Below are positions 1 to 64,000 of a stretch of DNA of 64,000 nucleotides, piece by piece (positions within the stretch are counted from its first letter, which is position 1; every line of letters begins with the position of its first letter). The position numbers and the translations under genes were made by a program. A model generated the notes under the pieces. That model was not told where the DNA came from. It saw nothing but the letters and a program-made list of their open reading frames with translations, and made no database searches. The DNA is from Acidaminococcaceae bacterium. GTDB taxonomy: Bacteria > Bacillota > Negativicutes > Acidaminococcales > Acidaminococcaceae. The stretch lies in contig CALXRU010000006.1 in assembly GCA_944390935.1 (NCBI GenBank), positions 1 to 64,000 on the forward strand, written 5' to 3'.

Positions 1-3000
1 TGGCGTACCATAACTTCAATGTGCTTGTCGTTAATTTCTACGCCCTGAGATTTGTAAACGCCGAGTACCTGCTGTACAAGGTAACGCTGGGTTGCGCGCA
101 CGCCGCTGATGCGGATAATGTCGTGCGGGTTCAGCGAGCCTTCGGTCAGGCGGTCGCCTTTTTCAATTTCCTGGCCTTCGGTAACGGCAAGTTTAGCGCC
201 GTACGGGATAGCGTAAACTTCTTCCATACCGTCTTTGTCGGTAATGGTAATTTTACGCTGGCCGCCTTCTTCGGCGATATGCACGGTGCCGCTGACTTCT
301 GCCAGAATGCCCGGGTGTTTCGGTTTGCGTGCTTCGAACAGTTCTTCAACACGCGGCAGACCCTGGGTGATATCGTCGCCGCCGGCAACGCCGCCGGTGT
401 GGAACGTACGCATGGTAAGCTGCGTGCCCGGTTCGCCGATAGCCTGCGCTGCAATGGTGCCGACTGCTTCGCCGACGTCAACATTTCTGTCGGTAGCAAG
501 GTTGCGGCCATAGCATTTGCGGCATACGCCGACTTTGGATTTGCAGTTAAGCACGCTGCGGATTTTAACGGTTTCGCGCAGGGACGCGATTTTGTCTGCC
601 ATATCTTCGGTAACATAATCGTTGATATGGTACAGCACGTTGCCGTTTTCGTCCAGAATATCTTCGGCAAGGTTACGGCCAACAATGCGGTCACGCAGGG
701 ACTCGATGACGGTCTGTTTGTTCTTGCCTTCGGTAATGGCGCCGATTTCGATGCCTTCGATAGCGTTGTTGCGCACTTTCATCTCGCGGACGGTGCCGTC
801 TGCAAGGATTGCGTCAATCATTTCTTCGGTGTAGGTGTCTTTAGCGGCCGCCAGCACTTCGCCTGCTGCGTTGACAACGTCTTCGGCAACTTCCTTACCG
901 TTGAAGTGGCGCATCAGGTGATCCTTCAGCACTTTGTTGGCATCTTCATCGCTGATGTTGATAGCCACGGTTTCGGTTGCTTCGCCGTCCATGTCGTCGG
1001 TAGCATACAGGGTTACTTCAAGCACATGGCCTGCAATAAGTTTGTTGTAAATATCTTCCGTAATAACGGTATCCGCTTCGGCAATCAAATCGCCGGTAAC
1101 AGGGTTTGCCACACCTGCAGCAAGGTTTCTGCCGACAACGGTTTCACGCAGTTTGTTCTGGCTTGCGCCGAGGGTCTGTTTGCACAGGCGACTGCGTTCT
1201 TTAACAAGGTTAAAGCTTACAACGTCGCAGTCATCCTCGCGGACGATAACGTCCTGAGCAACGTCTACAAGGCGGCGGGTAAGGTAACCGGAGTCTGCGG
1301 TACGCAGTGCGGTATCAGCCAAACCTTTGCGCGCACCGTGGGTGGAAATGAAGTATTCCAATACGGTTAAGCCTTCGCGGAAGTTTGCTTTGATAGGACG
1401 GTCGATAATACGGCCGGACGGGTCGGCCATCAAGCCGCGCATACCTGCCAGCTGACGGATCTGCTGGGTGTTGCCGCGGGCACCGGAGTCAGCCATCATG
1501 TTCAGGGAATTGAATTTATCCATGGTGGCGCTCATCAGTTTGGCGGTAACGTCGTCGGTTGCCTGGCTCCAGATTTCGATAACCTTGCGGTAACGTTCGT
1601 CCTCGCTCATCAAGCCGCGGCGGAACATGCGCTCGGTTTTATCAATCTGTTTTTCTGCGTCAGCAAGAATCTGCTGTTTTTCTCTCGGGATTTTGATATC
1701 GGATACGGCGATGGAAATACCTGCCTTGCAAGCGTTGTCATAACCGTTCTTTTTAACGATATCAAGGATTTCGGCAGTGCGCAGGTTGCCGAACAGTTTA
1801 TGCGCTTTGGCAACGAGGTTGCCCAGTTCTTTTTTGTTAATCAGTTTGCTTAAATGCCAAACTTTAACATTTTCGCCGGCAGCGTTCTTTTCGGTTTCCT
1901 GATGGAAGTATTGCAGTTCCTTCGGCAAATCCTCATTGAACATGATGTTGCCCGGCGTGGTGCTTACAAGGCTTACACCTTCGTTGCTCGGCTCGCCGTA
2001 AATATCCTTGTTGGGGATATAAACTTTAATGCGTGCCTGCAAATCAATAACCTTGTGGAAGTATGCCAGCATTGCTTCTTCAACGCTGCTGAAACGCATG
2101 CCTTCGCCTTTGGCGCCTTCCTTAACCATGGTGATGTAGTAGGAACCCAAAACCATATCCTGCGTCGGTACGGCAACAGGTTTGCCGTCTTTCGGAGCAA
2201 GGATGTTGTTAACGGAAAGCATCAAAATTCTGGCTTCTGCCTGCGCTTCCGCGGACAGCGGCAGATGCACAGCCATTTGGTCACCGTCGAAGTCGGCGTT
2301 GAACGCGGTACATACCAACGGATGCAGTTTGATGGCACGGCCTTCGGTAAGGATAGGCTCGAATGCCTGAATACCAAGGCGGTGCAGCGTCGGTGCACGG
2401 TTCAGGAATACAGGATGCTCTTTAATAACTTCTTCGAGCACGTCCCAAACGACGTTGTTGGCACGTTCCACCATGCGTTTAGCGTTTTTGATATTGGTTG
2501 CCTGGCCGCTCTGGACAAGGCGTTTCATTACAAAAGGTTTAAACAGCTCCAGTGCCATTTCCTTCGGCAGGCCGCACTGGTGCATTTTCAGTTCAGGGCC
2601 TACAACGATAACGGAACGGCCGGAGTAGTCAACACGTTTACCCAGAAGGTTCTGTCGGAAACGGCCCTGTTTGCCTTTCAGCATATCGGAAAGGGATTTT
2701 AACGGACGGTTGCCCGGGCCGGTTACCGGACGGCCGCGGCGGCCGTTGTCGATAAGAGCGTCAACTGCTTCCTGCAGCATACGTTTTTCGTTGCGGACGA
2801 TGATATCAGGCGCGTTAAGCTCCAGCAAACGTTTTAAACGGTTGTTGCGGTTGATAACGCGGCGGTACAAATCGTTCAGGTCGGAGGTTGCAAAACGTCC
2901 GCCGTCCAGCTGTACCATCGGGCGCAGTTCCGGCGGGATAACCGGTACAACGTCCAGAATCATCCATTCCGGCTTGTTGCCGGATTTCAGGAATGCTTCG

Positions 3001-3638
3001 CAGACTTCAAGACGGCGTACAGCGCGGATTTTGCGCTGGCCGCTTACTTCTTTCAGTTCTGCGCGCAGCTCTGCCGTAAGTGACGGCAGGTCGATTTCCT
3101 GCAATAAGGTTTTGATAGCCTGCGCGCCCATGCCTACTTTGAAGGCATTGCCGTATTTGTCGCGGGCTTCAATGTATTCGCTTTCGGTTAAAAGCTGTTT
3201 TTTGGTAAGCGGCGTGGTGCCGGGGTCCAAAACAATGTAGTTGGCAAAGTATAAAACTTTTTCCAGGGAGCGCGGGGAGATATCGAGAATCAGCCCCATG
3301 CGGCTCGGGATGCCTTTAAAGTACCAGATATGGGATACAGGCGCAGCCAGTTCAATATGGCCCATACGCTCGCGGCGTACTTTGGCGCGGGTTACTTCAA
3401 CGCCGCACTTGTCGCACACAATGCCTTTATAGCGTATTCTTTTGTATTTGCCGCAATGGCATTCCCAGTCTTTGGTAGGCCCGAAAATTCTTTCGCAGAA
3501 CAGGCCGTCACGTTCCGGCTTTAAGGTTCTGTAATTGATGGTTTCCGGTTTTTTTACTTCGCCATAGGACCAAGCCCTGATTTGCTCCGGTGAAGCCAGG
3601 CCGATACGCATAGATTCAAAATTATTTACGTCTAACAA
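1..3638 (-). CDS. rpoC: DNA-directed RNA polymerase subunit beta' (C-terminus cut by window edge)
   Basis: Largest catalytic subunit of RNA polymerase. About 1212 residues are visible; the extreme C-terminus lies beyond base 1. I place the start at a TTG (3638-3636) giving [13 protein letters not shown], with GGGAG upstream and 17 nt after the rpoB stop. Zinc ribbon cysteines are C60, C62, C75, C78; the catalytic Mg-binding [12 protein letters not shown] is near residues 446-457. The second zinc site region ([19 protein letters not shown]) is near residue 1035. Just before it the protein carries three related modules of the form GRNLA-x-D-x-G-x-V-I, at about residues 833, 912 and 985, where one or two would be expected. 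Identification is certain; the start codon is inferred. Confidence 0.97.
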
Positions 3639-3655
3639 GAACCGATCGCTCCCTT

Positions 3656-6600
3656 CTATTCCATATCTTCACTGGCGGCATCATCCGCATCTTTTGCTTC
3701 CATGTTCATGTTGCCGATATCGGCAATCAAATCAAAATCGGGGTCTTCCGCAGCATTTTCGTCGGTATCGGTGGTGTAGTCATCCTGCACATCCGTATCG
3801 GGCGGTGCGGGCAGTGCGCCGTCGATATCGAGGTCAAGCCTGCGGGCGGTTTCGTTAATATCGTCGTCGGTGTCACGCAGGGAAATTTCTTCCTCGTCCT
3901 CGTTAAGTACTTTGATATCAAGGCCAATGGACTGAAGCTCTTTGATAAGTACCTTGAAGGATTCCGGAACGCCAGGTTCAGGAACGTTTTCGCCTTTAAC
4001 GATTGCTTCGTAGGTTTTAACACGGCCGACAACGTCGTCGGATTTTACGGTTAAGATTTCCTGCAAAGTATAAGCTGCGCCGTATGCTTCCAGCGCCCAA
4101 ACTTCCATCTCGCCGAAGCGTTGGCCGCCGAACTGTGCCTTGCCGCCCAGCGGCTGCTGGGTAACGAGGGAGTACGGGCCGGTGCTGCGGGCATGGATTT
4201 TATCGTCAACAAGGTGATGCAGCTTGAGCATGTAGGTTAAGCCGACGGTAACAGGGTTATCGAACGGTTCGCCGGTGCGGCCGTCGTACAGCGTGGTTTT
4301 GGCGCTGCGGTCGATGCCTGCAAGGTCAAGCGCGTCGTTGATGTCTTTTTCGTGCGCGCCGTCGAATACCGGTACGGAAATCTGTACGGCTTTGATGGGT
4401 TTATCACCGAATTTGCCGATTTCCACGGTTTCCGGAAGACCGTATTTGTCAACATCGTAGCCAACGCCGGTCAAGCGTTCAACAAGGCCTTCGGCGTTGT
4501 TTTCGATCTGCATGCCGAGTGCGCGTGCTGCCCAGCCCAGATGGTTTTCCAGAATTTGTCCGATATTCATACGGGAAGGTACGCCCAACGGGTTCAGCAC
4601 AATCTGTACCGGTTCGCCGCTCGGCAGGAACGGCATATCTTCACGGCGCATAATGCGGGAAATAACGCCCTTGTTGCCGTGACGGCCTGCCATTTTATCG
4701 CCGACGGAAATTTTACGTTTCTGCGCAATGTGTACGCGTACCTGCTGGTTAACTCCCGGCGGCAGTTCGTCGCCGTTTTCGCGGGTGAACACTTTAACGC
4801 TGACGATTTTACCTGCTTCGCCGTGCGGAACGCGCAGGGAGCTGTCGCGTACTTCGCGTGCTTTTTCGCCGAAGATGGCGCGCAGCAGGCGTTCTTCCGC
4901 GGTAAGCTCGGTTTCGCCTTTCGGAGTTACCTTGCCGACGAGGATATCGCCCGGGCGTACTTCCGCACCGATGCGGATAATGCCGCGTTCGTCAAGGTCC
5001 TTCAGCGCATCGTCGGATACGTTCGGGATATCGCGGGTGATTTCTTCTTCGCCCAGTTTGGTATCGCGTGCGTCGCAGTCGTATTCTTCAATATGGATGG
5101 AAGTAAAGACATCAGCCTTTACCAAATCTTCGCTGAGGAGGATAGCATCCTCGTAGTTGTAGCCTTCCCAAGGCATATAGGCAACGATTACGTTGTAGCC
5201 GAGTGCCAGTTCGCCATGGTCGGTTGCAGGGCCGTCAGCCAGAACCTGGCCTTTAACAACCTTGTCGCCTTTATAAACAATCGGGCGCTGGTTTACGCAG
5301 GTGCCCTGGTTGGAGCGTTTGAATTTCAGCACGCTGTATTTATCAACGCTGCCGTCTTCCGTGCGGACGATGATTTCATCGCCGGTAACGCGCTCTACAA
5401 CACCGGCATTTTTAGCCAGAATGCAGACGCCGGAGTCAACGGCAACTTTGTATTCCATACCGGTACCGATAATAGGAGCCTGAGTGCAGAGCAAAGGCAC
5501 AGCCTGACGCTGCATGTTGGCACCCATGAGTGCGCGGTTCGCGTCGTCGTTTTCGAGGAACGGAATCAGCGCGGTAGCGATGGATACAACCTGTTTAGGC
5601 GAAACGTCCATGAAGTCCACCTGGTCAGGCGGCAGGGAAAGTACTTCGTTCTGGTAACGTGCGGTTACACGTTCGCCTTCAAAGTAGCCTTCGTCATTCA
5701 ACGGTTCGTTGGCCTGCGCAATAATGTAATTATCTTCTTCATCAGCCGTCAGGTAAACGATTTCATCGGTTACGCGGCGGTTTTCCTTATCAACGCGGCG
5801 GTACGGGGTTTCCATAAAGCCGTATTTGTTAATAACCGCAAAGGTGGAGAGAGAACCGATAAGGCCGATGTTCGGGCCTTCAGGGGTCTCAATCGGGCAC
5901 ATACGGCCATAGTGGGAGTGGTGTACGTCGCGGACTTCGTAGCCTGCACGTTCACGGCTCAAACCACCGGGTCCCAGTGCGGAAAGACGGCGTTTGTGGG
6001 TCAGCTCTGCCAGCGGGTTGTTCTGGTCCATAAACTGGGACAGCTGGCTGCTGCCGAAAAATTCTTTAATTGCTGCCACTACCGGGCGGATGTTAATCAG
6101 CGCCTGCGGCGTGATAACGTCAACGTCCTGAATGGTCATACGTTCTTTTACAACGCGTTCCATACGGGCAAGGCCGATGCGGAACTGGTTCTGCAGAAGT
6201 TCGCCGACACGGCGTACACGGCGGTTGCCCAGATGGTCGATATCATCGCCGGTGCCAAGCCCGTCCATCAGGTTCAGCAGATAGCCGAAGGAGGCCAGCA
6301 CATCTTCCACCGTAATGGTGCGGTGGTCTTCCGGAATATCGGAAGTGCAGATGAGCTTCATCGTCTGCTCTTTAACGCGGATGAACGCTTCTTTCAGGCC
6401 GGGGCCTGCAAAAATGCCGCTCTGTTCAATTTTATCAATCGCATCCATGTCAATTTTGCTGCCGGCTTCAACAATAATTTCACCGGTAGCGGTATCAACC
6501 AGCGGCTGGTCAAGCACTTTGTCCAGCAGGCGGCGGCGCCAGCCGAGTTTTTTGTTCAGCTTATAGCGACCTACGCTTGCAAGGTCATAGCGTTTGTTGT

Positions 6601-7375
6601 CAAAGAAGGTTGCTTCAATCAGCTGGGAGGCGTTTTCCAGAGTAGGAGGTTCGCCCGGGCGCAGCTTTTTGTAGATTTCAATCAGCGCTTCTTCGCGGGT
6701 AGTAGTGGTATCTCTTTCCAGCGTTGCTGCAACGGAAGGATGGTTGTTGAACAGCGCTAAAATATCGTCGTTGTTGGTTAAGCCCATGGCGCGCAGCAAA
6801 ACGGTTGCCGGCAGCTTTCTGGTACGGTCAACGCGCGCGTAAATAACGTCGTTCAGGTCGGTTTCATATTCAATCCATGCACCACGGTTAGGAATGACTG
6901 TTGTACCGTACATTTTTTTGCCGCTGGGGTCCATCGTTACGGCGTAATAAACGCCCGGGGAACGTACCAGCTGGCTGACGATTACACGTTCGGCACCGTT
7001 GATTACAAAAGTACCGGTTTCCGTCATCAGCGGAAAATCGCCCATGAATACTTTGGATTCTTTAATCTCGCCGGTATCTTTATACAGAAGGCGCACGTTT
7101 ACATTTAACGGCGCAGAATAGGAAGCATCGCGTTCCTTGCATTCTTCTACTGTATATTTAGGCTCACCGAGAGTAAAGCCTTCAAAGGAAAGTTCTAAAT
7201 TACCTGTAAAATCTTTAATAGGAGAAATGTCATGGAAAATTTCGCAAAGACCTTCTCGCATGAACCACTCATACGATTTTCTTTGGATGTCAATCAAATG
7301 AGGCATTGGCAATACTTCATTGATTCTGGCATAACTGTACCGAGTCCTATTACCTACGGGAACCGGTTTAAACAT
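3656..7375 (-). CDS. rpoB: DNA-directed RNA polymerase subunit beta
   Basis: Beta subunit of RNA polymerase, 1239 aa from ATG 7375 ([18 protein letters not shown]); a GTG four codons upstream (7387) is possible but the purine-rich AAGGGGTGAGGG sits better for the ATG. The rifampicin-region signature is visible ([20 protein letters not shown], then [17 protein letters not shown]), as are the conserved GEKAREVRD and [17 protein letters not shown] blocks. The C-terminus is a long acidic tail rich in Asp and Glu after the usual SIGLDIKVL segment. It precedes rpoC by 17 nt. A terminator after rplL and a second hairpin in its leader suggest that it is not simply co-transcribed with rplL. Confidence 0.97.
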
Positions 7376-7637
7376 GTAATCCCTCACCCCTTAATAATGT
7401 ATGTTGTCAGGCAGACTTAAACAAGCACGTTTTAACCATGACAAAAAAAGCAAGGCTCCAAACCATATTCAGGACCTTGCATATTGTCTTTGATGAACGC
7501 ACTTCATCCAAATCCGTATAAGCCGGAACGGTGCCCAACCACTGAACCCCCAATACCGGTTGTCAATACCTGCAAACTACTAATGTTGTAGTATAATATG
7601 CTATCATATCTTTGCTAAATTGTCAACCTTTCGGGCA
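7376..7637 (-). promoter_or_regulatory. rpoB leader region with internal hairpin followed by T-run
   Basis: Gene-free stretch between rplL and rpoB. On the minus strand a TTGACA (7626-7621) is followed 17 nt later by TAGCAT, so an rpoB promoter may lie here, though the -10 is weak. Further down, GCAAGGTCC pairs with GGAGCCTTGC (7480-7450, one bulged G) and is followed by seven T (7449-7443), which has the form of an intrinsic terminator about 70 nt upstream of rpoB. A CCG/CGG hairpin lies before it. This could be an attenuator that sets the rpoB/rplL ratio; the role is inferred from position only. Confidence 0.45.
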
Positions 7638-7673
7638 TAAAAAAATTCCGCTGCGTCTGCAGCGGAATTTTTA
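7638..7673 (-). terminator. Intrinsic terminator downstream of rplL
   Basis: AAATTCCGCTGC, a 4-nt loop, and GCAGCGGAATTT form a perfect 12-bp stem followed by a T-run on the minus strand. It lies 18 nt past the rplL stop and would end or attenuate the rplKAJL transcript. Confidence 0.85.
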
Positions 7674-7691
7674 TAACCTGTTAAGGTTAAA

Positions 7692-8063
7692 TTATTTAAT
7701 TTCTACGGAAGCGCCAGCTTCTTCGAGTTTAGCTTTGAGAGCTTCAGCGTCAGCTTTGGAGATTTTTTCTTTAACAGCTTTCGGAGCTTCGTCAACGATA
7801 GCTTTAGCTTCTTTCAGGCCCAGGCCGGTTACTTCGCGAACAACTTTGATTACGTTGATTTTGCCAGCACCAGCAGAGGTCAGGATTACGTCGAATTCGG
7901 ATTTTTCTTCAGCAGCAGCAGCGCCACCAGCAGCCGGAGCAGCAGCAACAGCTACCGGAGCAGCAGCGGATACGCCGAATTTTTCTTCCAGAGCTTTAAC
8001 GAGTTCGGAAAGTTCGAGGACGGTCATGGATTCAATAGCTTCGATGATTTGTTCTTTATTCAT
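7692..8063 (-). CDS. rplL: 50S ribosomal protein L7/L12
   Basis: Stalk protein of the large ribosomal subunit that recruits translational GTPases, 123 aa, the usual length. N-terminal dimerisation domain ([20 protein letters not shown]), an Ala/Gly-rich hinge around residues 38-55, then the globular domain with [21 protein letters not shown] chose ATG 8063 because GGAGGT sits 7 nt upstream; an in-frame ATG at 8078 has no such site. It lies 66 nt after rplJ, the usual rplJL pair, and is followed by a strong terminator. Confidence 0.97.
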
Positions 8064-8129
8064 TATAGTTACCTCCATAAATTAGATGTTAATCTTTTAA
8101 TTTAAATTTGTTATGCAATCAGCATTTCA

Positions 8130-8654
8130 TTATGCGGATTCTTTTTGTTTGCGTACTGCTTCAAGAGCATATACGACATTGCGGATAGTACCCTGAAGTA
8201 CATTGACGAAACCGGAAATAGGAGCGTTCATGCTGCCAAGCATTTTGGCGATGAGTACTTCTTTCGGCGGCAGTTCTGCCAGAGCTTTGATAGCTGCTTC
8301 GTCGATAACTTTGCCGTCAAGCACACCTGCTTTAATAACAAGTGCTTTGTTTTCTTTAGCAAATTCGCTAACGATTTTTGCTACGGAAACAGGATCTTCC
8401 GGAGCTACCGCAATAGCGGTGTTCTTTTCGAGAACCGGTTCAAGTCCTTCAATGCCTGCTTCCTGTGCTGCAATACGGAGCAGAGTGTTTTTAACTACAA
8501 CGTAGGTAACACCGGCTTCACGCATTTTGCGGCGCAATGCAGTATCCTGTGCAACAGTTAAACCGCAGAAGTCAACCAGGATGGTTGCTTTGGAGCTTGC
8601 GAGAAGCTCTTTGATCTCTGCAACTTTAGCTGCTTTTTCAGGTCTAATTGCCAT
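8130..8654 (-). CDS. rplJ: 50S ribosomal protein L10
   Basis: L10 anchors the L7/L12 dimers to the ribosome at the GTPase centre. 174 aa, with the typical N-terminal region (MAIRPEKAAKVAEIKELL), ILVDFCGLTVAQDTALRRKM, and VVVKNTLLRIAAQEAG. The C-terminal helix (NVVYALEAVRKQKE) is the L12 binding segment. The upstream 170 nt contain an L10-type leader, so autogenous control by the L10-L12 complex is likely. Translation start ATG with a GGGGGTG purine tract upstream. Confidence 0.97.
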   Translation of the reverse strand: MAIRPEKAAKVAEIKELLASSKATILVDFCGLTVAQDTALRRKMREAGVTYVVVKNTLLRIAAQEAGIEGLEPVLEKNTAIAVAPEDPVSVAKIVSEFAKENKALVIKAGVLDGKVIDEAAIKALAELPPKEVLIAKMLGSMNAPISGFVNVLQGTIRNVVYALEAVRKQKESA

Positions 8655-8697
8655 ACATCTGCACCCCCTTCTTTATTTTGATATTTTTTATTAAATC

Positions 8698-8815
8698 AAA
8701 AAGACCTCTCGGCCGCAGCCGGAGGTCGCGAAGGTCTATCTTCAACGTCTCCAACCTCGGCTGGCGCTACGCTTACGCGGCTGTGCCGCACCTGCTGTCT
8801 ATGGCCCGATTATCT
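8698..8815 (-). ncRNA. Ribosomal protein L10 leader (autoregulatory mRNA element)
   Basis: Between rplA and rplJ the minus strand reads AGACAGCAGGTGC, then a GC-rich arm, CCAGCCGAGGTTGG, and finally GACCTC-CGGC / GCCG-A-GAGGTC (8727-8703) with a T-run. The CAGCAGGTG and GCCGAGGT blocks and the final hairpin match the known L10 leader family, which binds the L10-L12 complex. The last hairpin looks like an intrinsic terminator, so control may be at transcription. Boundaries are approximate. Confidence 0.75.
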
Positions 8816-8829
8816 TCTGATTTATAAAA

Positions 8830-9531
8830 TTATTTGTCGCTGTTAGCCTTCAGAACGTCAATTTTAACGCCGGGGCCCATGGTAGTGGAAAGAGTGATGG
8901 TTTTCATGTACTGGCCTTTAGCTCCGGAAGGTTTAACTTTTACCAGAGTGTCGGCAAGTGCAATGTAGTTAGCCAGGAGCTGTTCGTCAGTGAAGGAAAC
9001 TTTGCCGATAGGAGCCTGTACGTTACCTGCTTTATCGGTGCGGTACTCAATTTTACCGGATTTAATTTCGTTTACTGCACGGGTTACGTCCATGGTTACG
9101 GTACCAACCTTCGGGTTAGGCATCAAGCCTTTAGGACCGAGAATTTTACCGAGACGGCCAACCATGCCCATCATGTCAGGGGTTGCTACGCAGACATCAA
9201 AGTCAGTCCAGCCGCCCTGAATTTTAGCGACATATTCTTCACCGCCAACAAAATCTGCGCCTGCTGCTTCAGCTTCAGCAACTTTGGGGCCTTTGGCAAA
9301 TACCAGAACGGTTTTGCTTTTGCCGGTGCCGTGCGGAAGAACCATAGCGCCGCGAACCTGCTGGTCAGCGTATTTAGGGTTAACACCGAGTTTGAAGGAT
9401 ACTTCAACGGTGCTGTCAAATTTGGTTACGTTAGTTTTCTTTACTAATTCTACTGCTTCTTTCGGAGAATAGAATTTGTCAGCTTCGATAAGTTTCAAAG
9501 CTTCCTGGTATTTCTTGCTTCTTTTTGCCAT
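8830..9531 (-). CDS. rplA: 50S ribosomal protein L1
   Basis: Large-subunit L1 stalk protein, 233 aa, the usual length. Starts [19 protein letters not shown] 9531 has AGGAGG 10 nt upstream, and I reject a longer in-frame start at 9576. The signature [19 protein letters not shown] is present around residues 125-143, with [20 protein letters not shown] after it. It follows rplK by 64 nt and belongs to the rplKAJL unit; L1 of other bacteria represses its own operon. Confidence 0.97.
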
Positions 9532-9595
9532 TAGTGCAATTCCTCCTATGTGGTGATAACGGCTTGTGCCTTCCACTTAATAAGGTTGACTAAAA

Positions 9596-10021
9596 TTAGT
9601 CAACTACGGTAATACCCATGCTGCGGGCAGTACCTTCAACCATTCTCATAGCAGCTTCGATGTCTGCTGCGTTGAGGTCAGCCATTTTGGTTTCGGCGAT
9701 TTCGCGGATTTTATCGCGGCCGAGGGTGGCTACTTTTTTCTTGTTAGGTTCGCCAGATGCTTTTTCCAGTCCGGCTGCTTTTTTCAAGAGAACCGGTGCC
9801 GGAGGAGTTTTGGTAATGAAAGTAAAGGAACGGTCTTCAAATACGGTAATTTCTACCGGGATGATAAGACCTGCCTGCTGAGCAGTACGTTCATTGAACT
9901 CCTTAACGAAAGCCATAATGTTTACACCGGCCTGGCCGAGTGCAGGGCCTACAGGAGGAGCCGGAGTAGCTTTACCAGCCGGTACCTGTAATTTTACCAT
10001 CTTAACGACTTTTTTCGGCAT
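9596..10021 (-). CDS. rplK: 50S ribosomal protein L11
   Basis: L11 of the GTPase-associated centre, 141 aa. The proline-rich N-terminus ([20 protein letters not shown]) and C-terminal rRNA-binding domain ([20 protein letters not shown]) are intact. AAGGAGGT lies 7 nt upstream of ATG 10021. It begins only 13 nt after nusG ends, so nusG and rplK are almost certainly co-transcribed. Confidence 0.97.
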
Positions 10022-10034
10022 TTATTACACCTCC

Positions 10035-10568
10035 TTATTCAGCTTCTTCAACTTGAGTAAAATCAACTTCAACAGGTGTTTCACGCCCAAACATGTCCAC
10101 AAGAACCTTCAGCTTGCCGCGTTCCTCGTTAATTTCGGAAACGCTGCCGAGGCATCCGGCAAACGGGCCGCTTTTAAGGCGCACAATCTGCTGTAATTGT
10201 AAATCAATTTTAGGACGGCTCTCCTCTACGCCCATAGAGCGCATAATCTGCTTAACCTCATCCTCGGTAAGAGGAATCGGCTTGGTGCCGGAGCCTACAA
10301 AACCGGTTACGCCTGGAGTGTTGCGGACGGCATACCAGCTGCGGTCGTTAACAATCATTTCCACCAGTACATAGCCCGGGAAAACCTTGCGCTGCACGCT
10401 GCGTCTTTTGCCGTCTTTTACTTCTATCTCATTTTCCATGGGTATTACAATGTTGAAAACTTCGTTTTCCATACCCAGGGAATGGACTTTGCGTTCCAGA
10501 TTTGCTTTTACTTTATTTTCGTAACCGGAATAAGTATGTATGACATACCAACGTTTTTCTGATTCCAT
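10035..10568 (-). CDS. nusG: Transcription termination/antitermination factor NusG
   Basis: NusG binds the RNA polymerase clamp and affects pausing and Rho- or ribosome-coupling. 177 aa: NGN domain from about residue 5 (RWYVIHTYSGYENKVKANLE), FPGYVLVEM near residue 65, and a C-terminal KOW domain (VRLKSGPFAGCLGSVSEIN). Upstream, AAGGAGG is unusually far (about 22 nt) from ATG 10568, and the gap contains a small GGGGA/TCCCC hairpin that could bring the site closer or restrict initiation. Between secE and rplK, as in most bacteria. Confidence 0.97.
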   Translation of the reverse strand: MESEKRWYVIHTYSGYENKVKANLERKVHSLGMENEVFNIVIPMENEIEVKDGKRRSVQRKVFPGYVLVEMIVNDRSWYAVRNTPGVTGFVGSGTKPIPLTEDEVKQIMRSMGVEESRPKIDLQLQQIVRLKSGPFAGCLGSVSEINEERGKLKVLVDMFGRETPVEVDFTQVEEAE

Positions 10569-10609
10569 ATCGGTGCCGGGGAATTACTCCCCTTCCTCCT
10601 TACTCAAAC

Positions 10610-10825
10610 TTATTGTAAAATCAACTGGAAAAGCCCAGCAAAAATACTGTCAATTACCCAGATCAGGATTGCTGAAAGGACAACGGCAATAAATACAACG
10701 ATTGTATGGGCAATAAGTTCTCGTCTGGTAGGCCAGGTCACTTTTTTTAGTTCAGATTTTGCTTCCCGCAGAAAGCGCATAATGCCGTTGGTGTCTTTCA
10801 CACCCGGTAATTCTGGAACGGCCAT
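10610..10825 (-). CDS. secE: Preprotein translocase subunit SecE
   Basis: Small essential SecYEG subunit, 71 aa with one membrane segment. The cytoplasmic amphipathic helix (FLREAKSELKKVTWPTRREL) carries the KKVTWP motif and is followed by a hydrophobic segment (about residues 42-65). Canonical position immediately upstream of nusG. Confidence 0.96.
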   Translation of the reverse strand: MAVPELPGVKDTNGIMRFLREAKSELKKVTWPTRRELIAHTIVVFIAVVLSAILIWVIDSIFAGLFQLILQ

Positions 10826-10872
10826 CTTTTCACATCCTTGCTAAAATACCTAGATAAACTCAAACACAAAGA

Positions 10873-11022
10873 TTATTTGGTTTCTTTATGTAAAGTGTGT
10901 TTTTTGCAAAATTTGCAGTACTTGTTGATCTCAATACGGTCCGGATCATTCTTTTTGTTTTTGTTAGTCTGGTAGTTGCGCTGTTTGCATTCAGTGCATG
11001 CCAAAGTAATCAAAGTACGCAT
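10873..11022 (-). CDS. rpmG: 50S ribosomal protein L33
   Basis: A 49-aa protein, [20 protein letters not shown], ending [10 protein letters not shown], read directly from the minus strand (ATG at 11022-11020, TAA at 10875-10873). The two CxxC pairs (CTEC near residue 9 and CKFC near residue 37) make this the zinc-binding (C+) form of L33. GAGAGGTG precedes the ATG. It is the first gene after a consensus promoter at 11076-11104 and heads the secE-nusG-rplKAJL unit, as in Firmicutes. Confidence 0.96.
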
Positions 11023-11075
11023 TCGTTACACCTCTCTTGCTGTCAAAATTGCTGGTCTGAAAATTTCACTAATAT

Positions 11076-11104
11076 AGAGTACCACAGTTAACGGGTTATG
11101 TCAA
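11076..11104 (-). promoter_or_regulatory. Sigma-A promoter of rpmG-secE-nusG-rpl operon
   Basis: Minus strand TTGACA (11104-11099), 17-nt spacer, TACTCT (11081-11076). It lies 54 nt upstream of the rpmG start and just beyond the tuf terminator. Confidence 0.75.
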
Positions 11105-11112
11105 CAATGTTT

Positions 11113-11154
11113 AAAAAAATAATCTAAGACCGGGCTGAAAAGTCCGGCCTTAGA
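11113..11154 (-). terminator. Intrinsic terminator of tuf
   Basis: TCTAAGGCCGG and CCGGTCTTAGA arms (11154-11123) close a hairpin, followed by a T-run including seven T (11119-11113). It separates tuf from the rpmG promoter. Confidence 0.88.
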
Positions 11155-11176
11155 TATATGCCGCTGACAGCGTTAA

Positions 11177-12367
11177 TTATTTACCTTCGATTTCGGTTAC
11201 AACACCGGCGCCAACGGTACGGCCGCCTTCGCGGATTGCAAAGCGCAGGCCCTGTTCGATAGCGATCGGGGTAATCAGTTCTACTTCCATGGTTACGTTA
11301 TCGCCAGGCATTACCATTTCTACGCCTTCCGGAAGTTCGGTTACGCCGGTTACGTCAGTCGTTCTGAAATAGAACTGCGGACGGTAGCCGTTGAAGAACG
11401 GGGTGTGACGGCCGCCTTCTTCTTTGGTCAGTACATATACTTCTGCTTTGAATTTGGTGTGCGGATGAATGCTGCCCGGTTTGGAAAGTACCTGGCCGCG
11501 TTCAATCTCTTTACGGTCTACACCGCGCAGCAAGCAGCCGATGTTGTCGCCGGCTACTGCTTCGTCGAGCAGTTTGCGGAACATTTCTACGCCGGTTACT
11601 ACGGTGCTCTTCTTTTCTTCGGAGAGGCCTACGATTTCAACGGTGTCGCCTACTTTAATGGTGCCACGTTCTACACGGCCGGTTGCTACAGTACCACGGC
11701 CGGTGATGGTGAATACGTCTTCGACAGGCATCAGGAACGGTTTGTCGGTTGCGCGTTCCGGAATAGGAATGTATGCGTCAACTGCGTCCATCAGTTCCAT
11801 GATTTTCTTTTCGTATTCAGGGTCGCCTTCCAAAGCTTTCAGTGCGGAACCTACTACGATAGGAATATCGTCGCCCGGGAAGTCATAGCTGGAGAGAAGT
11901 TCACGTACTTCCATTTCTACCAGTTCGATGAGTTCCGGATCGTCTACCATGTCGGCTTTGTTCAGGAATACTACGATTGCAGGTACGCCTACCTGGCGTG
12001 CCAGAAGGATGTGTTCGCGGGTCTGCGGCATCGGGCCGTCAGCTGCGGATACTACCAGGATTGCGCCGTCCATCTGTGCTGCGCCGGTGATCATGTTTTT
12101 AACATAGTCGGCATGGCCCGGGCAGTCAACGTGTGCATAGTGGCGGGTTGCGGTTTCATATTCTACGTGTGCGGTGTTGATGGTGATGCCGCGTTCTCTT
12201 TCTTCAGGAGCTTTATCGATCATGGAGTAATCCATGAATTCTGCGCCGCCCTGTTTTGCAAGAACTTTGGTGATTGCAGCGGTAAGAGTGGTTTTGCCAT
12301 GGTCTACGTGACCGATGGTGCCAATGTTAGCATGGGGTTTTGTTCTTTCATATTTTTGCTTTGCCAT
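11177..12367 (-). CDS. tuf: Elongation factor Tu
   Basis: EF-Tu GTPase delivering aminoacyl-tRNA to the ribosome, 396 aa, full length. G1 [13 protein letters not shown] (about residue 18), G3 [12 protein letters not shown] (about 81), G4 NKADMVDD (about 136) and the domain 3 [19 protein letters not shown] block are all present. GGAGGAAAA precedes the ATG. It has its own TTTACA-17-TAAAAT promoter and lies directly after a tRNA-Thr/Tyr/fMet/Thr/Met operon, resembling the tRNA-tufB arrangement of many bacteria. Confidence 0.98.
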
Positions 12368-12421
12368 TCATTTTTCCTCCAAATCATAATGATTTTGTTT
12401 TTTATTTTGGCCTTTACGGCA

Positions 12422-12450
12422 ATTTTACCACATTGTAGGCTTGCTGTAAA
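12422..12450 (-). promoter_or_regulatory. Sigma-A promoter of tuf
   Basis: Minus strand TTTACA (12450-12445), 17-nt spacer, TAAAAT (12427-12422), about 55 nt upstream of the tuf start and downstream of the tRNA terminator. Confidence 0.75.
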
Positions 12451-12472
12451 CTATGTAACATAAGAATATAAT

Positions 12473-12500
12473 AAAAAAACCTCAATATCAAATATTGAGG
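12473..12500 (-). terminator. Terminator between tRNA operon and tuf
   Basis: Perfect 9-bp stem CCTCAATAT/ATATTGAGG with a 3-nt loop, then a T-run on the minus strand. It ends the tRNA transcript before tuf. Confidence 0.85.
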
Positions 12501-12508
12501 TAAATTTT

Positions 12509-12585
12509 TGGTGGCGGCGCACGGATTTGAACCGCGGACACTGCGGGTATGAACCGCATGCTCTAGCCAACTGAGCTACGCCGCC
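12509..12585 (-). tRNA. tRNA-Met(CAU), elongator
   Basis: Cloverleaf with acceptor GGCGGCG/CGCCGCC, encoded CCA, and anticodon loop TTCATAC (CAU). The G1-C72 pair and the lack of three G-C pairs in the anticodon stem mark it as elongator rather than initiator. An Ile2 (lysidine) identity cannot be fully excluded by eye. Confidence 0.88.
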
Positions 12586-12594
12586 ATATTTATT

Positions 12595-12670
12595 TGGAGC
12601 TGATGACCAGGATTGAACTGGTGACCTTATCCTTACCAAGGATACGCTCTGCCGACTGAGCTACATCAGC
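12595..12670 (-). tRNA. tRNA-Thr(GGU)
   Basis: Acceptor GCTGATG/CATCAGC, anticodon loop TTGGTAA (GGU), T-loop GTTCAATCC and encoded CCA. Confidence 0.93.
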
Positions 12671-12684
12671 GTCCTAACTGAATT

Positions 12685-12760
<76 letters not shown>

Positions 12761-12768
12761 ATGAAAGT

Positions 12769-12853
12769 TGGTGGAGAGGGTTGGATTCGAACCAACGAAG
12801 CGAAACGCGGCAGATTTACAGTCTGCTCCCTTTAGCCACTCGGGAACCTCTCC
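12769..12853 (-). tRNA. tRNA-Tyr(GUA)
   Basis: 85-nt type II tRNA with a long variable arm. Acceptor GGAGAGG/CCTCTCC, anticodon stem-loop CAGACTGTAAATCTG (GUA), encoded CCA. Confidence 0.94.
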
Positions 12854-12859
12854 GTATTT

Positions 12860-12935
12860 TGGAGCTGGCAATAGGACTTGAACCCACAACCTGCTGATTA
12901 CAAGTCAGCTGCTCTACCTGTTGAGCTATGCCAGC
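12860..12935 (-). tRNA. tRNA-Thr(UGU)
   Basis: First tRNA of the operon. Acceptor GCTGGCA/TGCCAGC, anticodon loop CTTGTAA (UGU) on stem GCTGA/TCAGC, encoded CCA. Confidence 0.93.
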
Positions 12936-12955
12936 ACTCGCTAGTGACAAATGAT

Positions 12956-12984
12956 ATTCTACAGTATGTTTAACCATTTGTCAA
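12956..12984 (-). promoter_or_regulatory. Promoter of the tRNA operon
   Basis: Minus strand TTGACA (12984-12979), 17-nt spacer, TAGAAT (12961-12956), about 20 nt before the first tRNA. Confidence 0.78.
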
Positions 12985-13023
12985 CAGTATTTTTACTTAT
13001 TTTTAAGATTTTTTCAGAACCTC

Positions 13024-13827
13024 TTAAAAGTAGAAATACCAAAGAGCAGCTACGGCTAATATAATACGATAATATGCGAAGCTTGTCAAGCTATATTTGT
13101 TCAAAAATTTCAAAAACCACAGTACCGAGAAGTACGAAACGATAAACGCGGTTACAAAACCGATGGCCAGCATCTGAAAATCTTCGGCTTGCAGGTAGTT
13201 GATGTGTTTCATCAAATCGTACAGGCAGGCCGCAAACATCAGCGGCACGGCAATTAAAAACGCAAACGCTGCCGCCGCTTCACGGCTTAAGCCGACAAGA
13301 AGCGCACCGGCAATGGTGCTGCCGCTGCGGGAAAAACCGGGCCACAGCGAAAGCAGCTGGAACGCGCCGACGATTGCCGCCTGTTTTAAGGTCAGCTTGT
13401 CGATGTCGTTTTCAAGCTCTGCCTGCTTGTCTTTGGTTTTGTACTCGGCGTACATCATCCAGAAAGCGCCCAGCACAAGCCCGACAGCTACCGTAAACGG
13501 TGAAAAAAGGTAAGCTTTGATATAACTGTACCCCAGATAAGCAACGCCCATTACAGGCACAATTCCGGCGGCAACATGCCATACGCTCAAACCTTTATCG
13601 GGCTGCCAGCCCTCTTTGGTAAAAAAGCGGGCAAAGCGCTCTTTGTAAATGAACACAACCGACAAAATTGCGCCCAGCTGAATAAATACATCAAACAAAT
13701 CGGCAACGGGGCCGTCGAAGCCCAGCATATTGCCGACGATAATCATGTGCCCGGTGGAAGATACCGGCAAAAATTCCGTCACGCCTTCAACTATGCCGAT
13801 GATTACGGCTATTAAATTATTATCCAT
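13024..13827 (-). CDS. uppP: Undecaprenyl-diphosphatase (BacA/UppP)
   Basis: Membrane phosphatase that converts undecaprenyl diphosphate to the monophosphate carrier used in cell-wall and O-antigen synthesis. 267 aa with about eight hydrophobic segments. Both family signatures are present: GVTEFLPVSSTGHMII (about residues 15-30) and LWPGFSRSGSTIAGALLVG (about residues 161-179). GAGG precedes ATG 13827. It lies downstream of pfkA but has its own promoter (13875-13903) and the pfkA terminator lies between them. Confidence 0.95.
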   Translation of the reverse strand: MDNNLIAVIIGIVEGVTEFLPVSSTGHMIIVGNMLGFDGPVADLFDVFIQLGAILSVVFIYKERFARFFTKEGWQPDKGLSVWHVAAGIVPVMGVAYLGYSYIKAYLFSPFTVAVGLVLGAFWMMYAEYKTKDKQAELENDIDKLTLKQAAIVGAFQLLSLWPGFSRSGSTIAGALLVGLSREAAAAFAFLIAVPLMFAACLYDLMKHINYLQAEDFQMLAIGFVTAFIVSYFSVLWFLKFLNKYSLTSFAYYRIILAVAALWYFYF

Positions 13828-13874
13828 AGTCCTCTGCTTTCTGCCCTTAAGGCTTTAGTTGCATATACTGTTTT

Positions 13875-13903
13875 ATTATACTATGCTTTTTACATTTCGC
13901 CAA
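13875..13903 (-). promoter_or_regulatory. Promoter of uppP
   Basis: Minus strand TTGGCG (13903-13898), 17-nt spacer, TATAAT (13880-13875), about 50 nt upstream of uppP. Confidence 0.65.
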
Positions 13904-13939
13904 CAAAAATATAAAATACCAATATTAAATGAACCTTAA

Positions 13940-13979
13940 AAAAGGCAAAAGTAAAGGCAGCGGCGTCCAAACCGCTGCC
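13940..13979 (-). terminator. Intrinsic terminator of pfkA
   Basis: GGCAGCGG and CCGCTGCC (13979-13956) form a perfect 8-bp stem, followed by a T-rich tract on the minus strand. It is about 40 nt after the pfkA stop. Confidence 0.8.
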
Positions 13980-14019
13980 CTTGTATATCGTTGCCGCTGA
14001 ATAATCCGTTTACGAAGCT

Positions 14020-15114
14020 TCAGTCACCAAAACATAAACCCATTTGTCTGCCTGTGCGTATAATCTCACTGTCTAACGGGACTAACCGTGGTTTAGAGGC
14101 AACCTTAGCAATAGGTTCCGTTACAATTTTGTCGCCTTGCAGTGACACCATTACGTTGTATTCCTTGCGTATGCAAGCCTCGGCTGCTGCTACACCGTAG
14201 CGGGTGGAAAGCACCCTGTCAAACGCTGTAGGCGATCCGCCGCGCTGTAAATAACCTAATACTGTACACCGCGATTCAATTCCTGTCCGTTCTTCAATTT
14301 CACGTACGAGCTTTTCGCCTGCGCCGCCAAGACGGAGCGGCTCGAAGCTTCCTTCAACTACTCTGGCTACGGACAGCTCACCCCCGATCGGTTTCGCACC
14401 TTCAGCCACAACAATAATACTGAACTTTTTACCGCTGTTTCTGCGTCCTTCAATCTTACGCAGCACGGAATTTATATCGTACGGGATTTCCGGAAGCAAA
14501 ATCACATCGGCGCCGCCCGCAATTCCTGAATGTAGGGCAATCCAGCCGGCGTAACGGCCCATAACTTCAAGCGCCATTACGCGGTGATGTGATTCCGCCG
14601 TGGTATGCAGCCTGTCCAATGCTTCTGTTGCCATCGCCATTGCAGTATCGAAACCGAATGTGCGTTCCGTACACTGCAAATCGTTGTCAATCGTCTTGGG
14701 CACTCCCACCACATTAACATTGCATTCCGCAGCAAGCTTTGCCGCGATGTTGAGGCTGCCATCCCCGCCAATAACCACAAGCGCTTCAATCTGCCTGTCG
14801 CGCAGATTTTTAACTACTTCTTCACGCTTATCATAAAAAACATACTTGCCGTTTTCTTCCACGGCAAAGTGAAAGGGGTTATCACGGTTAGTCGTTCCTA
14901 AGATCGTCCCTCCTCGTGGAAGGATCCCTGATACAGACTGGTAATCCATCAGTTTCATCGTTCCGGTAATCAAACCATTGAATCCGTTCTCTATACCATA
15001 AATCTCGTAACCGTTCTTAAGTGCTGTCTTTACAACCGCTCTGATAACTGCGTTCAATCCCGGGCAGTCACCGCCGCCCGTAAGCACTGCCAATCGTCCT
15101 TTTGCCTGTGCCAT
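14020..15114 (-). CDS. pfkA: 6-phosphofructokinase (364-aa, mixed-substrate-type PFK)
   Basis: Phosphorylates fructose 6-phosphate in glycolysis. 364 aa, longer than the 320-aa PfkA of Bacillus and typical of the group III/mixed-substrate clade. The N-terminus LAVLTGGGDCPGLNAVIRA binds the phosphoryl donor. The donor-selecting positions read GGDGS (Gly, favouring ATP) and PKTIDND (Lys, as in pyrophosphate enzymes), a combination known in some ATP-dependent actinobacterial enzymes. MGRYAGWIALHSGIAGGAD is the substrate region. It follows the BrxF-like gene by 31 nt, so they are probably co-transcribed. ATP use is likely but not certain. Confidence 0.92.
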   Translation of the reverse strand: MAQAKGRLAVLTGGGDCPGLNAVIRAVVKTALKNGYEIYGIENGFNGLITGTMKLMDYQSVSGILPRGGTILGTTNRDNPFHFAVEENGKYVFYDKREEVVKNLRDRQIEALVVIGGDGSLNIAAKLAAECNVNVVGVPKTIDNDLQCTERTFGFDTAMAMATEALDRLHTTAESHHRVMALEVMGRYAGWIALHSGIAGGADVILLPEIPYDINSVLRKIEGRRNSGKKFSIIVVAEGAKPIGGELSVARVVEGSFEPLRLGGAGEKLVREIEERTGIESRCTVLGYLQRGGSPTAFDRVLSTRYGVAAAEACIRKEYNVMVSLQGDKIVTEPIAKVASKPRLVPLDSEIIRTGRQMGLCFGD

Positions 15115-15145
15115 GATAACCCCCTCACCGGGTATAAAACCGTTA

Positions 15146-15607
15146 TTAATCTACATTCCAGAGGGTAAAGCCCTCGGCGCTGATACGGATGGACTCGGTA
15201 CCGTCAAACTTGTCATAGCAGAGTTTGCCGTCTTCCATATATCCCGGCCATGCCGTTACGATAACATATTTTTCGCTGAGTTTTGCCAAGAGGTCGGCAA
15301 TATCTATATGGAACACGGGCACAAACAAAGTTTGCAGGCGGTCCAGCATGATAACTTCCGCATCATAAGTATCCAGAATTTCGCTCATCATTGCTGCTGC
15401 CTTATCCCTGCGTTCCGCGGGAGGAATTTCCAAAAACTGTTCGGTAATTAAAAGACGGCAGTCGATATAATCCCACTTTTTGTCTTCGGCTGCTTCCCTT
15501 AAAACTTTACTTTTGCCGCTGCCCGGTTTGCCGGTAACGACAACAACCTTCACCGGTTTGGATTTAGCTTCCTCTACTACTTTTTCAAATTCCTCTACCT
15601 GATTCAT
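15146..15607 (-). CDS. Small P-loop protein, BrxF-like (BREX-3 type), orphan
   Basis: 153-aa soluble protein. A Walker A motif GKPGSGKS is at residues 26-33, a hydrophobic strand ending in Asp (AEVIMLDRLQTLF) is near residue 84, and VIVTAWPGYMEDGKLCY is near residue 114. Length, motif spacing and the AWPG-x3-G-x-L-x-Y block agree with my recollection of BrxF, the small ATPase-like protein of type 3 BREX phage defence. No other BREX gene (brxC, pglZ, methylase, helicase) is within the window: the neighbours are sigH upstream, behind a terminator, and pfkA 31 nt downstream. GGGAGGT precedes the ATG. The family match is from memory; the function here is unknown. Confidence 0.6.
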   Translation of the reverse strand: MNQVEEFEKVVEEAKSKPVKVVVVTGKPGSGKSKVLREAAEDKKWDYIDCRLLITEQFLEIPPAERRDKAAAMMSEILDTYDAEVIMLDRLQTLFVPVFHIDIADLLAKLSEKYVIVTAWPGYMEDGKLCYDKFDGTESIRISAEGFTLWNVD

Positions 15608-15682
15608 TTTCAGTTACCTCCCTTAAACTTTACGGACTTTTTACTTTGTAAAAAACATATTCGCTGTTAAAGCCCAAAATCC

Positions 15683-15727
15683 TCTAAAAAAAATAACATC
15701 ATTCAGAAATTTCTAAACGATGCTATT
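15683..15727 (-). terminator. Terminator of sigH
   Basis: AATAGCATC and GATGTTATT arms (15727-15692, one G-U) close an 18-nt loop, followed by a T-run on the minus strand. It isolates the BrxF-like gene from sigH. Confidence 0.7.
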
Positions 15728-15753
15728 TTCTGTTTCAATGTTAACGCTTTAAA

Positions 15754-16494
15754 TCAGCGTCTGGCGCTGCCGTCGCGCAAATCGCGGCTGGCAAAGCGTT
15801 CGCTGGGGTCCATCGCCAGAAGCCCGCTGTAAACGCTGTTTAAATCAGTTGCGCTGCCTTCGGTGGCGATATATTTTTCCAGTTTGCGTTTTACCCTCTG
15901 CAAAGCGTTGTCAATCGACTTGATATGGCGGTCAAGCTCTTTGGCAATTTCCTGATAGGATTTGCCGTCCAGATAGCTTATCAGCACGCGCCATTCAAGG
16001 TCGCTTAAGATGTTATTCATTTTGTTTTCGATATCGACGAATTCCTCGCGGCTGATAATCATATCCTCCGGATTGGCAACCTTAACGCCGCTGACAACGT
16101 CCATCAGGGTGCGGTCGGAATCTTCTTCGTATATCGGCTTGTTGAGCGACACGTAGGAATTAAGCGGTATATGCTTCTGGCGCGTCGCCGTTTTAATGGC
16201 AGTAATAATCTGCCTTGTAACGCACAGCTCCGCAAAAGCGCGGAAGCTGGACAGTTTGTCCCCCTTAAAATCGCGGATAGCTTTATAAAGGCCGATCATG
16301 CCTTCCTGGATGATGTCCTCGCGTTCCGCGCCGATTAAAAAGTAACTTCTGGCTTTGGCGCGCACAAATTTACGGTATTTGTGCAACAGGTATTCCTGAG
16401 CCAGCACATTATCTTCCTTGGCTTTTGCAACAACTTCCTCGTCGGTCATGTTCTCAAAAGCGCTGTATGGATTTGTCGGTGTTTCTGCGCTCAT
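15754..16494 (-). CDS. sigH: RNA polymerase sigma factor SigH (sigma-30 family)
   Basis: Sigma-70 family factor, 246 aa, of the SigH type that in sporulating Firmicutes drives early stationary genes. Region 2: ALAQ-like LAQEYLLHKYRKFVRAKARS, then EDIIQEGMIGLYKAIRDF and FAELCVTRQIITAIKTATR. Region 4: SYLDGKSYQEIAKELDRHIKSIDNALQRVKRK (split here for reading; residues about 167-198). About 25 extra residues follow region 4. Its place after yacP-rlmB is exactly that in Bacillus. The promoter TTGACG-17-TATAAT lies upstream. Negativicutes that do not sporulate often keep this gene, so its regulon here is unclear. Confidence 0.9.
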   Translation of the reverse strand: MSAETPTNPYSAFENMTDEEVVAKAKEDNVLAQEYLLHKYRKFVRAKARSYFLIGAEREDIIQEGMIGLYKAIRDFKGDKLSSFRAFAELCVTRQIITAIKTATRQKHIPLNSYVSLNKPIYEEDSDRTLMDVVSGVKVANPEDMIISREEFVDIENKMNNILSDLEWRVLISYLDGKSYQEIAKELDRHIKSIDNALQRVKRKLEKYIATEGSATDLNSVYSGLLAMDPSERFASRDLRDGSARR

Positions 16495-16550
16495 CTGAAC
16501 GCCCTCCGTTTATTTCTTTTTTAAACTTTATAAAAGTGTAGCGTATTGTA

Positions 16551-16579
16551 ATTATAATAAATATTTGCCGCTACGTCAA
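16551..16579 (-). promoter_or_regulatory. Promoter of sigH
   Basis: Minus strand TTGACG (16579-16574), 17-nt spacer, TATAAT (16556-16551), immediately after the yacP stop. The 5' UTR is about 50 nt. Confidence 0.75.
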
Positions 16580-16580
16580 A

Positions 16581-17093
16581 TTACCGGCGGCGCAGCTTTT
16601 CAAAATGCGCGCGCACATGCTCGTGCAGCCGCCCGCCCAGCTCGTTGCGGCCTGTGCCGCTTGCCGTGGCATGCATTTTTTCTTCAATCTGCTTTTTGGC
16701 GCGCTTGTATTCTTCTTTAAATTCGCGGGCTGATATGCGGTAAGCGCCGCTGCCCAGAATGTTTATCTGCTCGGCGTAATCGCTGGTAACGACAAAAACC
16801 TTGTCGCCGTTTTTGTTCAGCTCGTAGGTTTTGCGTTCAATCCACGAATCCGCCGTTTCGCCTTCGTCGGTGTAAATAACGGTTACCGCGCCGTAATTTT
16901 CTTCTTCGGCACTGCCCTGCACCTCCTGCGCGTCAAAAACAAGCAGCCCGCTGTAGCCTTTAAACACGGCGTACTCCAAAATTTTTTCGCGCAGCAAATC
17001 GCGGGCATGTTCAAGGTTGTCCTTGCGCAGCTTGGCAAAATCCGTCCAGCTGTTTATTACATTGTATCCGTCAACAATCAGCCATTCACGCAT
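16581..17093 (-). CDS. yacP: NYN/PIN-like endoribonuclease, YacP (Rae1) family
   Basis: 170-aa protein of the YacP/Rae1 family; the B. subtilis member cuts mRNA in the ribosomal A site. The family opening LIVDGYNVINSW (residues 5-16) includes the acidic D8, and TDEGETADSWIERK and VFVVTSDYAEQ (about residues 94-125) supply further acidic residues of the PIN/NYN fold. The C-terminus is basic and helical. It overlaps the end of rlmB by 8 nt, indicating coupled translation, and GAGG lies inside rlmB. Confidence 0.88.
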   Translation of the reverse strand: MREWLIVDGYNVINSWTDFAKLRKDNLEHARDLLREKILEYAVFKGYSGLLVFDAQEVQGSAEEENYGAVTVIYTDEGETADSWIERKTYELNKNGDKVFVVTSDYAEQINILGSGAYRISAREFKEEYKRAKKQIEEKMHATASGTGRNELGGRLHEHVRAHFEKLRRR

Positions 17094-17832
17094 TTTTCTG
17101 TGCCTCTAAACCGCGCTGGCGCACAACCTCGTACATTAAAACGGCACCGGCTGCCGCAGCGTTCAGCGAATTTACGCCGCCCTGCATCGGCAGGCTAACG
17201 ATAATATCGCAGTGCTCCTTAACAAGCCTGCCCAGCCCTTTGCCTTCCGCGCCGATAACAAGCACCAGCGGACCGGTTAAATTGGCTTTGGTGTAAGGCT
17301 CACCGTCCATATCGGCACCGGCAACCCAAAAGCCCTGTTTTTTCAAATCTTCAAGCTGCTGCACAATGTTGCCGATTTGGATAACCGGCACATATTCCAC
17401 CGCACCGGCCGATATTTTGGCAACAACGGCGTTCAAAGGGCAGCTGCGGCGTTTGGGCAATAAAATACCATGCACGCCTGCGGCATCCGCCGTGCGTATT
17501 ATAGCGCCAAGGTTCTGCGGGTCCTGCAATTCGTCCAGCAGCAGCAAAAACGGCGCTTCGTTTTTGTCAGCGGCTTTCTTTAATGCGTCCTCCAGTGTTT
17601 TAAAGGCCACCGGCGCGGCATAAGCCACCACACCCTGATGGCGCACGCCCTGAGCCAGCTTGTCCAGCTTATCGCTTTTTACAAATTCCACCGCCACGTT
17701 TCTTGCTTTGGCGGCGGCAATAATTTCCGTTACGCCCTTCGCGCCGTCCTGCACCATAATTTTGTTCAGCGCGCGTCCGCTGCGCAGTGCTTCCGTTACC
17801 GGGTTCCTGCCGGCAATAAATTCTTCCTTCAT
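17086..17832 (-). CDS. rlmB: 23S rRNA (guanosine-2'-O-)-methyltransferase RlmB/TrmH family
   Basis: SPOUT-family rRNA methyltransferase. From ATG 17832 it has 248 aa; a GTG three codons upstream (17841) is possible and the ribosome site GGTGAG suits the ATG. N-terminal substrate-binding domain (IAGRNPVTEALRSG). SPOUT motif 1 LDELQDPQNLGAIIRTADAA (about residue 105), motif 2 LVIGAEGKGLGRLVKEHCD (about 190) and motif 3 MQGGVNSLNAAAAGAVLMYE (about 216) are intact. It starts 11 nt after thyX and overlaps yacP. Confidence 0.92.
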   Translation of the reverse strand: MKEEFIAGRNPVTEALRSGRALNKIMVQDGAKGVTEIIAAAKARNVAVEFVKSDKLDKLAQGVRHQGVVAYAAPVAFKTLEDALKKAADKNEAPFLLLLDELQDPQNLGAIIRTADAAGVHGILLPKRRSCPLNAVVAKISAGAVEYVPVIQIGNIVQQLEDLKKQGFWVAGADMDGEPYTKANLTGPLVLVIGAEGKGLGRLVKEHCDIIVSLPMQGGVNSLNAAAAGAVLMYEVVRQRGLEAQKNA

Positions 17833-17843
17833 CGCGCTCACCG

Positions 17844-18542
17844 TTACTGCTTTTTGGCAGCTTCCTTCGCCTTTAAAATAGCGGCAAGGCGGCCGCAGCT
17901 CATCGCGCCTTCACGGCAAATGCCTTCGCTTACGCAGGTCGGGCCGGCGTTTTCAAAAATTACCGGCGCAACACGTTTGCATTCCGCCAGCATTGCCTCT
18001 GCCAGCGCACGGATTTCCCACTGGGCACGCATGCAGCAGCGCAGGCTGAAAAAGTTCAGCAGCGAGCGTGCGTTAAAAGTGCAGACGATTTTGGTTTCCG
18101 CAGCGTTGGGCAGCACATAACGCGCGTCCTCCGCAGGGATGCCCATTTCCGTAAATTTGTTGTAAGTGTCCTGCAATTTCTGCATCAGCGCCTCAAACTC
18201 CGCTTTGGCTTCCGGCCTTGCTGCGATGCTCGGCGGCATGATGGTTTCAAAGTTATGCTCTTTAACATACCGCTGCGACTGCTGCGAATACGACGCAATG
18301 CGGTGGCGTACCAGCTGATGCGTCAGCACGCGCGAAACGCCTTCAATCGCAAAGGTAAAGGTTACATGTTCCAAAGTGGAAAAATGCCCCATGGAAACAA
18401 GCTTGCGCACCAGCGTAGCAGCCTGTTCGTCAGAGATTTTTTCTTCAAGCTGCGCCGCGCCGATAGGCGAATAGCAAAGGCGCGCGCTCATGGCAACGGT
18501 CTTTTCGGGTTCCGGCGTATGCCTCAGTAATTTTACCTGCAT
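17844..18542 (-). CDS. thyX: FAD-dependent thymidylate synthase ThyX
   Basis: Makes dTMP from dUMP using FAD and methylene-tetrahydrofolate. 232 aa. The ThyX motif [14 protein letters not shown] is at about residues 79-92, and the dUMP-binding segment with [16 protein letters not shown] is near residue 168. GAGGTG precedes ATG 18542. It sits between mrnC and rlmB, a place where Bacillus has no gene, so it is an insertion in the conserved cluster. No thyA is visible in the window. Confidence 0.95.
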
Positions 18543-18551
18543 TTTTTCACC

Positions 18552-19019
18552 TCATTTTTTCAAACCTTCAAGTATTATAGCAAAAGCTTTATCCAAAATT
18601 TCTTCCAGACGCTCCTCATCCTCGCGCAGAAACAGCCAGCCAATCAACGCTTCAAACGCCGTGCTCATGCGGTATTCATGCACGCTGGCGCTTTTGGGCA
18701 CTGTTGATTTGGTGTTGCGCCCGCGTTTAACGACGGTCATTTCTTCTTCCGTCAGCGTATCTTTCAATGCCTCCAGTGCTTTGGCCTGGCACACTGCCGA
18801 TACGGCTTTGGAACTGAAATCGTGTATCACACGGATATGGCTGGACACTGCCAGAAAGCGCAGGCGCACGTACAGCGAAAACACAACGTCGCCGATGTAC
18901 GCCAGTAAAATCGGGTTCAGCTTATCTGCGTCCGGTAAAGCAGTTCCGGCAGCCTCCAGGGCTGCCAGAGCATGTTGTTTAACTAATTTATACTGTTCAA
19001 ACTTCACTGTTTTTTCCAC
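18552..19019 (-). CDS. mrnC: Mini-ribonuclease III (23S rRNA maturation)
   Basis: RNase III catalytic domain without a dsRNA-binding domain, 155 aa, which in Firmicutes matures 23S rRNA. The motif PILLAYIGDVVFSLYVRLRF includes catalytic Asp; YRMSTAFEALIGWLFLR (about residues 116-132) gives the second acidic site. It starts at a GTG (19019) inside the end of cysS, with a 16-nt overlap and AGGGTG before it, so translation is coupled to cysS. Confidence 0.93.
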   Translation of the reverse strand: MEKTVKFEQYKLVKQHALAALEAAGTALPDADKLNPILLAYIGDVVFSLYVRLRFLAVSSHIRVIHDFSSKAVSAVCQAKALEALKDTLTEEEMTVVKRGRNTKSTVPKSASVHEYRMSTAFEALIGWLFLREDEERLEEILDKAFAIILEGLKK

Positions 19020-20446
19020 CGTACACCCTGCGGGGTATCTTCCAGCACAACGCCGAGTTCTGCCAGCTTGTTGCGCAAAGCGTCAGCCTGTGCGTAATTT
19101 TTAGCAGCGCGCGCTTCCTGGCGCAGGTTTACAATCGTTTCAATCAGCTGGTCCTCAAGGCCTGCATCTGCCTGAGCGGCAGGCTGGGCATTGTTTTCCA
19201 GAACGCCGATGATGCCGCAGAACTCTGCAAACACATCCTGCATAATGCTTACCAGTTTGCCGTCCGGCTTTTCGCCGCCTGCGGAAACATGCTGATGGTA
19301 AATATTGATTTCCTTGCCCAGTTCAAACATAAAGCTGATGGCAAGGGCAGTGTTAAAGTCGTCGCGCATGGCTTCCATAAAGCCTTCGCGCATAGCGCTG
19401 ATTTTTTCATACAGCGGCTTGCTGGTTTCCGTAGCGCCGCCGCTGATCATCTGCGCCAGCTCTTTTAAATTGTCCTGCGCGTTTTTCAGGCGGGCAAGGC
19501 TGCGCTGTGCTTCGGTCAGGCGCTCGTCGCTGAAATCCAGCGGGCTGCGGTAATGCGTGGAAACGATGAAGAAACGCAGGGTTTCCGCGTCAAAATGCGC
19601 CAGAATATCGCTGACGGTGAAGAAGTTGCCCAAAGATTTGGACATCTTTTCTTCGTTAACGGTAATAAAACCGTTGTGCAGCCAGTAGCGTACAAACGGA
19701 TGCACGCCGGTGCAGCCTTCGGACTGGGCAATTTCGTTTTCGTGGTGCGGGAAAATCAAATCGCTGCCGCCGCCGTGGAAATCAAAGCTTTCGCCCAGAT
19801 ATTTCATGCTCATGGCAGAGCATTCGATATGCCAGCCCGGACGGCCTTTGCCCCACGGGCTTTCCCAGTACGGTTCGCCCGGTTTGGCAGCCTTCCACAG
19901 CGCAAAGTCAAACGGGTTGTGCTTTTTGTCGTTAACGTCGACGCGCGCGCCGGCCATCATATCTTCCAGCTTGCGGCCGGACAGTTCGCCGTAACGGTCG
20001 AATTTTTCCACGCTGTAATAAACGTCGCCGTCCATTTCGTAAGCATAGCCCTTATCGATAAGGGTCTGCACCACGTTAATGATTTCCGGCATATGCTCGG
20101 AAACGCGCGGGTAAACATGCGCGCGGCGGATATTCAGCATATCCATTTCCTTAAAGTAAACGTCGATATAGCGTCCGCAGATGTCGCTCCACGCCACGCC
20201 TTCCTTATTGGCGGCGTTGATGATTTTGTCGTCAACGTCGGTAAAGTTCTGCACATGCAGCACGTCGTAACCTTCATGCTCCAAAAAGCGGCGGATTACG
20301 TCCCACGTTACAAAGGGGCGTGCGTTGCCGATATGCGGGTTGTTGTACGGCGTAATGCCGCAGACATACATATAGGCTTTGCCGGGGTGCAGCGGTACAA
20401 ATTCTTCTTTCTTTTTGGTGAGCGTATTATAAACCTTAATAGCCAT
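19004..20446 (-). CDS. cysS: Cysteinyl-tRNA synthetase
   Basis: Class I aminoacyl-tRNA synthetase charging tRNA-Cys, 480 aa. YVCGITPYNNPHIGNARPF (about residues 27-45) holds the zinc-binding Cys and the HIGH motif. The other zinc ligands are in IECSAMS and FPHHENEIAQSE (about 208-240). EEKMSKSLGNFFT gives KMSKS at about residue 270. The C-terminal DALR-like domain ends VLEDTPQGVRWKK. It lies 12 nt after gltX; cysE, which stands between them in Bacillus, is absent. Confidence 0.97.
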   Translation of the reverse strand: MAIKVYNTLTKKKEEFVPLHPGKAYMYVCGITPYNNPHIGNARPFVTWDVIRRFLEHEGYDVLHVQNFTDVDDKIINAANKEGVAWSDICGRYIDVYFKEMDMLNIRRAHVYPRVSEHMPEIINVVQTLIDKGYAYEMDGDVYYSVEKFDRYGELSGRKLEDMMAGARVDVNDKKHNPFDFALWKAAKPGEPYWESPWGKGRPGWHIECSAMSMKYLGESFDFHGGGSDLIFPHHENEIAQSEGCTGVHPFVRYWLHNGFITVNEEKMSKSLGNFFTVSDILAHFDAETLRFFIVSTHYRSPLDFSDERLTEAQRSLARLKNAQDNLKELAQMISGGATETSKPLYEKISAMREGFMEAMRDDFNTALAISFMFELGKEINIYHQHVSAGGEKPDGKLVSIMQDVFAEFCGIIGVLENNAQPAAQADAGLEDQLIETIVNLRQEARAAKNYAQADALRNKLAELGVVLEDTPQGVRWKKQ

Positions 20447-20458
20447 GGTAATTGCTCC

Positions 20459-21934
20459 TTAATATAACTGAACGCCAACCTTGTCAAGGCTGTTTTTAAT
20501 GCGGCTTACGGTACGTGCAAGGCCCAGCAGCGGCACCATTTCGGCAAGCTCCGGCCCGTGCTGGTTGCCCGTTAGCGCCACGCGGATAGGCATGAATACG
20601 TTTTTTCCGCCCAGCTTGGTTTCCTTCTGGATTGCTTTAAACGTTGCCTTAACGGAAGGGCCGTCCAGCACTTCCAGCTTCGGCAGCTTGTCAAACAGCA
20701 GGCGGATTACCTGCGGCACGGTTTCTTCCAGCAGCACGTTTTTAGCGTCGTCGTTTTCAAAATCAAAATTATCGGTAAAGTACATGGCAACGTCGTCCGG
20801 CACCTGGGCAGCGTAGGATACATGCTGCTGCGCGGTGGCAACAACGTCTTTCAGCCATTCCAGCTTGTCGCCGAATTCTTCGCCGGTGATAAAGCCTTTT
20901 TTAACCATATGCGGTTTGGCGGCTTCGTAAAATTCATCGCGGCTTAATTTGCGCATATAGTGCTGGTTAATCCAGTTCAGCTTGTCGATATCGAATACGG
21001 CAGGGTTCTTGGCAACATGGTCCATGCTGAACTCTTTAACAAGTTCGTCCATGCTGAAAATTTCCTGCTCGCTGTTCGGCGCCCAGCCCAGCAGCGCAAG
21101 GAAGTTGTCAATCGCTTCCGGCAGGTAGCCAAGCTGACGGTACTGGTCAACGCTGGTCGCGCCGTGGCGTTTGCTCATTTTGGTGTGGTCCTTGCCCAGA
21201 ATAAGGGAAATGTGGCCGAAGGTCGGTTTTTCAAAGCCCAGCGCGTCATAAATCAGGCACTGGCGCGGAGTGTTGGAAAGATGTTCCTCGGCGCGGATAA
21301 CATGGGTGATGTGCATTAAAGCGTCGTCGATAACAACGGCGTAGTTGTAAGTCGGGATGCCGTCGGATTTAACGATAACGAAATCGCCGATGCCGTTGGA
21401 ATCAAACACAACGTCGCCGCGTACCATGTCGCGCACTAAAATCTGTTTATCGGCCGGTACTTTAAAGCGCACGGTCGGTTTTCTGCCCTCTGCTTTGTAC
21501 TGCTCAACCTGCTCCGGGGTCAGGTGGCGGCATTTGCCCATGTAACGCGGCATTTTGCCTTCGGCAACCAGTGCCTGGCGTTCAGCCTCCAGTTCCTCAT
21601 CGGTGCAGTAGCAGTAATAGGCTTTGCCTTCTGCCAGCAGTTTTTCGGTATATTTTTTGTAAATGTCAAGGCGTTCGGTCTGGCGGTAGGGGCCGTTTTC
21701 GCCGCCTACGTCAATACCCTCGTCCCAGTTCATGCCCAGCCATTTCAAAGCAGCCTTAATATTTTCTTCGCTTTCGCGGCTGGAACGCTCAAGGTCGGTA
21801 TCCTCAATGCGCAGAATCATTTTGCCGCCCATTTTTCGGGCAAACAGCCAGTTAAACAGTGCGCTGCGTGCGCCGCCGATATGGAAAGGCCCGGTAGGAC
21901 TGGGCGCAAATCTTACTCTAACTTCATTAGCCAT
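20459..21934 (-). CDS. gltX: Glutamyl-tRNA synthetase
   Basis: Class I synthetase for tRNA-Glu, 491 aa from ATG 21934; GGAGG lies 10 nt upstream, too close to an earlier in-frame ATG (21943). HIGH-type motif FAPSPTGPFHIGGARSALF (about residues 7-25) and KMSKRHGATSVDQYR (about 251) are present. CYCTDEELEAERQALVAEG is the region that in some GltX binds zinc. The C-terminal anticodon domain ends RTVSRIKNSLDKVGVQLY. Whether it also charges tRNA-Gln (non-discriminating) cannot be told from the sequence alone. Confidence 0.96.
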   Translation of the reverse strand: MANEVRVRFAPSPTGPFHIGGARSALFNWLFARKMGGKMILRIEDTDLERSSRESEENIKAALKWLGMNWDEGIDVGGENGPYRQTERLDIYKKYTEKLLAEGKAYYCYCTDEELEAERQALVAEGKMPRYMGKCRHLTPEQVEQYKAEGRKPTVRFKVPADKQILVRDMVRGDVVFDSNGIGDFVIVKSDGIPTYNYAVVIDDALMHITHVIRAEEHLSNTPRQCLIYDALGFEKPTFGHISLILGKDHTKMSKRHGATSVDQYRQLGYLPEAIDNFLALLGWAPNSEQEIFSMDELVKEFSMDHVAKNPAVFDIDKLNWINQHYMRKLSRDEFYEAAKPHMVKKGFITGEEFGDKLEWLKDVVATAQQHVSYAAQVPDDVAMYFTDNFDFENDDAKNVLLEETVPQVIRLLFDKLPKLEVLDGPSVKATFKAIQKETKLGGKNVFMPIRVALTGNQHGPELAEMVPLLGLARTVSRIKNSLDKVGVQLY

Positions 21935-21992
21935 CAAACTCATTCCTCCAAAAATTAAATCTTATATATTATAGCACAAAGCCTTTAAAGCG

Positions 21993-23192
21993 TCATTCTT
22001 TAATCAGGCTTACCACAGCTTCGGCGGCAATGCCTTCGCCGCGTCCGGTAAAGCCCAGTTTTTCCGTCGTTGTTGCTTTTACGTTAACGGCGTCGGTTTC
22101 AAGCCCCATGGCTTTTGCCAGGTTATCCCGCATGGCGGGGATATAGCCTGCCAGTTTGGGTTTTTGCGCGATGATGGTTACATCGGCGTTGTTGACGCGC
22201 CAACATCGTTCTTTTAAAAGCACCAGCACATGCTCAAGCAGTTTCATGCTGTCCGCGCCCTTAAAGCGGTCATCGGTATCGGGAAAATGTTTGCCGATAT
22301 CGCCTAAAGCCGCCGCGCCAAGCAGCGCGTCCATCAAAGCGTGTACGGCAACATCGGCGTCGCTGTGCCCGTCAAGCCCCATCTCGTAAGGCACTTCAAC
22401 CCCGCATAAAATCAGCTTGCGGTTTTGGGTAAGGCGGTGTACATCGTAGCCGCTGCCCACCCTGAACTGCGGCATTTTTAAGCTCTGCATCATCGTCATC
22501 CCCCTGTCTGCACAAATTTTCTCCGCCAGCAGCAAATCCTCCGGCGTGGTAATTTTAATATTTTCATAACTGCCCAGGGCAACGGCAACTTTAACGCCCA
22601 AGCGCTCCACCAGCGAAGCGTCGTCCGTTACGGCCGCACCTTTAAGGTTTTCATCGCTGTAAGCGCGCTGTAAAAGCTGCGCCTTAAAAATCTGCGGCGT
22701 CTGCACCGCCATTAAGCTGCTGCGCTGCGGCGTGTTTACCACAAAACCTTCAGCGTCAACTACCTTAATGGTGTTTTTTACCGGCACCGCCGCTATCGCC
22801 GCACCGGTCTGCTGCGCCGCCTGCAAGGTACGTTCAAACACTTCCGTACCGGCAAAGGGACGTGCGCCGTCATGCACGGCAATCCAGCCTTCGCTGCCCG
22901 CCAGCGCCAAAGCGTTTTTAACACTGTCGGTGCGTTCCGCGCCGCCTGCCACAACCGTCGTTTGCAGCCCGGCAAAATATTCGTGGTAATCTTTAAGCAG
23001 CACCTCGGTCATGGCAACTTCGTCCGCCCCAACGGCGACGATGGTTTTATGCGCCATGCCGGTATCGTTTACCATGCGCAGGCACTGCACCAAAAGCGGC
23101 AGCCCGCCGACCTCGGCAAAGGCTTTGTTTTTGCCCAGCCCCAGGCGTTTGCCCGCACCGGCCGCAGCCACAATTACCGTTAATTTATCCAT
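21993..23192 (-). CDS. ispDF: Bifunctional IspD/IspF (MEP pathway)
   Basis: Fusion of two MEP-pathway enzymes, 399 aa from ATG 23192 (AGGTG 6 nt upstream). Residues 1-230 are the IspD cytidylyltransferase ([20 protein letters not shown] near the start, AVHDGARPF at about 105, VTDDASLVE at about 185). Residues about 243-399 are IspF ([31 protein letters not shown], ending in [20 protein letters not shown]). Zinc-binding D and H of the DVH motif are present. Bacillus has separate adjacent ispD and ispF, so here they are fused. It begins 5 nt after yacL. Confidence 0.95.
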
Positions 23193-23197
23193 TGTCA

Positions 23198-24328
23198 TCA
23201 CCTGTTAGCAACTTTGGCAAAAATCATGCGCCCGGCAGATGTCTGCAATACGGAAGTTACCTCCGCATTGACGGTTGTGCCGATATAGCGCCTGCCGTTA
23301 TCGACAACAATCATCGTGCCGTCCTCAAAGTAGGCAATCGCCTGTCCCTGTTCCTTGCCTTCACGCAGAAGGTAAATGCTGATGTTTTCGCCGGGGACAA
23401 CCACCTGCTTGACGGCATTTGCAAGGTCGTTGATGTTTAAAACGTCAATGCCCTGAATTTCTGCCACTTTGTTTAAATTAAAATCGTTGGTAACGATAAT
23501 CCACTGTTTTTCCTGCGCCAGCTTTACAAGTTTGGCATCGACGCCGTCCAGTTCCGGAAAGTCCGCTGAATCAACCAGTACGCGGTCCTCGTTTTCCTGC
23601 TGCATTTCGTGCAGCAAATCCAGCCCGCGGCGGCCCTTGCCGCGCTTTAAGCTGTCGGAAGAATCGGCCAGCGTCTGCAATTCGCGGATAACAAATTTAG
23701 GCACGACAATGCGCCCTTCCAGAAAACCTGTTTTTAAAATATCGCCGATACGGCCGTCGATAATAACGCTGGTATCCAGCAGTTTGTTATCGCTGTAAAG
23801 GCGGTCGCTTTCCGCTGCGTCCTTAACGGCGGCAGGCTTTACCGCACCTTTCAGCGAAGGCAGGCTGCGGTCAAAAAAGCCGACAATATCCTGATGCTTG
23901 CGCAGCGCAACCTTGGCCCCGACCATGGAAAGCACAATGCTGAAAATCAGCGGGATATAGGGGCCGATAATCGGCAGATGCGAAAAAGGCCCGCCCAACA
24001 AATTAGCCAGCACCAAACCAACGGCGATGCCGAAGGTCATAACCATGATATCACTGGTCGGCACGCGCGACAGCAAAATGGCCATTTTCTCCGTCCATGT
24101 GGTCATGGTGCGGATAATGACAGGCGCCAGCGCCATACCCATAGTGCCAAAAACAAAAATTCCGACACTGCCGGAAACGATAGTTGTTAAAGCAATGCCG
24201 AAAAAGCCGTTGCCATAAAAGTTATAATCAAAATAATCCGAAATATAAGGCAGTAAATATTCTGTAAGTATAAGTCCGGTTACAGCAAAGACAACGACAA
24301 TGGTAATGCGTAATACTCTGTTTAACAT
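23198..24328 (-). CDS. yacL: PIN and TRAM domain membrane protein, YacL family
   Basis: 376 aa. About four hydrophobic segments occupy residues 5-145 (for example [19 protein letters not shown] and [20 protein letters not shown]). A PIN nuclease-like domain follows: [20 protein letters not shown] (about residue 185), [20 protein letters not shown], and [19 protein letters not shown]. The C-terminus has a TRAM-like beta domain ([17 protein letters not shown]). Acidic residues of the PIN site are conserved, so a nuclease is likely; no substrate is known. It has its own probable promoter and precedes ispDF, as in Bacillus. Confidence 0.88.
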
Positions 24329-24362
24329 TTTCTCACCTCCTTTTGGGCATAGTTATGGATTA

Positions 24363-24391
24363 TGTATATTGTACTACAAATCCACCTGCAA
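24363..24391 (-). promoter_or_regulatory. Probable promoter of yacL-ispDF-gltX-cysS operon
   Basis: Minus strand TTGCAG (24391-24386), 17-nt spacer, TATACA (24368-24363), between the carD terminator and yacL. Confidence 0.5.
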
Positions 24392-24401
24392 AAACAGTAT
24401 A

Positions 24402-24436
24402 AAAAATAAAAAACACCGATTTTTTTACCGGTGTTT
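24402..24436 (-). terminator. Intrinsic terminator of carD
   Basis: AAACACCG/CGGTGTTT hairpin (24436-24411) with a T-run downstream on the minus strand, touching the carD stop codon. Confidence 0.8.
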
Positions 24437-24919
24437 TTATTCAAAAAATTTATCAAGCCATTTTTCGGCGTCTTCCTGGCTTTCGTCGCAGACCAGCATC
24501 ATCTCGCTGACGAGTATCTGCCGCGCCGTTGCCAGAAGCCTCCGTTCGCCGGTGGAAAGCTTTTTCTCGTTTTCCTGCGACTGCAAAACATGTATAACTT
24601 CGGCAACCTCCAGCACATTGCCGCTTTTCATTTTGTCAAGGTACATATTAAAGCGCCTGTTCCATGTTACGCCGCGCAGGTTTACTTCTACCGGATGCCG
24701 CAGCACTTCTTCAATGCCGGGGATTTGTTCTTTATCAATGATGTGGCGCAAACCAACGCGCTCCACATTTTTCAGCGGCACCATAACGCGCATATCGCTG
24801 AGCAATATCATCATGACCAGATAATCGACATTTTCACCGGCAAGCTCATGCTGTTCAATGGCCTGCACAACACCGGCGCCATGCATCGGGTAAACAATTT
24901 TATCTCCTACGGCAAACAT
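24437..24919 (-). CDS. carD: CarD/CdnL-family transcription regulator
   Basis: 160-aa RNA polymerase-binding protein. CarD family members bind the beta subunit and stabilise open promoter complexes. The N-terminal Tudor-like RNAP-interaction domain is FAVGDKIVYPMHGAGVVQAI (residues 2-21) through VMVPLKNVERVGLRHI; the helical C-terminal DNA-binding domain includes TWNRRFNMYLDKMKSGN and LSTGERRLLATARQILVSE. AAGGAGG precedes the ATG. It is transcribed alone, from two tandem near-consensus promoters and ending at a terminator. It takes the place of disA between radA and yacL in the Bacillus order. Confidence 0.92.
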   Translation of the reverse strand: MFAVGDKIVYPMHGAGVVQAIEQHELAGENVDYLVMMILLSDMRVMVPLKNVERVGLRHIIDKEQIPGIEEVLRHPVEVNLRGVTWNRRFNMYLDKMKSGNVLEVAEVIHVLQSQENEKKLSTGERRLLATARQILVSEMMLVCDESQEDAEKWLDKFFE

Positions 24920-24968
24920 CGGCGCTCCTCCTTTAACAAAATATCAGTTTTTACTCTAATACTCTTTT

Positions 24969-24997
24969 ATTGTAGCACCAAGCCGTAAAAATGTCAA
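24969..24997 (-). promoter_or_regulatory. carD promoter P2 (proximal)
   Basis: Minus strand TTGACA (24997-24992), 17-nt spacer, TACAAT (24974-24969), about 45 nt upstream of carD. Confidence 0.8.
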
Positions 24998-25006
24998 AAT
25001 TTATTT

Positions 25007-25035
25007 ATTTTATCACAGTAACTAATATGTGTCAA
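25007..25035 (-). promoter_or_regulatory. carD promoter P1 (distal)
   Basis: Minus strand TTGACA (25035-25030), 17-nt spacer, TAAAAT (25012-25007), 38 nt upstream of P2. Confidence 0.8.
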
Positions 25036-25059
25036 CGCCTTTCGGCGGATAAATACAGC

Positions 25060-25084
25060 AAAAAACGGGCTTTGCGCCCGTTTT
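25060..25084 (-). terminator. Intrinsic terminator of radA
   Basis: ACGGGC/GCCCGT stem (25081-25065) with a T-run on the minus strand. It overlaps the last bases of the radA stop and closes the ctsR-clpC-radA operon. Confidence 0.82.
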
Positions 25085-26441
25085 AGTTAAAAATTGCACT
25101 CAAAGCTTCTTCAAGCGTTGCTGCCTGAATGATGCCCGAAGTCTTTTGTTCCATATTCAGTTTGCCCTTCGGCACTACAAATTTTGTAAAGCCAAGGTTC
25201 GCGGCATCGCGGATACGGCGTTCCGTATTGCTGACGCGGCGGATTTCACCGGTCAGCCCAACTTCGCCCACCGCCAGCACGCCGTGCGGCACGGCTTTGT
25301 TGCGGTAGCTGGAAACCAAGGCCGCCGCTGCCGCCAAATCCGCCGCCGGTTCTGTAATTTTCATGCCGCCGACGACGTTTAAGTAAGCGTCAAAATTGCC
25401 AAAGTCCATGCCTAATCGGCGCTCTAAAATCGCCAGCAGCATATTAACGCGGTTGTAATCAAAACCTACCGCCGTGCGGCGCGGCATGCCGTAAGGCGTT
25501 TTGGCAACAAGCGCCTGCACCTCAACCATAATCGGGCGGTTGCCCTCAAGGCAGGCGCACACAACGCTGCCCGGCGCATTTTCGGCGCGGTTTTCCAAAA
25601 ACAGACCCGCGGGGTTGGCAACTTCAATCAGCCCGCCCGCTTCCATGGAGAAAATACCGCTTTCACTGGTCGAACCGAAACGGTTTTTCAGCGCGCGCAG
25701 AACGCGGAAGGAATAAGAGCGGTCGCCTTCAAACTGCAAAACCACGTCCACCATGTGTTCCAGCAAACGCGGCCCTGCGATGTTGCCGTCCTTGGTGACG
25801 TGCCCGATGATGATAACGGCAATGCCCGTTGCCTTGGCAAAGCGCAGCAGCTTGGCGGTACATTCGCGTACCTGCCCCACGCTGCCAGCCGCCGTTTGCA
25901 GTTCGGCGTTATACATCGTCTGGATGGAATCTATTACAAGTATCTGCGGCTGCACTTCCTTTGCCTGCAACAGCACGGCGTCAAGGTCAGTCGCCGTCAT
26001 CACCAAAAGCGCCGCGCCCGGTTTCCCCAAGCGGCGCGCACGCATGGCGGTCTGCGCTTCGCTTTCTTCGCCCGACACATATAAAACTTTGATGTTGTTG
26101 GCGGCAAAGCGCATGCCAGCGTCCAAAAGCATTGTCGATTTGCCGATGCCAGGGTCGCCGCCAAGCAGCACCAAACTGCCCGGCACAAGCCCGCCGCCCA
26201 GCACGCGGTCAAATTCGTTGATGCCGGTTTGCAGGCGTTCTACTTCCGTCAGCATCACCTTATCCAGAGTTTTCGGCTTCGGCGCTTCCTGTGGCATTAA
26301 AAAGCTCTGCTGCGGTTTGGCAGGCGTTTCAATTTCCTCCGCCATGCTGTCCCAACTGCCGCATTCCGGGCAGCGCCCCAGCCATTTTGCGGAGCTGTAA
26401 CCGCAGTTCTGGCACACAAATTTAGTTTTTGTTCTGGCCAT
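25083..26441 (-). CDS. radA: DNA repair protein RadA
   Basis: RecA-like recombination ATPase/helicase for branch migration, 452 aa. N-terminal zinc finger FVCQNCGYSSAKWLGRCPEC (residues 8-27), Walker A GGDPGIGKSTMLLDA (about residue 94), the RadA-specific ALKNRFGSTSE (about 250), and a C-terminal Lon-protease-like domain (VGGMKITEPAADLAAAAALV and HGVLAVGEVGLTGEIRRV). It overlaps the end of clpC by 20 nt, so translation is coupled. Confidence 0.96.
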   Translation of the reverse strand: MARTKTKFVCQNCGYSSAKWLGRCPECGSWDSMAEEIETPAKPQQSFLMPQEAPKPKTLDKVMLTEVERLQTGINEFDRVLGGGLVPGSLVLLGGDPGIGKSTMLLDAGMRFAANNIKVLYVSGEESEAQTAMRARRLGKPGAALLVMTATDLDAVLLQAKEVQPQILVIDSIQTMYNAELQTAAGSVGQVRECTAKLLRFAKATGIAVIIIGHVTKDGNIAGPRLLEHMVDVVLQFEGDRSYSFRVLRALKNRFGSTSESGIFSMEAGGLIEVANPAGLFLENRAENAPGSVVCACLEGNRPIMVEVQALVAKTPYGMPRRTAVGFDYNRVNMLLAILERRLGMDFGNFDAYLNVVGGMKITEPAADLAAAAALVSSYRNKAVPHGVLAVGEVGLTGEIRRVSNTERRIRDAANLGFTKFVVPKGKLNMEQKTSGIIQAATLEEALSAIFN

Positions 26442-29133
26442 CGTTTACCTCCGCCGGCTGTATTTCCTCATGCGTTATTACAACTTCAACCTTTTTTGGC
26501 ATAAACTTAATTTTGCCGTTTTCGCCCACGCTGGCGCAGATGGTGTCGCCCGCCTTAAACCTGCCCGCCAGATACAAATCGCTGACAGGATCTTCCAGCA
26601 TTTTACGCACGGCGCGGCGCAAAGGCCTTGCACCGTAACGGGTATCGCTGCCCTCTTTTACCAGCAGGTCGCGCGCTTCCTGCGTAATTTCCAGCGTCAG
26701 GCCGTTTTCCGCCAGTTTGGCGCGCAGCTCGCGCAGCATGTTTTTAATAATCTGCACCAAATCGTCGTATTTCAATCTGTCAAAGACGGTAATCTCGTCC
26801 ACCCTGTTCAAAAATTCCGGGCGGAACACATTTTTAATCTCTGCCAGCACCTTATCCTTGCGGGAAGCTTCTTCCTCCGCGCCGACAAGACTGAAGCCCA
26901 GCGGTTTGGTATCCGCCAGCATTCTTGCACCGGCGTTGCTGGTCATAATAATCACGCAGTTTTTAAAATCAGTCGTGCGCCCCTGCCCGTCCGTCAGACG
27001 TCCATCCTCCATAATCTGCAAAAGCAGGTTAAATACATCCGGATGCGCCTTTTCAATTTCGTCCAGCAGGATGATGGAATACGGCCTTCTGCGCACAGCG
27101 TCAGTCAGCTGCCCGCCTTCTTCATAGCCGACATAGCCCGGAGGCGCGCCGACAAGGCGTGAAGCCGTGTGTTTTTCCATGTATTCGGACATATCAAAGC
27201 GGATTAACGCACGCTCGTCGCCGAACATATTTTCTGCCAGCGCTTTGGCCAGTTCCGTTTTGCCGACGCCGGTAGGGCCGAGGAACAGGAACGAACCGAC
27301 CGGCCTGTTTTTATCCTTAAAGCCTGCGCGCGCACGGCGGATTGCTTTGCTTACGGCTTCCACCGCCTCGTTCTGCCCGATAACGCGCTTGTGCAAATCG
27401 TTTTCCATGTGCAGCAGGCGCTCGCTTTCCGTCCGCGTAAGCTTTTGCAGCGGAATGTTCAGCCACTGCGAGATGACGGAGGCAATGTCCTCCTCCGTAA
27501 CCTCGGCGCGTTTGCTGATGGCGTTGTCATAGCTACCCTTTTCAAATTCCAGTGCCATTTCCAGAATGGCTTCGTGGTCGCGCAGCTGGGCCGCGCGCTC
27601 GTACTGCTGGGCGGCAATGGCTTCCGCCTTGTCGCGGCGTACCTGTACCAGCTCTTTCTCCTTTTCCACCACAGGGATGGAAAGTTTATAGTTTTGCAGC
27701 TTAACCTTGGCGCAGGCCTCGTCCATCAGGTCGATAGCCTTGTCCGGCAGGTTGCGGTCGGTAATGTAACGGTTGGAAAGTTTTACCGCCGCTTCCAGCG
27801 CAGCGTCCGACACATGCAGCTTGTGGAACTCCTCATACTTTGTGCGCAGCCCCTTCAAAATTGCCAGCGTTGCCTCTGCGTCCGGCGCGGAAACCATAAC
27901 CGGCTGGAACCTGCGCTCCAGCGCCGCGTCTTTTTCAATGTGCTTGCGGTATTCACTCAGCGTCGTTGCGCCGACAACCTGCAGCTCGCCCCTTGCCAGC
28001 GCCGGTTTGATGATGTTGGCAGCGTCCGTGCCGCCTTCTCCCGCGCCCGCGCCGATAATGGTGTGCAGTTCGTCGATGAACAGAATTATATCCTTGTTTT
28101 CCTTAATCGTTTCCAGAATATCTTTCAGGCGTTCCTCAAAATCACCGCGGTATTTTGCGCCCGCCACCAGGTAACCGATTTCCAGCGAAAACACGGTTTT
28201 GTTGCGCAATAAATCAGGCACTTTGCCTTCCACAATGCGCTGCGCCAGCCCTTCGGCGACGGAGGTTTTGCCGACGCCCGCCTCGCCGATAAGCACCGGG
28301 TTGTTTTTGGTGCGGCGGCACAAAATCTGGATAACCCTTTCAATTTCGTTTTCCCTGCCGATAACGGGGTCAATTTTGCCGGCTGCCGCCAAATCGTTCA
28401 GGTTGCGCCCAAACTCGTTCAAAACCTCCAGCGACATTTCCTCCGGCATATCGTCGTATTCCGGCATCTCCGCTTCTTCAAAGCCCGGCACGGCAGGCTG
28501 ATGCTCGCGGATGGAGCGGATAATCTGCCATACCTGTTCGGCAGTTATATTAAATTTGCGCAGCACGGTGCCGCCCATGCCCTTGTCCTCACGCAGAATG
28601 CCCATCAGCAAATGCTCCGATCCAACCTGCGGCGATTTTAAGGCTGCGGCGGTTTCGGCGGCAATTTCCAGCGCGCGTTTGGCACGCGGCGTGTAACCGA
28701 TAATAATCTGCAAATTACCTGCCGGGTCCATCATTTTTTCCAGTTCTTCCGCCACAGCGATAATATTAACGCCCAGTTTTTCCAGCACACGGATGCCGTA
28801 ACAGTCCTTTTCGTTCAGCAGCGCAAGCAGTAAATGCTCCGTGCCGAGATGGTCGTGCCCTCTGTCCAGCGCGCTGCGCATGGCATTCTCCAATATCGAG
28901 GACATACGCTTCGTAAAGCGGCGCAGTTCCGGCGTTTTCGGCGCGTCGCCGCCAAAAAATAAAGTTTCCAGCAGATTGCGTGCGTCAACGGCATGCCCCC
29001 TGCCCGCACCGACGGCGAAAGGCATCAGCTTTTCGGCGCAGTCGGCACACAGCCACTTATCTATCTGTTTATTGTTTACCATGCACACTACGTGCACGAC
29101 GGCTTCTTTTTTGCCGCATTTCTGGCATAACAT
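26422..29133 (-). CDS. clpC: ClpC ATPase with N-terminal McsA-like zinc-finger domain
   Basis: AAA+ unfoldase of the ClpCP protease, 903 aa from ATG 29133 (GAGGTGAGGG upstream; the GTG at 29142 is less likely). Residues 1-35 form an extra zinc domain, [18 protein letters not shown] then [10 protein letters not shown], with cysteines 3, 6, 29, 32 and a further C17; this is the N-terminal module of McsA. Clp_N repeats follow (about 70-212), then D1 ([30 protein letters not shown]), a UVR-type middle region ([19 protein letters not shown]), and D2 ([17 protein letters not shown]) with an LGF loop for ClpP. mcsA and mcsB, normally between ctsR and clpC, are missing. It begins 5 nt after ctsR. Confidence 0.95.
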
Positions 29134-29138
29134 TTCCC

Positions 29139-29546
29139 TCACCTCACAGACAACATCTTACTTATGGCATTCTGTAATACAGTTATTTTTTTCTTTTCAT
29201 CGGCGTTCATAATTTCCAGCATGTATTTTAACAGTGCATACTCTCGCCCTGTAACAACGCCGCGCTGCGCCCAGTGTTCCAAAAGGCTCTGCGCCGTTTC
29301 GCGGTGCTGCTCCTTTTTGGGCGGCGTTACGCGCACAATGCGCACAAAACCGCCGCTGCCCCTGCGCGATTCCACCAGATAGCCTTTTTCCGGCGTAAAG
29401 CGCGTGCTTAAAACATAGCTTATCTGCGACGGCGCGCACGATAATTTATCGGCCAGCTCGTTGCGCTGCACCAGCACGGTGTCTTCGCTGTCTTCCAGCA
29501 GCTGGCGCATAATAAAGTTTTCTATTGCATCAGCAAGATTTCTCAT
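29139..29546 (-). CDS. ctsR: Transcriptional repressor CtsR
   Basis: Class III heat-shock repressor, 135 aa, somewhat shorter than the Bacillus protein (about 150). N-terminal winged helix (NLADAIENFIMRQLLED, LADKLSCAPSQISYVLSTRF) with the glycine-rich wing ESRRGSGGFVRIVRV at about residues 58-72. The C-terminal dimerisation part ends ITVLQNAISKMLSVR. It heads the ctsR-clpC-radA operon; its promoter spacer contains two AGTC(A/G)AA half-sites, so autorepression is likely. McsB, which controls CtsR in Bacillus, has no gene here. Confidence 0.9.
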   Translation of the reverse strand: MRNLADAIENFIMRQLLEDSEDTVLVQRNELADKLSCAPSQISYVLSTRFTPEKGYLVESRRGSGGFVRIVRVTPPKKEQHRETAQSLLEHWAQRGVVTGREYALLKYMLEIMNADEKKKITVLQNAISKMLSVR

Positions 29547-29586
29547 ATCGGATTACCCCATAAAAAGATGTATTGATTTTACATTT

Positions 29587-29615
29587 ATTATATTTGACTT
29601 TTCGACTTTTGGCAA
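29587..29615 (-). promoter_or_regulatory. ctsR promoter with CtsR-like operator in the spacer
   Basis: Minus strand TTGCCA (29615-29610), 17-nt spacer, TATAAT (29592-29587). The spacer reads AAAGTCGAAAAGTCAAA, two AGTC(G/A)AA heptads on an 8-nt period; the classical CtsR box has GGTCAAA heptads on a 10-nt period, so this is a variant or coincidental match. Confidence 0.6.
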
Positions 29616-29623
29616 GGCTAAAT

Positions 29624-29660
29624 AAAAAAGCAGCGATGAAATTTTTGTAAATTCCACCGC
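29624..29660 (-). terminator. Terminator of the flavoprotein gene
   Basis: GCGGTGGAATTT pairs with AAATTTCATCGC (29660-29633, two G-U pairs) around a 4-nt loop, followed by TGCTTTTTT on the minus strand. Confidence 0.72.
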
Positions 29661-29677
29661 CGCAGTTTAATTATTCA

Positions 29678-30847
29678 TTACAGGTTTTTGGCAAATTCGT
29701 AAGCAAATTGGCGTGCCGCTTCCAGTTCATCGCCGCAAGCGCGCCATTTGCAGTTAAAGCCGGGCTGCAAATCGCAGCCTGCCGCCGTAAGCAGCGCTTC
29801 CATATCCTTCTGCGCGCCGCCTGCCCAGCCGCAGGTGCCAAAGGTTGCCGCCTTTTTACCTTTCGGCTGCAATCCTTTTAAGTAAATCAGCATTGCGCCG
29901 ATGCAGGGCATCATGCCGCTGTTCAGCGTCGGCGAACCTACAAGCAGGCCGCTTGCTTCAAACAATTCTGCCGCCACGGTGCTGCAGGGCGTTCTGTCCA
30001 TGCGCAGCAGCTGCACTTTTACACCGGCCGCCGCAGCGCCTTCCACCATTGCCCGGGCAATAGCTTCCGTGCCGCCCCACATCGTTTCGTAAGCAATAAC
30101 AAGGCTGCCGTCGTTAACGCCGTTGCCCCACGCTGCGTAACGCTCAATAATCTGTGCAATTTTGCTGCGCCAGATAACGCCGTGCGCAGGCGCAATCATT
30201 TTAATATCCAGCCCGCCGACTTTTTTCAGCGCGCCGCCGATTAAACGTGCATAAGGCCACAGGATATTGGCAAAATATTTTTTCGCTTCGTAAAACAGCA
30301 CTGTTTCGTCTACTTCGTCGTCAAAGCGTTTGCTGCTGGCATAGTGCTGGCCGAAAGCGTCGTTGCTGAACAGAATGCCGTCCTGCGGGCAGTAAGTTAC
30401 CATGTTGTCAGGCCAGTGCAGCATCGGCACGGGCACAAAGGTCAGGCTGCGGCTGCCAAGTTCAATGCTGTCGCCTTCCTTAACCACCATAAAGTCAAAA
30501 CCGTCGCCGTAATGGCGCAAAGCTTCGTTTTTGCCCTGCATGGTGATGACAAATTTAGCGTTGGGCGCAGCCTTTAACACCTGCGGCAGTGCGCCTGCAT
30601 GGTCCGGCTCAACGTGGTTCACAATTACATAATCAATCTTAGCAGGGTCAACCACGCGGCTGATTTTTTCCAGCAGCTCATCTGCGTAACACGCCTTAAC
30701 AGTGTCGATAAGGCAAATTTTTTCGTCCATAATCAGATAGCTGTTGTAGCTCGCGCCGCGCTCCGTTTTATAACCGTGAAAATCCCTTACGGTCCAGTCC
30801 GTTACGCCCACGTCGTAAATTTTGGGCGCTATTTCCATTGGCATCAT
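29678..30847 (-). CDS. A-type flavoprotein (FprA-like oxygen/NO reductase)
   Basis: 389 aa: an N-terminal metallo-beta-lactamase-like diiron domain plus a C-terminal flavodoxin domain. The diiron ligands include NHVEPDHAGALPQVL (HxExDH, about residues 77-82), with VPMLHWPDNMVTY and APAHGVIWR further on. The flavodoxin part starts SLVIAYETMWGGTEAIARAM (about residue 248) and has LLVGSPTLNSGMMPCIGAML. There is no rubredoxin domain. Family members reduce O2 or NO to protect anaerobes. GGGAGGT precedes the ATG. It starts 20 nt after the ABC transporter gene and is probably co-transcribed with it. Confidence 0.92.
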   Translation of the reverse strand: MMPMEIAPKIYDVGVTDWTVRDFHGYKTERGASYNSYLIMDEKICLIDTVKACYADELLEKISRVVDPAKIDYVIVNHVEPDHAGALPQVLKAAPNAKFVITMQGKNEALRHYGDGFDFMVVKEGDSIELGSRSLTFVPVPMLHWPDNMVTYCPQDGILFSNDAFGQHYASSKRFDDEVDETVLFYEAKKYFANILWPYARLIGGALKKVGGLDIKMIAPAHGVIWRSKIAQIIERYAAWGNGVNDGSLVIAYETMWGGTEAIARAMVEGAAAAGVKVQLLRMDRTPCSTVAAELFEASGLLVGSPTLNSGMMPCIGAMLIYLKGLQPKGKKAATFGTCGWAGGAQKDMEALLTAAGCDLQPGFNCKWRACGDELEAARQFAYEFAKNL

Positions 30848-30867
30848 TTTGCTTACCTCCCTGTAAA

Positions 30868-32592
30868 TTACAAATAATTAAACGATAATGCCTTTAAATT
30901 TTTATCCAAAAACAGCCCCGCCGTGTGGAAGCTGTTCAAAGTGCTTCTGTGCCCGATGCTGATAACCGTCGTCTGCGGCATTTTCTCCGCCAGCAGCGTG
31001 TACATGGCTTTTTCCGTCGCTTCGTCCAGCGCGGAGGTTGCCTCGTCCAGAAACAACCAGTCCGGCTTGTAAAGCAGGGCACGCGCAAACGCCACGCGCT
31101 GCTGCTCGCCGCCGCTCAGCACATGCGACCAGTCGGCTTCGACATATAAATTATCCGCCATGTAGCCGATACTGCACTCCGTCAGCACGTTTTTCAGTTC
31201 GTCATCGCTGCATTCCAGACTGCCAGGGTATAACAGCGCTTCGCGCAATGTGCCTAACGGCAGATACGGCTTCTGCGGAATGAACATCGTCTTTTCAGGC
31301 TCCGGCATGGCAAGTTTGCCCTTAACGTAAGGCCAGATACCTGCCAGTACGCGCAGCAAAGTGCTTTTGCCGCTGCCGCTCGGCCCTTTGATTAACACGT
31401 TCTGCCCCTGCTGCAAATTAAAGGCGGCATTGTCAATCAACGTGCGCCCGTCCGGCAGGGCAATATTAAGCCCCGCTGCGGCAATAGCGCCGTCCGTAGC
31501 GCTGCGCTCCAAGTCCGGCTGCAATTTTTCCTGCTTAACCTCGTGCATGTGCAGCCCAAAGCCGGTAAGACGGTTGACAACCGACTGCCATTCGGCGATG
31601 GAAGCATACATATCGACAAAGTACGACAAGGAAGTCTGCACCTGCTGGAACGAGTTGCTTACCTGCATTAAACCGCCCAGCGTAATCTGGTGCGCAAGAT
31701 AGCGCGGCATGGCAACAACCAGCGGAAAGATTATCGCAATCTGCGAATAGCCGGAGTTAATCCAGATAAGCTGCTTGCGTTTCTGGATGATTTTCCAGAA
31801 ATTATCCAAAAGCAGCGTAAAACGCTTTTTAAATACGCTGCCCTCGCGCCCTTCGCCGCTGTAAAAAGCAATGCTTTCGGCGTTCTCGCGCATGCGCATC
31901 ATGCTAAAACGGAAGTCCGCTTCGTAACGCTGCTGCACAAAGTTCAGGCCTACCAGCTTTTTACCGGCAACATGCGTTACCCATGTGCCCAGCGCGGAAT
32001 AAATCAGCGCCACCCATACCATGTAGCCTTCGATATGGAAGCTGTGACCAAACAGCGTAAAATCCAGCGGGCCGGAAATCTGGTACAGCACAAAAACAAA
32101 TGACACAAAAGTGCAGAATGCTTTTAAAACGCCGATGCTGAAAGTCAGCGTCATCTCCACAAACAGGCGCACGTCCTCACTGATACGCTGGTCAGGGTTA
32201 TCGGTATCCGCGCCGAAAACCTGCAAACGGTAATAGGTTTTGTTGCGCAGCCATTCGTCGATGTACCTGTCCGTCAGCCAGCGGCGCCAGTTGATAATCA
32301 GCACCTGCTGCAAATAAAACGAATACACCATTAAAATAATGTACAGCGCCGCCAGCCACGAAAAATGTATCAGCTCGTCAAAAATCTTTTCGGTGTTGTA
32401 GTTTTGCAGCGCCTCGTAAAAAATGTTAAACCAGTCGTTAATTAAAACAATAACGTAAACCACCGCCAGCGTCAGCGCGATGATGACGGCCAGCAGCAAA
32501 TATGCTTTCAGGCGTTCTTCCGACTGCCAGTAGCTTTTGGTCAACAGCCACACATTGCGCAGGAAGCGCCCCTGTTCTTTTAATCTGTTCAA
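30868..32592 (-). CDS. SbmA/YddA-like ABC transporter, fused permease and ATPase
   Basis: 574-aa half transporter of the ABC_membrane_2 (YddA/Rv1819c/SbmA) group. About six membrane segments in residues 25-330 (for example LKAYLLLAVIIALTLAVVYV and LDFTLFGHSFHIEGYMVWVA region), including the family-typical NWRRWLTDRYIDEWL near residue 93. ATPase domain: Walker A GPSGSGKSTLLRVLAG (about 400), signature LSGGEQQRVAFARALL (about 495), Walker B WLFLDEATSALDE. Related proteins move peptides, bleomycin-like compounds or cobalamin; the substrate here is unknown. Start is TTG 32592 with GAGGGG 6 nt upstream. Confidence 0.85.
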   Translation of the reverse strand: MNRLKEQGRFLRNVWLLTKSYWQSEERLKAYLLLAVIIALTLAVVYVIVLINDWFNIFYEALQNYNTEKIFDELIHFSWLAALYIILMVYSFYLQQVLIINWRRWLTDRYIDEWLRNKTYYRLQVFGADTDNPDQRISEDVRLFVEMTLTFSIGVLKAFCTFVSFVFVLYQISGPLDFTLFGHSFHIEGYMVWVALIYSALGTWVTHVAGKKLVGLNFVQQRYEADFRFSMMRMRENAESIAFYSGEGREGSVFKKRFTLLLDNFWKIIQKRKQLIWINSGYSQIAIIFPLVVAMPRYLAHQITLGGLMQVSNSFQQVQTSLSYFVDMYASIAEWQSVVNRLTGFGLHMHEVKQEKLQPDLERSATDGAIAAAGLNIALPDGRTLIDNAAFNLQQGQNVLIKGPSGSGKSTLLRVLAGIWPYVKGKLAMPEPEKTMFIPQKPYLPLGTLREALLYPGSLECSDDELKNVLTECSIGYMADNLYVEADWSHVLSGGEQQRVAFARALLYKPDWLFLDEATSALDEATEKAMYTLLAEKMPQTTVISIGHRSTLNSFHTAGLFLDKNLKALSFNYL

Positions 32593-32670
32593 AGTAAACC
32601 CCTCTATTTCAAATTAGTTGTGTACTTTAGCTATAATACAACGCAAATCGCAAAAATCCTGCCGCCGCAC

Positions 32671-32700
32671 AAAAAATGCCCCGCCGTTAAGCGGGGCATT
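32671..32700 (-). terminator. Terminator of the RND efflux operon
   Basis: AATGCCCCGC/GCGGGGCATT, a perfect 10-bp stem with a 6-nt loop, then a T-run on the minus strand, just past the RND permease stop. Confidence 0.88.
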
Positions 32701-32710
32701 AAGTTAAGCA

Positions 32711-35700
32711 TTATTCTGCCTTATGCTTTTTGCTGAAGATTTTTTCAACAACTACAAAGCAAACCGGAATCAGGAAGATACCGAACAGCGTGTTGAAGGT
32801 CATGCCTGCGACTACGGCGTTACCCATGGATACACGGGCACCTGCGCCCGGGCCGGTAGCAATGGCCAGAGGCACGCAGCCGAGGATGAATGCAAACGAG
32901 GTCATCAGGATAGGACGCAGACGCAAGCGGGATGCTTCGATAGCAGCGTCGATAACGCCCATGCCTTTTTCCATATTCATCTTCGCATATTCAACAATCA
33001 AAATCGCGTTCTTAGCAGCAAGGCCGATAAGCATAATCAAACCAATCTGCATGTAAACGTCGTTCTGTTGTCCGCGCAGGTACTGGCCGAGGATGCAGCC
33101 TAATACCGCAGTCGGTACGGAAAGCAGTACCGCCAGAGGAATGGTCCAGCTTTCGTACAGAGCTGCCAGGCACAGGAATACGAAAATCAGGGAGATTACG
33201 AAAATCTGTGCGGAGCGGTTGCCTGCTTCAATCTGGTCACGGCTCTGGTCAGTCCATTCATAGCTGTAAGTTACAGGCAATGTTTCTGCCGCAACTTCTT
33301 CCAAAGCGTCCATTGCCTGGCCGGTAGAATAACCTTCTGCCGGATCGCCTGCAATCTTGATGGCGCGCGCGCCGTTAAAGCGCGTCATAACAACGGAGCT
33401 GTTTTCGTTTTCATAGGTTACAAGGGTATTCAGCGGAATCATATCGCCGTTGTTGCTGCGTACAAAGAAGTAACGCATATCGTCAACGCTGGCGCGGTAT
33501 TTTTCGTCCGCCTGCATTACAACCTTCCATGTACGGCCGAAGTTGTTCAAATCGTTGATTTCGTAACCGCCGAGGAAAGTCTGGAGTGCGGAGAATACGC
33601 TGGATACAGGTACGCTCAGGCTCTGCGCCTTGTCGCGGTCAACATTGAATTTATACATAGGCGTTGAAGTGTTCAGCGTGGTATAAATCATGCCGATTTC
33701 CGGACGCTGTCGTGCTTTGGCAAGGAATTCCTGCGCGCGTTGGTTCATGGTGCTTACATCTTCACCGGCAAGGTTCATGATATACATGCTCAACGAACCG
33801 GTGCTGGACGCACCAGGGAGTGCAGGCGGCTGGAACGCCATTACCGTGGCGTCAGGGAATTTAGGCCCTAAACCCTGAATCATCGGGATGATGTCCTGAA
33901 TGGTAGTATCGCGTTCAGCATAAGGCTTCATCGCTACAACGACAAGGCCTGCGGACGCTTTCTGCGCACTACTCAGAATATCTACGCCGGATACTTCCAT
34001 TACATAGTCAACACCAGGGAATTTCTGTACTGCCGCGCTCAGCTCACCCATCAGCTGAATGTTGCGGTTACTGGAGGAGCCTTCCGGCAGGCTGAAGGAT
34101 ACGGCGCTCATGCCCATATCTTCGTTAGGCACATAGCCGGACGGAGTAATTTTGAACAGGAAACCGGTCAAAATCAAACCAACCAGTAGGCAGGCCATAA
34201 CAACTTTGGCATGGCGGATGCATTTGCCGACATTGTCAACATATTTTTCAAGGGTTCTTTCAAACCATTTGTTAAAAGCATGTACGGCTTTGCCGATAAC
34301 ACCCTTAACTTCCGCTTCATCCTTTTTCGGTTTCAGAATCAGCGAACACAGCGCCGGAGTCAGCGACAGCGCAACGATTGCCGAAAGCATCATGGAAACG
34401 GAAATGGTAATTGCAAACTGTTTGTACAGCTCGCCTACCGTACCGCCGGTAAACGCGGTCGGGATAAATACGGCTGCCAGTACGAAGGCGATAGCCACAA
34501 CAGGGCCGGATACTTCGCTCATGGCGCGGTAGGTTGCTTCCTTAGGCGAAAGCCCGGTGTCCTGAATATGATGCTCTACCGCTTCTACAACGACGATAGC
34601 GTCGTCGACTACGAGGCCGATTGCAAGGATAAGTGCAAACGCGGTCAGCGTGTTAATGGTAAAGCCCAAAAGCACAAAGGAGGCAAAAGTGCCGACAAGG
34701 GAAACCGGCACTGCCAGCAGCGGAATCAGCGTTGCGCGCCAGCTGCCGAGGAACATGAAGATTACGAGGATAACCAGCACAAGGGCTTCAAAGAAGGTGT
34801 GCGCTACTTTTTCCAGAGATTCGGTAATAAACTGGGTGTTATCCTGAATAACCGTCAGCTTCATATCTGCCGGGAAGCGTTTTTCTGCGTCAGCAAGTAC
34901 TTCACGGATCTGGCTTACGGTCTCGATGGAGTTCGCGTCACTCGTCAGCGATACCGGGAATACTACGGATTCACCGCCGTTTAAGCGGCTGAGAATCAGG
35001 TCGCTGCGCGGCGCTTCTTCAATGCGGGCAATGTCTTTTAGGTAAAGGTTTTCGCCGTTAATGGAACGGACGATAATGTTGCCGAATTCTTCCGGCGTTT
35101 TCAAACGGCCCTGTGCGTTGGCAGAATACTGTTTTTCCTGCTCGGCAACGGTCGGGCGGGCACCGATGGTACCTACCGGGGCCTGAATGTTCTGGGATTC
35201 AACCGCCGCTTCGATATCGCTCGTCGTCAGCCCAAGCTGAGCCAGTTTTTCAGGATTCAGCCAGATGCGCATTGCATATTCCGGGCCGTATTCATCTACG
35301 GTGGATACGCCTTTTACGCGCTTGATGGCGTCGATAAAGTTAACGTCGGCGTAAGTTCTTAAAAACATACTGTCGTAGGTATTGTTAGGGGAATACAGAG
35401 CGAAATACATAATCGTTTCCGCCGATTCCTTGGTAGTGGTAATACCATAGGCAGTTACTTCCTGCGGCATGGAGCTGGTAGCCTGGGATACACGGTTCTG
35501 TACCTCTACCGCAGCGATATCGGCGTCTTTTTCGAGGTTGAACTGAACGTTCAAGCTGTATTCACCGGTAGCGGTACTGGTGGAGCTCATGTCCAGCATG
35601 TTCTCAACGCCGTTTACTTTTTGTTCTATTGCCTGCGCAACAGATTCTTCAACCGTTTCGGCACTGGCGCCGGTATAGTTGGTAGATACGGAAATACGCG

Positions 35701-35821
35701 GTTTGGTAATGTTAGGATACTGGGCAATCGGCAGGCTGAAACCGGCAATAAGGCCCAGCAGCGTAATCAGTATGGCCAGCACCATGGCAAAGACCGGACG
35801 GTCAATAAAAAAACGTGCCAT
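32711..35821 (-). CDS. RND efflux permease, HAE1 (AcrB-like) family
   Basis: Inner-membrane proton-driven multidrug pump, 1036 aa, full length. Starts MARFFIDRPVFAMVLAILIT, the typical TM1. TM4 has the proton-relay pair in LAIGLVVDDAIVVVEAVEHH (about residues 400-419). Late TM segments include ALYESWTIPLAVLLSVPTAV and the repeat of the TM4-like NAILIVEYAKMNMEKG. AAGGAGGT precedes the ATG, 13 nt after the adaptor gene. No outer-membrane TolC-like gene follows, so the pump must borrow one from elsewhere. Pumps of this kind imply an outer membrane. Confidence 0.95.
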   Translation of the reverse strand: MARFFIDRPVFAMVLAILITLLGLIAGFSLPIAQYPNITKPRISVSTNYTGASAETVEESVAQAIEQKVNGVENMLDMSSTSTATGEYSLNVQFNLEKDADIAAVEVQNRVSQATSSMPQEVTAYGITTTKESAETIMYFALYSPNNTYDSMFLRTYADVNFIDAIKRVKGVSTVDEYGPEYAMRIWLNPEKLAQLGLTTSDIEAAVESQNIQAPVGTIGARPTVAEQEKQYSANAQGRLKTPEEFGNIIVRSINGENLYLKDIARIEEAPRSDLILSRLNGGESVVFPVSLTSDANSIETVSQIREVLADAEKRFPADMKLTVIQDNTQFITESLEKVAHTFFEALVLVILVIFMFLGSWRATLIPLLAVPVSLVGTFASFVLLGFTINTLTAFALILAIGLVVDDAIVVVEAVEHHIQDTGLSPKEATYRAMSEVSGPVVAIAFVLAAVFIPTAFTGGTVGELYKQFAITISVSMMLSAIVALSLTPALCSLILKPKKDEAEVKGVIGKAVHAFNKWFERTLEKYVDNVGKCIRHAKVVMACLLVGLILTGFLFKITPSGYVPNEDMGMSAVSFSLPEGSSSNRNIQLMGELSAAVQKFPGVDYVMEVSGVDILSSAQKASAGLVVVAMKPYAERDTTIQDIIPMIQGLGPKFPDATVMAFQPPALPGASSTGSLSMYIMNLAGEDVSTMNQRAQEFLAKARQRPEIGMIYTTLNTSTPMYKFNVDRDKAQSLSVPVSSVFSALQTFLGGYEINDLNNFGRTWKVVMQADEKYRASVDDMRYFFVRSNNGDMIPLNTLVTYENENSSVVMTRFNGARAIKIAGDPAEGYSTGQAMDALEEVAAETLPVTYSYEWTDQSRDQIEAGNRSAQIFVISLIFVFLCLAALYESWTIPLAVLLSVPTAVLGCILGQYLRGQQNDVYMQIGLIMLIGLAAKNAILIVEYAKMNMEKGMGVIDAAIEASRLRLRPILMTSFAFILGCVPLAIATGPGAGARVSMGNAVVAGMTFNTLFGIFLIPVCFVVVEKIFSKKHKAE

Positions 35822-35834
35822 TCAGCTTACCTCC

Positions 35835-37034
35835 TTATTTTGCTGCACCGGCAGCTGCATCCTGCCCTTCTGTTCTGTCAACGGTGGTGTCAAGCTCTGC
35901 TTCCGTCATCGGTTCGGGGTTTACAACCGCGCCTGCGGAAACCTTGGCAGTACCTTCAACAACCAGGTTTTCATCGCCGTTCAGGCCGCTTTCAACCATC
36001 CACAAACGCCCAACGCGGGGTCCAAGGGTAACTTCGCGCATTTCAACCTTGTTGTCTGCGCCGATAACGTAAACAAATTTCTTATACATCATTTCGGTTA
36101 CGGCACGCTGCGGGATCAAGAGCGCGTCAGGCTTAGTGCCTGCGGTAGCCTGCACATGGGCGAACATGCCCGGCAGCAACACGCGGTTCGGGTTATCAAA
36201 CAGCGCCTTAATGGTTAAGGTACCGGTGTTGTTAGTCAGCGCGCGGTTAACCTCGGCAACACGGCCGGAAAGCCCGTAAGTGCTGCCATCGCTTAAAACA
36301 ATGCTCAAGTTCTCCAGCGGTGCTGCTTCACCGCGTTCAACAGCGGCATTTGCCAGTTTTAAATATTCGGGTTCTGCGATGCTAAACTCAACAAATACCG
36401 GGTCGGTATTGCTAATGGTAGCCATTGTGGTCTGCCCGTCGGTAACATAGTTGCCGACTTCCAGAGCCGTGGTGTCGATGCGCCCGGTAAACGGAGCGGT
36501 TACACTGGTTTCGTTCATATCAATCTGCGCGTTTTCCACCAGAGCTTCCTGCGCGTTTACATTGGCCTGAGCCTGGTCGCGTGCCATAATGGCGTTGTCC
36601 AGAGTCTGTTTGGAAACGGCGCTCTGCTCATACAGTTTGGTGTAGCGTTCCGCATCGACGGAAGCAGTTGCCAGAGCTGCGCGGGCATTGGCTAAATTAG
36701 CCTGTGCCTGCAAAAGGTTGGCGCGGTAAGTACGCGGGTCGATGGTATATAAAACCTGCCCTGCCTGTACGGTATCGCCGCCGTTAAAATATTTGCCGGT
36801 AATCTGCCCGCTTACCTGTGCTTTCAGCTCCATTTCCTGCTGAGCCTGCACAAAGCCGGTGTAATCATAAACCAGCGGAGTGTCGCGTTTTATTACCTGC
36901 ATCGATCTTACAAGCGTAGCCTGCGGCGCTGCGGCTTTTTCCTGCCCGCAGCCTGCCAGCGAAAGCACGGCAACGGCAGCCAGCGCTGCTACAGCAGCCT
37001 TGCCGCTCCTGCTTTTACGCAAAAAGTTCAACAT
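35835..37034 (-). CDS. RND periplasmic adaptor (membrane fusion lipoprotein)
   Basis: 399 aa adaptor of the AcrA/MexA type. Lipoprotein signal: basic start, hydrophobic AAVAALAAVAVLSLAGCGQE with lipobox LAGC near residue 29. The barrel-sandwich part has QVSGQITGKYFNGGDTVQAG (about 75) and VTAPFTGRIDTTALEVGNYV (about 185), with the alpha-hairpin between them (NLANARAALATASVDAERY). The C-terminus is acidic and Ala-rich. Forms an operon with the permease downstream, driven from a promoter overlapped by an inverted repeat. Confidence 0.94.
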   Translation of the reverse strand: MLNFLRKSRSGKAAVAALAAVAVLSLAGCGQEKAAAPQATLVRSMQVIKRDTPLVYDYTGFVQAQQEMELKAQVSGQITGKYFNGGDTVQAGQVLYTIDPRTYRANLLQAQANLANARAALATASVDAERYTKLYEQSAVSKQTLDNAIMARDQAQANVNAQEALVENAQIDMNETSVTAPFTGRIDTTALEVGNYVTDGQTTMATISNTDPVFVEFSIAEPEYLKLANAAVERGEAAPLENLSIVLSDGSTYGLSGRVAEVNRALTNNTGTLTIKALFDNPNRVLLPGMFAHVQATAGTKPDALLIPQRAVTEMMYKKFVYVIGADNKVEMREVTLGPRVGRLWMVESGLNGDENLVVEGTAKVSAGAVVNPEPMTEAELDTTVDRTEGQDAAAGAAK

Positions 37035-37108
37035 AAATCTATTCCTCCTCCAACTTAAGTTTCAAGTTAAAAAGCCAAAAAAGGGCATACTTAAACCAAA
37101 GTAATATA

Positions 37109-37137
37109 ATTATATTCCACCAAAAGGAGAAACGCAA
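37109..37137 (-). promoter_or_regulatory. Promoter of the RND efflux operon
   Basis: Minus strand TTGCGT (37137-37132), 17-nt spacer, TATAAT (37114-37109), about 75 nt upstream of the adaptor gene. Confidence 0.6.
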
Positions 37138-37151
37138 ATCCCAATTTGGTG
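37118..37151. promoter_or_regulatory. Inverted repeat over the efflux promoter (candidate operator)
   Basis: CACCAAA (37118-37124) and TTTGGTG (37145-37151) are perfect inverted 7-mers separated by 20 bp, spanning the -35 and spacer. This is a plausible repressor site; no regulator gene lies next to it. Confidence 0.4.
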
Positions 37152-37238
37152 AAATTTTAGCAAACTTTCACACGGATTCGCGTTTTTTCTCCGATTTTCT
37201 TCTCTAGACTCTCCAGTCAGTTTTTTGTTTGTTTTTTG

Positions 37239-38552
37239 TTATTTTTTCAGCAAATCTTTGTTAAGCAAAAATTTATCAAGCTCGGCAGCCGGTATCGCCG
37301 CTTCGTTCCAGCCCGTACCGTCCTTCATCTTCTGGCAGAACACAAGGTTCTTACCATTATAATACCACGAAGACGGAACTTCCTTACTGAAATCTACTTT
37401 ATCCTCCGCGCCCAGCAGCGCCAGCACCGGCAAAAGGTCGGGGTTCTTCGTATCCAGCACGTCGCCGATATCCAGCACCTTGCCGGTATCCATTGCTATA
37501 TTCAGCGGCAGGCGTTCAAAAATTTCCTCATCGCCCTCGCCCATCACGCCGAAGAACACCAGCGACATCATTTCAGGCCCCGCAAAGGGAGAAGTATAAT
37601 CCAGCTCGCAGCTTGTTGTGCCCAAAGCATCCGCGTAAGGCTGCCATACTTTCTGCAATTCATTGTTAATGGTGTTTTGCAGTTCAGGTTTGCCCTCCAC
37701 CGCCATCAACGGATAAGTGACGCTGCTGCCGTCCAGCACCGCCTGCTGCCTGTATAACATACCGTTGCCAAAGACAAGGTTGCGGCGGAACTCGCCGTTC
37801 TGCACAATCTGCGTGTAAAATTCGCGGTCTAAAAGCTGCCAGCCGTGGTCGTATTCCCAGCTACCTGCAATTTTGGCAAGCACTTCCTCGCCGCCAACGC
37901 CGCTGACATTTTGCAGCGTCGCCAGCCTGTCCCTTGCGCCGTCAGTGCCTTTCACAACAGTTACGCCGCTCATCTGCGCCTGCGGCGCACGGTACGGTTT
38001 TAACAAATTGCCGTTTTCATCGTACAAACCACAGTCAATGTAATAATCCTGTTCGTGCGGCAGCTTTGCCGTTTCAATTTCGCCGCCGATATCAAGCTGC
38101 GCCGTAAAATCCGCCTGATAGGACGCAGTTACATCAACGCCCATGTTGTCGCTGCCGGTGTAAATTTCCTGCACAGCGTCAGGCAATGCCGCGTCGATAA
38201 TGCGCACCTGCATGTTCTGCGCCGCGCCGCTTAAACTGCGCACCACAAGCTGCTCGCCTTTGCCGGTAAAATGCCCCTTCTGCAAAAGGTTGGCATAACC
38301 GCCCTCCAGCGATGGGGTAAAGGCCGTTATCAGCTTGCCGTTTTTATTTTTAACCATTAAAAGCAAATCGCCGTAATAGCTGCTGCCGCTTGTCAGCTGC
38401 GTGCCCCACAGCTCGGCGGTTTCCTGTGTGCCGTCGCCGTCGGTGTCGGCCGCAATGCTTGCCAGGCATACAGGTTCTGCCGCAATGGCAGTGCCGCTGC
38501 CCGCCATCAGCGCAAGCGCCGCCAGCGCACTTAAAAATTTATTGCACTTCAT
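37239..38552 (-). CDS. Secreted protein of unknown function (possible DUF3298/RsiV-like C-terminus)
   Basis: 437 aa with a clear Sec signal peptide (MKCNKFLSALAALALMAGSG, cleavage near AIAAEP). The N-terminal part has an Asp-rich stretch ADTDGDGTQETAELWG, like a calcium-binding or FG-GAP-type loop. The C-terminal part (about residues 280-437: SSVTYPLMAVEGKPELQNTI, ending IPAAELDKFLLNKDLLKK) has the look of DUF3298-type domains seen in RsiV-like proteins, but I am not certain. GGAGG precedes the ATG. Probably exported to the periplasm or cell surface. No operon partner; divergent from the ABC importer. Confidence 0.7.
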   Translation of the reverse strand: MKCNKFLSALAALALMAGSGTAIAAEPVCLASIAADTDGDGTQETAELWGTQLTSGSSYYGDLLLMVKNKNGKLITAFTPSLEGGYANLLQKGHFTGKGEQLVVRSLSGAAQNMQVRIIDAALPDAVQEIYTGSDNMGVDVTASYQADFTAQLDIGGEIETAKLPHEQDYYIDCGLYDENGNLLKPYRAPQAQMSGVTVVKGTDGARDRLATLQNVSGVGGEEVLAKIAGSWEYDHGWQLLDREFYTQIVQNGEFRRNLVFGNGMLYRQQAVLDGSSVTYPLMAVEGKPELQNTINNELQKVWQPYADALGTTSCELDYTSPFAGPEMMSLVFFGVMGEGDEEIFERLPLNIAMDTGKVLDIGDVLDTKNPDLLPVLALLGAEDKVDFSKEVPSSWYYNGKNLVFCQKMKDGTGWNEAAIPAAELDKFLLNKDLLKK

Positions 38553-38776
38553 GTTAAGCCTCCAATTATTTTAGCCTTACAATGTTACAACCTATATTAT
38601 ACCAATACTGCGCAAATAACAAAAGCGCCGATATTGTAAATTTATATACACAAATGCGCCCCGCGGTGAATTTTTTTGCAAAAATAGTGCAAGCGGCGGC
38701 ATTTTGTTGTACAATAACTGATAAGATGTTTACTGCTGAACGATCAGCACCACTAAAGCTGTAAAGGATGATTAAA

Positions 38777-39790
38777 ATGAAAAAATTACTGCTGTTACTT
38801 TCAGCCCTTTGCCTGGCAATACTTATTGCAGGCTGCGGCGGCAGCAAGGATGAAGCTCCCGCTGCCAAAACGCCCGTTAAGCTTGGCATGCTGCGCCTTA
38901 CCAGCAGCGCGCCGCTGTTTATCGCCATGGATAAAGGCTATTTTGCAGAACAGAACATAGAAATTCAGCCCGAATGGTTTGACGCTGCCCACCCGATTGC
39001 CGTTGCCACGGCTTCCAGCAAGGTTGACGTCGGCGCAACCGGCATTACCGCCAGCCTGTTCAACATGGCGGCAGGCGGCCAGCAATTGGCTATCGTTGCC
39101 GATAAGGGACGCGAAGAAAGGGGCTTCCCTTCCTCCGCGCTGGTTGCTTCCGCAGATGCTTACGCTAACGGCTTTACCAGTTTGGAAAGCATTAAAGGCA
39201 AACGCATCGGCATTACGCAGAAGGGTTCTACTTTCCATTATATGCTTGGCCGTATGCTGGAAACCAAAGGCATGAGCCTTGACGACGTGGAACTGGTGCC
39301 GCTGGGCAAAGTAAGCGCCGTAATGGCAGCGCTGGAAGGCAAGCAGATTGACGGCGCTATTTTAAACGAACCCAACATCACCAAAATGGGCAGTGCCGGT
39401 ACCGCCAAACTCATCGTGCAGGTTGGCGACGTTATCCCCTACCAGACCTCCGCGCTGTTCTTCTCGCCTGAATTTATGAAAAACGAAGACGCCAACATCC
39501 GCTTTTTAAAAGCGTACACCAAAGCCTGCAACTATTATTATGACGCCGCTATCGAAAAGAAAGACCCGCAGAAGCTGGACGAAGTTGTCGGCATTATTGC
39601 CAAATACGTTAAAGCACCGGCTGAAGATATTAAACTGGGCCTGCCGTACATTGACCGCGACGGCAAGCTGATGGCCGACGACATTAAAACGCAGATTGAC
39701 TGGTACAGCAGCCACGGCATGATGCAGGGCGAGCTTGACCCTGCAAAGGTTGCCAACACTGCCCTGCTGGAAAAGGCACTGGCAAAGTAA
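38777..39790 (+). CDS. ABC transporter substrate-binding lipoprotein (NitT/TauT type)
   Basis: 337 aa from ATG 38777, chosen because AGGA lies 8 nt upstream; an ATG at 38768 overlaps that site. Lipoprotein signal LLLLLSALCLAILIAGCGGS with lipobox IAGC. The mature part matches SsuA/TauA/ThiY-type binding proteins (VKLGMLRLTSSAPLFIAMDK, GYFAEQNIEIQPEWFDAAHP, VDVGATGITASLFNMAAGGQ). The ligand is likely a small organic anion or a pyrimidine- or sulfonate-like compound, not determinable here. First of a three-gene importer operon; a terminator-like hairpin separates it from the ATPase gene. Confidence 0.88.
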   Translation: MKKLLLLLSALCLAILIAGCGGSKDEAPAAKTPVKLGMLRLTSSAPLFIAMDKGYFAEQNIEIQPEWFDAAHPIAVATASSKVDVGATGITASLFNMAAGGQQLAIVADKGREERGFPSSALVASADAYANGFTSLESIKGKRIGITQKGSTFHYMLGRMLETKGMSLDDVELVPLGKVSAVMAALEGKQIDGAILNEPNITKMGSAGTAKLIVQVGDVIPYQTSALFFSPEFMKNEDANIRFLKAYTKACNYYYDAAIEKKDPQKLDEVVGIIAKYVKAPAEDIKLGLPYIDRDGKLMADDIKTQIDWYSSHGMMQGELDPAKVANTALLEKALAK

Positions 39791-39795
39791 AAGTT

Positions 39796-39826
39796 AAGGG
39801 CGGAGCACATCCGCCCTTTTTATTTT
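39796..39826 (+). terminator. Intercistronic terminator/attenuator in the importer operon
   Basis: AAGGGCGG/CCGCCCTT (39796-39818) with a 7-nt loop followed by a T-run, placed between the binding-protein stop and the ATPase ribosome site. It should allow more binding protein than ATPase and permease. Confidence 0.7.
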
Positions 39827-39836
39827 GGAGGAAAGT

Positions 39837-40625
39837 ATGAAACTTGTCATCGACAACGTGAGCAAAAGTTTTGTAAACCGCAATGGGCAAACGCTGCCTG
39901 TTTTGCAGGATATAAACCTCACCGTCAACGAAGAAGAATTCGTCGCGCTCGTCGGCCCGTCCGGCTGCGGCAAATCCACCCTGCTAAACATTGTGGCGGG
40001 GCTGCTTGCGCCGACAGGCGGCAGCGCTTACTTTACACATCTGCCCGACGGGCATGTGCCGCGCACCGGCATTGTGTTTCAGGAAACAGGGCTGTTCCCG
40101 TGGCGCAGCGTGCATGACAACATCGCCTTTGGGCTGGAAGCAATGGGTGTGCCCAAGGCCGAGCAGAAGGAACGCATTGCTCACTACATCAGCCTTGTAG
40201 GGCTGACGGGTTTTGAAAAGGCACTGCCGCACCATTTAAGCGGCGGTATGCGCCAGCGTGTAGGCATTGCCCGCGCCCTTGTCATCAACCCCGACCTGCT
40301 TTTGATGGACGAGCCGTTTTCCGCGCTGGACGCGCAGACGCGCACCATTATGCAGGAGGAACTGGTAACGCTATGGGATAAAACGCGACTCAGCACGCTG
40401 TACGTTACGCATAACATTCAGGAAGCAGTAATGCTGGCCGACCGCGTGGTGCTGCTTTCGCGCCGCCCGGGCAAAATAAACCAAATCTTAACCATTGCCA
40501 TACCGCGTGCCGAACGCGAACAGACAAAACACGCCGAGCAGATTGCCGAATACATCCGCATCATCTGGGAGCATATCAGCAAAGATGCGCGCGCGGCGCT
40601 GATGGAGGTGGACGGGCATGACTGA
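39837..40625 (+). CDS. ABC transporter ATP-binding protein (SsuB/TauB type)
   Basis: 262 aa from ATG 39837, with GGAGG just upstream. Walker A LVGPSGCGKSTLLNIVAGLL (about residues 38-57), Q-loop IVFQETGLFPWRSV, signature HLSGGMRQRVGIARAL (about 134), Walker B LLMDEPFSALDAQTR, and YVTHNIQEAVMLADRVVLLS with the H-loop. Provides energy for the importer. Overlaps the permease gene by 8 nt. Confidence 0.93.
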   Translation: MKLVIDNVSKSFVNRNGQTLPVLQDINLTVNEEEFVALVGPSGCGKSTLLNIVAGLLAPTGGSAYFTHLPDGHVPRTGIVFQETGLFPWRSVHDNIAFGLEAMGVPKAEQKERIAHYISLVGLTGFEKALPHHLSGGMRQRVGIARALVINPDLLLMDEPFSALDAQTRTIMQEELVTLWDKTRLSTLYVTHNIQEAVMLADRVVLLSRRPGKINQILTIAIPRAEREQTKHAEQIAEYIRIIWEHISKDARAALMEVDGHD

Positions 40626-41406
40626 ATTTAAAATTACCGATAAAATGCACAGCTGGCAGAAAACCTACCCCGCGTGGGTTTCGGTTGCGTCCGTCATCGT
40701 ACTGCTCGTTATCTGGGAGCTTATCTGCCGCAGCGGCGTTGTATCGTCGCTGTTTCTGCCCTCACCTACCGATATTTTAAGCGCCCTGTGGCTGATGCTG
40801 ACCGGCGGCGAAATAAGCACCAGCCTTGCCGCCAGCATGTACCGCATTGCGCTGGGCTTTGTGCTGGGCAGCGTCATCGGGCTTGCCGTCGGGCTTTTCA
40901 CCGGCACGTCGGCGCTGATTGACCGCATCGGCTCACCCATCGTCAACGCGCTGTACCCAATCCCTAAAATCGCACTGCTGCCGCTGTTTATTCTGTGGCT
41001 CGGCATCGGCGAATTAAGCAAAGTAACCATCATCGCGCTGGGCGTGTTCTTCCCCGTGGCAATGAACACTTACAGCGGCGTTAAAAATGTAGACCCGCTG
41101 CTGATTAAAGTAGCCGTCAGTTTTAACGCTACCCGCTGGATGACCTTAAAAAAAGTTGTGCTGCCCGCCGCGCTGCCGATGATTTTTGCCGGTCTGCGTT
41201 TAGCGGCAGGCACGTCGCTTCTGCTCCTCGTCGCCGCCGAAATGATTGCCGCGCAGGAAGGCATCGGCGCGCTGATTTTGCACTACGGCGATTTGATGAT
41301 TACCGACCGTTTAATGGCAGGCGTTATCGTGCTTTCGCTGCTGGGGCTGGTGTTTAACCTGCTTTTGCAGTGGGCGGAAAACCGCGCCATCCCCTGGAAC
41401 AAATAA
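40618..41406 (+). CDS. ABC transporter permease (SsuC/TauC type)
   Basis: 262-aa BPD-type inner-membrane permease with about six hydrophobic segments (VSVASVIVLLVIWELICRSG, LGFVLGSVIGLAVGLFTGTS, ITDRLMAGVIVLSLLGLVFN). The EAA-type cytoplasmic loop is around VSFNATRWMTLKKVVLPAAL (about residues 164-183). Starts within the ATPase gene. Third gene of the importer operon. Confidence 0.92.
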   Translation: MTEFKITDKMHSWQKTYPAWVSVASVIVLLVIWELICRSGVVSSLFLPSPTDILSALWLMLTGGEISTSLAASMYRIALGFVLGSVIGLAVGLFTGTSALIDRIGSPIVNALYPIPKIALLPLFILWLGIGELSKVTIIALGVFFPVAMNTYSGVKNVDPLLIKVAVSFNATRWMTLKKVVLPAALPMIFAGLRLAAGTSLLLLVAAEMIAAQEGIGALILHYGDLMITDRLMAGVIVLSLLGLVFNLLLQWAENRAIPWNK

Positions 41407-41516
41407 TTGTATACATGTATTTTTATGCGGCAGGGCTGAACTTGCCGCCTTTTTATGGTATAATATCGGCATACAATTTTTTGTTTTGTAAATTTTTTAA
41501 GTGAGGAGCTATGACC

Positions 41517-42710
41517 ATGAGAATTTCCGAAAGAGTACAGGAATTAAAACTTTCACCTATCCGCAAGCTGGCGCCCTATGCCGACGCTGCCAAAAAAGCA
41601 GGCAAAAAGGTTTACCACCTCAACATCGGCCAGCCGGATATCGAAACGCCGTCCCAGTTTATGGACGCCATTAAAAACTATCACGACAAGGTTATCGCCT
41701 ACGGCAACAGCAAGGGCGAACCGTTTTTGATTGAAGCTATACAAAAATACTACGCCGAAAAAGGCATGAACTACGAAGCAGGCGATATTTACATCACCAA
41801 CGGCGGCAGCGAGGCGCTGACCTTTACCGTTATGGCGCTGTGCGACCCGGACGACGAAATTATGGTGTTTGAACCGTTCTACGCCAACTACACCACCTTC
41901 GCCACCGAGTTCGGCGCAAAAATCAATGCCGTAACCACCAGCGTTAAAAACGGCTATCACCTGCCCGCGGCAGATGAAATTGAAGCGCACATCACGCTGA
42001 AAACCAAAGCCATTCTTTTAACCAATCCGGGCAACCCGACCGGCGTTGTTTACACCCCGGAAGAAATGGAAACCATTGCCAGACTGGCTGTTAAACACGA
42101 TTTGGCTGTAATTGCCGACGAAGTTTACCGCGAATTTGTATACGACGGCGAATATAAAAGCTTCGGCACCATGCCGGAACTGGACGACAACCTGATTATT
42201 ATCGACTCCGTTTCCAAGCGTTACAGCGCCTGCGGTGCGCGTATCGGCTGCATCATCAGCAAAAATAAGGACTTCTGCCAGCAGATTAACAAATGCTGCC
42301 AGGGCAGGCTGTGCGGCCCGATTTTGGAACAGGTCGGCGCTGCCGCGCTGTACACCACGCCGGTAAGCTATCTGGAAGCAGTAAACAAGGAATACCAGAA
42401 ACGCCGCGACACCATTGCCGCAGGCTTAAAATCCCTGCCGGGCGTAGAAGCCAGCGACCCGAAAGGCGCATTTTATGTAATGGTTAAGTTCCCGGTGGAC
42501 GACGCCGAAAAATTTGCCATCTGGCTGCTTGAAAACTTTGACGTTGACGGTGAAACCGTAATGTTTGCCCCCGGCAACGGCTTTTACAGCACTCCCGGCC
42601 TTGGCGTAAACGAAGCCCGCCTTGCCTATGTTCTCAACTGCGACGACCTGAAACGCGCAATCTACGTTTTAGGCGAAGCACTGAAAGTTTACCCGGGCAG
42701 GACCTGCTGA
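41517..42710 (+). CDS. PLP-dependent aminotransferase, class I/II (AspC-like)
   Basis: 397 aa from ATG 41517 (GAGGAG 8 nt upstream; an ATG two codons earlier is too close). Fold type I signatures: VYHLNIGQPDIETPSQF (about residue 33), LTNPGNPTGVVYTPEEM (about 168), IADEVYREFVYDG (about 198) and the PLP-lysine segment IDSVSKRYSACGARIGCI (about 231), then the substrate-carboxylate region near NEARLAYVL. Probably an aspartate- or aromatic-type aminotransferase; the substrate is not determined. It is 110 nt after the importer genes and may have its own TATAAT-type promoter. Confidence 0.88.
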   Translation: MRISERVQELKLSPIRKLAPYADAAKKAGKKVYHLNIGQPDIETPSQFMDAIKNYHDKVIAYGNSKGEPFLIEAIQKYYAEKGMNYEAGDIYITNGGSEALTFTVMALCDPDDEIMVFEPFYANYTTFATEFGAKINAVTTSVKNGYHLPAADEIEAHITLKTKAILLTNPGNPTGVVYTPEEMETIARLAVKHDLAVIADEVYREFVYDGEYKSFGTMPELDDNLIIIDSVSKRYSACGARIGCIISKNKDFCQQINKCCQGRLCGPILEQVGAAALYTTPVSYLEAVNKEYQKRRDTIAAGLKSLPGVEASDPKGAFYVMVKFPVDDAEKFAIWLLENFDVDGETVMFAPGNGFYSTPGLGVNEARLAYVLNCDDLKRAIYVLGEALKVYPGRTC

Positions 42711-42717
42711 AAAAATA

Positions 42718-42746
42718 AAGCGCCCACCGGTTAAGGCGCGGCGCTT
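42718..42746 (+). terminator. Hairpin after the aminotransferase gene (weak terminator)
   Basis: AAGCGCC and GGCGCTT pair around a 15-nt loop just past the stop codon; the T-rich tract after it is short and interrupted. Confidence 0.45.
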
Positions 42747-42750
42747 AAAT

Positions 42751-42778
42751 TTGACATTTAAACTTAATTTGCTATAAT
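42751..42778 (+). promoter_or_regulatory. Consensus sigma-A promoter of a candidate small RNA
   Basis: TTGACA (42751-42756), 16-nt spacer, TATAAT (42773-42778): both boxes are perfect consensus. No long gene lies downstream on this strand before a strong terminator at 42894. Confidence 0.8.
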
Positions 42779-42784
42779 AAATAT

Positions 42785-42894
42785 AGAAATGCAAATGGTT
42801 GCCGATAGACGGTTAGCCGCAAATTTTATATTAGAATTACAAAAAGTAAACCGCTACAAACTTTGCAGACGCTGTGGCGGTTTACTTGTTTTTA
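42785..42894 (+). ncRNA. Candidate small RNA of about 110 nt
   Basis: Framed by a perfect promoter and a strong intrinsic terminator. An open frame within it (ATG 42789, 43 codons, running past the terminator to a TAA at 42915) has no ribosome site and would be interrupted by the terminator. Its translation contains CRRCGG, which is suggestive of a zinc knuckle remnant. The body contains GGTTGCC and GGTTAGCC blocks. I favour a non-coding RNA, but a short leader transcript or a gene remnant is possible. No known RNA family was recognised. Confidence 0.45.
42844..42894 (+). terminator. Strong terminator of the candidate small RNA
   Basis: AAGTAAACCGCTACA pairs with TGTGGCGGTTTACTT (15 bp, one G-U) around a 14-nt loop, followed by GTTTTTA. 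Confidence 0.85.
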
Positions 42895-42901
42895 CGGGAA
42901 A

Positions 42902-42928
42902 TATAAACCTGTAAAGATACAAAAAGCG
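42902..42928 (+). repeat. 27-bp direct repeat, copy A
   Basis: Identical over 27 bp to 47569-47595 and in the same orientation; it begins TATAAACCTGTAAAGATAC. It runs directly into a terminator hairpin that also matches in structure, though not in sequence, at copy B. Confidence 0.92.
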
Positions 42929-42962
42929 CACTTCTGCAAGTACAGAAATGCGCTTTATTTTT
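42921..42962. terminator. Bidirectional terminator at repeat copy A
   Basis: AAAGCGCA ... TGCGCTTT hairpin with inner CTTCTG/CAGAA-type pairing, flanked by A-rich and T-rich runs on opposite sides. It serves the minus-strand HTH gene and possibly read-through from the left. Confidence 0.78.
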
Positions 42963-43301
42963 TTATTTTCTACTTACAATTAATGATACCGAGGGCTGGC
43001 TGATGTTAAACAAATTTGCCAAAAACAACTGCGAAAGCCCTTCGTCCTTATACAGGCGCAAGATTTCTTCGTTACGTCCTTCGCGATTTTTAAACGGGTG
43101 TACTTCTATTACTTCTTTAGTAATGTTAATTCCGTAATCACGCACGGCAATGACCTTACGTGTACCGTCGCCGTTTTGCAATTTTATTTCCCAGCTGCGC
43201 GCACCGGTTTTATTACGCGGAGTATAAAAGCAAAATTCTATTTCACTGCCGTCGGCGGTAATTTCTTTTAAAATATTATCCGGTAATTTTTCAACTTGCA
43301 T
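42963..43301 (-). CDS. Small protein with C-terminal helix-turn-helix, unknown function
   Basis: 112 aa. The first 75 residues look like a small beta-rich domain (IEFCFYTPRNKTGARSWEIK) with no family I recognise. The C-terminus EEILRLYKDEGLSQLFLANL then FNISQPSVSLIVSRK has the pattern of a helix-turn-helix, as in resolvase or phage-type regulators. AAAGGTG lies upstream of ATG 43301. It is between repeat copy A and the autotransporter on the same strand. It could regulate the autotransporter; this is inference from position. Confidence 0.6.
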   Translation of the reverse strand: MQVEKLPDNILKEITADGSEIEFCFYTPRNKTGARSWEIKLQNGDGTRKVIAVRDYGINITKEVIEVHPFKNREGRNEEILRLYKDEGLSQLFLANLFNISQPSVSLIVSRK

Positions 43302-43394
43302 ATTTCAGAACACCTTTCAAAAATTATGATTTAATATTATACCGTTCTTAAACCAAAAGGGAGCAATGCTCCCTTTTGGTTTATGGCGAAGCCA

Positions 43395-46300
43395 TTAGAA
43401 AGTCCACTGTACACCGGCGTTAATCTGGTAGGTTTCGTCGTTGTCGTTGCCGAAGGATTTTTCAAAATCCATAAACGCATAGCTGTTATTGCTCAATGCC
43501 GTTGCAAAGCCGAAGCCTACATCATACCATGTGCCTTCGTTTTCGTATTCTTCACGCAAAGTACCGGTAATATCCGTCGCCGTTATATCCTGGTCGCCTA
43601 AAAATTCGTGCAGCAGGTCGGCTTTAATGTAAACAGTGCTGTTTTCATTAAGGTCGCGCCCAAGGCGGAAGCCCGCGCGCCCGATTAAGCTGTTAATGCC
43701 GTCAAGGCTTACTTTGGTATCCTGGCTTGTTACATAATCCGCACCCGTTACGCGCGCAAATTGCAACTGTGCCTGCGGCTCAAAGTACCAGCCGCCGCCC
43801 ATGTCGTTCTTTTTGCCGTATTCCGCGCTGGCGCTGAACACATTGTTGCTGTAATCGCCGGTAATATCCACTAAGCTGTCCTTATCGCGGATATCAAAAT
43901 CATTATCAAGGTGTCCCCATTTTAACACATAATCGGTGTAATGGCCTTTGTCGCCCAGCCAGGTGTCATACAGCCACAGGCCATAGCGTTTGGTTTCGCC
44001 TTCACCGATAATGTTGCTGTAACTTGTGCTGCCATCCATGTAGTCAATAGCCATGCCTACGCGGCGTTCGCCGTTGTCGCAGTCCTGCTTAACATCGTAG
44101 CCCATTTCATACATGGTGTTCTGGCTGCGGAACTCGCCGTCCAAACCAATGCGGTCATGGCGCAGACGTACCCACATGCCCTGTTCTTCTTCATTATTAA
44201 AATAACGTGCTTCACCAAGGCGTTTGTTTAACCTGTCCATATAAACAGCGTTTTTATAGTTGGCACGGCTCATATTGATAACGGTTTTACCGCTGTCGGA
44301 TAAGCCTGCATCTTTACTGCTGTCGCGCACAAGGTAAAGGTTCTGGCTGTCGGCAACTGCACCATAAGTATTTTCAATATATTCATCACCCGGTTTTACA
44401 GCACCGGCAGTGCCATTATAATTACCGTTGTCCGTATCAGTTGCATAATCAACATAATCAATGCTGAAACCACTGTTAATTACGCCGCGCCCGCGTACAA
44501 CATAATCATCACCGAAACCTGCGCCTTCTGTTGTTGCCGTTTTGGCAGCTGTTGCAAAACGGATTCTGTCGCCGTCATTTTGAAGTGCATTTAAAACTTC
44601 CTGCTCGTTATTAATGCGCAGGTTCTGCGTACCGGCAGACGAACCGTCATAAATATAAATCATATCACTGCTTGCGTAATTATCAGGGTTAAGATTTACA
44701 ACAAAGGTATTATTGCCTTCAAGTTTACCGATATGCACCGCATAACCGCCCGTACCTTCAGTATAAATATTGCTCTCAAGGTTCTCGTCATTCTGGTTAA
44801 CTTCGCCTACAAGTACAACCGTACCATTGCCGCTTAAATTTGTTACCCAGCTTTGTTCAGTAACGTTCCAAACAGCACCATTGCCAAGTTCCATATTAAC
44901 TTTGCCGCTGGTCATTTTTCCGTTTTCGTCAGTGTTTTCGGTTACAAAAGCACTGTCGAACAAATTGCGGTCGATAGTATTCCAGTTAGTATTATCAGCG
45001 TCTTTGTAATCATCAACGCGGCCTTCAAAATAAGCGCCGTTGCCAAGGTTAAAATTAATTATTGCGCCGTTAGCTGCCTGCACATTACCTCCGGCGACAT
45101 CACCATTTTTGGCAAGGCTTAAAGTGCTTACACCGCTGTTGCCGATAATATTATTATCCGTATCGCTGACAATCATCATGGCTTCCGGCTGTAAGGTGAA
45201 GTTGATTTCCGCACTGTTTGTTGCCTCAACGTCACCGGTAATATCTGCCCAATCGTTAACCTGCAAATTAATTTTACCGCTGTTGGCTGCCACAATGTCG
45301 CCTTTAACATCCAAAGTGCCAATGCCGCTTGCGCCGGATTGAATAATAACGTCCTCATCGCCATCGGCTTTATTTTTAGCATCGGCATACAGGGCTTTTC
45401 CGCCGCCAGCCATGGTGATGGTGTTGTTTTCACCGTTCATGGTAACAACGCTGCCGTATTTGTTGGCAGAAGTGTCTAAAACGGTATCAGTTACTTGATA
45501 AAAAGATCCCCATAAATTTAGATATAACGAGCCATCATAAACTAAATTACCATTCTGTGCTGCGATACCAATAGAATTTTTATTATGCGTTATAATTTCA
45601 ACGTCATTTACATTAACTTCACCATTTTTACCGGCAAAAATACCATATGCCTTTTCATCATCAGCATCATTAATTGAAATTGTAGTTTTACCGATAAGAT
45701 TTACAACGCTTTTTCCTTTTGTCTCTGTACCATATTTGCCCTCTCCCAAATTCGGGACAACGATATCAAATATTTCGGCAGTAGTACCTTTCCATTCAAA
45801 ATACGGAGAAATATCACCTGCATAAACAGCAGCAGGATTATAAATAGCTTTTGAAGGTTGTGTATTACTAGAACCTGGGTCTTCATGATCTAATGAAACG
45901 CTATATAAATTATCAGTTAATTCAACACTTTTGCCGCTAATAGTTATATTAGTAAGTCCTTTCACAGTAAAATTATTACTATTTTCTTTGACATTTTCAG
46001 ATTTTGGTGCAGCTACCACTATACCATTACCATTAACTACATCAGCATTAAAATTCTCATTGATTATTGCTATTGATTCTGGTTCTATTACATTATAGCA
46101 ATCTTCGCTCATAGTAAATGCATTTGAATTAGGAGAATAAATATGAGCAGTATAATTACCTATTTCTAAATGTACAGGAATTTTATCACTACCAGCAGCA
46201 TTATTCGATAAATATATACCACTTCCAGATTGAGTATTGTTACTTAATGTTATTTCAAAATCAGTATAATGCCTTTCTCCATCTTTCTCTTTATATGCTT

Positions 46301-46574
46301 TTATAGTATAACCATCTAAAATAATACCATTAAAACTATCTTTTGCATCGTTTCCAACAGTTATTTCAACTTTTTCATATTCTGCTAAAGCATTATCTCC
46401 TAATTCAGGATAATTATGATTAATAGACAAGCCACCATGTTTATAGCTTTCAAGCAGTTGCGTTACAGTTCCATCAGCACTTATACCAACAGCATCCGCC
46501 CACACCGTTCCGTAAACGCCGGTGCTTAAAATTAAGCCCAGTATAATCGCCTTTTCCAAATTCTTCTTTTTCAT
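43395..46574 (-). CDS. Autotransporter (type Va) with outer-membrane beta-barrel
   Basis: 1059 aa from ATG 46574 (GGAAAGGTGG 8 nt upstream; an in-frame start 7 codons earlier overlaps it). Signal peptide KKKNLEKAIILGLILSTGVY, cleavage near VWADA. A long passenger of beta-solenoid type follows, with repeated Asn/Gly/Asp strands (for example INLQVNDWADITGDVEATNS). The last 270 residues form the beta-barrel (MWVRLRHDRIGLDG, YGLWLYDTWLGDKGHYTDYV) and the protein ends VQWTF; the terminal Phe is the outer-membrane assembly signal. No protease triad recognised, so adhesin or surface structure is likely. The 5' third is visibly A+T richer than the rest. Driven by a TATAAT promoter with a G7 tract in its spacer. 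Confidence 0.9.
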   Translation of the reverse strand: MKKKNLEKAIILGLILSTGVYGTVWADAVGISADGTVTQLLESYKHGGLSINHNYPELGDNALAEYEKVEITVGNDAKDSFNGIILDGYTIKAYKEKDGERHYTDFEITLSNNTQSGSGIYLSNNAAGSDKIPVHLEIGNYTAHIYSPNSNAFTMSEDCYNVIEPESIAIINENFNADVVNGNGIVVAAPKSENVKENSNNFTVKGLTNITISGKSVELTDNLYSVSLDHEDPGSSNTQPSKAIYNPAAVYAGDISPYFEWKGTTAEIFDIVVPNLGEGKYGTETKGKSVVNLIGKTTISINDADDEKAYGIFAGKNGEVNVNDVEIITHNKNSIGIAAQNGNLVYDGSLYLNLWGSFYQVTDTVLDTSANKYGSVVTMNGENNTITMAGGGKALYADAKNKADGDEDVIIQSGASGIGTLDVKGDIVAANSGKINLQVNDWADITGDVEATNSAEINFTLQPEAMMIVSDTDNNIIGNSGVSTLSLAKNGDVAGGNVQAANGAIINFNLGNGAYFEGRVDDYKDADNTNWNTIDRNLFDSAFVTENTDENGKMTSGKVNMELGNGAVWNVTEQSWVTNLSGNGTVVLVGEVNQNDENLESNIYTEGTGGYAVHIGKLEGNNTFVVNLNPDNYASSDMIYIYDGSSAGTQNLRINNEQEVLNALQNDGDRIRFATAAKTATTEGAGFGDDYVVRGRGVINSGFSIDYVDYATDTDNGNYNGTAGAVKPGDEYIENTYGAVADSQNLYLVRDSSKDAGLSDSGKTVINMSRANYKNAVYMDRLNKRLGEARYFNNEEEQGMWVRLRHDRIGLDGEFRSQNTMYEMGYDVKQDCDNGERRVGMAIDYMDGSTSYSNIIGEGETKRYGLWLYDTWLGDKGHYTDYVLKWGHLDNDFDIRDKDSLVDITGDYSNNVFSASAEYGKKNDMGGGWYFEPQAQLQFARVTGADYVTSQDTKVSLDGINSLIGRAGFRLGRDLNENSTVYIKADLLHEFLGDQDITATDITGTLREEYENEGTWYDVGFGFATALSNNSYAFMDFEKSFGNDNDETYQINAGVQWTF

Positions 46575-46624
46575 AAACAAAACCACCTTTCCCATTTTTA
46601 TCTCACGCCGTAATGCTTTTATTT

Positions 46625-46636
46625 ATTACCGGTAAT
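46625..46636. promoter_or_regulatory. Perfect 12-bp palindrome downstream of autotransporter promoter
   Basis: ATTACCGGTAAT is its own complement and lies about 8 to 19 nt after the predicted transcription start, the position of an operator. No matching regulator is known. Confidence 0.35.
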
Positions 46637-46650
46637 TGCTTTATATTAGT

Positions 46651-46678
46651 ATTATATCACACACTTCCCCCCCAACAA
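46651..46678 (-). promoter_or_regulatory. Autotransporter promoter with G7 tract in the spacer
   Basis: Minus strand TTGTTG (46678-46673), 16-nt spacer, TATAAT (46656-46651). Seven consecutive G (46673-46667) begin at the last base of the -35 box and fill the adjacent spacer. A change in tract length would change the -35/-10 distance. Confidence 0.6.
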
Positions 46679-46734
46679 GACTATTTTGTCCGGCGTAAGC
46701 CAAAATTTTTAAGGTCTTGCCGGTGGGGGAAGTG
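46662..46734. repeat. Large imperfect inverted repeat between autotransporter and sigma-like gene
   Basis: CACTTCCCCC (46662-46671) pairs with GGGGGAAGTG (46725-46734), and inside it CAAGAC (46676-46681) pairs with GTCTTG (46714-46719), with GGC/GCC at the tip. The left arm contains the G7 tract and -35 box of the autotransporter promoter. Confidence 0.65.
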
Positions 46735-46789
46735 CCCGTGTAAACCTTAAACTTTTTATTGTAGCATAAAAATTTTTGCAAAAACAGTC

Positions 46790-46819
46790 TTGCCAAAGGG
46801 TGCTTTTGTTTGTTATCAT
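46790..46819 (+). promoter_or_regulatory. Possible promoter of the sigma-like gene
   Basis: TTGCCA (46790-46795), 18-nt spacer, TATCAT (46814-46819), about 65 nt upstream of the start codon. Confidence 0.4.
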
Positions 46820-46887
46820 TATTTTCGCCATGCTTTATGGTGCACCGCAAAAGCAGGTACCAAAATATTTTAAGGAGGTCTGTTTTG

Positions 46888-47562
46888 ATGACAGAACAAC
46901 AAAAACTTAATATTTTTAACCATTTTGCAGGTGCAAAATGCGACCACCCACCTCATCGCAAGGCATCCGCCGCAGGCGCAAATGCTTTTGCCAAAATGCC
47001 CACGGATTATGACGAACAGGCAAAACTTACGCAACAATTAGTTACCGCTGCGCAAAACGGTGATAAGGCTGCTTTGGAAAGGCTGTGTATTTTTTACGAG
47101 CCTTTGTTCCGCAAGGAGATGAAGCGCGAGATTTTTTACAATGCGCTGGGTTTTGAGGAAGGTTTAAGCCTTGCCCGCTTGAAGTTTATTGAAATTGTAA
47201 TGAGTTACAATGGTGCAGACTTCTCTCACTTCGCCGGTTACGTGCGGTGCAGGATTCACTTTGCATTGTACGACGAAATGAAAAAGGCCTGGGAGCGGGA
47301 AAACAACGAGGCTGCTTTGGCGGTTGGTGATAACGACGGTGTGCATTTACCGTCGGATAACCCCATTGAGCGTAAGGAGCTGGCAATTTTGTTGAAGCTG
47401 GCGCTTAAAAAGCTGACGGAAAAGCAGCGCAACACAATTAAAGCCTTGTATTTTGAAGGTTACAGCGGTAAGGAAATTGCCGCCAAAGAAAAAATAACGC
47501 CTGCCGCGGTGACAAAGCACCACAAGCAGGCGTTAAAAATTTTACGCGGTAATATTGCGTAA
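46888..47562 (+). CDS. Sigma-70-like regulator with region 2 and region 4
   Basis: 224 aa from ATG 46888; TAAGGAGGT lies 8 nt upstream, and earlier in-frame starts lack a site. After a 50-residue leader, a region-2-like part (KAALERLCIFYEPLFRKEMK, then FSHFAGYVRCRIHFALYDEM) is followed by region 4: LKLALKKLTEKQRNTIKALY and YSGKEIAAKEKITPAAVTKH (about residues 172-215). Such short sigma-like proteins occur in phages, plasmids and Negativicutes genomes. It is divergent from the autotransporter and ends at repeat copy B. It may drive neighbouring or distant genes; the target is unknown. Confidence 0.75.
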   Translation: MTEQQKLNIFNHFAGAKCDHPPHRKASAAGANAFAKMPTDYDEQAKLTQQLVTAAQNGDKAALERLCIFYEPLFRKEMKREIFYNALGFEEGLSLARLKFIEIVMSYNGADFSHFAGYVRCRIHFALYDEMKKAWERENNEAALAVGDNDGVHLPSDNPIERKELAILLKLALKKLTEKQRNTIKALYFEGYSGKEIAAKEKITPAAVTKHHKQALKILRGNIA

Positions 47563-47568
47563 CGGACT

Positions 47569-47595
47569 TATAAACCTGTAAAGATACAAAAAGCG
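47569..47595 (+). repeat. 27-bp direct repeat, copy B
   Basis: Identical to 42902-42928 and in the same orientation. It begins 6 nt after the stop of the sigma-like gene and leads into a terminator hairpin. Confidence 0.92.
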
Positions 47596-47628
47596 TGTTT
47601 TGCAAATGCAAAGCACGCTTAATTTTTT
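47588..47628. terminator. Bidirectional terminator at repeat copy B
   Basis: AAGCGTG ... CACGCTT hairpin with inner TGC/GCA, T-run on the plus strand and A-run on the left. It ends both the sigma-like gene and the MATE gene. Compared with copy A (GCGCA/TGCGC), both arms differ while pairing is kept. Confidence 0.82.
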
Positions 47629-48952
47629 ACCTGCTATACCTTTTATACACAAGCTGCGCCGCTATTGCCGTTAAAAGTTCGGCTATCCAGAAGGCGTGCC
47701 ATACGCCCTGTGCGCCGAAGTATTTACTTAACAGCCACGCCGCCGGTATTATTACCACCACATAGCGCAGCAGCGATATTACAAGCGACGGAAGGCCTTT
47801 GCCCAGGCCTTCCAGCGCGCCGCAGGCCGTTACGCTTACTGCCGATACGATAAACCCGGCGCAGATTATCCGTAGCGCCTGCGCGCCTGCGTCGACGGTA
47901 ACGGCGTTATCCGTAAACATGGCAATCAGCACATCGGGCACCAGCAGGCAAATTGCCGTGCCTGCCAGCATAATGCCGGCATTCATCACCAGCGTGGTAT
48001 TATAAATTGCCTTTACGCGCCCATGTTCGCCCGCGCCGTAGTTAAAGCCAATCAACGGGCGCATGCCCTGAATAATGCCGTTGGCGGGCAGGTACAAAAA
48101 TGTTTGCAGCTTGTAATAAATGCCCAGCACCACGATGTAGCTTTGAGAAAACACCGCTAAAATAGTGTTCAGCGAAGATACCAAAAGCGACGGCAGGGCT
48201 AGGTTAAGCGTTGCCGGTATGCCAATAGCGTACAGTTTAAAATCAAGCCCAGCGTCGCGCGTTAAATAGCGGCGGCTTAACTTAATGCGCAGCGGGTAGT
48301 TTTTATAAACAAACAGGTAAATGGCAAGCGTCGTTATCTGCCCGATGCCCGTTGCCACGGCCGCGCCTTCTATCCCCCATTTGGGGAACGGCCCGATGCC
48401 GAAAATTAAAAGCGGGTCTAAAATGATGTTGACGATGCAGCCAGCCAGCAGCGCAATCATTGTTACCTTCATATTGCCGACGGCCTGAAAGATTTTTTCA
48501 AACGCCAGCCCCAGCATGATTATCAGCGAAAAGCTGAAAGCGATGTTGGAATAGCGCACGCCCATATCAATAACGGCGGCGTTATCCGTAAAAGCGGCTA
48601 AAAACTTTGGCATTACGGCAATGCACAACACCATCAGCACCACGCCGTGCAGGGCAGAAAGCGCCATGCCGTGCACAGCCGCACGGTTGGCAGTTTCGCC
48701 TTCGCCCGCGCCGAGGTAATAAGCAATAAGCGCGTTAATGCCCACGCCAAAGCCGATGCTGACGGCGTTGATGAAGTTCTGCACCGGAAAAACCAGCGAC
48801 AGCGCCGTCATAGCGTCCTCGCTGATTTGCGCGACAAAGAAACTGTCTACTATATTATATAGCGAATTGACCATCATGCTGATGACCATGGGCAGCGCCA
48901 TGGCAGTTATCAGCGGCAGGACGGGTTCTTCCTTCATAAAATTTTCGTTCAT
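47627..48952 (-). CDS. MATE family efflux transporter
   Basis: 441 aa from ATG 48952 (GGAGG just upstream). Twelve hydrophobic segments, with the family start LPLITAMALPMVISMMVNSL (about residues 12-31), YNIVDSFFVAQISEDAMTAL, and SIGFGVGINALIAYYLGAGE. The second half repeats the layout (GIIQGMRPLIGFNYGAGEHG, about 287). Exports drugs or metabolites using a Na+ or H+ gradient; the substrate is unknown. It has its own consensus promoter and a leader with a terminator hairpin right before the ribosome site. Confidence 0.92.
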   Translation of the reverse strand: MNENFMKEEPVLPLITAMALPMVISMMVNSLYNIVDSFFVAQISEDAMTALSLVFPVQNFINAVSIGFGVGINALIAYYLGAGEGETANRAAVHGMALSALHGVVLMVLCIAVMPKFLAAFTDNAAVIDMGVRYSNIAFSFSLIIMLGLAFEKIFQAVGNMKVTMIALLAGCIVNIILDPLLIFGIGPFPKWGIEGAAVATGIGQITTLAIYLFVYKNYPLRIKLSRRYLTRDAGLDFKLYAIGIPATLNLALPSLLVSSLNTILAVFSQSYIVVLGIYYKLQTFLYLPANGIIQGMRPLIGFNYGAGEHGRVKAIYNTTLVMNAGIMLAGTAICLLVPDVLIAMFTDNAVTVDAGAQALRIICAGFIVSAVSVTACGALEGLGKGLPSLVISLLRYVVVIIPAAWLLSKYFGAQGVWHAFWIAELLTAIAAQLVYKRYSR

Positions 48953-48962
48953 AATACCTCCA

Positions 48963-49001
48963 ACAAAAAACCACACAGCGCCCGTTAAGGCGGCTGTGTG
49001 G
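48963..49001 (-). terminator. Terminator hairpin in the MATE leader (candidate attenuator)
   Basis: CCACACAG pairs with CTGTGTGG (49001-48971) with further inner GC pairing, followed by six T (48970-48965) and then directly the GGAGG of the MATE gene. It lies between the MATE promoter and start codon, so it should stop transcription unless relieved. Confidence 0.72.
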
Positions 49002-49057
49002 CGAAAAGTGGCAGAGCCAGAAAAATCCACAACGAATTTTAGTATTCAGCTTATAAA

Positions 49058-49086
49058 AATATAACATACCCGCCGCAGGCTGTCAA
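49058..49086 (-). promoter_or_regulatory. Promoter of the MATE gene
   Basis: Minus strand TTGACA (49086-49081), 17-nt spacer, TATATT (49063-49058), about 100 nt upstream of the start codon. Confidence 0.78.
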
Positions 49087-49091
49087 CGGCA

Positions 49092-49121
49092 AATTAAAAC
49101 CCCGGCGGCGGAGCACCGGGG
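49092..49121 (-). terminator. Terminator of the BASS transporter gene
   Basis: CCCCGG/CCGGGG hairpin (49121-49100) with a 10-nt loop then TTTTAATTT on the minus strand, about 100 nt after the transporter stop. Confidence 0.65.
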
Positions 49122-49222
49122 CCGGGGGAGATAGTAGCTGCTTAAGGTGCAGCTTTATATGTTTTTAAGTCCGAACAAAATCCCTTATTTTAGGCTGTGT
49201 ATCTGCGCCGCGGCGCGATTAT

Positions 49223-50200
49223 TCAGTCAGCAAATTCCGGTTTGGCAAGCGGTGCGGCAACCTGTTCTTTTTTGGAAGCGCGTGCCGCAAAAACGGAGGC
49301 TAACAGAGAGCCGGTGGTCTGGTGAACAACACCTGCGATTGCGCCCGGGATTGCTGCCATTGCCGTAAAGTGCAGCGTGCCCAGCGAGCAGGCCAGTGCG
49401 GAGTTCTGCATGCCGACTTCCAGCATAACGGTGGTGCGCTGCGCGTCGCCCATGCCCGCCTGTTTGGCAAGCAGCCAGCCAAGCGCGTAACCGCCGAGGT
49501 TTTGCAGCACAACTGCCATTACCATCACCCAGCCGAGCTCGATGATTTTAGCGCCGTTTAAGGCAACCATTGCGCCCATGATGGAAAGTACGCTGAACGC
49601 GGAAACAAGCACGAGCACTTTGGAGAATTTAACAACGAAGTTATCGCCGACCAGTTTGTGAACGAAGATGCCGAGCACGATGGGCACTAAGATTACCTGC
49701 GCCACGGATTTGAGCATCGCAAGGAAGGAAACTTCAACCCACTGGCCTGCCAGCACCCAGGTAAGGAACGGGGTCAGCACCGGTGCAAGCAGCGTGGTTG
49801 CCGTGGTAAGGCACACCGACAGGGTAACATCGCCTTTGGCGAGATAGGTCATTACGTTGGAAGCAGTGCCGCCCGGCGTAGTACCGAGGAGAATCATGCC
49901 GATGGCAAGTTCGGGCGGAAGCTCAAACGCAACGGTAAGCACATAAGCCAGTGCCGGCATGATGGTGAACTGGCCGACGCAGCCGAAGAACACATCTTTA
50001 GGACGCTGAAACACAAGTGCAAAATCACTGGCGCGCAGCGTCATGCCCATGCCGAACATGATAACCGAAAGCAAAAGCACCGTTTTGGAAGCAGCCCAGG
50101 TAAACGCCTGCGGCTGGAAGAAGGCGGCCACAACGACCGCAACCACAATGTAAGTAAGGTTTTTGCCTACAAATTCTGCCAGTTTGTTCAGTACATTCAT
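49223..50200 (-). CDS. Bile acid:sodium symporter (BASS) family transporter
   Basis: 325 aa with about nine to ten membrane segments (YIVVAVVVAAFFQPQAFTWA, GMTLRASDFALVFQRPKDVF, PALAYVLTVAFELPPELAIG). The family motif LLGTTPGGTASNVMTYLAKG (about residues 104-123) and the later EVGMQNSALACSLGTLHF (about 264) line the sodium site. BASS proteins carry bile acids, pantothenate, pyruvate or keto acids. The gene is preceded by a T-box riboswitch, so expression should rise when one tRNA is uncharged; that argues for an amino-acid-related solute rather than bile acids. AAAGGAG precedes the ATG. Confidence 0.9.
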   Translation of the reverse strand: MNVLNKLAEFVGKNLTYIVVAVVVAAFFQPQAFTWAASKTVLLLSVIMFGMGMTLRASDFALVFQRPKDVFFGCVGQFTIMPALAYVLTVAFELPPELAIGMILLGTTPGGTASNVMTYLAKGDVTLSVCLTTATTLLAPVLTPFLTWVLAGQWVEVSFLAMLKSVAQVILVPIVLGIFVHKLVGDNFVVKFSKVLVLVSAFSVLSIMGAMVALNGAKIIELGWVMVMAVVLQNLGGYALGWLLAKQAGMGDAQRTTVMLEVGMQNSALACSLGTLHFTAMAAIPGAIAGVVHQTTGSLLASVFAARASKKEQVAAPLAKPEFAD

Positions 50201-50270
50201 TTTTCATTACTCCTTTGTTGTAAAAAATTTTTGCCAATAACAAACCGGCGATTGTAAGCTTTTTACCAAC

Positions 50271-50569
50271 AAAAAAGGCTTTGCCTCTTTTGTAAGAGAC
50301 AAAGCCGATAGCTCTGCGGTACCACTCTTATTGCTGCTAAAAAAGCAGCCGCTTTACCGGCATCACCGAAAGCTTCACAGCTGACGTTCAATGCCTGACG
50401 CTGTAACGGTCGTCCTCCGGCCGCGCTTACACAGGTTACACCCTTCAGGCGGCAGCTCATGGGGGATTTTCATAAAGTGCTTTGATCTTATCTCTCAGCA
50501 AATGATAAGTTCTCTGGAATCTGGGCTTACCTTACTACTTTTCCCAATCAACGCAATTTGTTATTTGAT
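50271..50569 (-). ncRNA. T-box riboswitch upstream of the BASS transporter
   Basis: On the minus strand: AAGTAGTAAGG, CCAGAGAACTTATC (AG bulge region), GCTGAGAG, then ATGAAAATCCCCCATG (specifier side of stem I), and the T-box core AATAAGAGTGGTACCGCAG (about 50332-50314). A terminator GGCTTTGTCTCTT/AAGAGGCAAAGCC with a T-run (50306-50271) follows. The core TGGTACC reads T at the position that pairs with the tRNA discriminator, so the tRNA should have A73. In stem I the likely codon after GAAA is ATC (Ile); overlapping AAT and TCC readings are disfavoured because Asn and Ser tRNAs carry G73. The specifier is a proposal. Confidence 0.9.
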
Positions 50570-50575
50570 GAGCTT

Positions 50576-50604
50576 ATTATAATAAGCGTTTAACGCCTTG
50601 TCAA
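50576..50604 (-). promoter_or_regulatory. Promoter of the T-box/BASS transcript
   Basis: Minus strand TTGACA (50604-50599), 17-nt spacer, TATAAT (50581-50576): perfect consensus, directly upstream of the T-box. Confidence 0.88.
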
Positions 50605-50655
50605 CACTTTCCGCACAAAATTTTTACAATTTTGTTTTTTATTGTAAATTAAGCA

Positions 50656-50678
50656 CAAAAAGTGTAACATGCGTTACA
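50656..50678 (-). terminator. Probable terminator of pth
   Basis: TGTAAC/GTTACA inverted repeat (50678-50663) with a 4-nt loop, followed by CTTTTTG on the minus strand, 21 nt past the pth stop. The stem is short, so it could also be a protein-binding palindrome. Confidence 0.5.
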
Positions 50679-50699
50679 GCACGGCAAATTTTAAGCCGT

Positions 50700-51326
50700 T
50701 TAATTTTTACCGGTATCCACCGGGTTATTTTTTTCTTCAGCCGCTTCTTCCTTCTTTTTGGGCGGCTTTTTGTTGTATTCCTGCATAACGGCGTCCATAT
50801 CGCCCTTCAGCCACAGCTCGACGGCGTCCGCCATTTTGCTGACGGCTTCGCCGATAAGCGCCTGTTCTTCCTTGCCGAAGCGGTGCAGCACATGCCCGAT
50901 AACAGCTTTGGCGTTGCGCTCCGGGTGGCCTATGCCGATTTTAAAGCGCGGGAAATCGCCCGTGCCGAGATGCTGCTGGATAGATTTAATGCCGTTGTGC
51001 CCGCCCGCGCTGCCTTTACGGCGCACACGCAGCTGGCCGCAGGGTAAATCAAGGTCGTCCTGGATAACGGCGATATCCTCCGGCGCGATGTTGTAAAAAT
51101 TAGCGAAAGCACCGACTGCTTCGCCGCTTAAATTCATGTAGGTTGTCGGTTTAATCAAAAAAACTTTTTCCGGCGTGCGGTATTCGGCGCACATGGCGTT
51201 GCGCTCGTTCTTCCATGTGGTAATGCCCCAGCGCTTTGCCAACTCGTCGGCCACCATAAAGCCGATGTTGTGGCGCGTGCCTTCGTATTCCTTACCGATG
51301 TTGCCAAGTCCTGCAATCAGTTTCAT
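50700..51326 (-). CDS. pth: Peptidyl-tRNA hydrolase
   Basis: Releases tRNA from peptidyl-tRNA that drops off the ribosome. 208 aa, longer than usual (about 185-190) because of a charged tail (KKPPKKKEEAAEEKNNPVD). Core motifs: LIAGLGNIGKEYEGTRHNIG (residues 3-22, catalytic His in RHNIG), LIKPTTYMNLSGEAVGAFAN, and RVRRKGSAGGHNGIKSIQQH. AGGAG precedes ATG. It follows prs behind a terminator, in the ispE-glmU-prs-pth order of Firmicutes; the ctc gene is absent. Confidence 0.95.
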   Translation of the reverse strand: MKLIAGLGNIGKEYEGTRHNIGFMVADELAKRWGITTWKNERNAMCAEYRTPEKVFLIKPTTYMNLSGEAVGAFANFYNIAPEDIAVIQDDLDLPCGQLRVRRKGSAGGHNGIKSIQQHLGTGDFPRFKIGIGHPERNAKAVIGHVLHRFGKEEQALIGEAVSKMADAVELWLKGDMDAVMQEYNKKPPKKKEEAAEEKNNPVDTGKN

Positions 51327-51342
51327 AAAATCTCCTTAATGC

Positions 51343-51376
51343 AAAAATAAGGCCCGCCGCGCCTGCGGCAGGCCCT
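51343..51376 (-). terminator. Intrinsic terminator of prs
   Basis: GGCCTGCCGC pairs with GCGGCGGGCC (51374-51351, one G-U) around a 4-nt loop, then TTATTTTT on the minus strand, just past the prs stop. Confidence 0.8.
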
Positions 51377-51385
51377 TTGTGTTTA

Positions 51386-52345
51386 TTATTTATGTTTTTC
51401 AAACAGCTGGCTTACAGACCACTGGTTGTAAATGCGCAGAATGGTTTCTGCCAAAATCGGCGCAATGGAAAGCACTTTGATTTTGGGGTGCTTTTTGCTG
51501 GGCGGCAGCGGAATGGTGTTGGTAACAACAACTTCGGTAATATCCGACTGCGCGATGCGGCTTACTGCCGGGTCCGTCAAAATCGGGTGCGTGCAGCATG
51601 CGTAAATTTCTTTAGCGCCGAATTTTTTAACGGCTTTGGCTGCTTCAACCAAAGAGCCTGCCGTATCAATCATATCGTCAACAAGCACTGCCGTTTTGCC
51701 TTCAACATTGCCGATGAGGTTCATAACTTCGGCAACGCCCGGTTCCGGACGGCGTTTGTCGATAATGGCCATACCGCAGCCGAGGCGTTCTGCCATCGTG
51801 CGGGCACGGCTTACGCCGCCAAGGTCAGGAGATACAACAATGAGGTCTTCTAAATTTTTGCTCTTAATGTATTCCGCCAGAATCGGCTGCCCAGGCATAT
51901 GGTCAAACGGTACGTTGAAGAAGCCCTGAATTTGTGCAGCGTGCAGGTCGATGGTAACAACGCGGGTAATGCCGGCGGTTTCCAAAAGGTCTGCCATTAA
52001 TTTAGCGGTAATAGGTTCACGGCCGCGGGCCTTGCGGTCCTGGCGCGCATAGCCATAGTAAGGGATAACTGCGGTGATATGTGCGGCGGAAGCGCGTTTG
52101 AAGGCGTCAGCCATAATCAAAAGCTCCATTACGTTATCGTTAACGATAGGGCCGCAGGTCGGCTGAACAATAAAGATGTCCTTGCCGCGGACGCTTTCGT
52201 TAATCATAACCTGCACTTCGCCGTTGTTAAAACGGTTGATAACGGCATCGCCGACGGTAGTACCGAGATTTTCGGCAATCTCGCGTGCCAAATCGGGGTT
52301 GGCGTTACCGGTAAAAATCCTCATTCTGCTCTCATCTGACAACAT
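51386..52345 (-). CDS. prs: Ribose-phosphate pyrophosphokinase
   Basis: Makes PRPP for nucleotide, histidine and tryptophan synthesis. 319 aa from ATG 52345; GGAGG is 9 nt upstream, whereas the ATG at 52351 is only 3 nt from it. N-terminus MRIFTGNANPDLAREIAENL, the DLHAAQIQGFF segment (about residue 133), pyrophosphate loop and PRPP-binding VLVDDMIDTAGSLVEAAKAV (about 219-238). It follows glmU by about 110 nt and probably has its own promoter. Confidence 0.96.
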   Translation of the reverse strand: MLSDESRMRIFTGNANPDLAREIAENLGTTVGDAVINRFNNGEVQVMINESVRGKDIFIVQPTCGPIVNDNVMELLIMADAFKRASAAHITAVIPYYGYARQDRKARGREPITAKLMADLLETAGITRVVTIDLHAAQIQGFFNVPFDHMPGQPILAEYIKSKNLEDLIVVSPDLGGVSRARTMAERLGCGMAIIDKRRPEPGVAEVMNLIGNVEGKTAVLVDDMIDTAGSLVEAAKAVKKFGAKEIYACCTHPILTDPAVSRIAQSDITEVVVTNTIPLPPSKKHPKIKVLSIAPILAETILRIYNQWSVSQLFEKHK

Positions 52346-52405
52346 GGTCATATACCTCCAAGTCAATTAGTCTGTACTGCCTGAAATTTTTTACCTTATA
52401 AATAT

Positions 52406-52435
52406 AGTATACAACTTTTTACGCAGTTTTAACAA
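52406..52435 (-). promoter_or_regulatory. Possible promoter of prs
   Basis: Minus strand TTGTTA (52435-52430), 18-nt spacer, TATACT (52411-52406), about 60 nt upstream of prs. Confidence 0.5.
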
Positions 52436-52453
52436 GTCAATTAGCAAAATTTA

Positions 52454-53824
52454 TCAGTCTTCGCGCTGTTTTGCCGCCCAGCCTTCAATGTTTTTCTGTT
52501 TGGCGCGGGCAATGCCAAGCGCGTCGGCGGGAACTTCCTTGGTAATGGTGGAACCTGCGCCGACATAAGCGCCGTCGCCGATGGTAACGGGCGCAACCAG
52601 ATTGCTGTTGCAGCCGATAAACGCGTCGTTTCCGATGGTGGTGCGGTGTTTCTTTTTGCCGTCGTAGTTAACCATAATGCAGCCGCAGCCGATGTTTACG
52701 CCGCTGCCGATATCGCTGTCGCCGATGTAGGAAAGGTGCGGCAGCTTGGTGCCGTAGCCGACGTGGGAATTTTTAACTTCGATGAAGTTGCCGATTTTAA
52801 CTTTTTCTTCCAGTACGGTATCGGGGCGCAGGTGTACGTAAGGCCCCATAACAACTTTGTTTTTCACAACGCAGTCATGCCCGTAGGTAAACTGCATTTC
52901 CACTTCGTCGCCAACTTTTACGTTGGTCAAACGCACGGAAGGCCCGATTACGCAGTCACTGCCTATTTCGGTTGCGCCTTCCAGCCATGTATACGGGTAA
53001 ATAACGGTGTCGCTCCCAACTTTTACGTCCTCGCCCACAAAGGTGCTGGCGGGGTCCATAACAGTTACGCCGCTGTCCATCAATCTGCCCAGCACGCGCT
53101 CACGCAGTTCCGCTTCGGCTTCTGCCAGCTGGCGGCGGCTGTTTACGCCCATCACCATGGCATTATCCGCAGTAACGGCGGCGCCTACTTTTTTACCCAT
53201 GCCATTCAGTTTGGAAAGTACGTCCGTCAAATAATATTCGCCCTGAGCGTTATCGTTGGTCAAAGTGTGCAGCACTTCAAACAGCAGCGGCGCTTCAAAG
53301 CAGAAAATGCCGGTGTTGATTTCGGTAATGGCTTTCTGTTCCGGCGTTGCGTCCTTTTCTTCCACAATGCCTGCCACATTGCCTTCGCTGTTGCGGATAA
53401 TGCGTCCGTAGCCGTATGGATTGGGCATCATGGCGGTCAGTACGGTAGCAGCAGCGCCGCTCTGTACATGTTCCTCGTAAAATTTACGCAGCTCGCCAGC
53501 GTCCAGCAGCGGAGTGTCGCCGCACAGCACTATTACAGTGCCGCTAAAACCTTTCAGTTCGTTTTCAGCCTGCATCACGGCGTGGCCGGTGCCAAGCTGT
53601 TCTTTTTGGTATACGTTTACGGCCTGGCTGCCGATGAGCTCATTAACAAGCTCTGCGCAGTGGCCGGTGATAACTACCTTTTTAGCAGCGCCTGCGCCGG
53701 TTGCAGCGTCAAGCACTCTTTGCAGCATGGCTTTGCCGCCAACTTTGTGCAAAACTTTCGGCAGTTTGGATTTCATGCGGGTGCCCATACCGGCAGCTAA
53801 AATTACAGCAACAAGTTTTGACAA
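52454..53824 (-). CDS. glmU: Bifunctional GlmU (GlcN-1-P acetyltransferase / GlcNAc-1-P uridylyltransferase)
   Basis: Makes UDP-GlcNAc for peptidoglycan and lipid A. 456 aa. N-terminal uridylyltransferase: VAVILAAGMGTRMKSKLPKV (residues 4-23), VLCGDTPLLD (about 98). C-terminal left-handed beta-helix acetyltransferase with hexapeptide turns (SYIGDSDIGSGVNIGCGCIM, IGCNSNLVAPVTIGDGAYVG). Start is TTG 53824 with AAGGGGT 7 nt upstream. It lies 17 nt after the GntR regulator. Confidence 0.96.
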   Translation of the reverse strand: MSKLVAVILAAGMGTRMKSKLPKVLHKVGGKAMLQRVLDAATGAGAAKKVVITGHCAELVNELIGSQAVNVYQKEQLGTGHAVMQAENELKGFSGTVIVLCGDTPLLDAGELRKFYEEHVQSGAAATVLTAMMPNPYGYGRIIRNSEGNVAGIVEEKDATPEQKAITEINTGIFCFEAPLLFEVLHTLTNDNAQGEYYLTDVLSKLNGMGKKVGAAVTADNAMVMGVNSRRQLAEAEAELRERVLGRLMDSGVTVMDPASTFVGEDVKVGSDTVIYPYTWLEGATEIGSDCVIGPSVRLTNVKVGDEVEMQFTYGHDCVVKNKVVMGPYVHLRPDTVLEEKVKIGNFIEVKNSHVGYGTKLPHLSYIGDSDIGSGVNIGCGCIMVNYDGKKKHRTTIGNDAFIGCNSNLVAPVTIGDGAYVGAGSTITKEVPADALGIARAKQKNIEGWAAKQRED

Positions 53825-53841
53825 TTTCTATACCCCTTTTC

Positions 53842-54534
53842 TTATTTTCTCTTGCGCTCTGCGCTTTCCAGCATATCCTTCAGCAGGGTGTGTTCGGCGT
53901 TTTCCATATGGATGCGCGCCGCGTTCTGCGCCCTGTCAACGTCGTGGGCGGCAATGCTGTCCACCAGCAGGCGGTGTTCTTCCATAGTGTTGCGCAAACG
54001 CCCCGGGTACATCATCGAGCGGCGGCGGATTACGGTAATCTGCTCGCGCAGGTTGTTGATGATGCCTGCTAATCTGCCGTTGCGGCTTGCCTTATACAAA
54101 ACATCGTGGAAAGCGGTGTCGATTTCTACAATTTTTTCAATGTTTCCGTCTTCAATATGCTGCCCAATTTCCACCAGCAGGCGCTGCATGGTTTCCAGCT
54201 CCTCATCGCTGATGCGCTCGGCAGCAAGCCCTGCGGCCAGAACCTCAAGGCTGGTGCGGATTTCGTAAACTTCGTTGATATCTTTAATGGAAATATCGGC
54301 CACATAAGTGCCTCGGCGCGGTATCATTACCACAAAGCCTTCCAGTTCCAGCTTGCGGATAGCCTCGCGCACGGGGGTACGGCTGACGCCCATTTCGTCA
54401 GCAAGCTGAATTTCCATCAGGCGCTCGCCCGGGCTGAAAACGCCGTCAACAATCGCCTGGCGGATGGTTTCGCATACCAGCTCGCGCAGCGGTCTGTAAC
54501 TGTCAAGCTGAATAGGGCTCAAATGTCCGCTCAT
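53842..54534 (-). CDS. GntR-family regulator, FadR/FCD subfamily
   Basis: 230 aa. N-terminal winged helix: LVCETIRQAIVDGVFSPGER (about residue 19), LADEMGVSRTPVREAIRKLE (about 45, the classic GntR recognition helix). C-terminal all-helical FCD ligand domain (VYEIRTSLEVLAAGLAAERI, IDTAFHDVLYKASRNGRLAG, MEEHRLLVDSIAAHDVDRAQ) with the metal-binding Asp/His pattern. FCD ligands are usually organic acids. ATG follows the ispE stop directly and AAAGGAG lies inside ispE. It occupies the place of purR/yabJ/spoVG in the Bacillus order; targets unknown. Confidence 0.9.
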   Translation of the reverse strand: MSGHLSPIQLDSYRPLRELVCETIRQAIVDGVFSPGERLMEIQLADEMGVSRTPVREAIRKLELEGFVVMIPRRGTYVADISIKDINEVYEIRTSLEVLAAGLAAERISDEELETMQRLLVEIGQHIEDGNIEKIVEIDTAFHDVLYKASRNGRLAGIINNLREQITVIRRRSMMYPGRLRNTMEEHRLLVDSIAAHDVDRAQNAARIHMENAEHTLLKDMLESAERKRK

Positions 54535-55398
54535 TTATATTACACTCCTTTGTACTGTATGGGCGATGGCTGTTTCAAGGTCATCTGCCGCAAGTGTTTT
54601 AAGTATTTTTTCCACCGTCTGCGTGTCTCTTACAATGGCAAATACGGTCGGCCCGCTGCCGCTCATCAGCGCGTAATCCGCACCGGCGGCCAGCATTTTT
54701 TGTTTTATGGCGTCTACCGCCGGATATTTGGCGCAGGTTACGCCTTCCAGCGCGTTGCCCATGCCGGGCAGCGGCAGTTTGGCACTGCCTTTTTGCAGCG
54801 CTGCGGTTAAGGCTTTAACGTCCGGGTGCTGCGGATTTGCCAAAGCGTCAAATTCGCGGTACACCCACGCGGTAGATACGGCAATTTTAGGCTTGGCCAG
54901 AACGATTACCGTTTCTTCCGGCGAAGGCAGTACGGTTAAATCCGTGCCGCGCCCTTCGGATAGCTGCGTGCCGCCAGCAATGCAGAACGGTACGTCGCTG
55001 CCGATTTCCGCCGCAAGTGCCTCCAACTCCGCCACGCTTAAATTAAGCTGCCACAAACGGTTCAGCCCGCGCAGCACTGCCGCCGCGTCGCTGCTGCCGC
55101 CTGCCAGCCCCGCCGCCATAAAAATGCGCTTATCCAGTGTTATTTTTACATCCGGCTTTTGGCCGAAACGGCTTGCCATCAGCATGGCAGCCTTCCACGC
55201 AAGGTTGGTGTCGTCGCCGGGCAAATCGTCCTTACCCGTCACAACGCAAAGCCCTTCGTGCGGCTCTAGCGTAACGCTATCGGCAAGGCTGACGCTCTGC
55301 ATTACCATGCACACCTCGTGGTAACCGTCCGGGCGCGTACCCAAAACGTCCAACCCCAGATTTATTTTGGCATAAGCTGTTTCTGTAATTTTTTCCAT
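54535..55398 (-). CDS. ispE: 4-diphosphocytidyl-2-C-methyl-D-erythritol kinase
   Basis: MEP-pathway GHMP kinase acting after IspD, 287 aa from ATG 55398 (AGGGA 7 nt upstream). I reject a longer reading from 55530 because its first 44 residues resemble no family member. TAYAKINLGLDVLGTRPDGY (residues 6-25) is the family start, the ATP loop FMAAGLAGGSSDAAAVLRGL is at about residue 88, and LMSGSGPTVFAIV at about 246. With ispDF in the same window, three MEP steps are covered. Confidence 0.95.
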   Translation of the reverse strand: MEKITETAYAKINLGLDVLGTRPDGYHEVCMVMQSVSLADSVTLEPHEGLCVVTGKDDLPGDDTNLAWKAAMLMASRFGQKPDVKITLDKRIFMAAGLAGGSSDAAAVLRGLNRLWQLNLSVAELEALAAEIGSDVPFCIAGGTQLSEGRGTDLTVLPSPEETVIVLAKPKIAVSTAWVYREFDALANPQHPDVKALTAALQKGSAKLPLPGMGNALEGVTCAKYPAVDAIKQKMLAAGADYALMSGSGPTVFAIVRDTQTVEKILKTLAADDLETAIAHTVQRSVI

Positions 55399-55610
55399 AA
55401 ACATCCCTGTCAATTCAAAATTCTGTATACAATATATTTTACCATAATTTAAGGCGCTTTGCTTTAGATGAAAGCAAAAAGTTATAAAAAATTTTAAATC
55501 TATTTTAAAATTTCTGTTCTTTTTTGCCAAAATTGCCGCCGTTCAATTCCTTTTTTGCGCAAAAAATGATAAGATTATAACAGTTAATCAAAATTTTTAA
55601 GGAGCGCACC

Positions 55611-56522
55611 ATGAAGCACAAAATTTACCGTTATACAATGGTGGTTATCGGCTGTTTGATTACGGCCAGCGCCATCAATCTGTTTTATATCCCCAACATG
55701 CTGCTCAGCGGCGGCGTTACGGGCCTTGGCTTTATCATTTACTATCTCAGCGGCCTGCCCATCGGCGTTATGAACCTCGTCCTCAACATCCCGCTGTTCT
55801 ACCTTGCGTGGAAGTACATGGACAAGGAATATTTCTTCGGCTCGCTGGCGACGATGACTTTCCTTTCCTTCGCCATTGACGGCCTGCACTTTTTAACGGC
55901 TTACACGCCGGATGTGCCGGAAAAAATGTTAAGCTGCATTACCGGCGGCGTTATGTACGGCCTCGGCATGGGTCTTGTGTACCGCGTCGGCGGCGGCACT
56001 GGCGGCATGGATATTATCGGCGGCATCATCAACAAATATTACAGCATCAGCCAGGCGACCACCAATTTTATTTTCAACATCTTCCTGATGATTTGCGGCA
56101 CGTTCTTCTTCGGTATCGAATCCGTGCTGTACACGATGCTGACCTTCTTCATCGTGTTTAAAGTTACCAACTCCATCACCGTCGGCTTCGATTACAAAAA
56201 GAACATTATCATCATCAGCGAACACTACGAAGAAATTGCCGAAGGCATTATTAAAATCGTCGGGCGCGGCGTTACTTACCTGTACGGCGAAGGCGCTTAC
56301 ACCCATCAGCAGCGCAAGGTGCTGTTTGTCGTTGCCAAGCTGACGCAGGTGGCACGCATCCGCCAGATTGTACGCAAAAAAGACCCCGGCGCGTTCATGA
56401 TTATCACCGAGGCTAGCGATGTTTTCGGGCGCGGCTTTACCTCCGCCCCCAGCGGCAAACACAAGCAGAAAAAGATTTTCGCCCTGATTAACCAGTACAC
56501 AAGCGAGGACGGCGGAAAATGA
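55611..56522 (+). CDS. YitT family membrane protein (DUF161/DUF2179)
   Basis: 303 aa. About five membrane segments in the first 190 residues (RYTMVVIGCLITASAINLFY, MLLSGGVTGLGFIIYYLSGL, GLVYRVGGGTGGMDIIGGII), then a C-terminal soluble DUF2179 domain (IIIISEHYEEIAEGIIKIVG, GAYTHQQRKVLFVVAKLTQV). The GG-rich GGVTGLG and GGGTGGMDI loops are family hallmarks. Function unknown; some relatives are linked to transport. AAGGAGC precedes the ATG; the stop overlaps the next gene by 4 nt. Confidence 0.9.
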   Translation: MKHKIYRYTMVVIGCLITASAINLFYIPNMLLSGGVTGLGFIIYYLSGLPIGVMNLVLNIPLFYLAWKYMDKEYFFGSLATMTFLSFAIDGLHFLTAYTPDVPEKMLSCITGGVMYGLGMGLVYRVGGGTGGMDIIGGIINKYYSISQATTNFIFNIFLMICGTFFFGIESVLYTMLTFFIVFKVTNSITVGFDYKKNIIIISEHYEEIAEGIIKIVGRGVTYLYGEGAYTHQQRKVLFVVAKLTQVARIRQIVRKKDPGAFMIITEASDVFGRGFTSAPSGKHKQKKIFALINQYTSEDGGK

Positions 56523-56998
56523 TTTTAATAAGCGCGTGCCTGTTGGGGCGCAACGTAAAATACAGCGGCGGCAACAATTTGTGCCCGTGGCTGGCAAAAT
56601 ATTACAATACCGATGATTTTATCGCCATTTGCCCGGAATGCTTCGGCGTTTTGCCGATACCCCGCCCGCCTGCAGAAATACAGGGCGGCAGCGGCGAGGA
56701 CGTTTTAAATGGCAGGGCCAAAGTTGCCGGTAAGGACGGTAAGGATGTAACGCAAAACTTTATCAGCGGCGCGCAAAAAGCGCTGGCCTATGCCAAAAAG
56801 CACAACGCCAATTGCGCCATACTAAAAGCGCGCAGCCCATCCTGCGGCTGCGGCATGATTTACGACGGCAGTTTTAACGGCGGCAAAAAAGCAGGCAACG
56901 GCGTAACAGCGGCGCTGTTTTTGCAAAATGGCATTAAAATTTACACCGAAGAAACCATCACCGAAGAAGAACTGATTAAAATTTTAAAAGAAAAATAA
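56519..56998 (+). CDS. DUF523 family protein (TudS-like, possible thiouracil desulfurase)
   Basis: 159 aa. The DUF523 family includes TudS, an iron-sulfur thiouracil desulfurase. Family cysteines are present: ISACLLGRNVKYSGGNN (C7), AICPECFGVLPIPRPPAEI (C38, C41) and LKARSPSCGCGMIYDG (about residue 105). The ATGA overlap with the YitT gene indicates coupled translation. The enzymatic role is by family membership only. A terminator follows. Confidence 0.85.
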   Translation: MILISACLLGRNVKYSGGNNLCPWLAKYYNTDDFIAICPECFGVLPIPRPPAEIQGGSGEDVLNGRAKVAGKDGKDVTQNFISGAQKALAYAKKHNANCAILKARSPSCGCGMIYDGSFNGGKKAGNGVTAALFLQNGIKIYTEETITEEELIKILKEK

Positions 56999-57003
56999 AA
57001 CCA

Positions 57004-57039
57004 CCCCGCTGTCATAACACGGCGGGGCTTTTTCACCCA
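57004..57039 (+). terminator. Terminator of the YitT-DUF523 operon
   Basis: CCCCGCTGT pairs with ACGGCGGGG (one G-U) around a short loop, followed by CTTTTTC, just past the DUF523 stop. Confidence 0.82.
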
Positions 57040-57069
57040 ATTTTACCAACCCCCACCACAAAGTTTTTA

Positions 57070-57098
57070 TGGCAATCTTTACCAAAATAGTTTATAAT
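57070..57098 (+). promoter_or_regulatory. Possible promoter of the 56-aa membrane peptide gene
   Basis: TATAAT (57093-57098) is perfect; a weak TGGCAA (57070-57075) lies 17 nt upstream. Confidence 0.45.
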
Positions 57099-57139
57099 AA
57101 AGTTAAAGATATTTATCTTGCCGAAGGGGGATTGCTGTT

Positions 57140-57310
57140 ATGGATAATGATTATATTAAACTTGATTATAAACCCAGAAAAAAATCCGCCAAAGAAACTA
57201 TGACCACTTATGATAAAGCCATTAAAATCATGTTTAAGGTTTTAATGTATATGATTTTGTACCTTGTTGTTATGGCAGGCGTAAGTTATCTTTTGCAGTT
57301 TACCAAATAA
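57140..57310 (+). CDS. Small single-pass membrane protein, unknown function (56 aa)
   Basis: Reads MDNDYIKLDYKPRKKSAKET then a hydrophobic segment (IMFKVLMYMILYLVVMAGVS, about residues 31-50) and a short end LLQFTK. AAGGGGG lies 9 nt upstream of the ATG, a TATAAT box lies about 40 nt upstream, and a hairpin with a T-run follows, so it looks like a complete transcription unit. The charged N-terminus is likely cytoplasmic. No family recognised; it is too short for homology claims by eye. Confidence 0.7.
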   Translation: MDNDYIKLDYKPRKKSAKETMTTYDKAIKIMFKVLMYMILYLVVMAGVSYLLQFTK

Positions 57311-57329
57311 CCGCATAATTTTATATTTT

Positions 57330-57360
57330 AAGGCGCATCAGTTTGGTGCGTCTTTTTTGT
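57330..57360 (+). terminator. Terminator after the 56-aa gene
   Basis: GGCGCATC pairs with GGTGCGTC (with wobbles) around a short loop, then TTTTTT. Confidence 0.65.
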
Positions 57361-57380
57361 TTTCCGTTGTGGCGGATATA

Positions 57381-57414
57381 AAAATAACGCAGATACTTTT
57401 GTATCTGCGTTTTA
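57381..57414. terminator. Bidirectional terminator between the small gene and csoR
   Basis: AACGCAGATAC/GTATCTGCGTT, a perfect 11-bp stem with a 4-nt loop, with A-rich and T-rich flanks. It mainly serves the minus-strand csoR gene. Confidence 0.82.
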
Positions 57415-57435
57415 ATTACTGCTTAAACTTTTGGC

Positions 57436-57711
57436 TTACGCCATGTTGGCGAAGCGTTCCACTGCTTTGGTAAAGTTTTGGATGGTTTTTTCAGCGTCGC
57501 CGTGCTCAATGCCGTCGCGCACACAGTGCTGGATATGCCCTTCCAGTACAACCTGCCCTACGCGGTGCAGCGCCGATTTGGCGGCGTTAATCTGCATTAA
57601 AATATCCTCGCACGGCACGTCCTCATCCACCATCCTGTCGATGGCCTGCACCTGCCCGATGATTTTTTTCAAACGGCGGTGCAAATTGTCAGAATCCATA
57701 CATTGCTTCAT
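57436..57711 (-). CDS. csoR: CsoR/RcnR-family metal-sensing repressor
   Basis: 91-aa all-helical DUF156 repressor. The family opening HRRLKKIIGQVQAIDRMVDE (residues 11-30) is clear. Metal ligands C34 (VPCEDI), H59 and C63 (GHIQHC) match the Cys-His-Cys of copper-sensing CsoR, so Cu(I) is the likely signal; formaldehyde sensors (FrmR) share part of this pattern. No copper pump lies next to it; the adjacent gene is an SLC13 transporter 37 nt upstream on the same strand. GGAGG precedes the ATG. Confidence 0.82.
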   Translation of the reverse strand: MKQCMDSDNLHRRLKKIIGQVQAIDRMVDEDVPCEDILMQINAAKSALHRVGQVVLEGHIQHCVRDGIEHGDAEKTIQNFTKAVERFANMA

Positions 57712-57748
57712 CTAATTCCTCCCATCCGCCGGCACGCAAACACCGGCT

Positions 57749-59008
57749 TTAAAAAGGCCAAACCAGCGGTACGATGATGACCGTGGCGGCAAAACACAAA
57801 ATTATCAGCGGCAGCCCGGCTTTAATGTAGTCCACAAAGCGGTAATGCCCGGGGCCGACCATTAAAGTACACGGCGGTGTGCCGATTGGCGTTGCAAACG
57901 CGCAGGACGACGCCACGGCAATGGACATCAGCACCGGGTACGGCGATACGCCCAGCTTTTGCGATACAACAAGCCCGATAGGCGCAAGCAGCGCCGCCGA
58001 TGCGGAGTTGCTCATAAACTGCGTTAACAGCGCCGTTACTATAAAAATTACTGCCGTTACAACCAGCGGGCCGGGTGCGCCGCCCAGCATTTCCAGCATC
58101 CAGCGCGCCAAAAGTTCGGCCGCACCGGTGTTGTACAGCGCGTGCGATACCGGCATCATGCCCGCAAACAGGAAAATAGTACTCCACTCAATGGAGTTAT
58201 ACGCCTGTTTTTCTGTCAGGCATCCGGTCAAAACACAAATCAGCGCGCCAACCACAGCCGCCATCTCAATGGTAATTTTTTCCAAATCAAGGCACATTAC
58301 CACCATGCAGCCCAACAAAATCAGCCCGGCAATAACCTGCTTGGGCACGTTGTGCTGCATCGGGTCAAGCTCCGCCAAAAACTTTTCGGGCACTTCGCCG
58401 CCCTCCGGCAGCAGCCTGCGCCCCACAAAATACATATAAACAATGGTGACGAGCGTAATAGGCACGCCAATCCACGCAAATTCAAAAAACTCAAACGGCT
58501 GGTAGCCAAAATTGCTCAGCGCACCGCTGATGATAATGTTCGGCGGCGTACCGACAAGGCTTATCATGCCGCCGCTGCAAACAGCGTAAGCCAGCGGTAT
58601 AAGCTGGCGTGAAGGCGACATTTTGGCAGCCGCGCAGATGCCCATTACTACCGGCAGCAGGCAGGCCGCCGTACCGGTGTTGGAAAGGCACATGCTTAAA
58701 ACGGCGGCAACAACCATAATGCACAGCATTAAATTCTTCTGGCTTTTGCCCGCGCGCTTAACAATAAACACGCCGATGCTGTGCGCCAGCCCCGTGTGGA
58801 ACATGGCCGCGCCAACCACAAACATACCGGCAAACAGCGTCACCGTCGGGTGCGAAAGCCCCAAAAACACGCCGTTATCGGGTATATAATTCAAAAATCC
58901 GCAGATAATCGCGCCGCCCATAGCGGTTACCGCCAGCGGAATCAGTTCCGTAATAAACAGCAGGGCCATCACGCCCAAAAGGATCAGACAGCCAACAGCA
59001 GGCTCCAT
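57749..59008 (-). CDS. SLC13/DASS-family anion transporter
   Basis: 419-aa membrane protein with about ten to twelve hydrophobic segments. Two clamshell motifs: SLVGTPPNIIISGALSNFGY (about residue 150, SNT-like loop) and AVASSCAFATPIGTPPCTLM (about 365). The start MEPAVGCLILLGVMALLFIT has the usual first segment. Family members import dicarboxylates or sulfate with sodium. It starts 18 nt after ftsH ends. GAGGTG precedes the ATG. Confidence 0.85.
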   Translation of the reverse strand: MEPAVGCLILLGVMALLFITELIPLAVTAMGGAIICGFLNYIPDNGVFLGLSHPTVTLFAGMFVVGAAMFHTGLAHSIGVFIVKRAGKSQKNLMLCIMVVAAVLSMCLSNTGTAACLLPVVMGICAAAKMSPSRQLIPLAYAVCSGGMISLVGTPPNIIISGALSNFGYQPFEFFEFAWIGVPITLVTIVYMYFVGRRLLPEGGEVPEKFLAELDPMQHNVPKQVIAGLILLGCMVVMCLDLEKITIEMAAVVGALICVLTGCLTEKQAYNSIEWSTIFLFAGMMPVSHALYNTGAAELLARWMLEMLGGAPGPLVVTAVIFIVTALLTQFMSNSASAALLAPIGLVVSQKLGVSPYPVLMSIAVASSCAFATPIGTPPCTLMVGPGHYRFVDYIKAGLPLIILCFAATVIIVPLVWPF

Positions 59009-59026
59009 ACCTTCACCTCAATCCCA

Positions 59027-61000
59027 TCAATTTCGTTCACTATCTTCATTAAGCAAAGCGTCCGGCGCATCTTCTGTCTGTTCCGCTTCGGCATCACAAA
59101 CACTGCAAACAGGCTTTGTTTCTTCAGCCGCCTGCGCGGATGTTTCAACGGTTTCTGCCTTTGTTTCGTCCTGTCTGCCGTGCTCTAAAATCTGCATAAA
59201 TTCTTCGCCGGTAATGGTTTCCTTTTCCAGAAGGTAAGCCGCAAGTTCATGCAGCTTATCCATATCGGCTTCCAGAATCGTGCGCGCTTTATTGTGCGCT
59301 TCTTTAATCAGTTCCAGCACCTTGGCGTCAATTTTGCCGCTGGTGGTTTCGCTGCAAGCCAGCGAAGTATCGCCGCCGAGGTAAGCGTTGGTAACGGTTT
59401 CCGTCGCCATCATGTCAAACTCATCCGTCATGCCGAAGCGTGTTACCATTGCCCGGGCAATACGTGTTGCCTGTTCAATATCGTTGCTGGCGCCGGTGGT
59501 AATGCTCTTGAAGATAACTTCTTCCGCCGCGCGCCCGCCGGTAAGCGTGGCAATTTTGTTGAACAGTTCTTCCTTGCTCATCAGCACGTTGTCGTCTTCG
59601 CTGACCTGCATGGTGTAGCCCAAAGCACCACTGGTACGCGGTACAATCGTAATTTTATGCACCGGCGCGCTGTTCTTCTGGCGTGCTGCCACAAGCGCGT
59701 GCCCAATTTCGTGGTACGCCACAATGCGTTTCTGCTCCTTGGGTATAACCGCGCCCTTGCGCTGATAACCGGCAATAACAACCTCTACAGATTCTTCAAG
59801 GTCGCTCTGCGTTACGCAGTCGCGGTGCATACGCACGGCACGCAAAGCCGCTTCGTTGACGATATTTGCCAGTTCCGCACCGCTTGCTCCGCTGGTTGCG
59901 CGGGCAATGGCGTTATAGTCGATATCGTCGCAGGTTTTAATGTTCTGCGCATGTACGCGCAAAATTGCTTCGCGTCCCTGCAAATCCGGCAGTTCAACCG
60001 GTATGCGGCGGTCAAAACGCCCCGGGCGCAAAAGCGCTTTATCCAGCGATTCCGGCCTGTTGGTTGCAGCTAAGATTACAATGCCCTTGCTGCCGTCAAA
60101 ACCGTCCATCTCGCTTAAAAGCTGGTTTAAGGTCTGTTCGCGTTCATCGTTGCCGCCAAAACGCCCGCTGTCGCGCTTTTTGCCGATAGCGTCAATCTCG
60201 TCGATAAAAATAATGCACGGCGCTTTTTCCTGCGCCTGTTTAAACAAATCGCGCACACGGGCGGCGCCCATGCCGACAAACATTTCAATAAATTCGCTGC
60301 CGCTGATGCTGAAAAACGGTACTTTTGCCTCACCGGCCACAGCTTTGGCAAGCAGCGTTTTGCCCGTGCCCGGAGGACCGACCAGAAGCGCGCCCTTCGG
60401 CATATTTGCGCCGATTGATTTGTATTTGTCCGGATGGTGCAAAAAGTCCACCAGCTCCATCAGTGCTTCCTTGGCTTCGTCCTGCCCTGCCACATCGGCA
60501 AAGGTCTTGCCTGTTGCGGCTTCCACATAAACCTTGGCGTTGCTCTTGCCAAAGTTCAGCGGGCCGCCTCCGCCCATGCGCCCTGCCATAAATCGCATAA
60601 ACAACTGCCCCAAGGCAAAAAAGATGAATATCGGGATAATCCAGTTATACAAAATGTTTTCCAGCGGCGTGTTTTCTTTAGGTATTACCTGCGAAAACTC
60701 CACCTTGCTTTCCATTAAGCGGTTAACAAGCTGGGGGTCTTCCACCCTGCCGGTAACATAAATGGATTTATCGTCGCTGTCTTTAGCAAGCACCGCAATT
60801 TTGTTGTTGGTAATTTCAACCTTGGCAACCTTGCCGTCGTCAACCATCTGCAAAAAGCTGCCGTAGGAAATTTCCTGCACCTTCGGGCTGAAGAACATCG
60901 GTATGATGACCGTGTTCAGCAAAAGCAAAATCGCCAGCGCCAGCATATAATAATAATACATTGATTTTTTTGGTGTTTTATCTTGATTTGTATTATTCAT
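59027..61000 (-). CDS. ftsH: ATP-dependent zinc metalloprotease FtsH
   Basis: Membrane AAA+ protease, 657 aa from ATG 61000 (GGAGGG 4 nt upstream). Two membrane segments (YYYYMLALAILLLLNTVIIP about 15-34, and WIIPIFIFFALGQLFMRFMA about 114-133). AAA domain: Walker A VGPPGTGKTLLAKAVAGEA (about 202), IIFIDEIDAIGKKRDSGRFG, SRH ATNRPESLDKALLRPGRFD. Zinc site YHEIGHALVAARQ (HExxH, about 423). The tail after the protease domain is acidic and contains CSVCDAE, unusual for FtsH. It has its own promoter and follows the atp operon terminator. Confidence 0.96.
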   Translation of the reverse strand: MNNTNQDKTPKKSMYYYYMLALAILLLLNTVIIPMFFSPKVQEISYGSFLQMVDDGKVAKVEITNNKIAVLAKDSDDKSIYVTGRVEDPQLVNRLMESKVEFSQVIPKENTPLENILYNWIIPIFIFFALGQLFMRFMAGRMGGGGPLNFGKSNAKVYVEAATGKTFADVAGQDEAKEALMELVDFLHHPDKYKSIGANMPKGALLVGPPGTGKTLLAKAVAGEAKVPFFSISGSEFIEMFVGMGAARVRDLFKQAQEKAPCIIFIDEIDAIGKKRDSGRFGGNDEREQTLNQLLSEMDGFDGSKGIVILAATNRPESLDKALLRPGRFDRRIPVELPDLQGREAILRVHAQNIKTCDDIDYNAIARATSGASGAELANIVNEAALRAVRMHRDCVTQSDLEESVEVVIAGYQRKGAVIPKEQKRIVAYHEIGHALVAARQKNSAPVHKITIVPRTSGALGYTMQVSEDDNVLMSKEELFNKIATLTGGRAAEEVIFKSITTGASNDIEQATRIARAMVTRFGMTDEFDMMATETVTNAYLGGDTSLACSETTSGKIDAKVLELIKEAHNKARTILEADMDKLHELAAYLLEKETITGEEFMQILEHGRQDETKAETVETSAQAAEETKPVCSVCDAEAEQTEDAPDALLNEDSERN

Positions 61001-61041
61001 TTTACCCTCCATATAAAAATCAGCCTAAAAACCGTAAATAT

Positions 61042-61070
61042 ATTTTATCGTATCCGGCGGCATAAAACAA
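61042..61070 (-). promoter_or_regulatory. Promoter of ftsH
   Basis: Minus strand TTGTTT (61070-61065), 17-nt spacer, TAAAAT (61047-61042), about 40 nt upstream of ftsH. Confidence 0.6.
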
Positions 61071-61154
61071 GCAAACATTTTGTGTACGGGCAGAAATTTG
61101 CAGCTTTCACAAAATTCAATGCAGCGGCGCTAAATCCATTTACGTTAAAACAAA

Positions 61155-61190
61155 ATAAAAAACGCACCCCGGTTAAGAGGTGCGTTTTAA
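61155..61190 (-). terminator. Terminator of the atp operon
   Basis: AACGCACC/GGTGCGTT hairpin (61186-61161) with a T-run on the minus strand, just past the atpC stop. Confidence 0.85.
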
Positions 61191-61198
61191 AATTAAGC

Positions 61199-61627
61199 TT
61201 ATCTCATTTTGGCAGCCATGGAAAGTTCCACGGTTCTGATTCTGCCGAGAGCTCTTGCCTTAGCAGCTTCCGCCCTTTTAATGTTGAGGTCAACAGTAAA
61301 ATTAGCAATGCGGCTTTCAGCTCTTTCCAAAGCTGCGTGCGCACGTTCAAGGTCGATATCTTCGGCTGCTTCGGCTAAAATACTGAGAATAGTAATTTTA
61401 TTTTTTACTATTTCAGCAAACCCGCCGGATAAATAAATGAAATGTTCTTCATTATTGGAATCCCTGTATTTAAACGGGGCATCTTTAAGCGCTGCAATGG
61501 CAGGCATATGGTTGGCGAAAACGCCAAAACCGCCGTCTAAAGCTTCAAAACCTGCGTATACAACGTTATCTCTTTTAATGAAGTATTTATCAGGGGTTAC
61601 AATTTCCAATTGCATTAAATTAGCCAT
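61199..61627 (-). CDS. atpC: ATP synthase F1 subunit epsilon
   Basis: Central-stalk subunit, 142 aa. Beta-sandwich domain (MQLEIVTPDKYFIKRDNVVY, then FGVFANHMPAIAALKDAPFK and FIYLSGGFAEIVKNKITIL) and a two-helix C-terminal domain (DLERAHAALERAESRIANFT). Start ATG 61627 is 4 nt after the atpD stop with AGGTGG inside atpD; a start at 61615 (MQLEIV) is possible. Last gene of the atp operon. Confidence 0.95.
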   Translation of the reverse strand: MANLMQLEIVTPDKYFIKRDNVVYAGFEALDGGFGVFANHMPAIAALKDAPFKYRDSNNEEHFIYLSGGFAEIVKNKITILSILAEAAEDIDLERAHAALERAESRIANFTVDLNIKRAEAAKARALGRIRTVELSMAAKMR

Positions 61628-61631
61628 GCAA

Positions 61632-63059
<1,428 letters not shown>

Positions 63060-63081
63060 CTAAATTACTTATAAATTATTC

Positions 63082-63981
63082 TCAGTTCTGTTTTAATGCC
63101 TCTGCGCCGCCGCAGATTTCGGTCAGCTCGCGGGTAATTTGTGCCTGACGGGCTTTGTTGTAGTTAAGCTCAAGGCTCTTAACCAGCTTAGCTGCGTTAT
63201 CGGTTGCGGAGCTCATTGCAGTCATACGGGCACCGAGCTCACTGGCTGCGGATTGTACGAGTGCGGCATAAACAACAGTTTCCAGATAACGAGGTGCCAA
63301 ATCGGCAAGGATATCTTCAGCTTCAGGCATGAACAGATACTCGGTATTTGTTTTAACCTGCGCTTCGCCTGCTTTAGGAGCTTCTGCCTTCGGGGGTTCC
63401 AAAGGAAGGATAACTTCTGCGGTAGGCATTTGTGCCAAAGCCGATTTAAACAAAGTATATACAATACGCAGTTCATCGAACTCGCCGCCGGCAAAACGCT
63501 GTGCTGCGTCATATGCAACTTCAACAGCATTGTTGTAAGAGGGCTTATCGGAGAAACCATAGTGGGATTTCAGCACGTTGAAACCACGGTGTCTGAAGAA
63601 ATCCCTTGCACGGCGGCCGCAGGTAATGATTGTGACTTCGCCGTTAACTTTCATGATTTCACTCATAGCATGTTTTAAAACATTGCTGCCGTAAGCGCCT
63701 GCAAGGCCTTTATCGGAGCACATTACCAAAAAACCAACCTTTTTAACCGGACGTTTCTGGAGCAAAGGATGTTTTCTCGGGTCAAGGCCGGACAAAGTTC
63801 CTTTATCGCCGACGATATTACTTAAAACCTCTTTAATTTTTATAGCATACGGACGGCTGGCGGCAGCTCTTTCCTGCGCTTTGCGCAGACGTGCCGCAGC
63901 AACCATTTTCATCGCCTTTGTGATTTGACCAATGTTCTTGACACTTTTCATGTGGCGATGAATCTCACGTGCAGTAGCCAT
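63082..63981 (-). CDS. atpG: ATP synthase F1 subunit gamma
   Basis: Rotor shaft subunit, 299 aa. N-terminal helix MATAREIHRHMKSVKNIGQI and TKAMKMVAAARLRKAQERAA, the mid-region VMCSDKGLAGAYGSNVLKHA (about residue 88), and the C-terminal helix ITRELTEICGGAEALKQN, which together form the coiled-coil shaft. Complete; the 19 nt before it presumably contain the end of atpA, which is outside the window. Confidence 0.97.
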   Translation of the reverse strand: MATAREIHRHMKSVKNIGQITKAMKMVAAARLRKAQERAAASRPYAIKIKEVLSNIVGDKGTLSGLDPRKHPLLQKRPVKKVGFLVMCSDKGLAGAYGSNVLKHAMSEIMKVNGEVTIITCGRRARDFFRHRGFNVLKSHYGFSDKPSYNNAVEVAYDAAQRFAGGEFDELRIVYTLFKSALAQMPTAEVILPLEPPKAEAPKAGEAQVKTNTEYLFMPEAEDILADLAPRYLETVVYAALVQSAASELGARMTAMSSATDNAAKLVKSLELNYNKARQAQITRELTEICGGAEALKQN

Positions 63982-64000
63982 CAGTCAATCACCTGCCTTC

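Follow-up and report, generated by a model that had tools for sequence, protein, structure and literature searches.

How does a ClpC unfoldase reach its substrates in a bacterium that lacks the kinase which marks them? The M-domain of ClpC keeps the motor inactive until an adaptor turns it on, and McsB marks its substrates with phospho-arginine (pArg). The question is raised by a ctsR operon on the 64,000-nucleotide stretch of Acidaminococcaceae DNA analysed here (the window), in which ctsR is directly followed by a gene for a full-length ClpC with an N-terminal McsA-type zinc module (Zn-ClpC; Table 1).

Table 1. Features of the ctsR operon, with positions counted from the first letter of the window
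Feature	Position	Strand	Basis
Promoter with predicted CtsR operator filling the spacer	29587..29615	(-)	sequence
ctsR, class III heat-shock gene repressor, 135 aa	29139..29546	(-)	Pfam PF05848 CtsR, E 1e-33
Zn-ClpC, McsA-type zinc module and full-length ClpC, 903 aa	26422..29133	(-)	ATG start
Zinc module, residues 1-60	28954..29133	(-)	NCBIfam McsA 2e-6; PDB McsA 8wtb 1.6e-4
Clp_N double repeat, residues 72-200	28534..28920	(-)	Pfam Clp_N, two stretches
AAA1 (D1), Walker A GEAGVGKT 283-290	27700..28425	(-)	Pfam, motif positions
M-domain with UVR motif, residues 509-519	27499..27699	(-)	Pfam UVR 7.9e-5, alignment
AAA2 (D2) with ClpP-docking LGF	26518..27498	(-)	Pfam AAA_2 and ClpB_D2-small, motif positions
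radA, overlaps 3' end of fusion gene	25083..26441	(-)	ORF, synteny in relatives

Identity of the zinc module and of the ClpC core

The mechanically delimited open reading frame of the fusion gene begins at GTG 29142; judged from the sequence, the true start is likely ATG 29133, located 5 nt past the ctsR stop and directly 3' of the Shine-Dalgarno sequence AGGTGAGG. As this is a strong ribosome-binding site, the zinc module is very likely translated. The ATG-LC start and the ribosome-binding site are found again in relatives down to 31-40% identity in the N-terminal 200 residues, which, together with the Shine-Dalgarno sequence, speaks clearly against a translation start after the zinc module, the finding that the preliminary description of the locus had named as fatal to its own proposal of a fusion.

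The cysteines C3, C6, C29 and C32 form the pattern CX2C-X22-CX2C. The earlier proposal of a McsA-like zinc domain joined to Clp_N is borne out by the profile search it had called for, which aligns the module with positions 1-58 of the 182 of the McsA profile (Table 1), but its length was underestimated at 35 residues, as the module comprises about 60 residues including the helix NLLETLFF (residues 53-60). With 28 bits against a curated cut-off of 210, the match falls short of a full-length McsA with its two zinc pairs and UVR domain. None of the four cysteines varies among 25 sequences, which reach down to 31% identity, and the helix is conserved as well; since the fusion is moreover present in 11 genera of the gut bacterial family Acidaminococcaceae, it is not a chance event. 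The predicted fold of the isolated module has as best PDB match the N1 domain of ClpG (8p66), with a probability of 0.96 but an E-value of 0.087; the model has a pLDDT of 71, and in view of the weak E-value the fold serves as supporting evidence.

Behind the module, the structure model matches the two-repeat ClpC N-domain 2k77 (E 1e-10), and a ClpC-type AAA1-M-AAA2 core is supported by phylogeny. The pArg-site glutamates have their equivalents in E99 and E173 of Clp_N, which Zn-ClpC keeps together with the M-domain, and the LGF tripeptide, predicted to bind ClpP, lies within TKPLGFSL (residues 742-749; 26887-26910). The NCBIfam ClpG equivalog gives 729 bits against a cut-off of 1900, with the match beginning at residue 75.

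Two alternative accounts of these components can be weighed together. That the protein is a true ClpE which gained Clp_N, with module and core both of ClpE descent, is very improbable. ClpE likewise carries CX2C-X22-CX2C and stands under CtsR control, and phmmer matches it to the module, albeit weakly (E 0.074); the module, however, carries CxxCA, as is typical of McsA, in place of the CxxCY typical of ClpE and matches McsA better, and a ClpE origin of the core is rejected on bit scores (869 to ClpC versus 652 to ClpE, with ClpC as best PDB matches) and on the tree, in which the Acidaminococcaceae cores nest with the local ClpC (96/97) and outside the separate ClpE clade, apart from the presence of Clp_N, a domain lacking in ClpE. 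Hardly credible is the other account, by which McsB or a substitute arginine kinase is encoded elsewhere and was missed in an assembly that is 89% complete. The absence of mcsB, first noted for the operon, extends to the whole genome and the family: PF00217 was found neither in the own genome nor in any of 58 sampled Acidaminococcaceae genomes, many of them rated 98-100% complete, while the identical search was positive in 170 of 250 genomes of the class. The locus itself is intact without mcsB, and in the own genome nothing but the fused module matches McsA, so that copies of mcsA or mcsB elsewhere in the genome, which would have spoken against the preliminary description, are rejected.

Distribution and evolutionary history of the fusion

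In the three sister families the gene order is ctsR-mcsA-mcsB-clpC-radA, radA thus being the next gene after clpC there as well; ClpC has no zinc module, and mcsB is present in four of four genomes. Within the Acidaminococcaceae, the fusion gene adjoins ctsR in every genome where clpC was found. The fused ClpCs are monophyletic (100/99) and nested within the order (96/97), and since they form one clade inside the order, the fusion probably arose in place. Beyond the observed clade and gene order, we infer the exact event and the parent of the module: most likely, a deletion within ctsR-mcsA-mcsB-clpC in the ancestor of the family fused clpC to the first approximately 60 codons of mcsA, with the loss of mcsB. 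As the zinc-module tree (67 columns, long stem) does not group the module with the McsA proteins of the sister families, the local mcsA is a putative parent of the module.

A wider search for related loci yielded mostly plain ClpC, the one informative locus being L105. Another clade of ctsR-linked Zn-ClpC exists outside this order in Bacillota, and mcsB was not found in its two searchable genomes. This clade is independent, as a single origin of all ctsR-linked Zn-ClpC is rejected (p-AU 0.0014); on the sequence evidence, zinc-ClpC has at least two origins in Bacillota.

Following the fusion, 7 of the 11 genera lost the second pArg-site glutamate. The equivalent of E106 is lost in 26 of 40 proteins of the family versus one of four in the sister families, and in none of 53 aligned proteins elsewhere in Bacillota, nearly all of which are assumed to be from mcsB-bearing genomes. 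The whole M-domain was deleted twice, in g2, g9 and g15 and in g6 (four genera at two separate positions of the tree), and six further genera have lost clpC and kept ctsR.

CtsR, its operator and regulation of the operon

Lactic acid bacteria are known to have CtsR in the absence of McsAB, and CtsR itself is a thermosensor. In the operon studied here, both the HTH of CtsR and a predicted CtsR operator are present. The promoter of the operon consists of the -35 element TTGCCA, the 17-nt spacer AAAGTCGAAAAGTCAAA and the -10 element TATAAT. The predicted CtsR operator within it is a direct repeat of RGTCAAA with a period of 8 and not 10, the first copy having one mismatch (GTCGAA). Throughout the order it is conserved ahead of ctsR, the box of 8-bp period being in general use there, and the classical 10-bp CtsR box was not found in the window or the own genome. 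From this operator inside the promoter, CtsR would repress the operon; by analogy with CtsR and ClpE biology, its own heat-sensing would release it, after which Zn-ClpC or a different Clp enzyme would remove or refold it.

CtsR and the operator are retained even where a genus has lost the whole fusion, and in genera with ctsR but without clpC the operator is also found beside clpB. Since Acidaminococcus has kept ctsR and lost clpC, derepression there needs neither McsB nor the fusion. The family thereby also shows CtsR outlasting McsA, McsB and ClpC, clpB then being the target that CtsR likely retains; the cultured type strain Acidaminococcus fermentans is one such case.

Proposed function and comparison with known systems

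By our preferred reading, which we consider reasonably probable by analogy, Zn-ClpC would be an adaptor-independent ClpC with an N-terminal zinc targeting module, similar to ClpE in its mode of action and to ClpG in its construction. Most likely, the module would act as a built-in targeting domain that recruits misfolded or aggregated proteins to the ring with no need for arginine phosphorylation, and the protein would operate as an adaptor-independent, ClpE-like ClpC(P). The zinc site may mainly keep the module folded, such that, as ClpE and ClpG suggest, thiol stress would inactivate it through the loss of zinc. The built-in adaptor that the preliminary description had suggested gains plausibility from the homology of McsA, ClpE and ClpG N1 and the targeting of aggregates by N1 (PMC10641755), and from ClpE, which is autonomous, degrades CtsR and is helped in targeting by its N-terminal domain (PMC13125188). 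As both pArg glutamates and the M-domain are kept, Zn-ClpC may still have an adaptor, for example MecA.

The zinc module could instead be mainly a sensor of redox state, metal or CtsR activity, a role already proposed for McsA and for L. lactis ClpE, which binds CtsR, supports repression and lets go upon thiol oxidation to allow induction. We regard this as unlikely. Besides the four invariant cysteines and the constant position beside ctsR, the suggestion of ClpE as a thiol sensor in mcsAB-less bacteria (PMC5506225) speaks for it, as does L. lactis, where, according to Varmanen 2003 as cited in PMC6305308, ClpE restores repression and mcsA can replace clpE. However, the retention of CtsR and its operator in genera without the fusion means that CtsR does not need the fusion, and in E. 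faecalis, ClpE that lacks the N-terminal domain still degrades CtsR (PMC13125188), which means that recognition of CtsR by the module is not required. Distinctly unlikely is a non-functional module, passively tolerated as a relic of the mcsA-clpC deletion fusion; such a view would be in line with the reductive losses in the family (the other domains of mcsA, mcsB, the M-domain and finally clpC) and with one g9 genome (G150, locus L046) in which the first CxxC is absent in frame, but it is opposed by the invariant cysteines and conserved helix and by an architecture that arose at least twice.

Returning to the targeting module, there is about an even chance that by taking it in ClpC became independent of McsB, the module taking over from arginine phosphorylation as the substrate route to ClpC and the pArg pocket and M-domain switch decaying afterwards; this would have occurred in Bacillota at least twice and would give a ClpG-like machine built on ClpC. 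The Acidaminococcaceae represent a natural experiment on how unfolding motors work without the usual adaptor, as after the evolutionary loss of the kinase the zinc module stays fused, one pArg residue erodes and the M-domain becomes deletable. This offers a direct way to test if the McsA/ClpE/ClpG-N1 module suffices to render ClpC autonomous.

With respect to known systems, Hsp100 proteins with a fused zinc module are familiar in the form of ClpE and ClpG. What is new here is a ClpC-based zinc version that replaces mcsAB in the ctsR operon, a fusion of which no report was found in a literature search of papers accessible without subscription. With ClpC of B. subtilis and S. aureus (ctsR-mcsA-mcsB-clpC), its best PDB match, Zn-ClpC has in common the operon position, Clp_N, two AAA domains, the UVR M-domain and the ClpP loop; unlike there, the zinc module is fused, mcsA and mcsB are gone, and relatives do without the E106-type pArg residue or even the M-domain. 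Compared with McsA, residues 1-60 correspond to the first zinc module and the following helix, whereas the second zinc pair and the UVR domain of McsA as such have no counterpart, and the partner McsB is absent. ClpE of E. faecalis, L. lactis and B. subtilis shares the N-terminal CX2C-X22-CX2C on a ClpP-type Hsp100 and, in McsB-less bacteria such as L. lactis, the link to CtsR; in contrast to Zn-ClpC it has no Clp_N, its core forms a separate clade, and clpE is usually monocistronic, whereas the Zn-ClpC gene follows ctsR. With the ClpG/ClpK disaggregases, finally, the domain order is shared, with a zinc module in the N1 position followed by Clp_N-type N2, AAA1, M and AAA2, but the core is that of ClpC, far below the NCBIfam ClpG cut-off, with an LGF ClpP loop and a place in the ctsR operon; the architectures of Zn-ClpC and ClpG are convergent.

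Domain architecture and class of Zn-ClpC

The preliminary description had proposed an McsA-like zinc module fused to ClpC, a reading which is borne out on both sides of the junction. Residues 1-60 of the window protein Zn-ClpC (903 residues) align with positions 1-58 of NCBIfam's McsA model (2e-6) and, among PDB entries, match McsA 8wtb (1.6e-4) better than ClpE (0.074), while the core finds its best match in ClpC with 869 bits as compared to 652 bits for ClpE. The module holds cysteines C3, C6, C29 and C32 in the spacing CX2C-X22-CX2C and the helix NLLETLFF (residues 53-60). After it come the two repeats of Clp_N (72-200), then AAA1, then the M-domain, which carries a UVR motif, and finally AAA2, where the ClpP loop reads LGF. 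In the AlphaFold2 model the N-domain matches the ClpC N-domain 2k77 (E 1e-10), and the zinc module alone, modelled with low confidence, has the ClpG N1 domain 8p66 as its best PDB match (prob 0.96, E 0.087). Judged by the sequence of its core Zn-ClpC is a ClpC; identity with ClpE fails on the presence of Clp_N and a different clade, with ClpG on score and with McsA as the first third alone is matched.

The mechanical open reading frame starts with GTG at 29142, but the ATG nine bases downstream appears the better start, as AGGTGAGG precedes it and the ctsR stop lies five bases upstream. Nearly all relatives share the MLC... start, and their ribosome-binding site, rich in purines, lies a few bases 5' of it.

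Features of the window and locus sets compared (L, loci; G, genomes; g, genera)
Feature	Position or loci	Strand	Remark
ctsR	29546-29139	minus	Pfam CtsR 1e-33
Zn-ClpC gene	3' end 26422, start ATG 29133	minus	between ctsR and radA
radA	26441-25083	minus	after Zn-ClpC gene
Predicted CtsR operator/promoter	29587-29615		upstream of ctsR; same upstream of ctsR in L041-L098
ctsR-radA loci without clpC, mcsA, mcsB	L084 (G073:C1:1026213-1032700), L089, L091, L068, L074, L055, L080, L090		
Loci with M-domain-less Zn-ClpC (g2, g9, g15, g6)	L069, L093, L046-L064 (g9), L083, L087, L095		
Loci with second operator copy in clpB promoter	L216-L220, L260, L262, L264, L268		

Loss of mcsB, origin of the fusion and later erosion

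The absence of mcsB, which the preliminary description had noted for the ctsR operon, extends to all family genomes searched: a class-wide search detected the kinase domain of the arginine kinase McsB in 170 of 250 Negativicutes genomes and in 0/58 Acidaminococcaceae. It is present in 4/4 genomes from the three sister families that belong to this order, where the gene order is ctsR-mcsA-mcsB-clpC-radA and ClpC is without zinc module. The window's own assembly, which is incomplete (88.8%), gave no McsA match other than the fused module. Eleven family genera (g1-3, g5-10, g12, g15) possess ctsR-[Zn-ClpC]; in six (g4, Acidaminococcus; g11, g13, g14, g16, g18) radA directly follows ctsR with no clpC at the locus, and their representatives have one Clp_N protein apiece, of which two tested score as ClpB above the curated cut-off and four group in the ClpB clade.

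Fifteen family Zn-ClpCs form a single clade (support 100/99; 403 core columns) within a larger clade with sister-family ClpCs (96/97), and due to this nesting the fusion is local to the Acidaminococcaceae lineage. The flanks have stayed unchanged (flavodiiron protein, ctsR ... radA), which is compatible with a deletion by which the beginning of mcsA became fused to clpC and mcsB was lost, and we infer this as the generating event; the zinc-module tree, with 67 columns, is too short to establish the local mcsA as parent of the module. A second ctsR-[Zn-ClpC] set, found in G388 and G535 of a different Bacillota family (f58) and on contig L105 of uncultured Clostridia, constitutes a separate clade, with a common clade of both sets rejected (p-AU 0.0014), so that the fusion arose once in the family and independently a second time. 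A search for mcsB found none in G388, G535 or G556; it is present in G273, a member of the second clade's family.

In a third type the gene for a zinc module plus Clp_N ATPase lies beside hsp20 genes (L215 in G466, L213 in G560), in one case together with a MerR/HspR-like gene. These proteins fall outside the ClpC clade and in type stand nearer to ClpG; G560 additionally has ordinary mcsB and clpC. Further Negativicutes without detectable mcsB occur in families f15 (g66, g75, g89), f28 (G175, G181), f10 and f9 (g55), several with no more than a weak McsA match, and possibly represent additional independent losses or fusions.

The fusion has subsequently eroded. The glutamate equivalent to E106 of Bacillus subtilis ClpC, which we take to be the second phospho-arginine site, is retained in 48/48 other Bacillota and 5/5 other Negativicutes aligned, a set mostly of assumed mcsB-bearing operons, and is lost in 26 of 40 family proteins, with Q, V, A or G in its place in seven genera. 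The E32 equivalent is retained throughout the alignment, and both glutamates remain in the genus of the window. Genera g2, g9, g15 and, separate on the tree, g6 have lost the entire M-domain, which holds ClpC inactive unless adaptors are present (PMC13125188 and references there). Such losses would be expected if arginine phosphorylation and adaptor switching ceased to matter, but they are correlations. One locus of g9 (L046, G150) lacks the first CxxC of the module, probably by in-frame deletion, which could be genuine decay or an assembly error.

Predicted CtsR operator and regulation

The ctsR promoter reads TTGCCA-AAAGTCGAAAAGTCAAA-TATAAT, its 17-base spacer being filled by two AGTCRAA repeats. 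This predicted operator (AGTCRAAnAGTCAAA), conserved order-wide, has a repeat period of 8 bp and occupies the promoter spacer, whereas the period of the B. subtilis CtsR box is 10 bp. CtsR and operator persist in the six ctsR-radA genera, Acidaminococcus included, despite loss of clpC, mcsA and mcsB. In genome scans the pattern recurs beside clpB, often in the gap that separates it from divergent lrgAB-like genes; as the reversed control pattern gives about 1.4 matches per genome, the evidence rests on the position of the matches and not their count. The prediction for the family is thus that CtsR regulates clpB as well as the operon it belongs to. Derepression can begin without McsB, with B. 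subtilis, L. lactis and G. stearothermophilus named where PMC6305308 cites Elsholz 2010.

Proposed mode of action and relation to known Hsp100 proteins

ClpG N1 binds aggregates and requires zinc for folding, with the McsA and ClpE N-termini as homologues (PMC10641755), while the zinc-stabilised ClpE N-terminal domain has a targeting role and is dispensable for CtsR degradation (PMC13125188). In L. lactis, clpE is replaceable by mcsA for CtsR repression, as far as PMC6305308 relates Varmanen 2003. From these relatives, the fusion is read as a ClpC that would be independent of adaptors, its zinc module acting as a built-in targeting domain, and that probably works with ClpP through the LGF loop. 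We infer that targeting, autonomy, CtsR turnover and thiol-stress behaviour may be properties of Zn-ClpC.

Hsp100 proteins with zinc modules are already known, as is control by CtsR where McsAB is lacking; in the open-access literature searched, no report was found of a fusion built on ClpC that takes the place of mcsAB in the ctsR operon. With ClpE, Zn-ClpC would by hypothesis share the mode of action, and with ClpG it shares the domain order by convergence.
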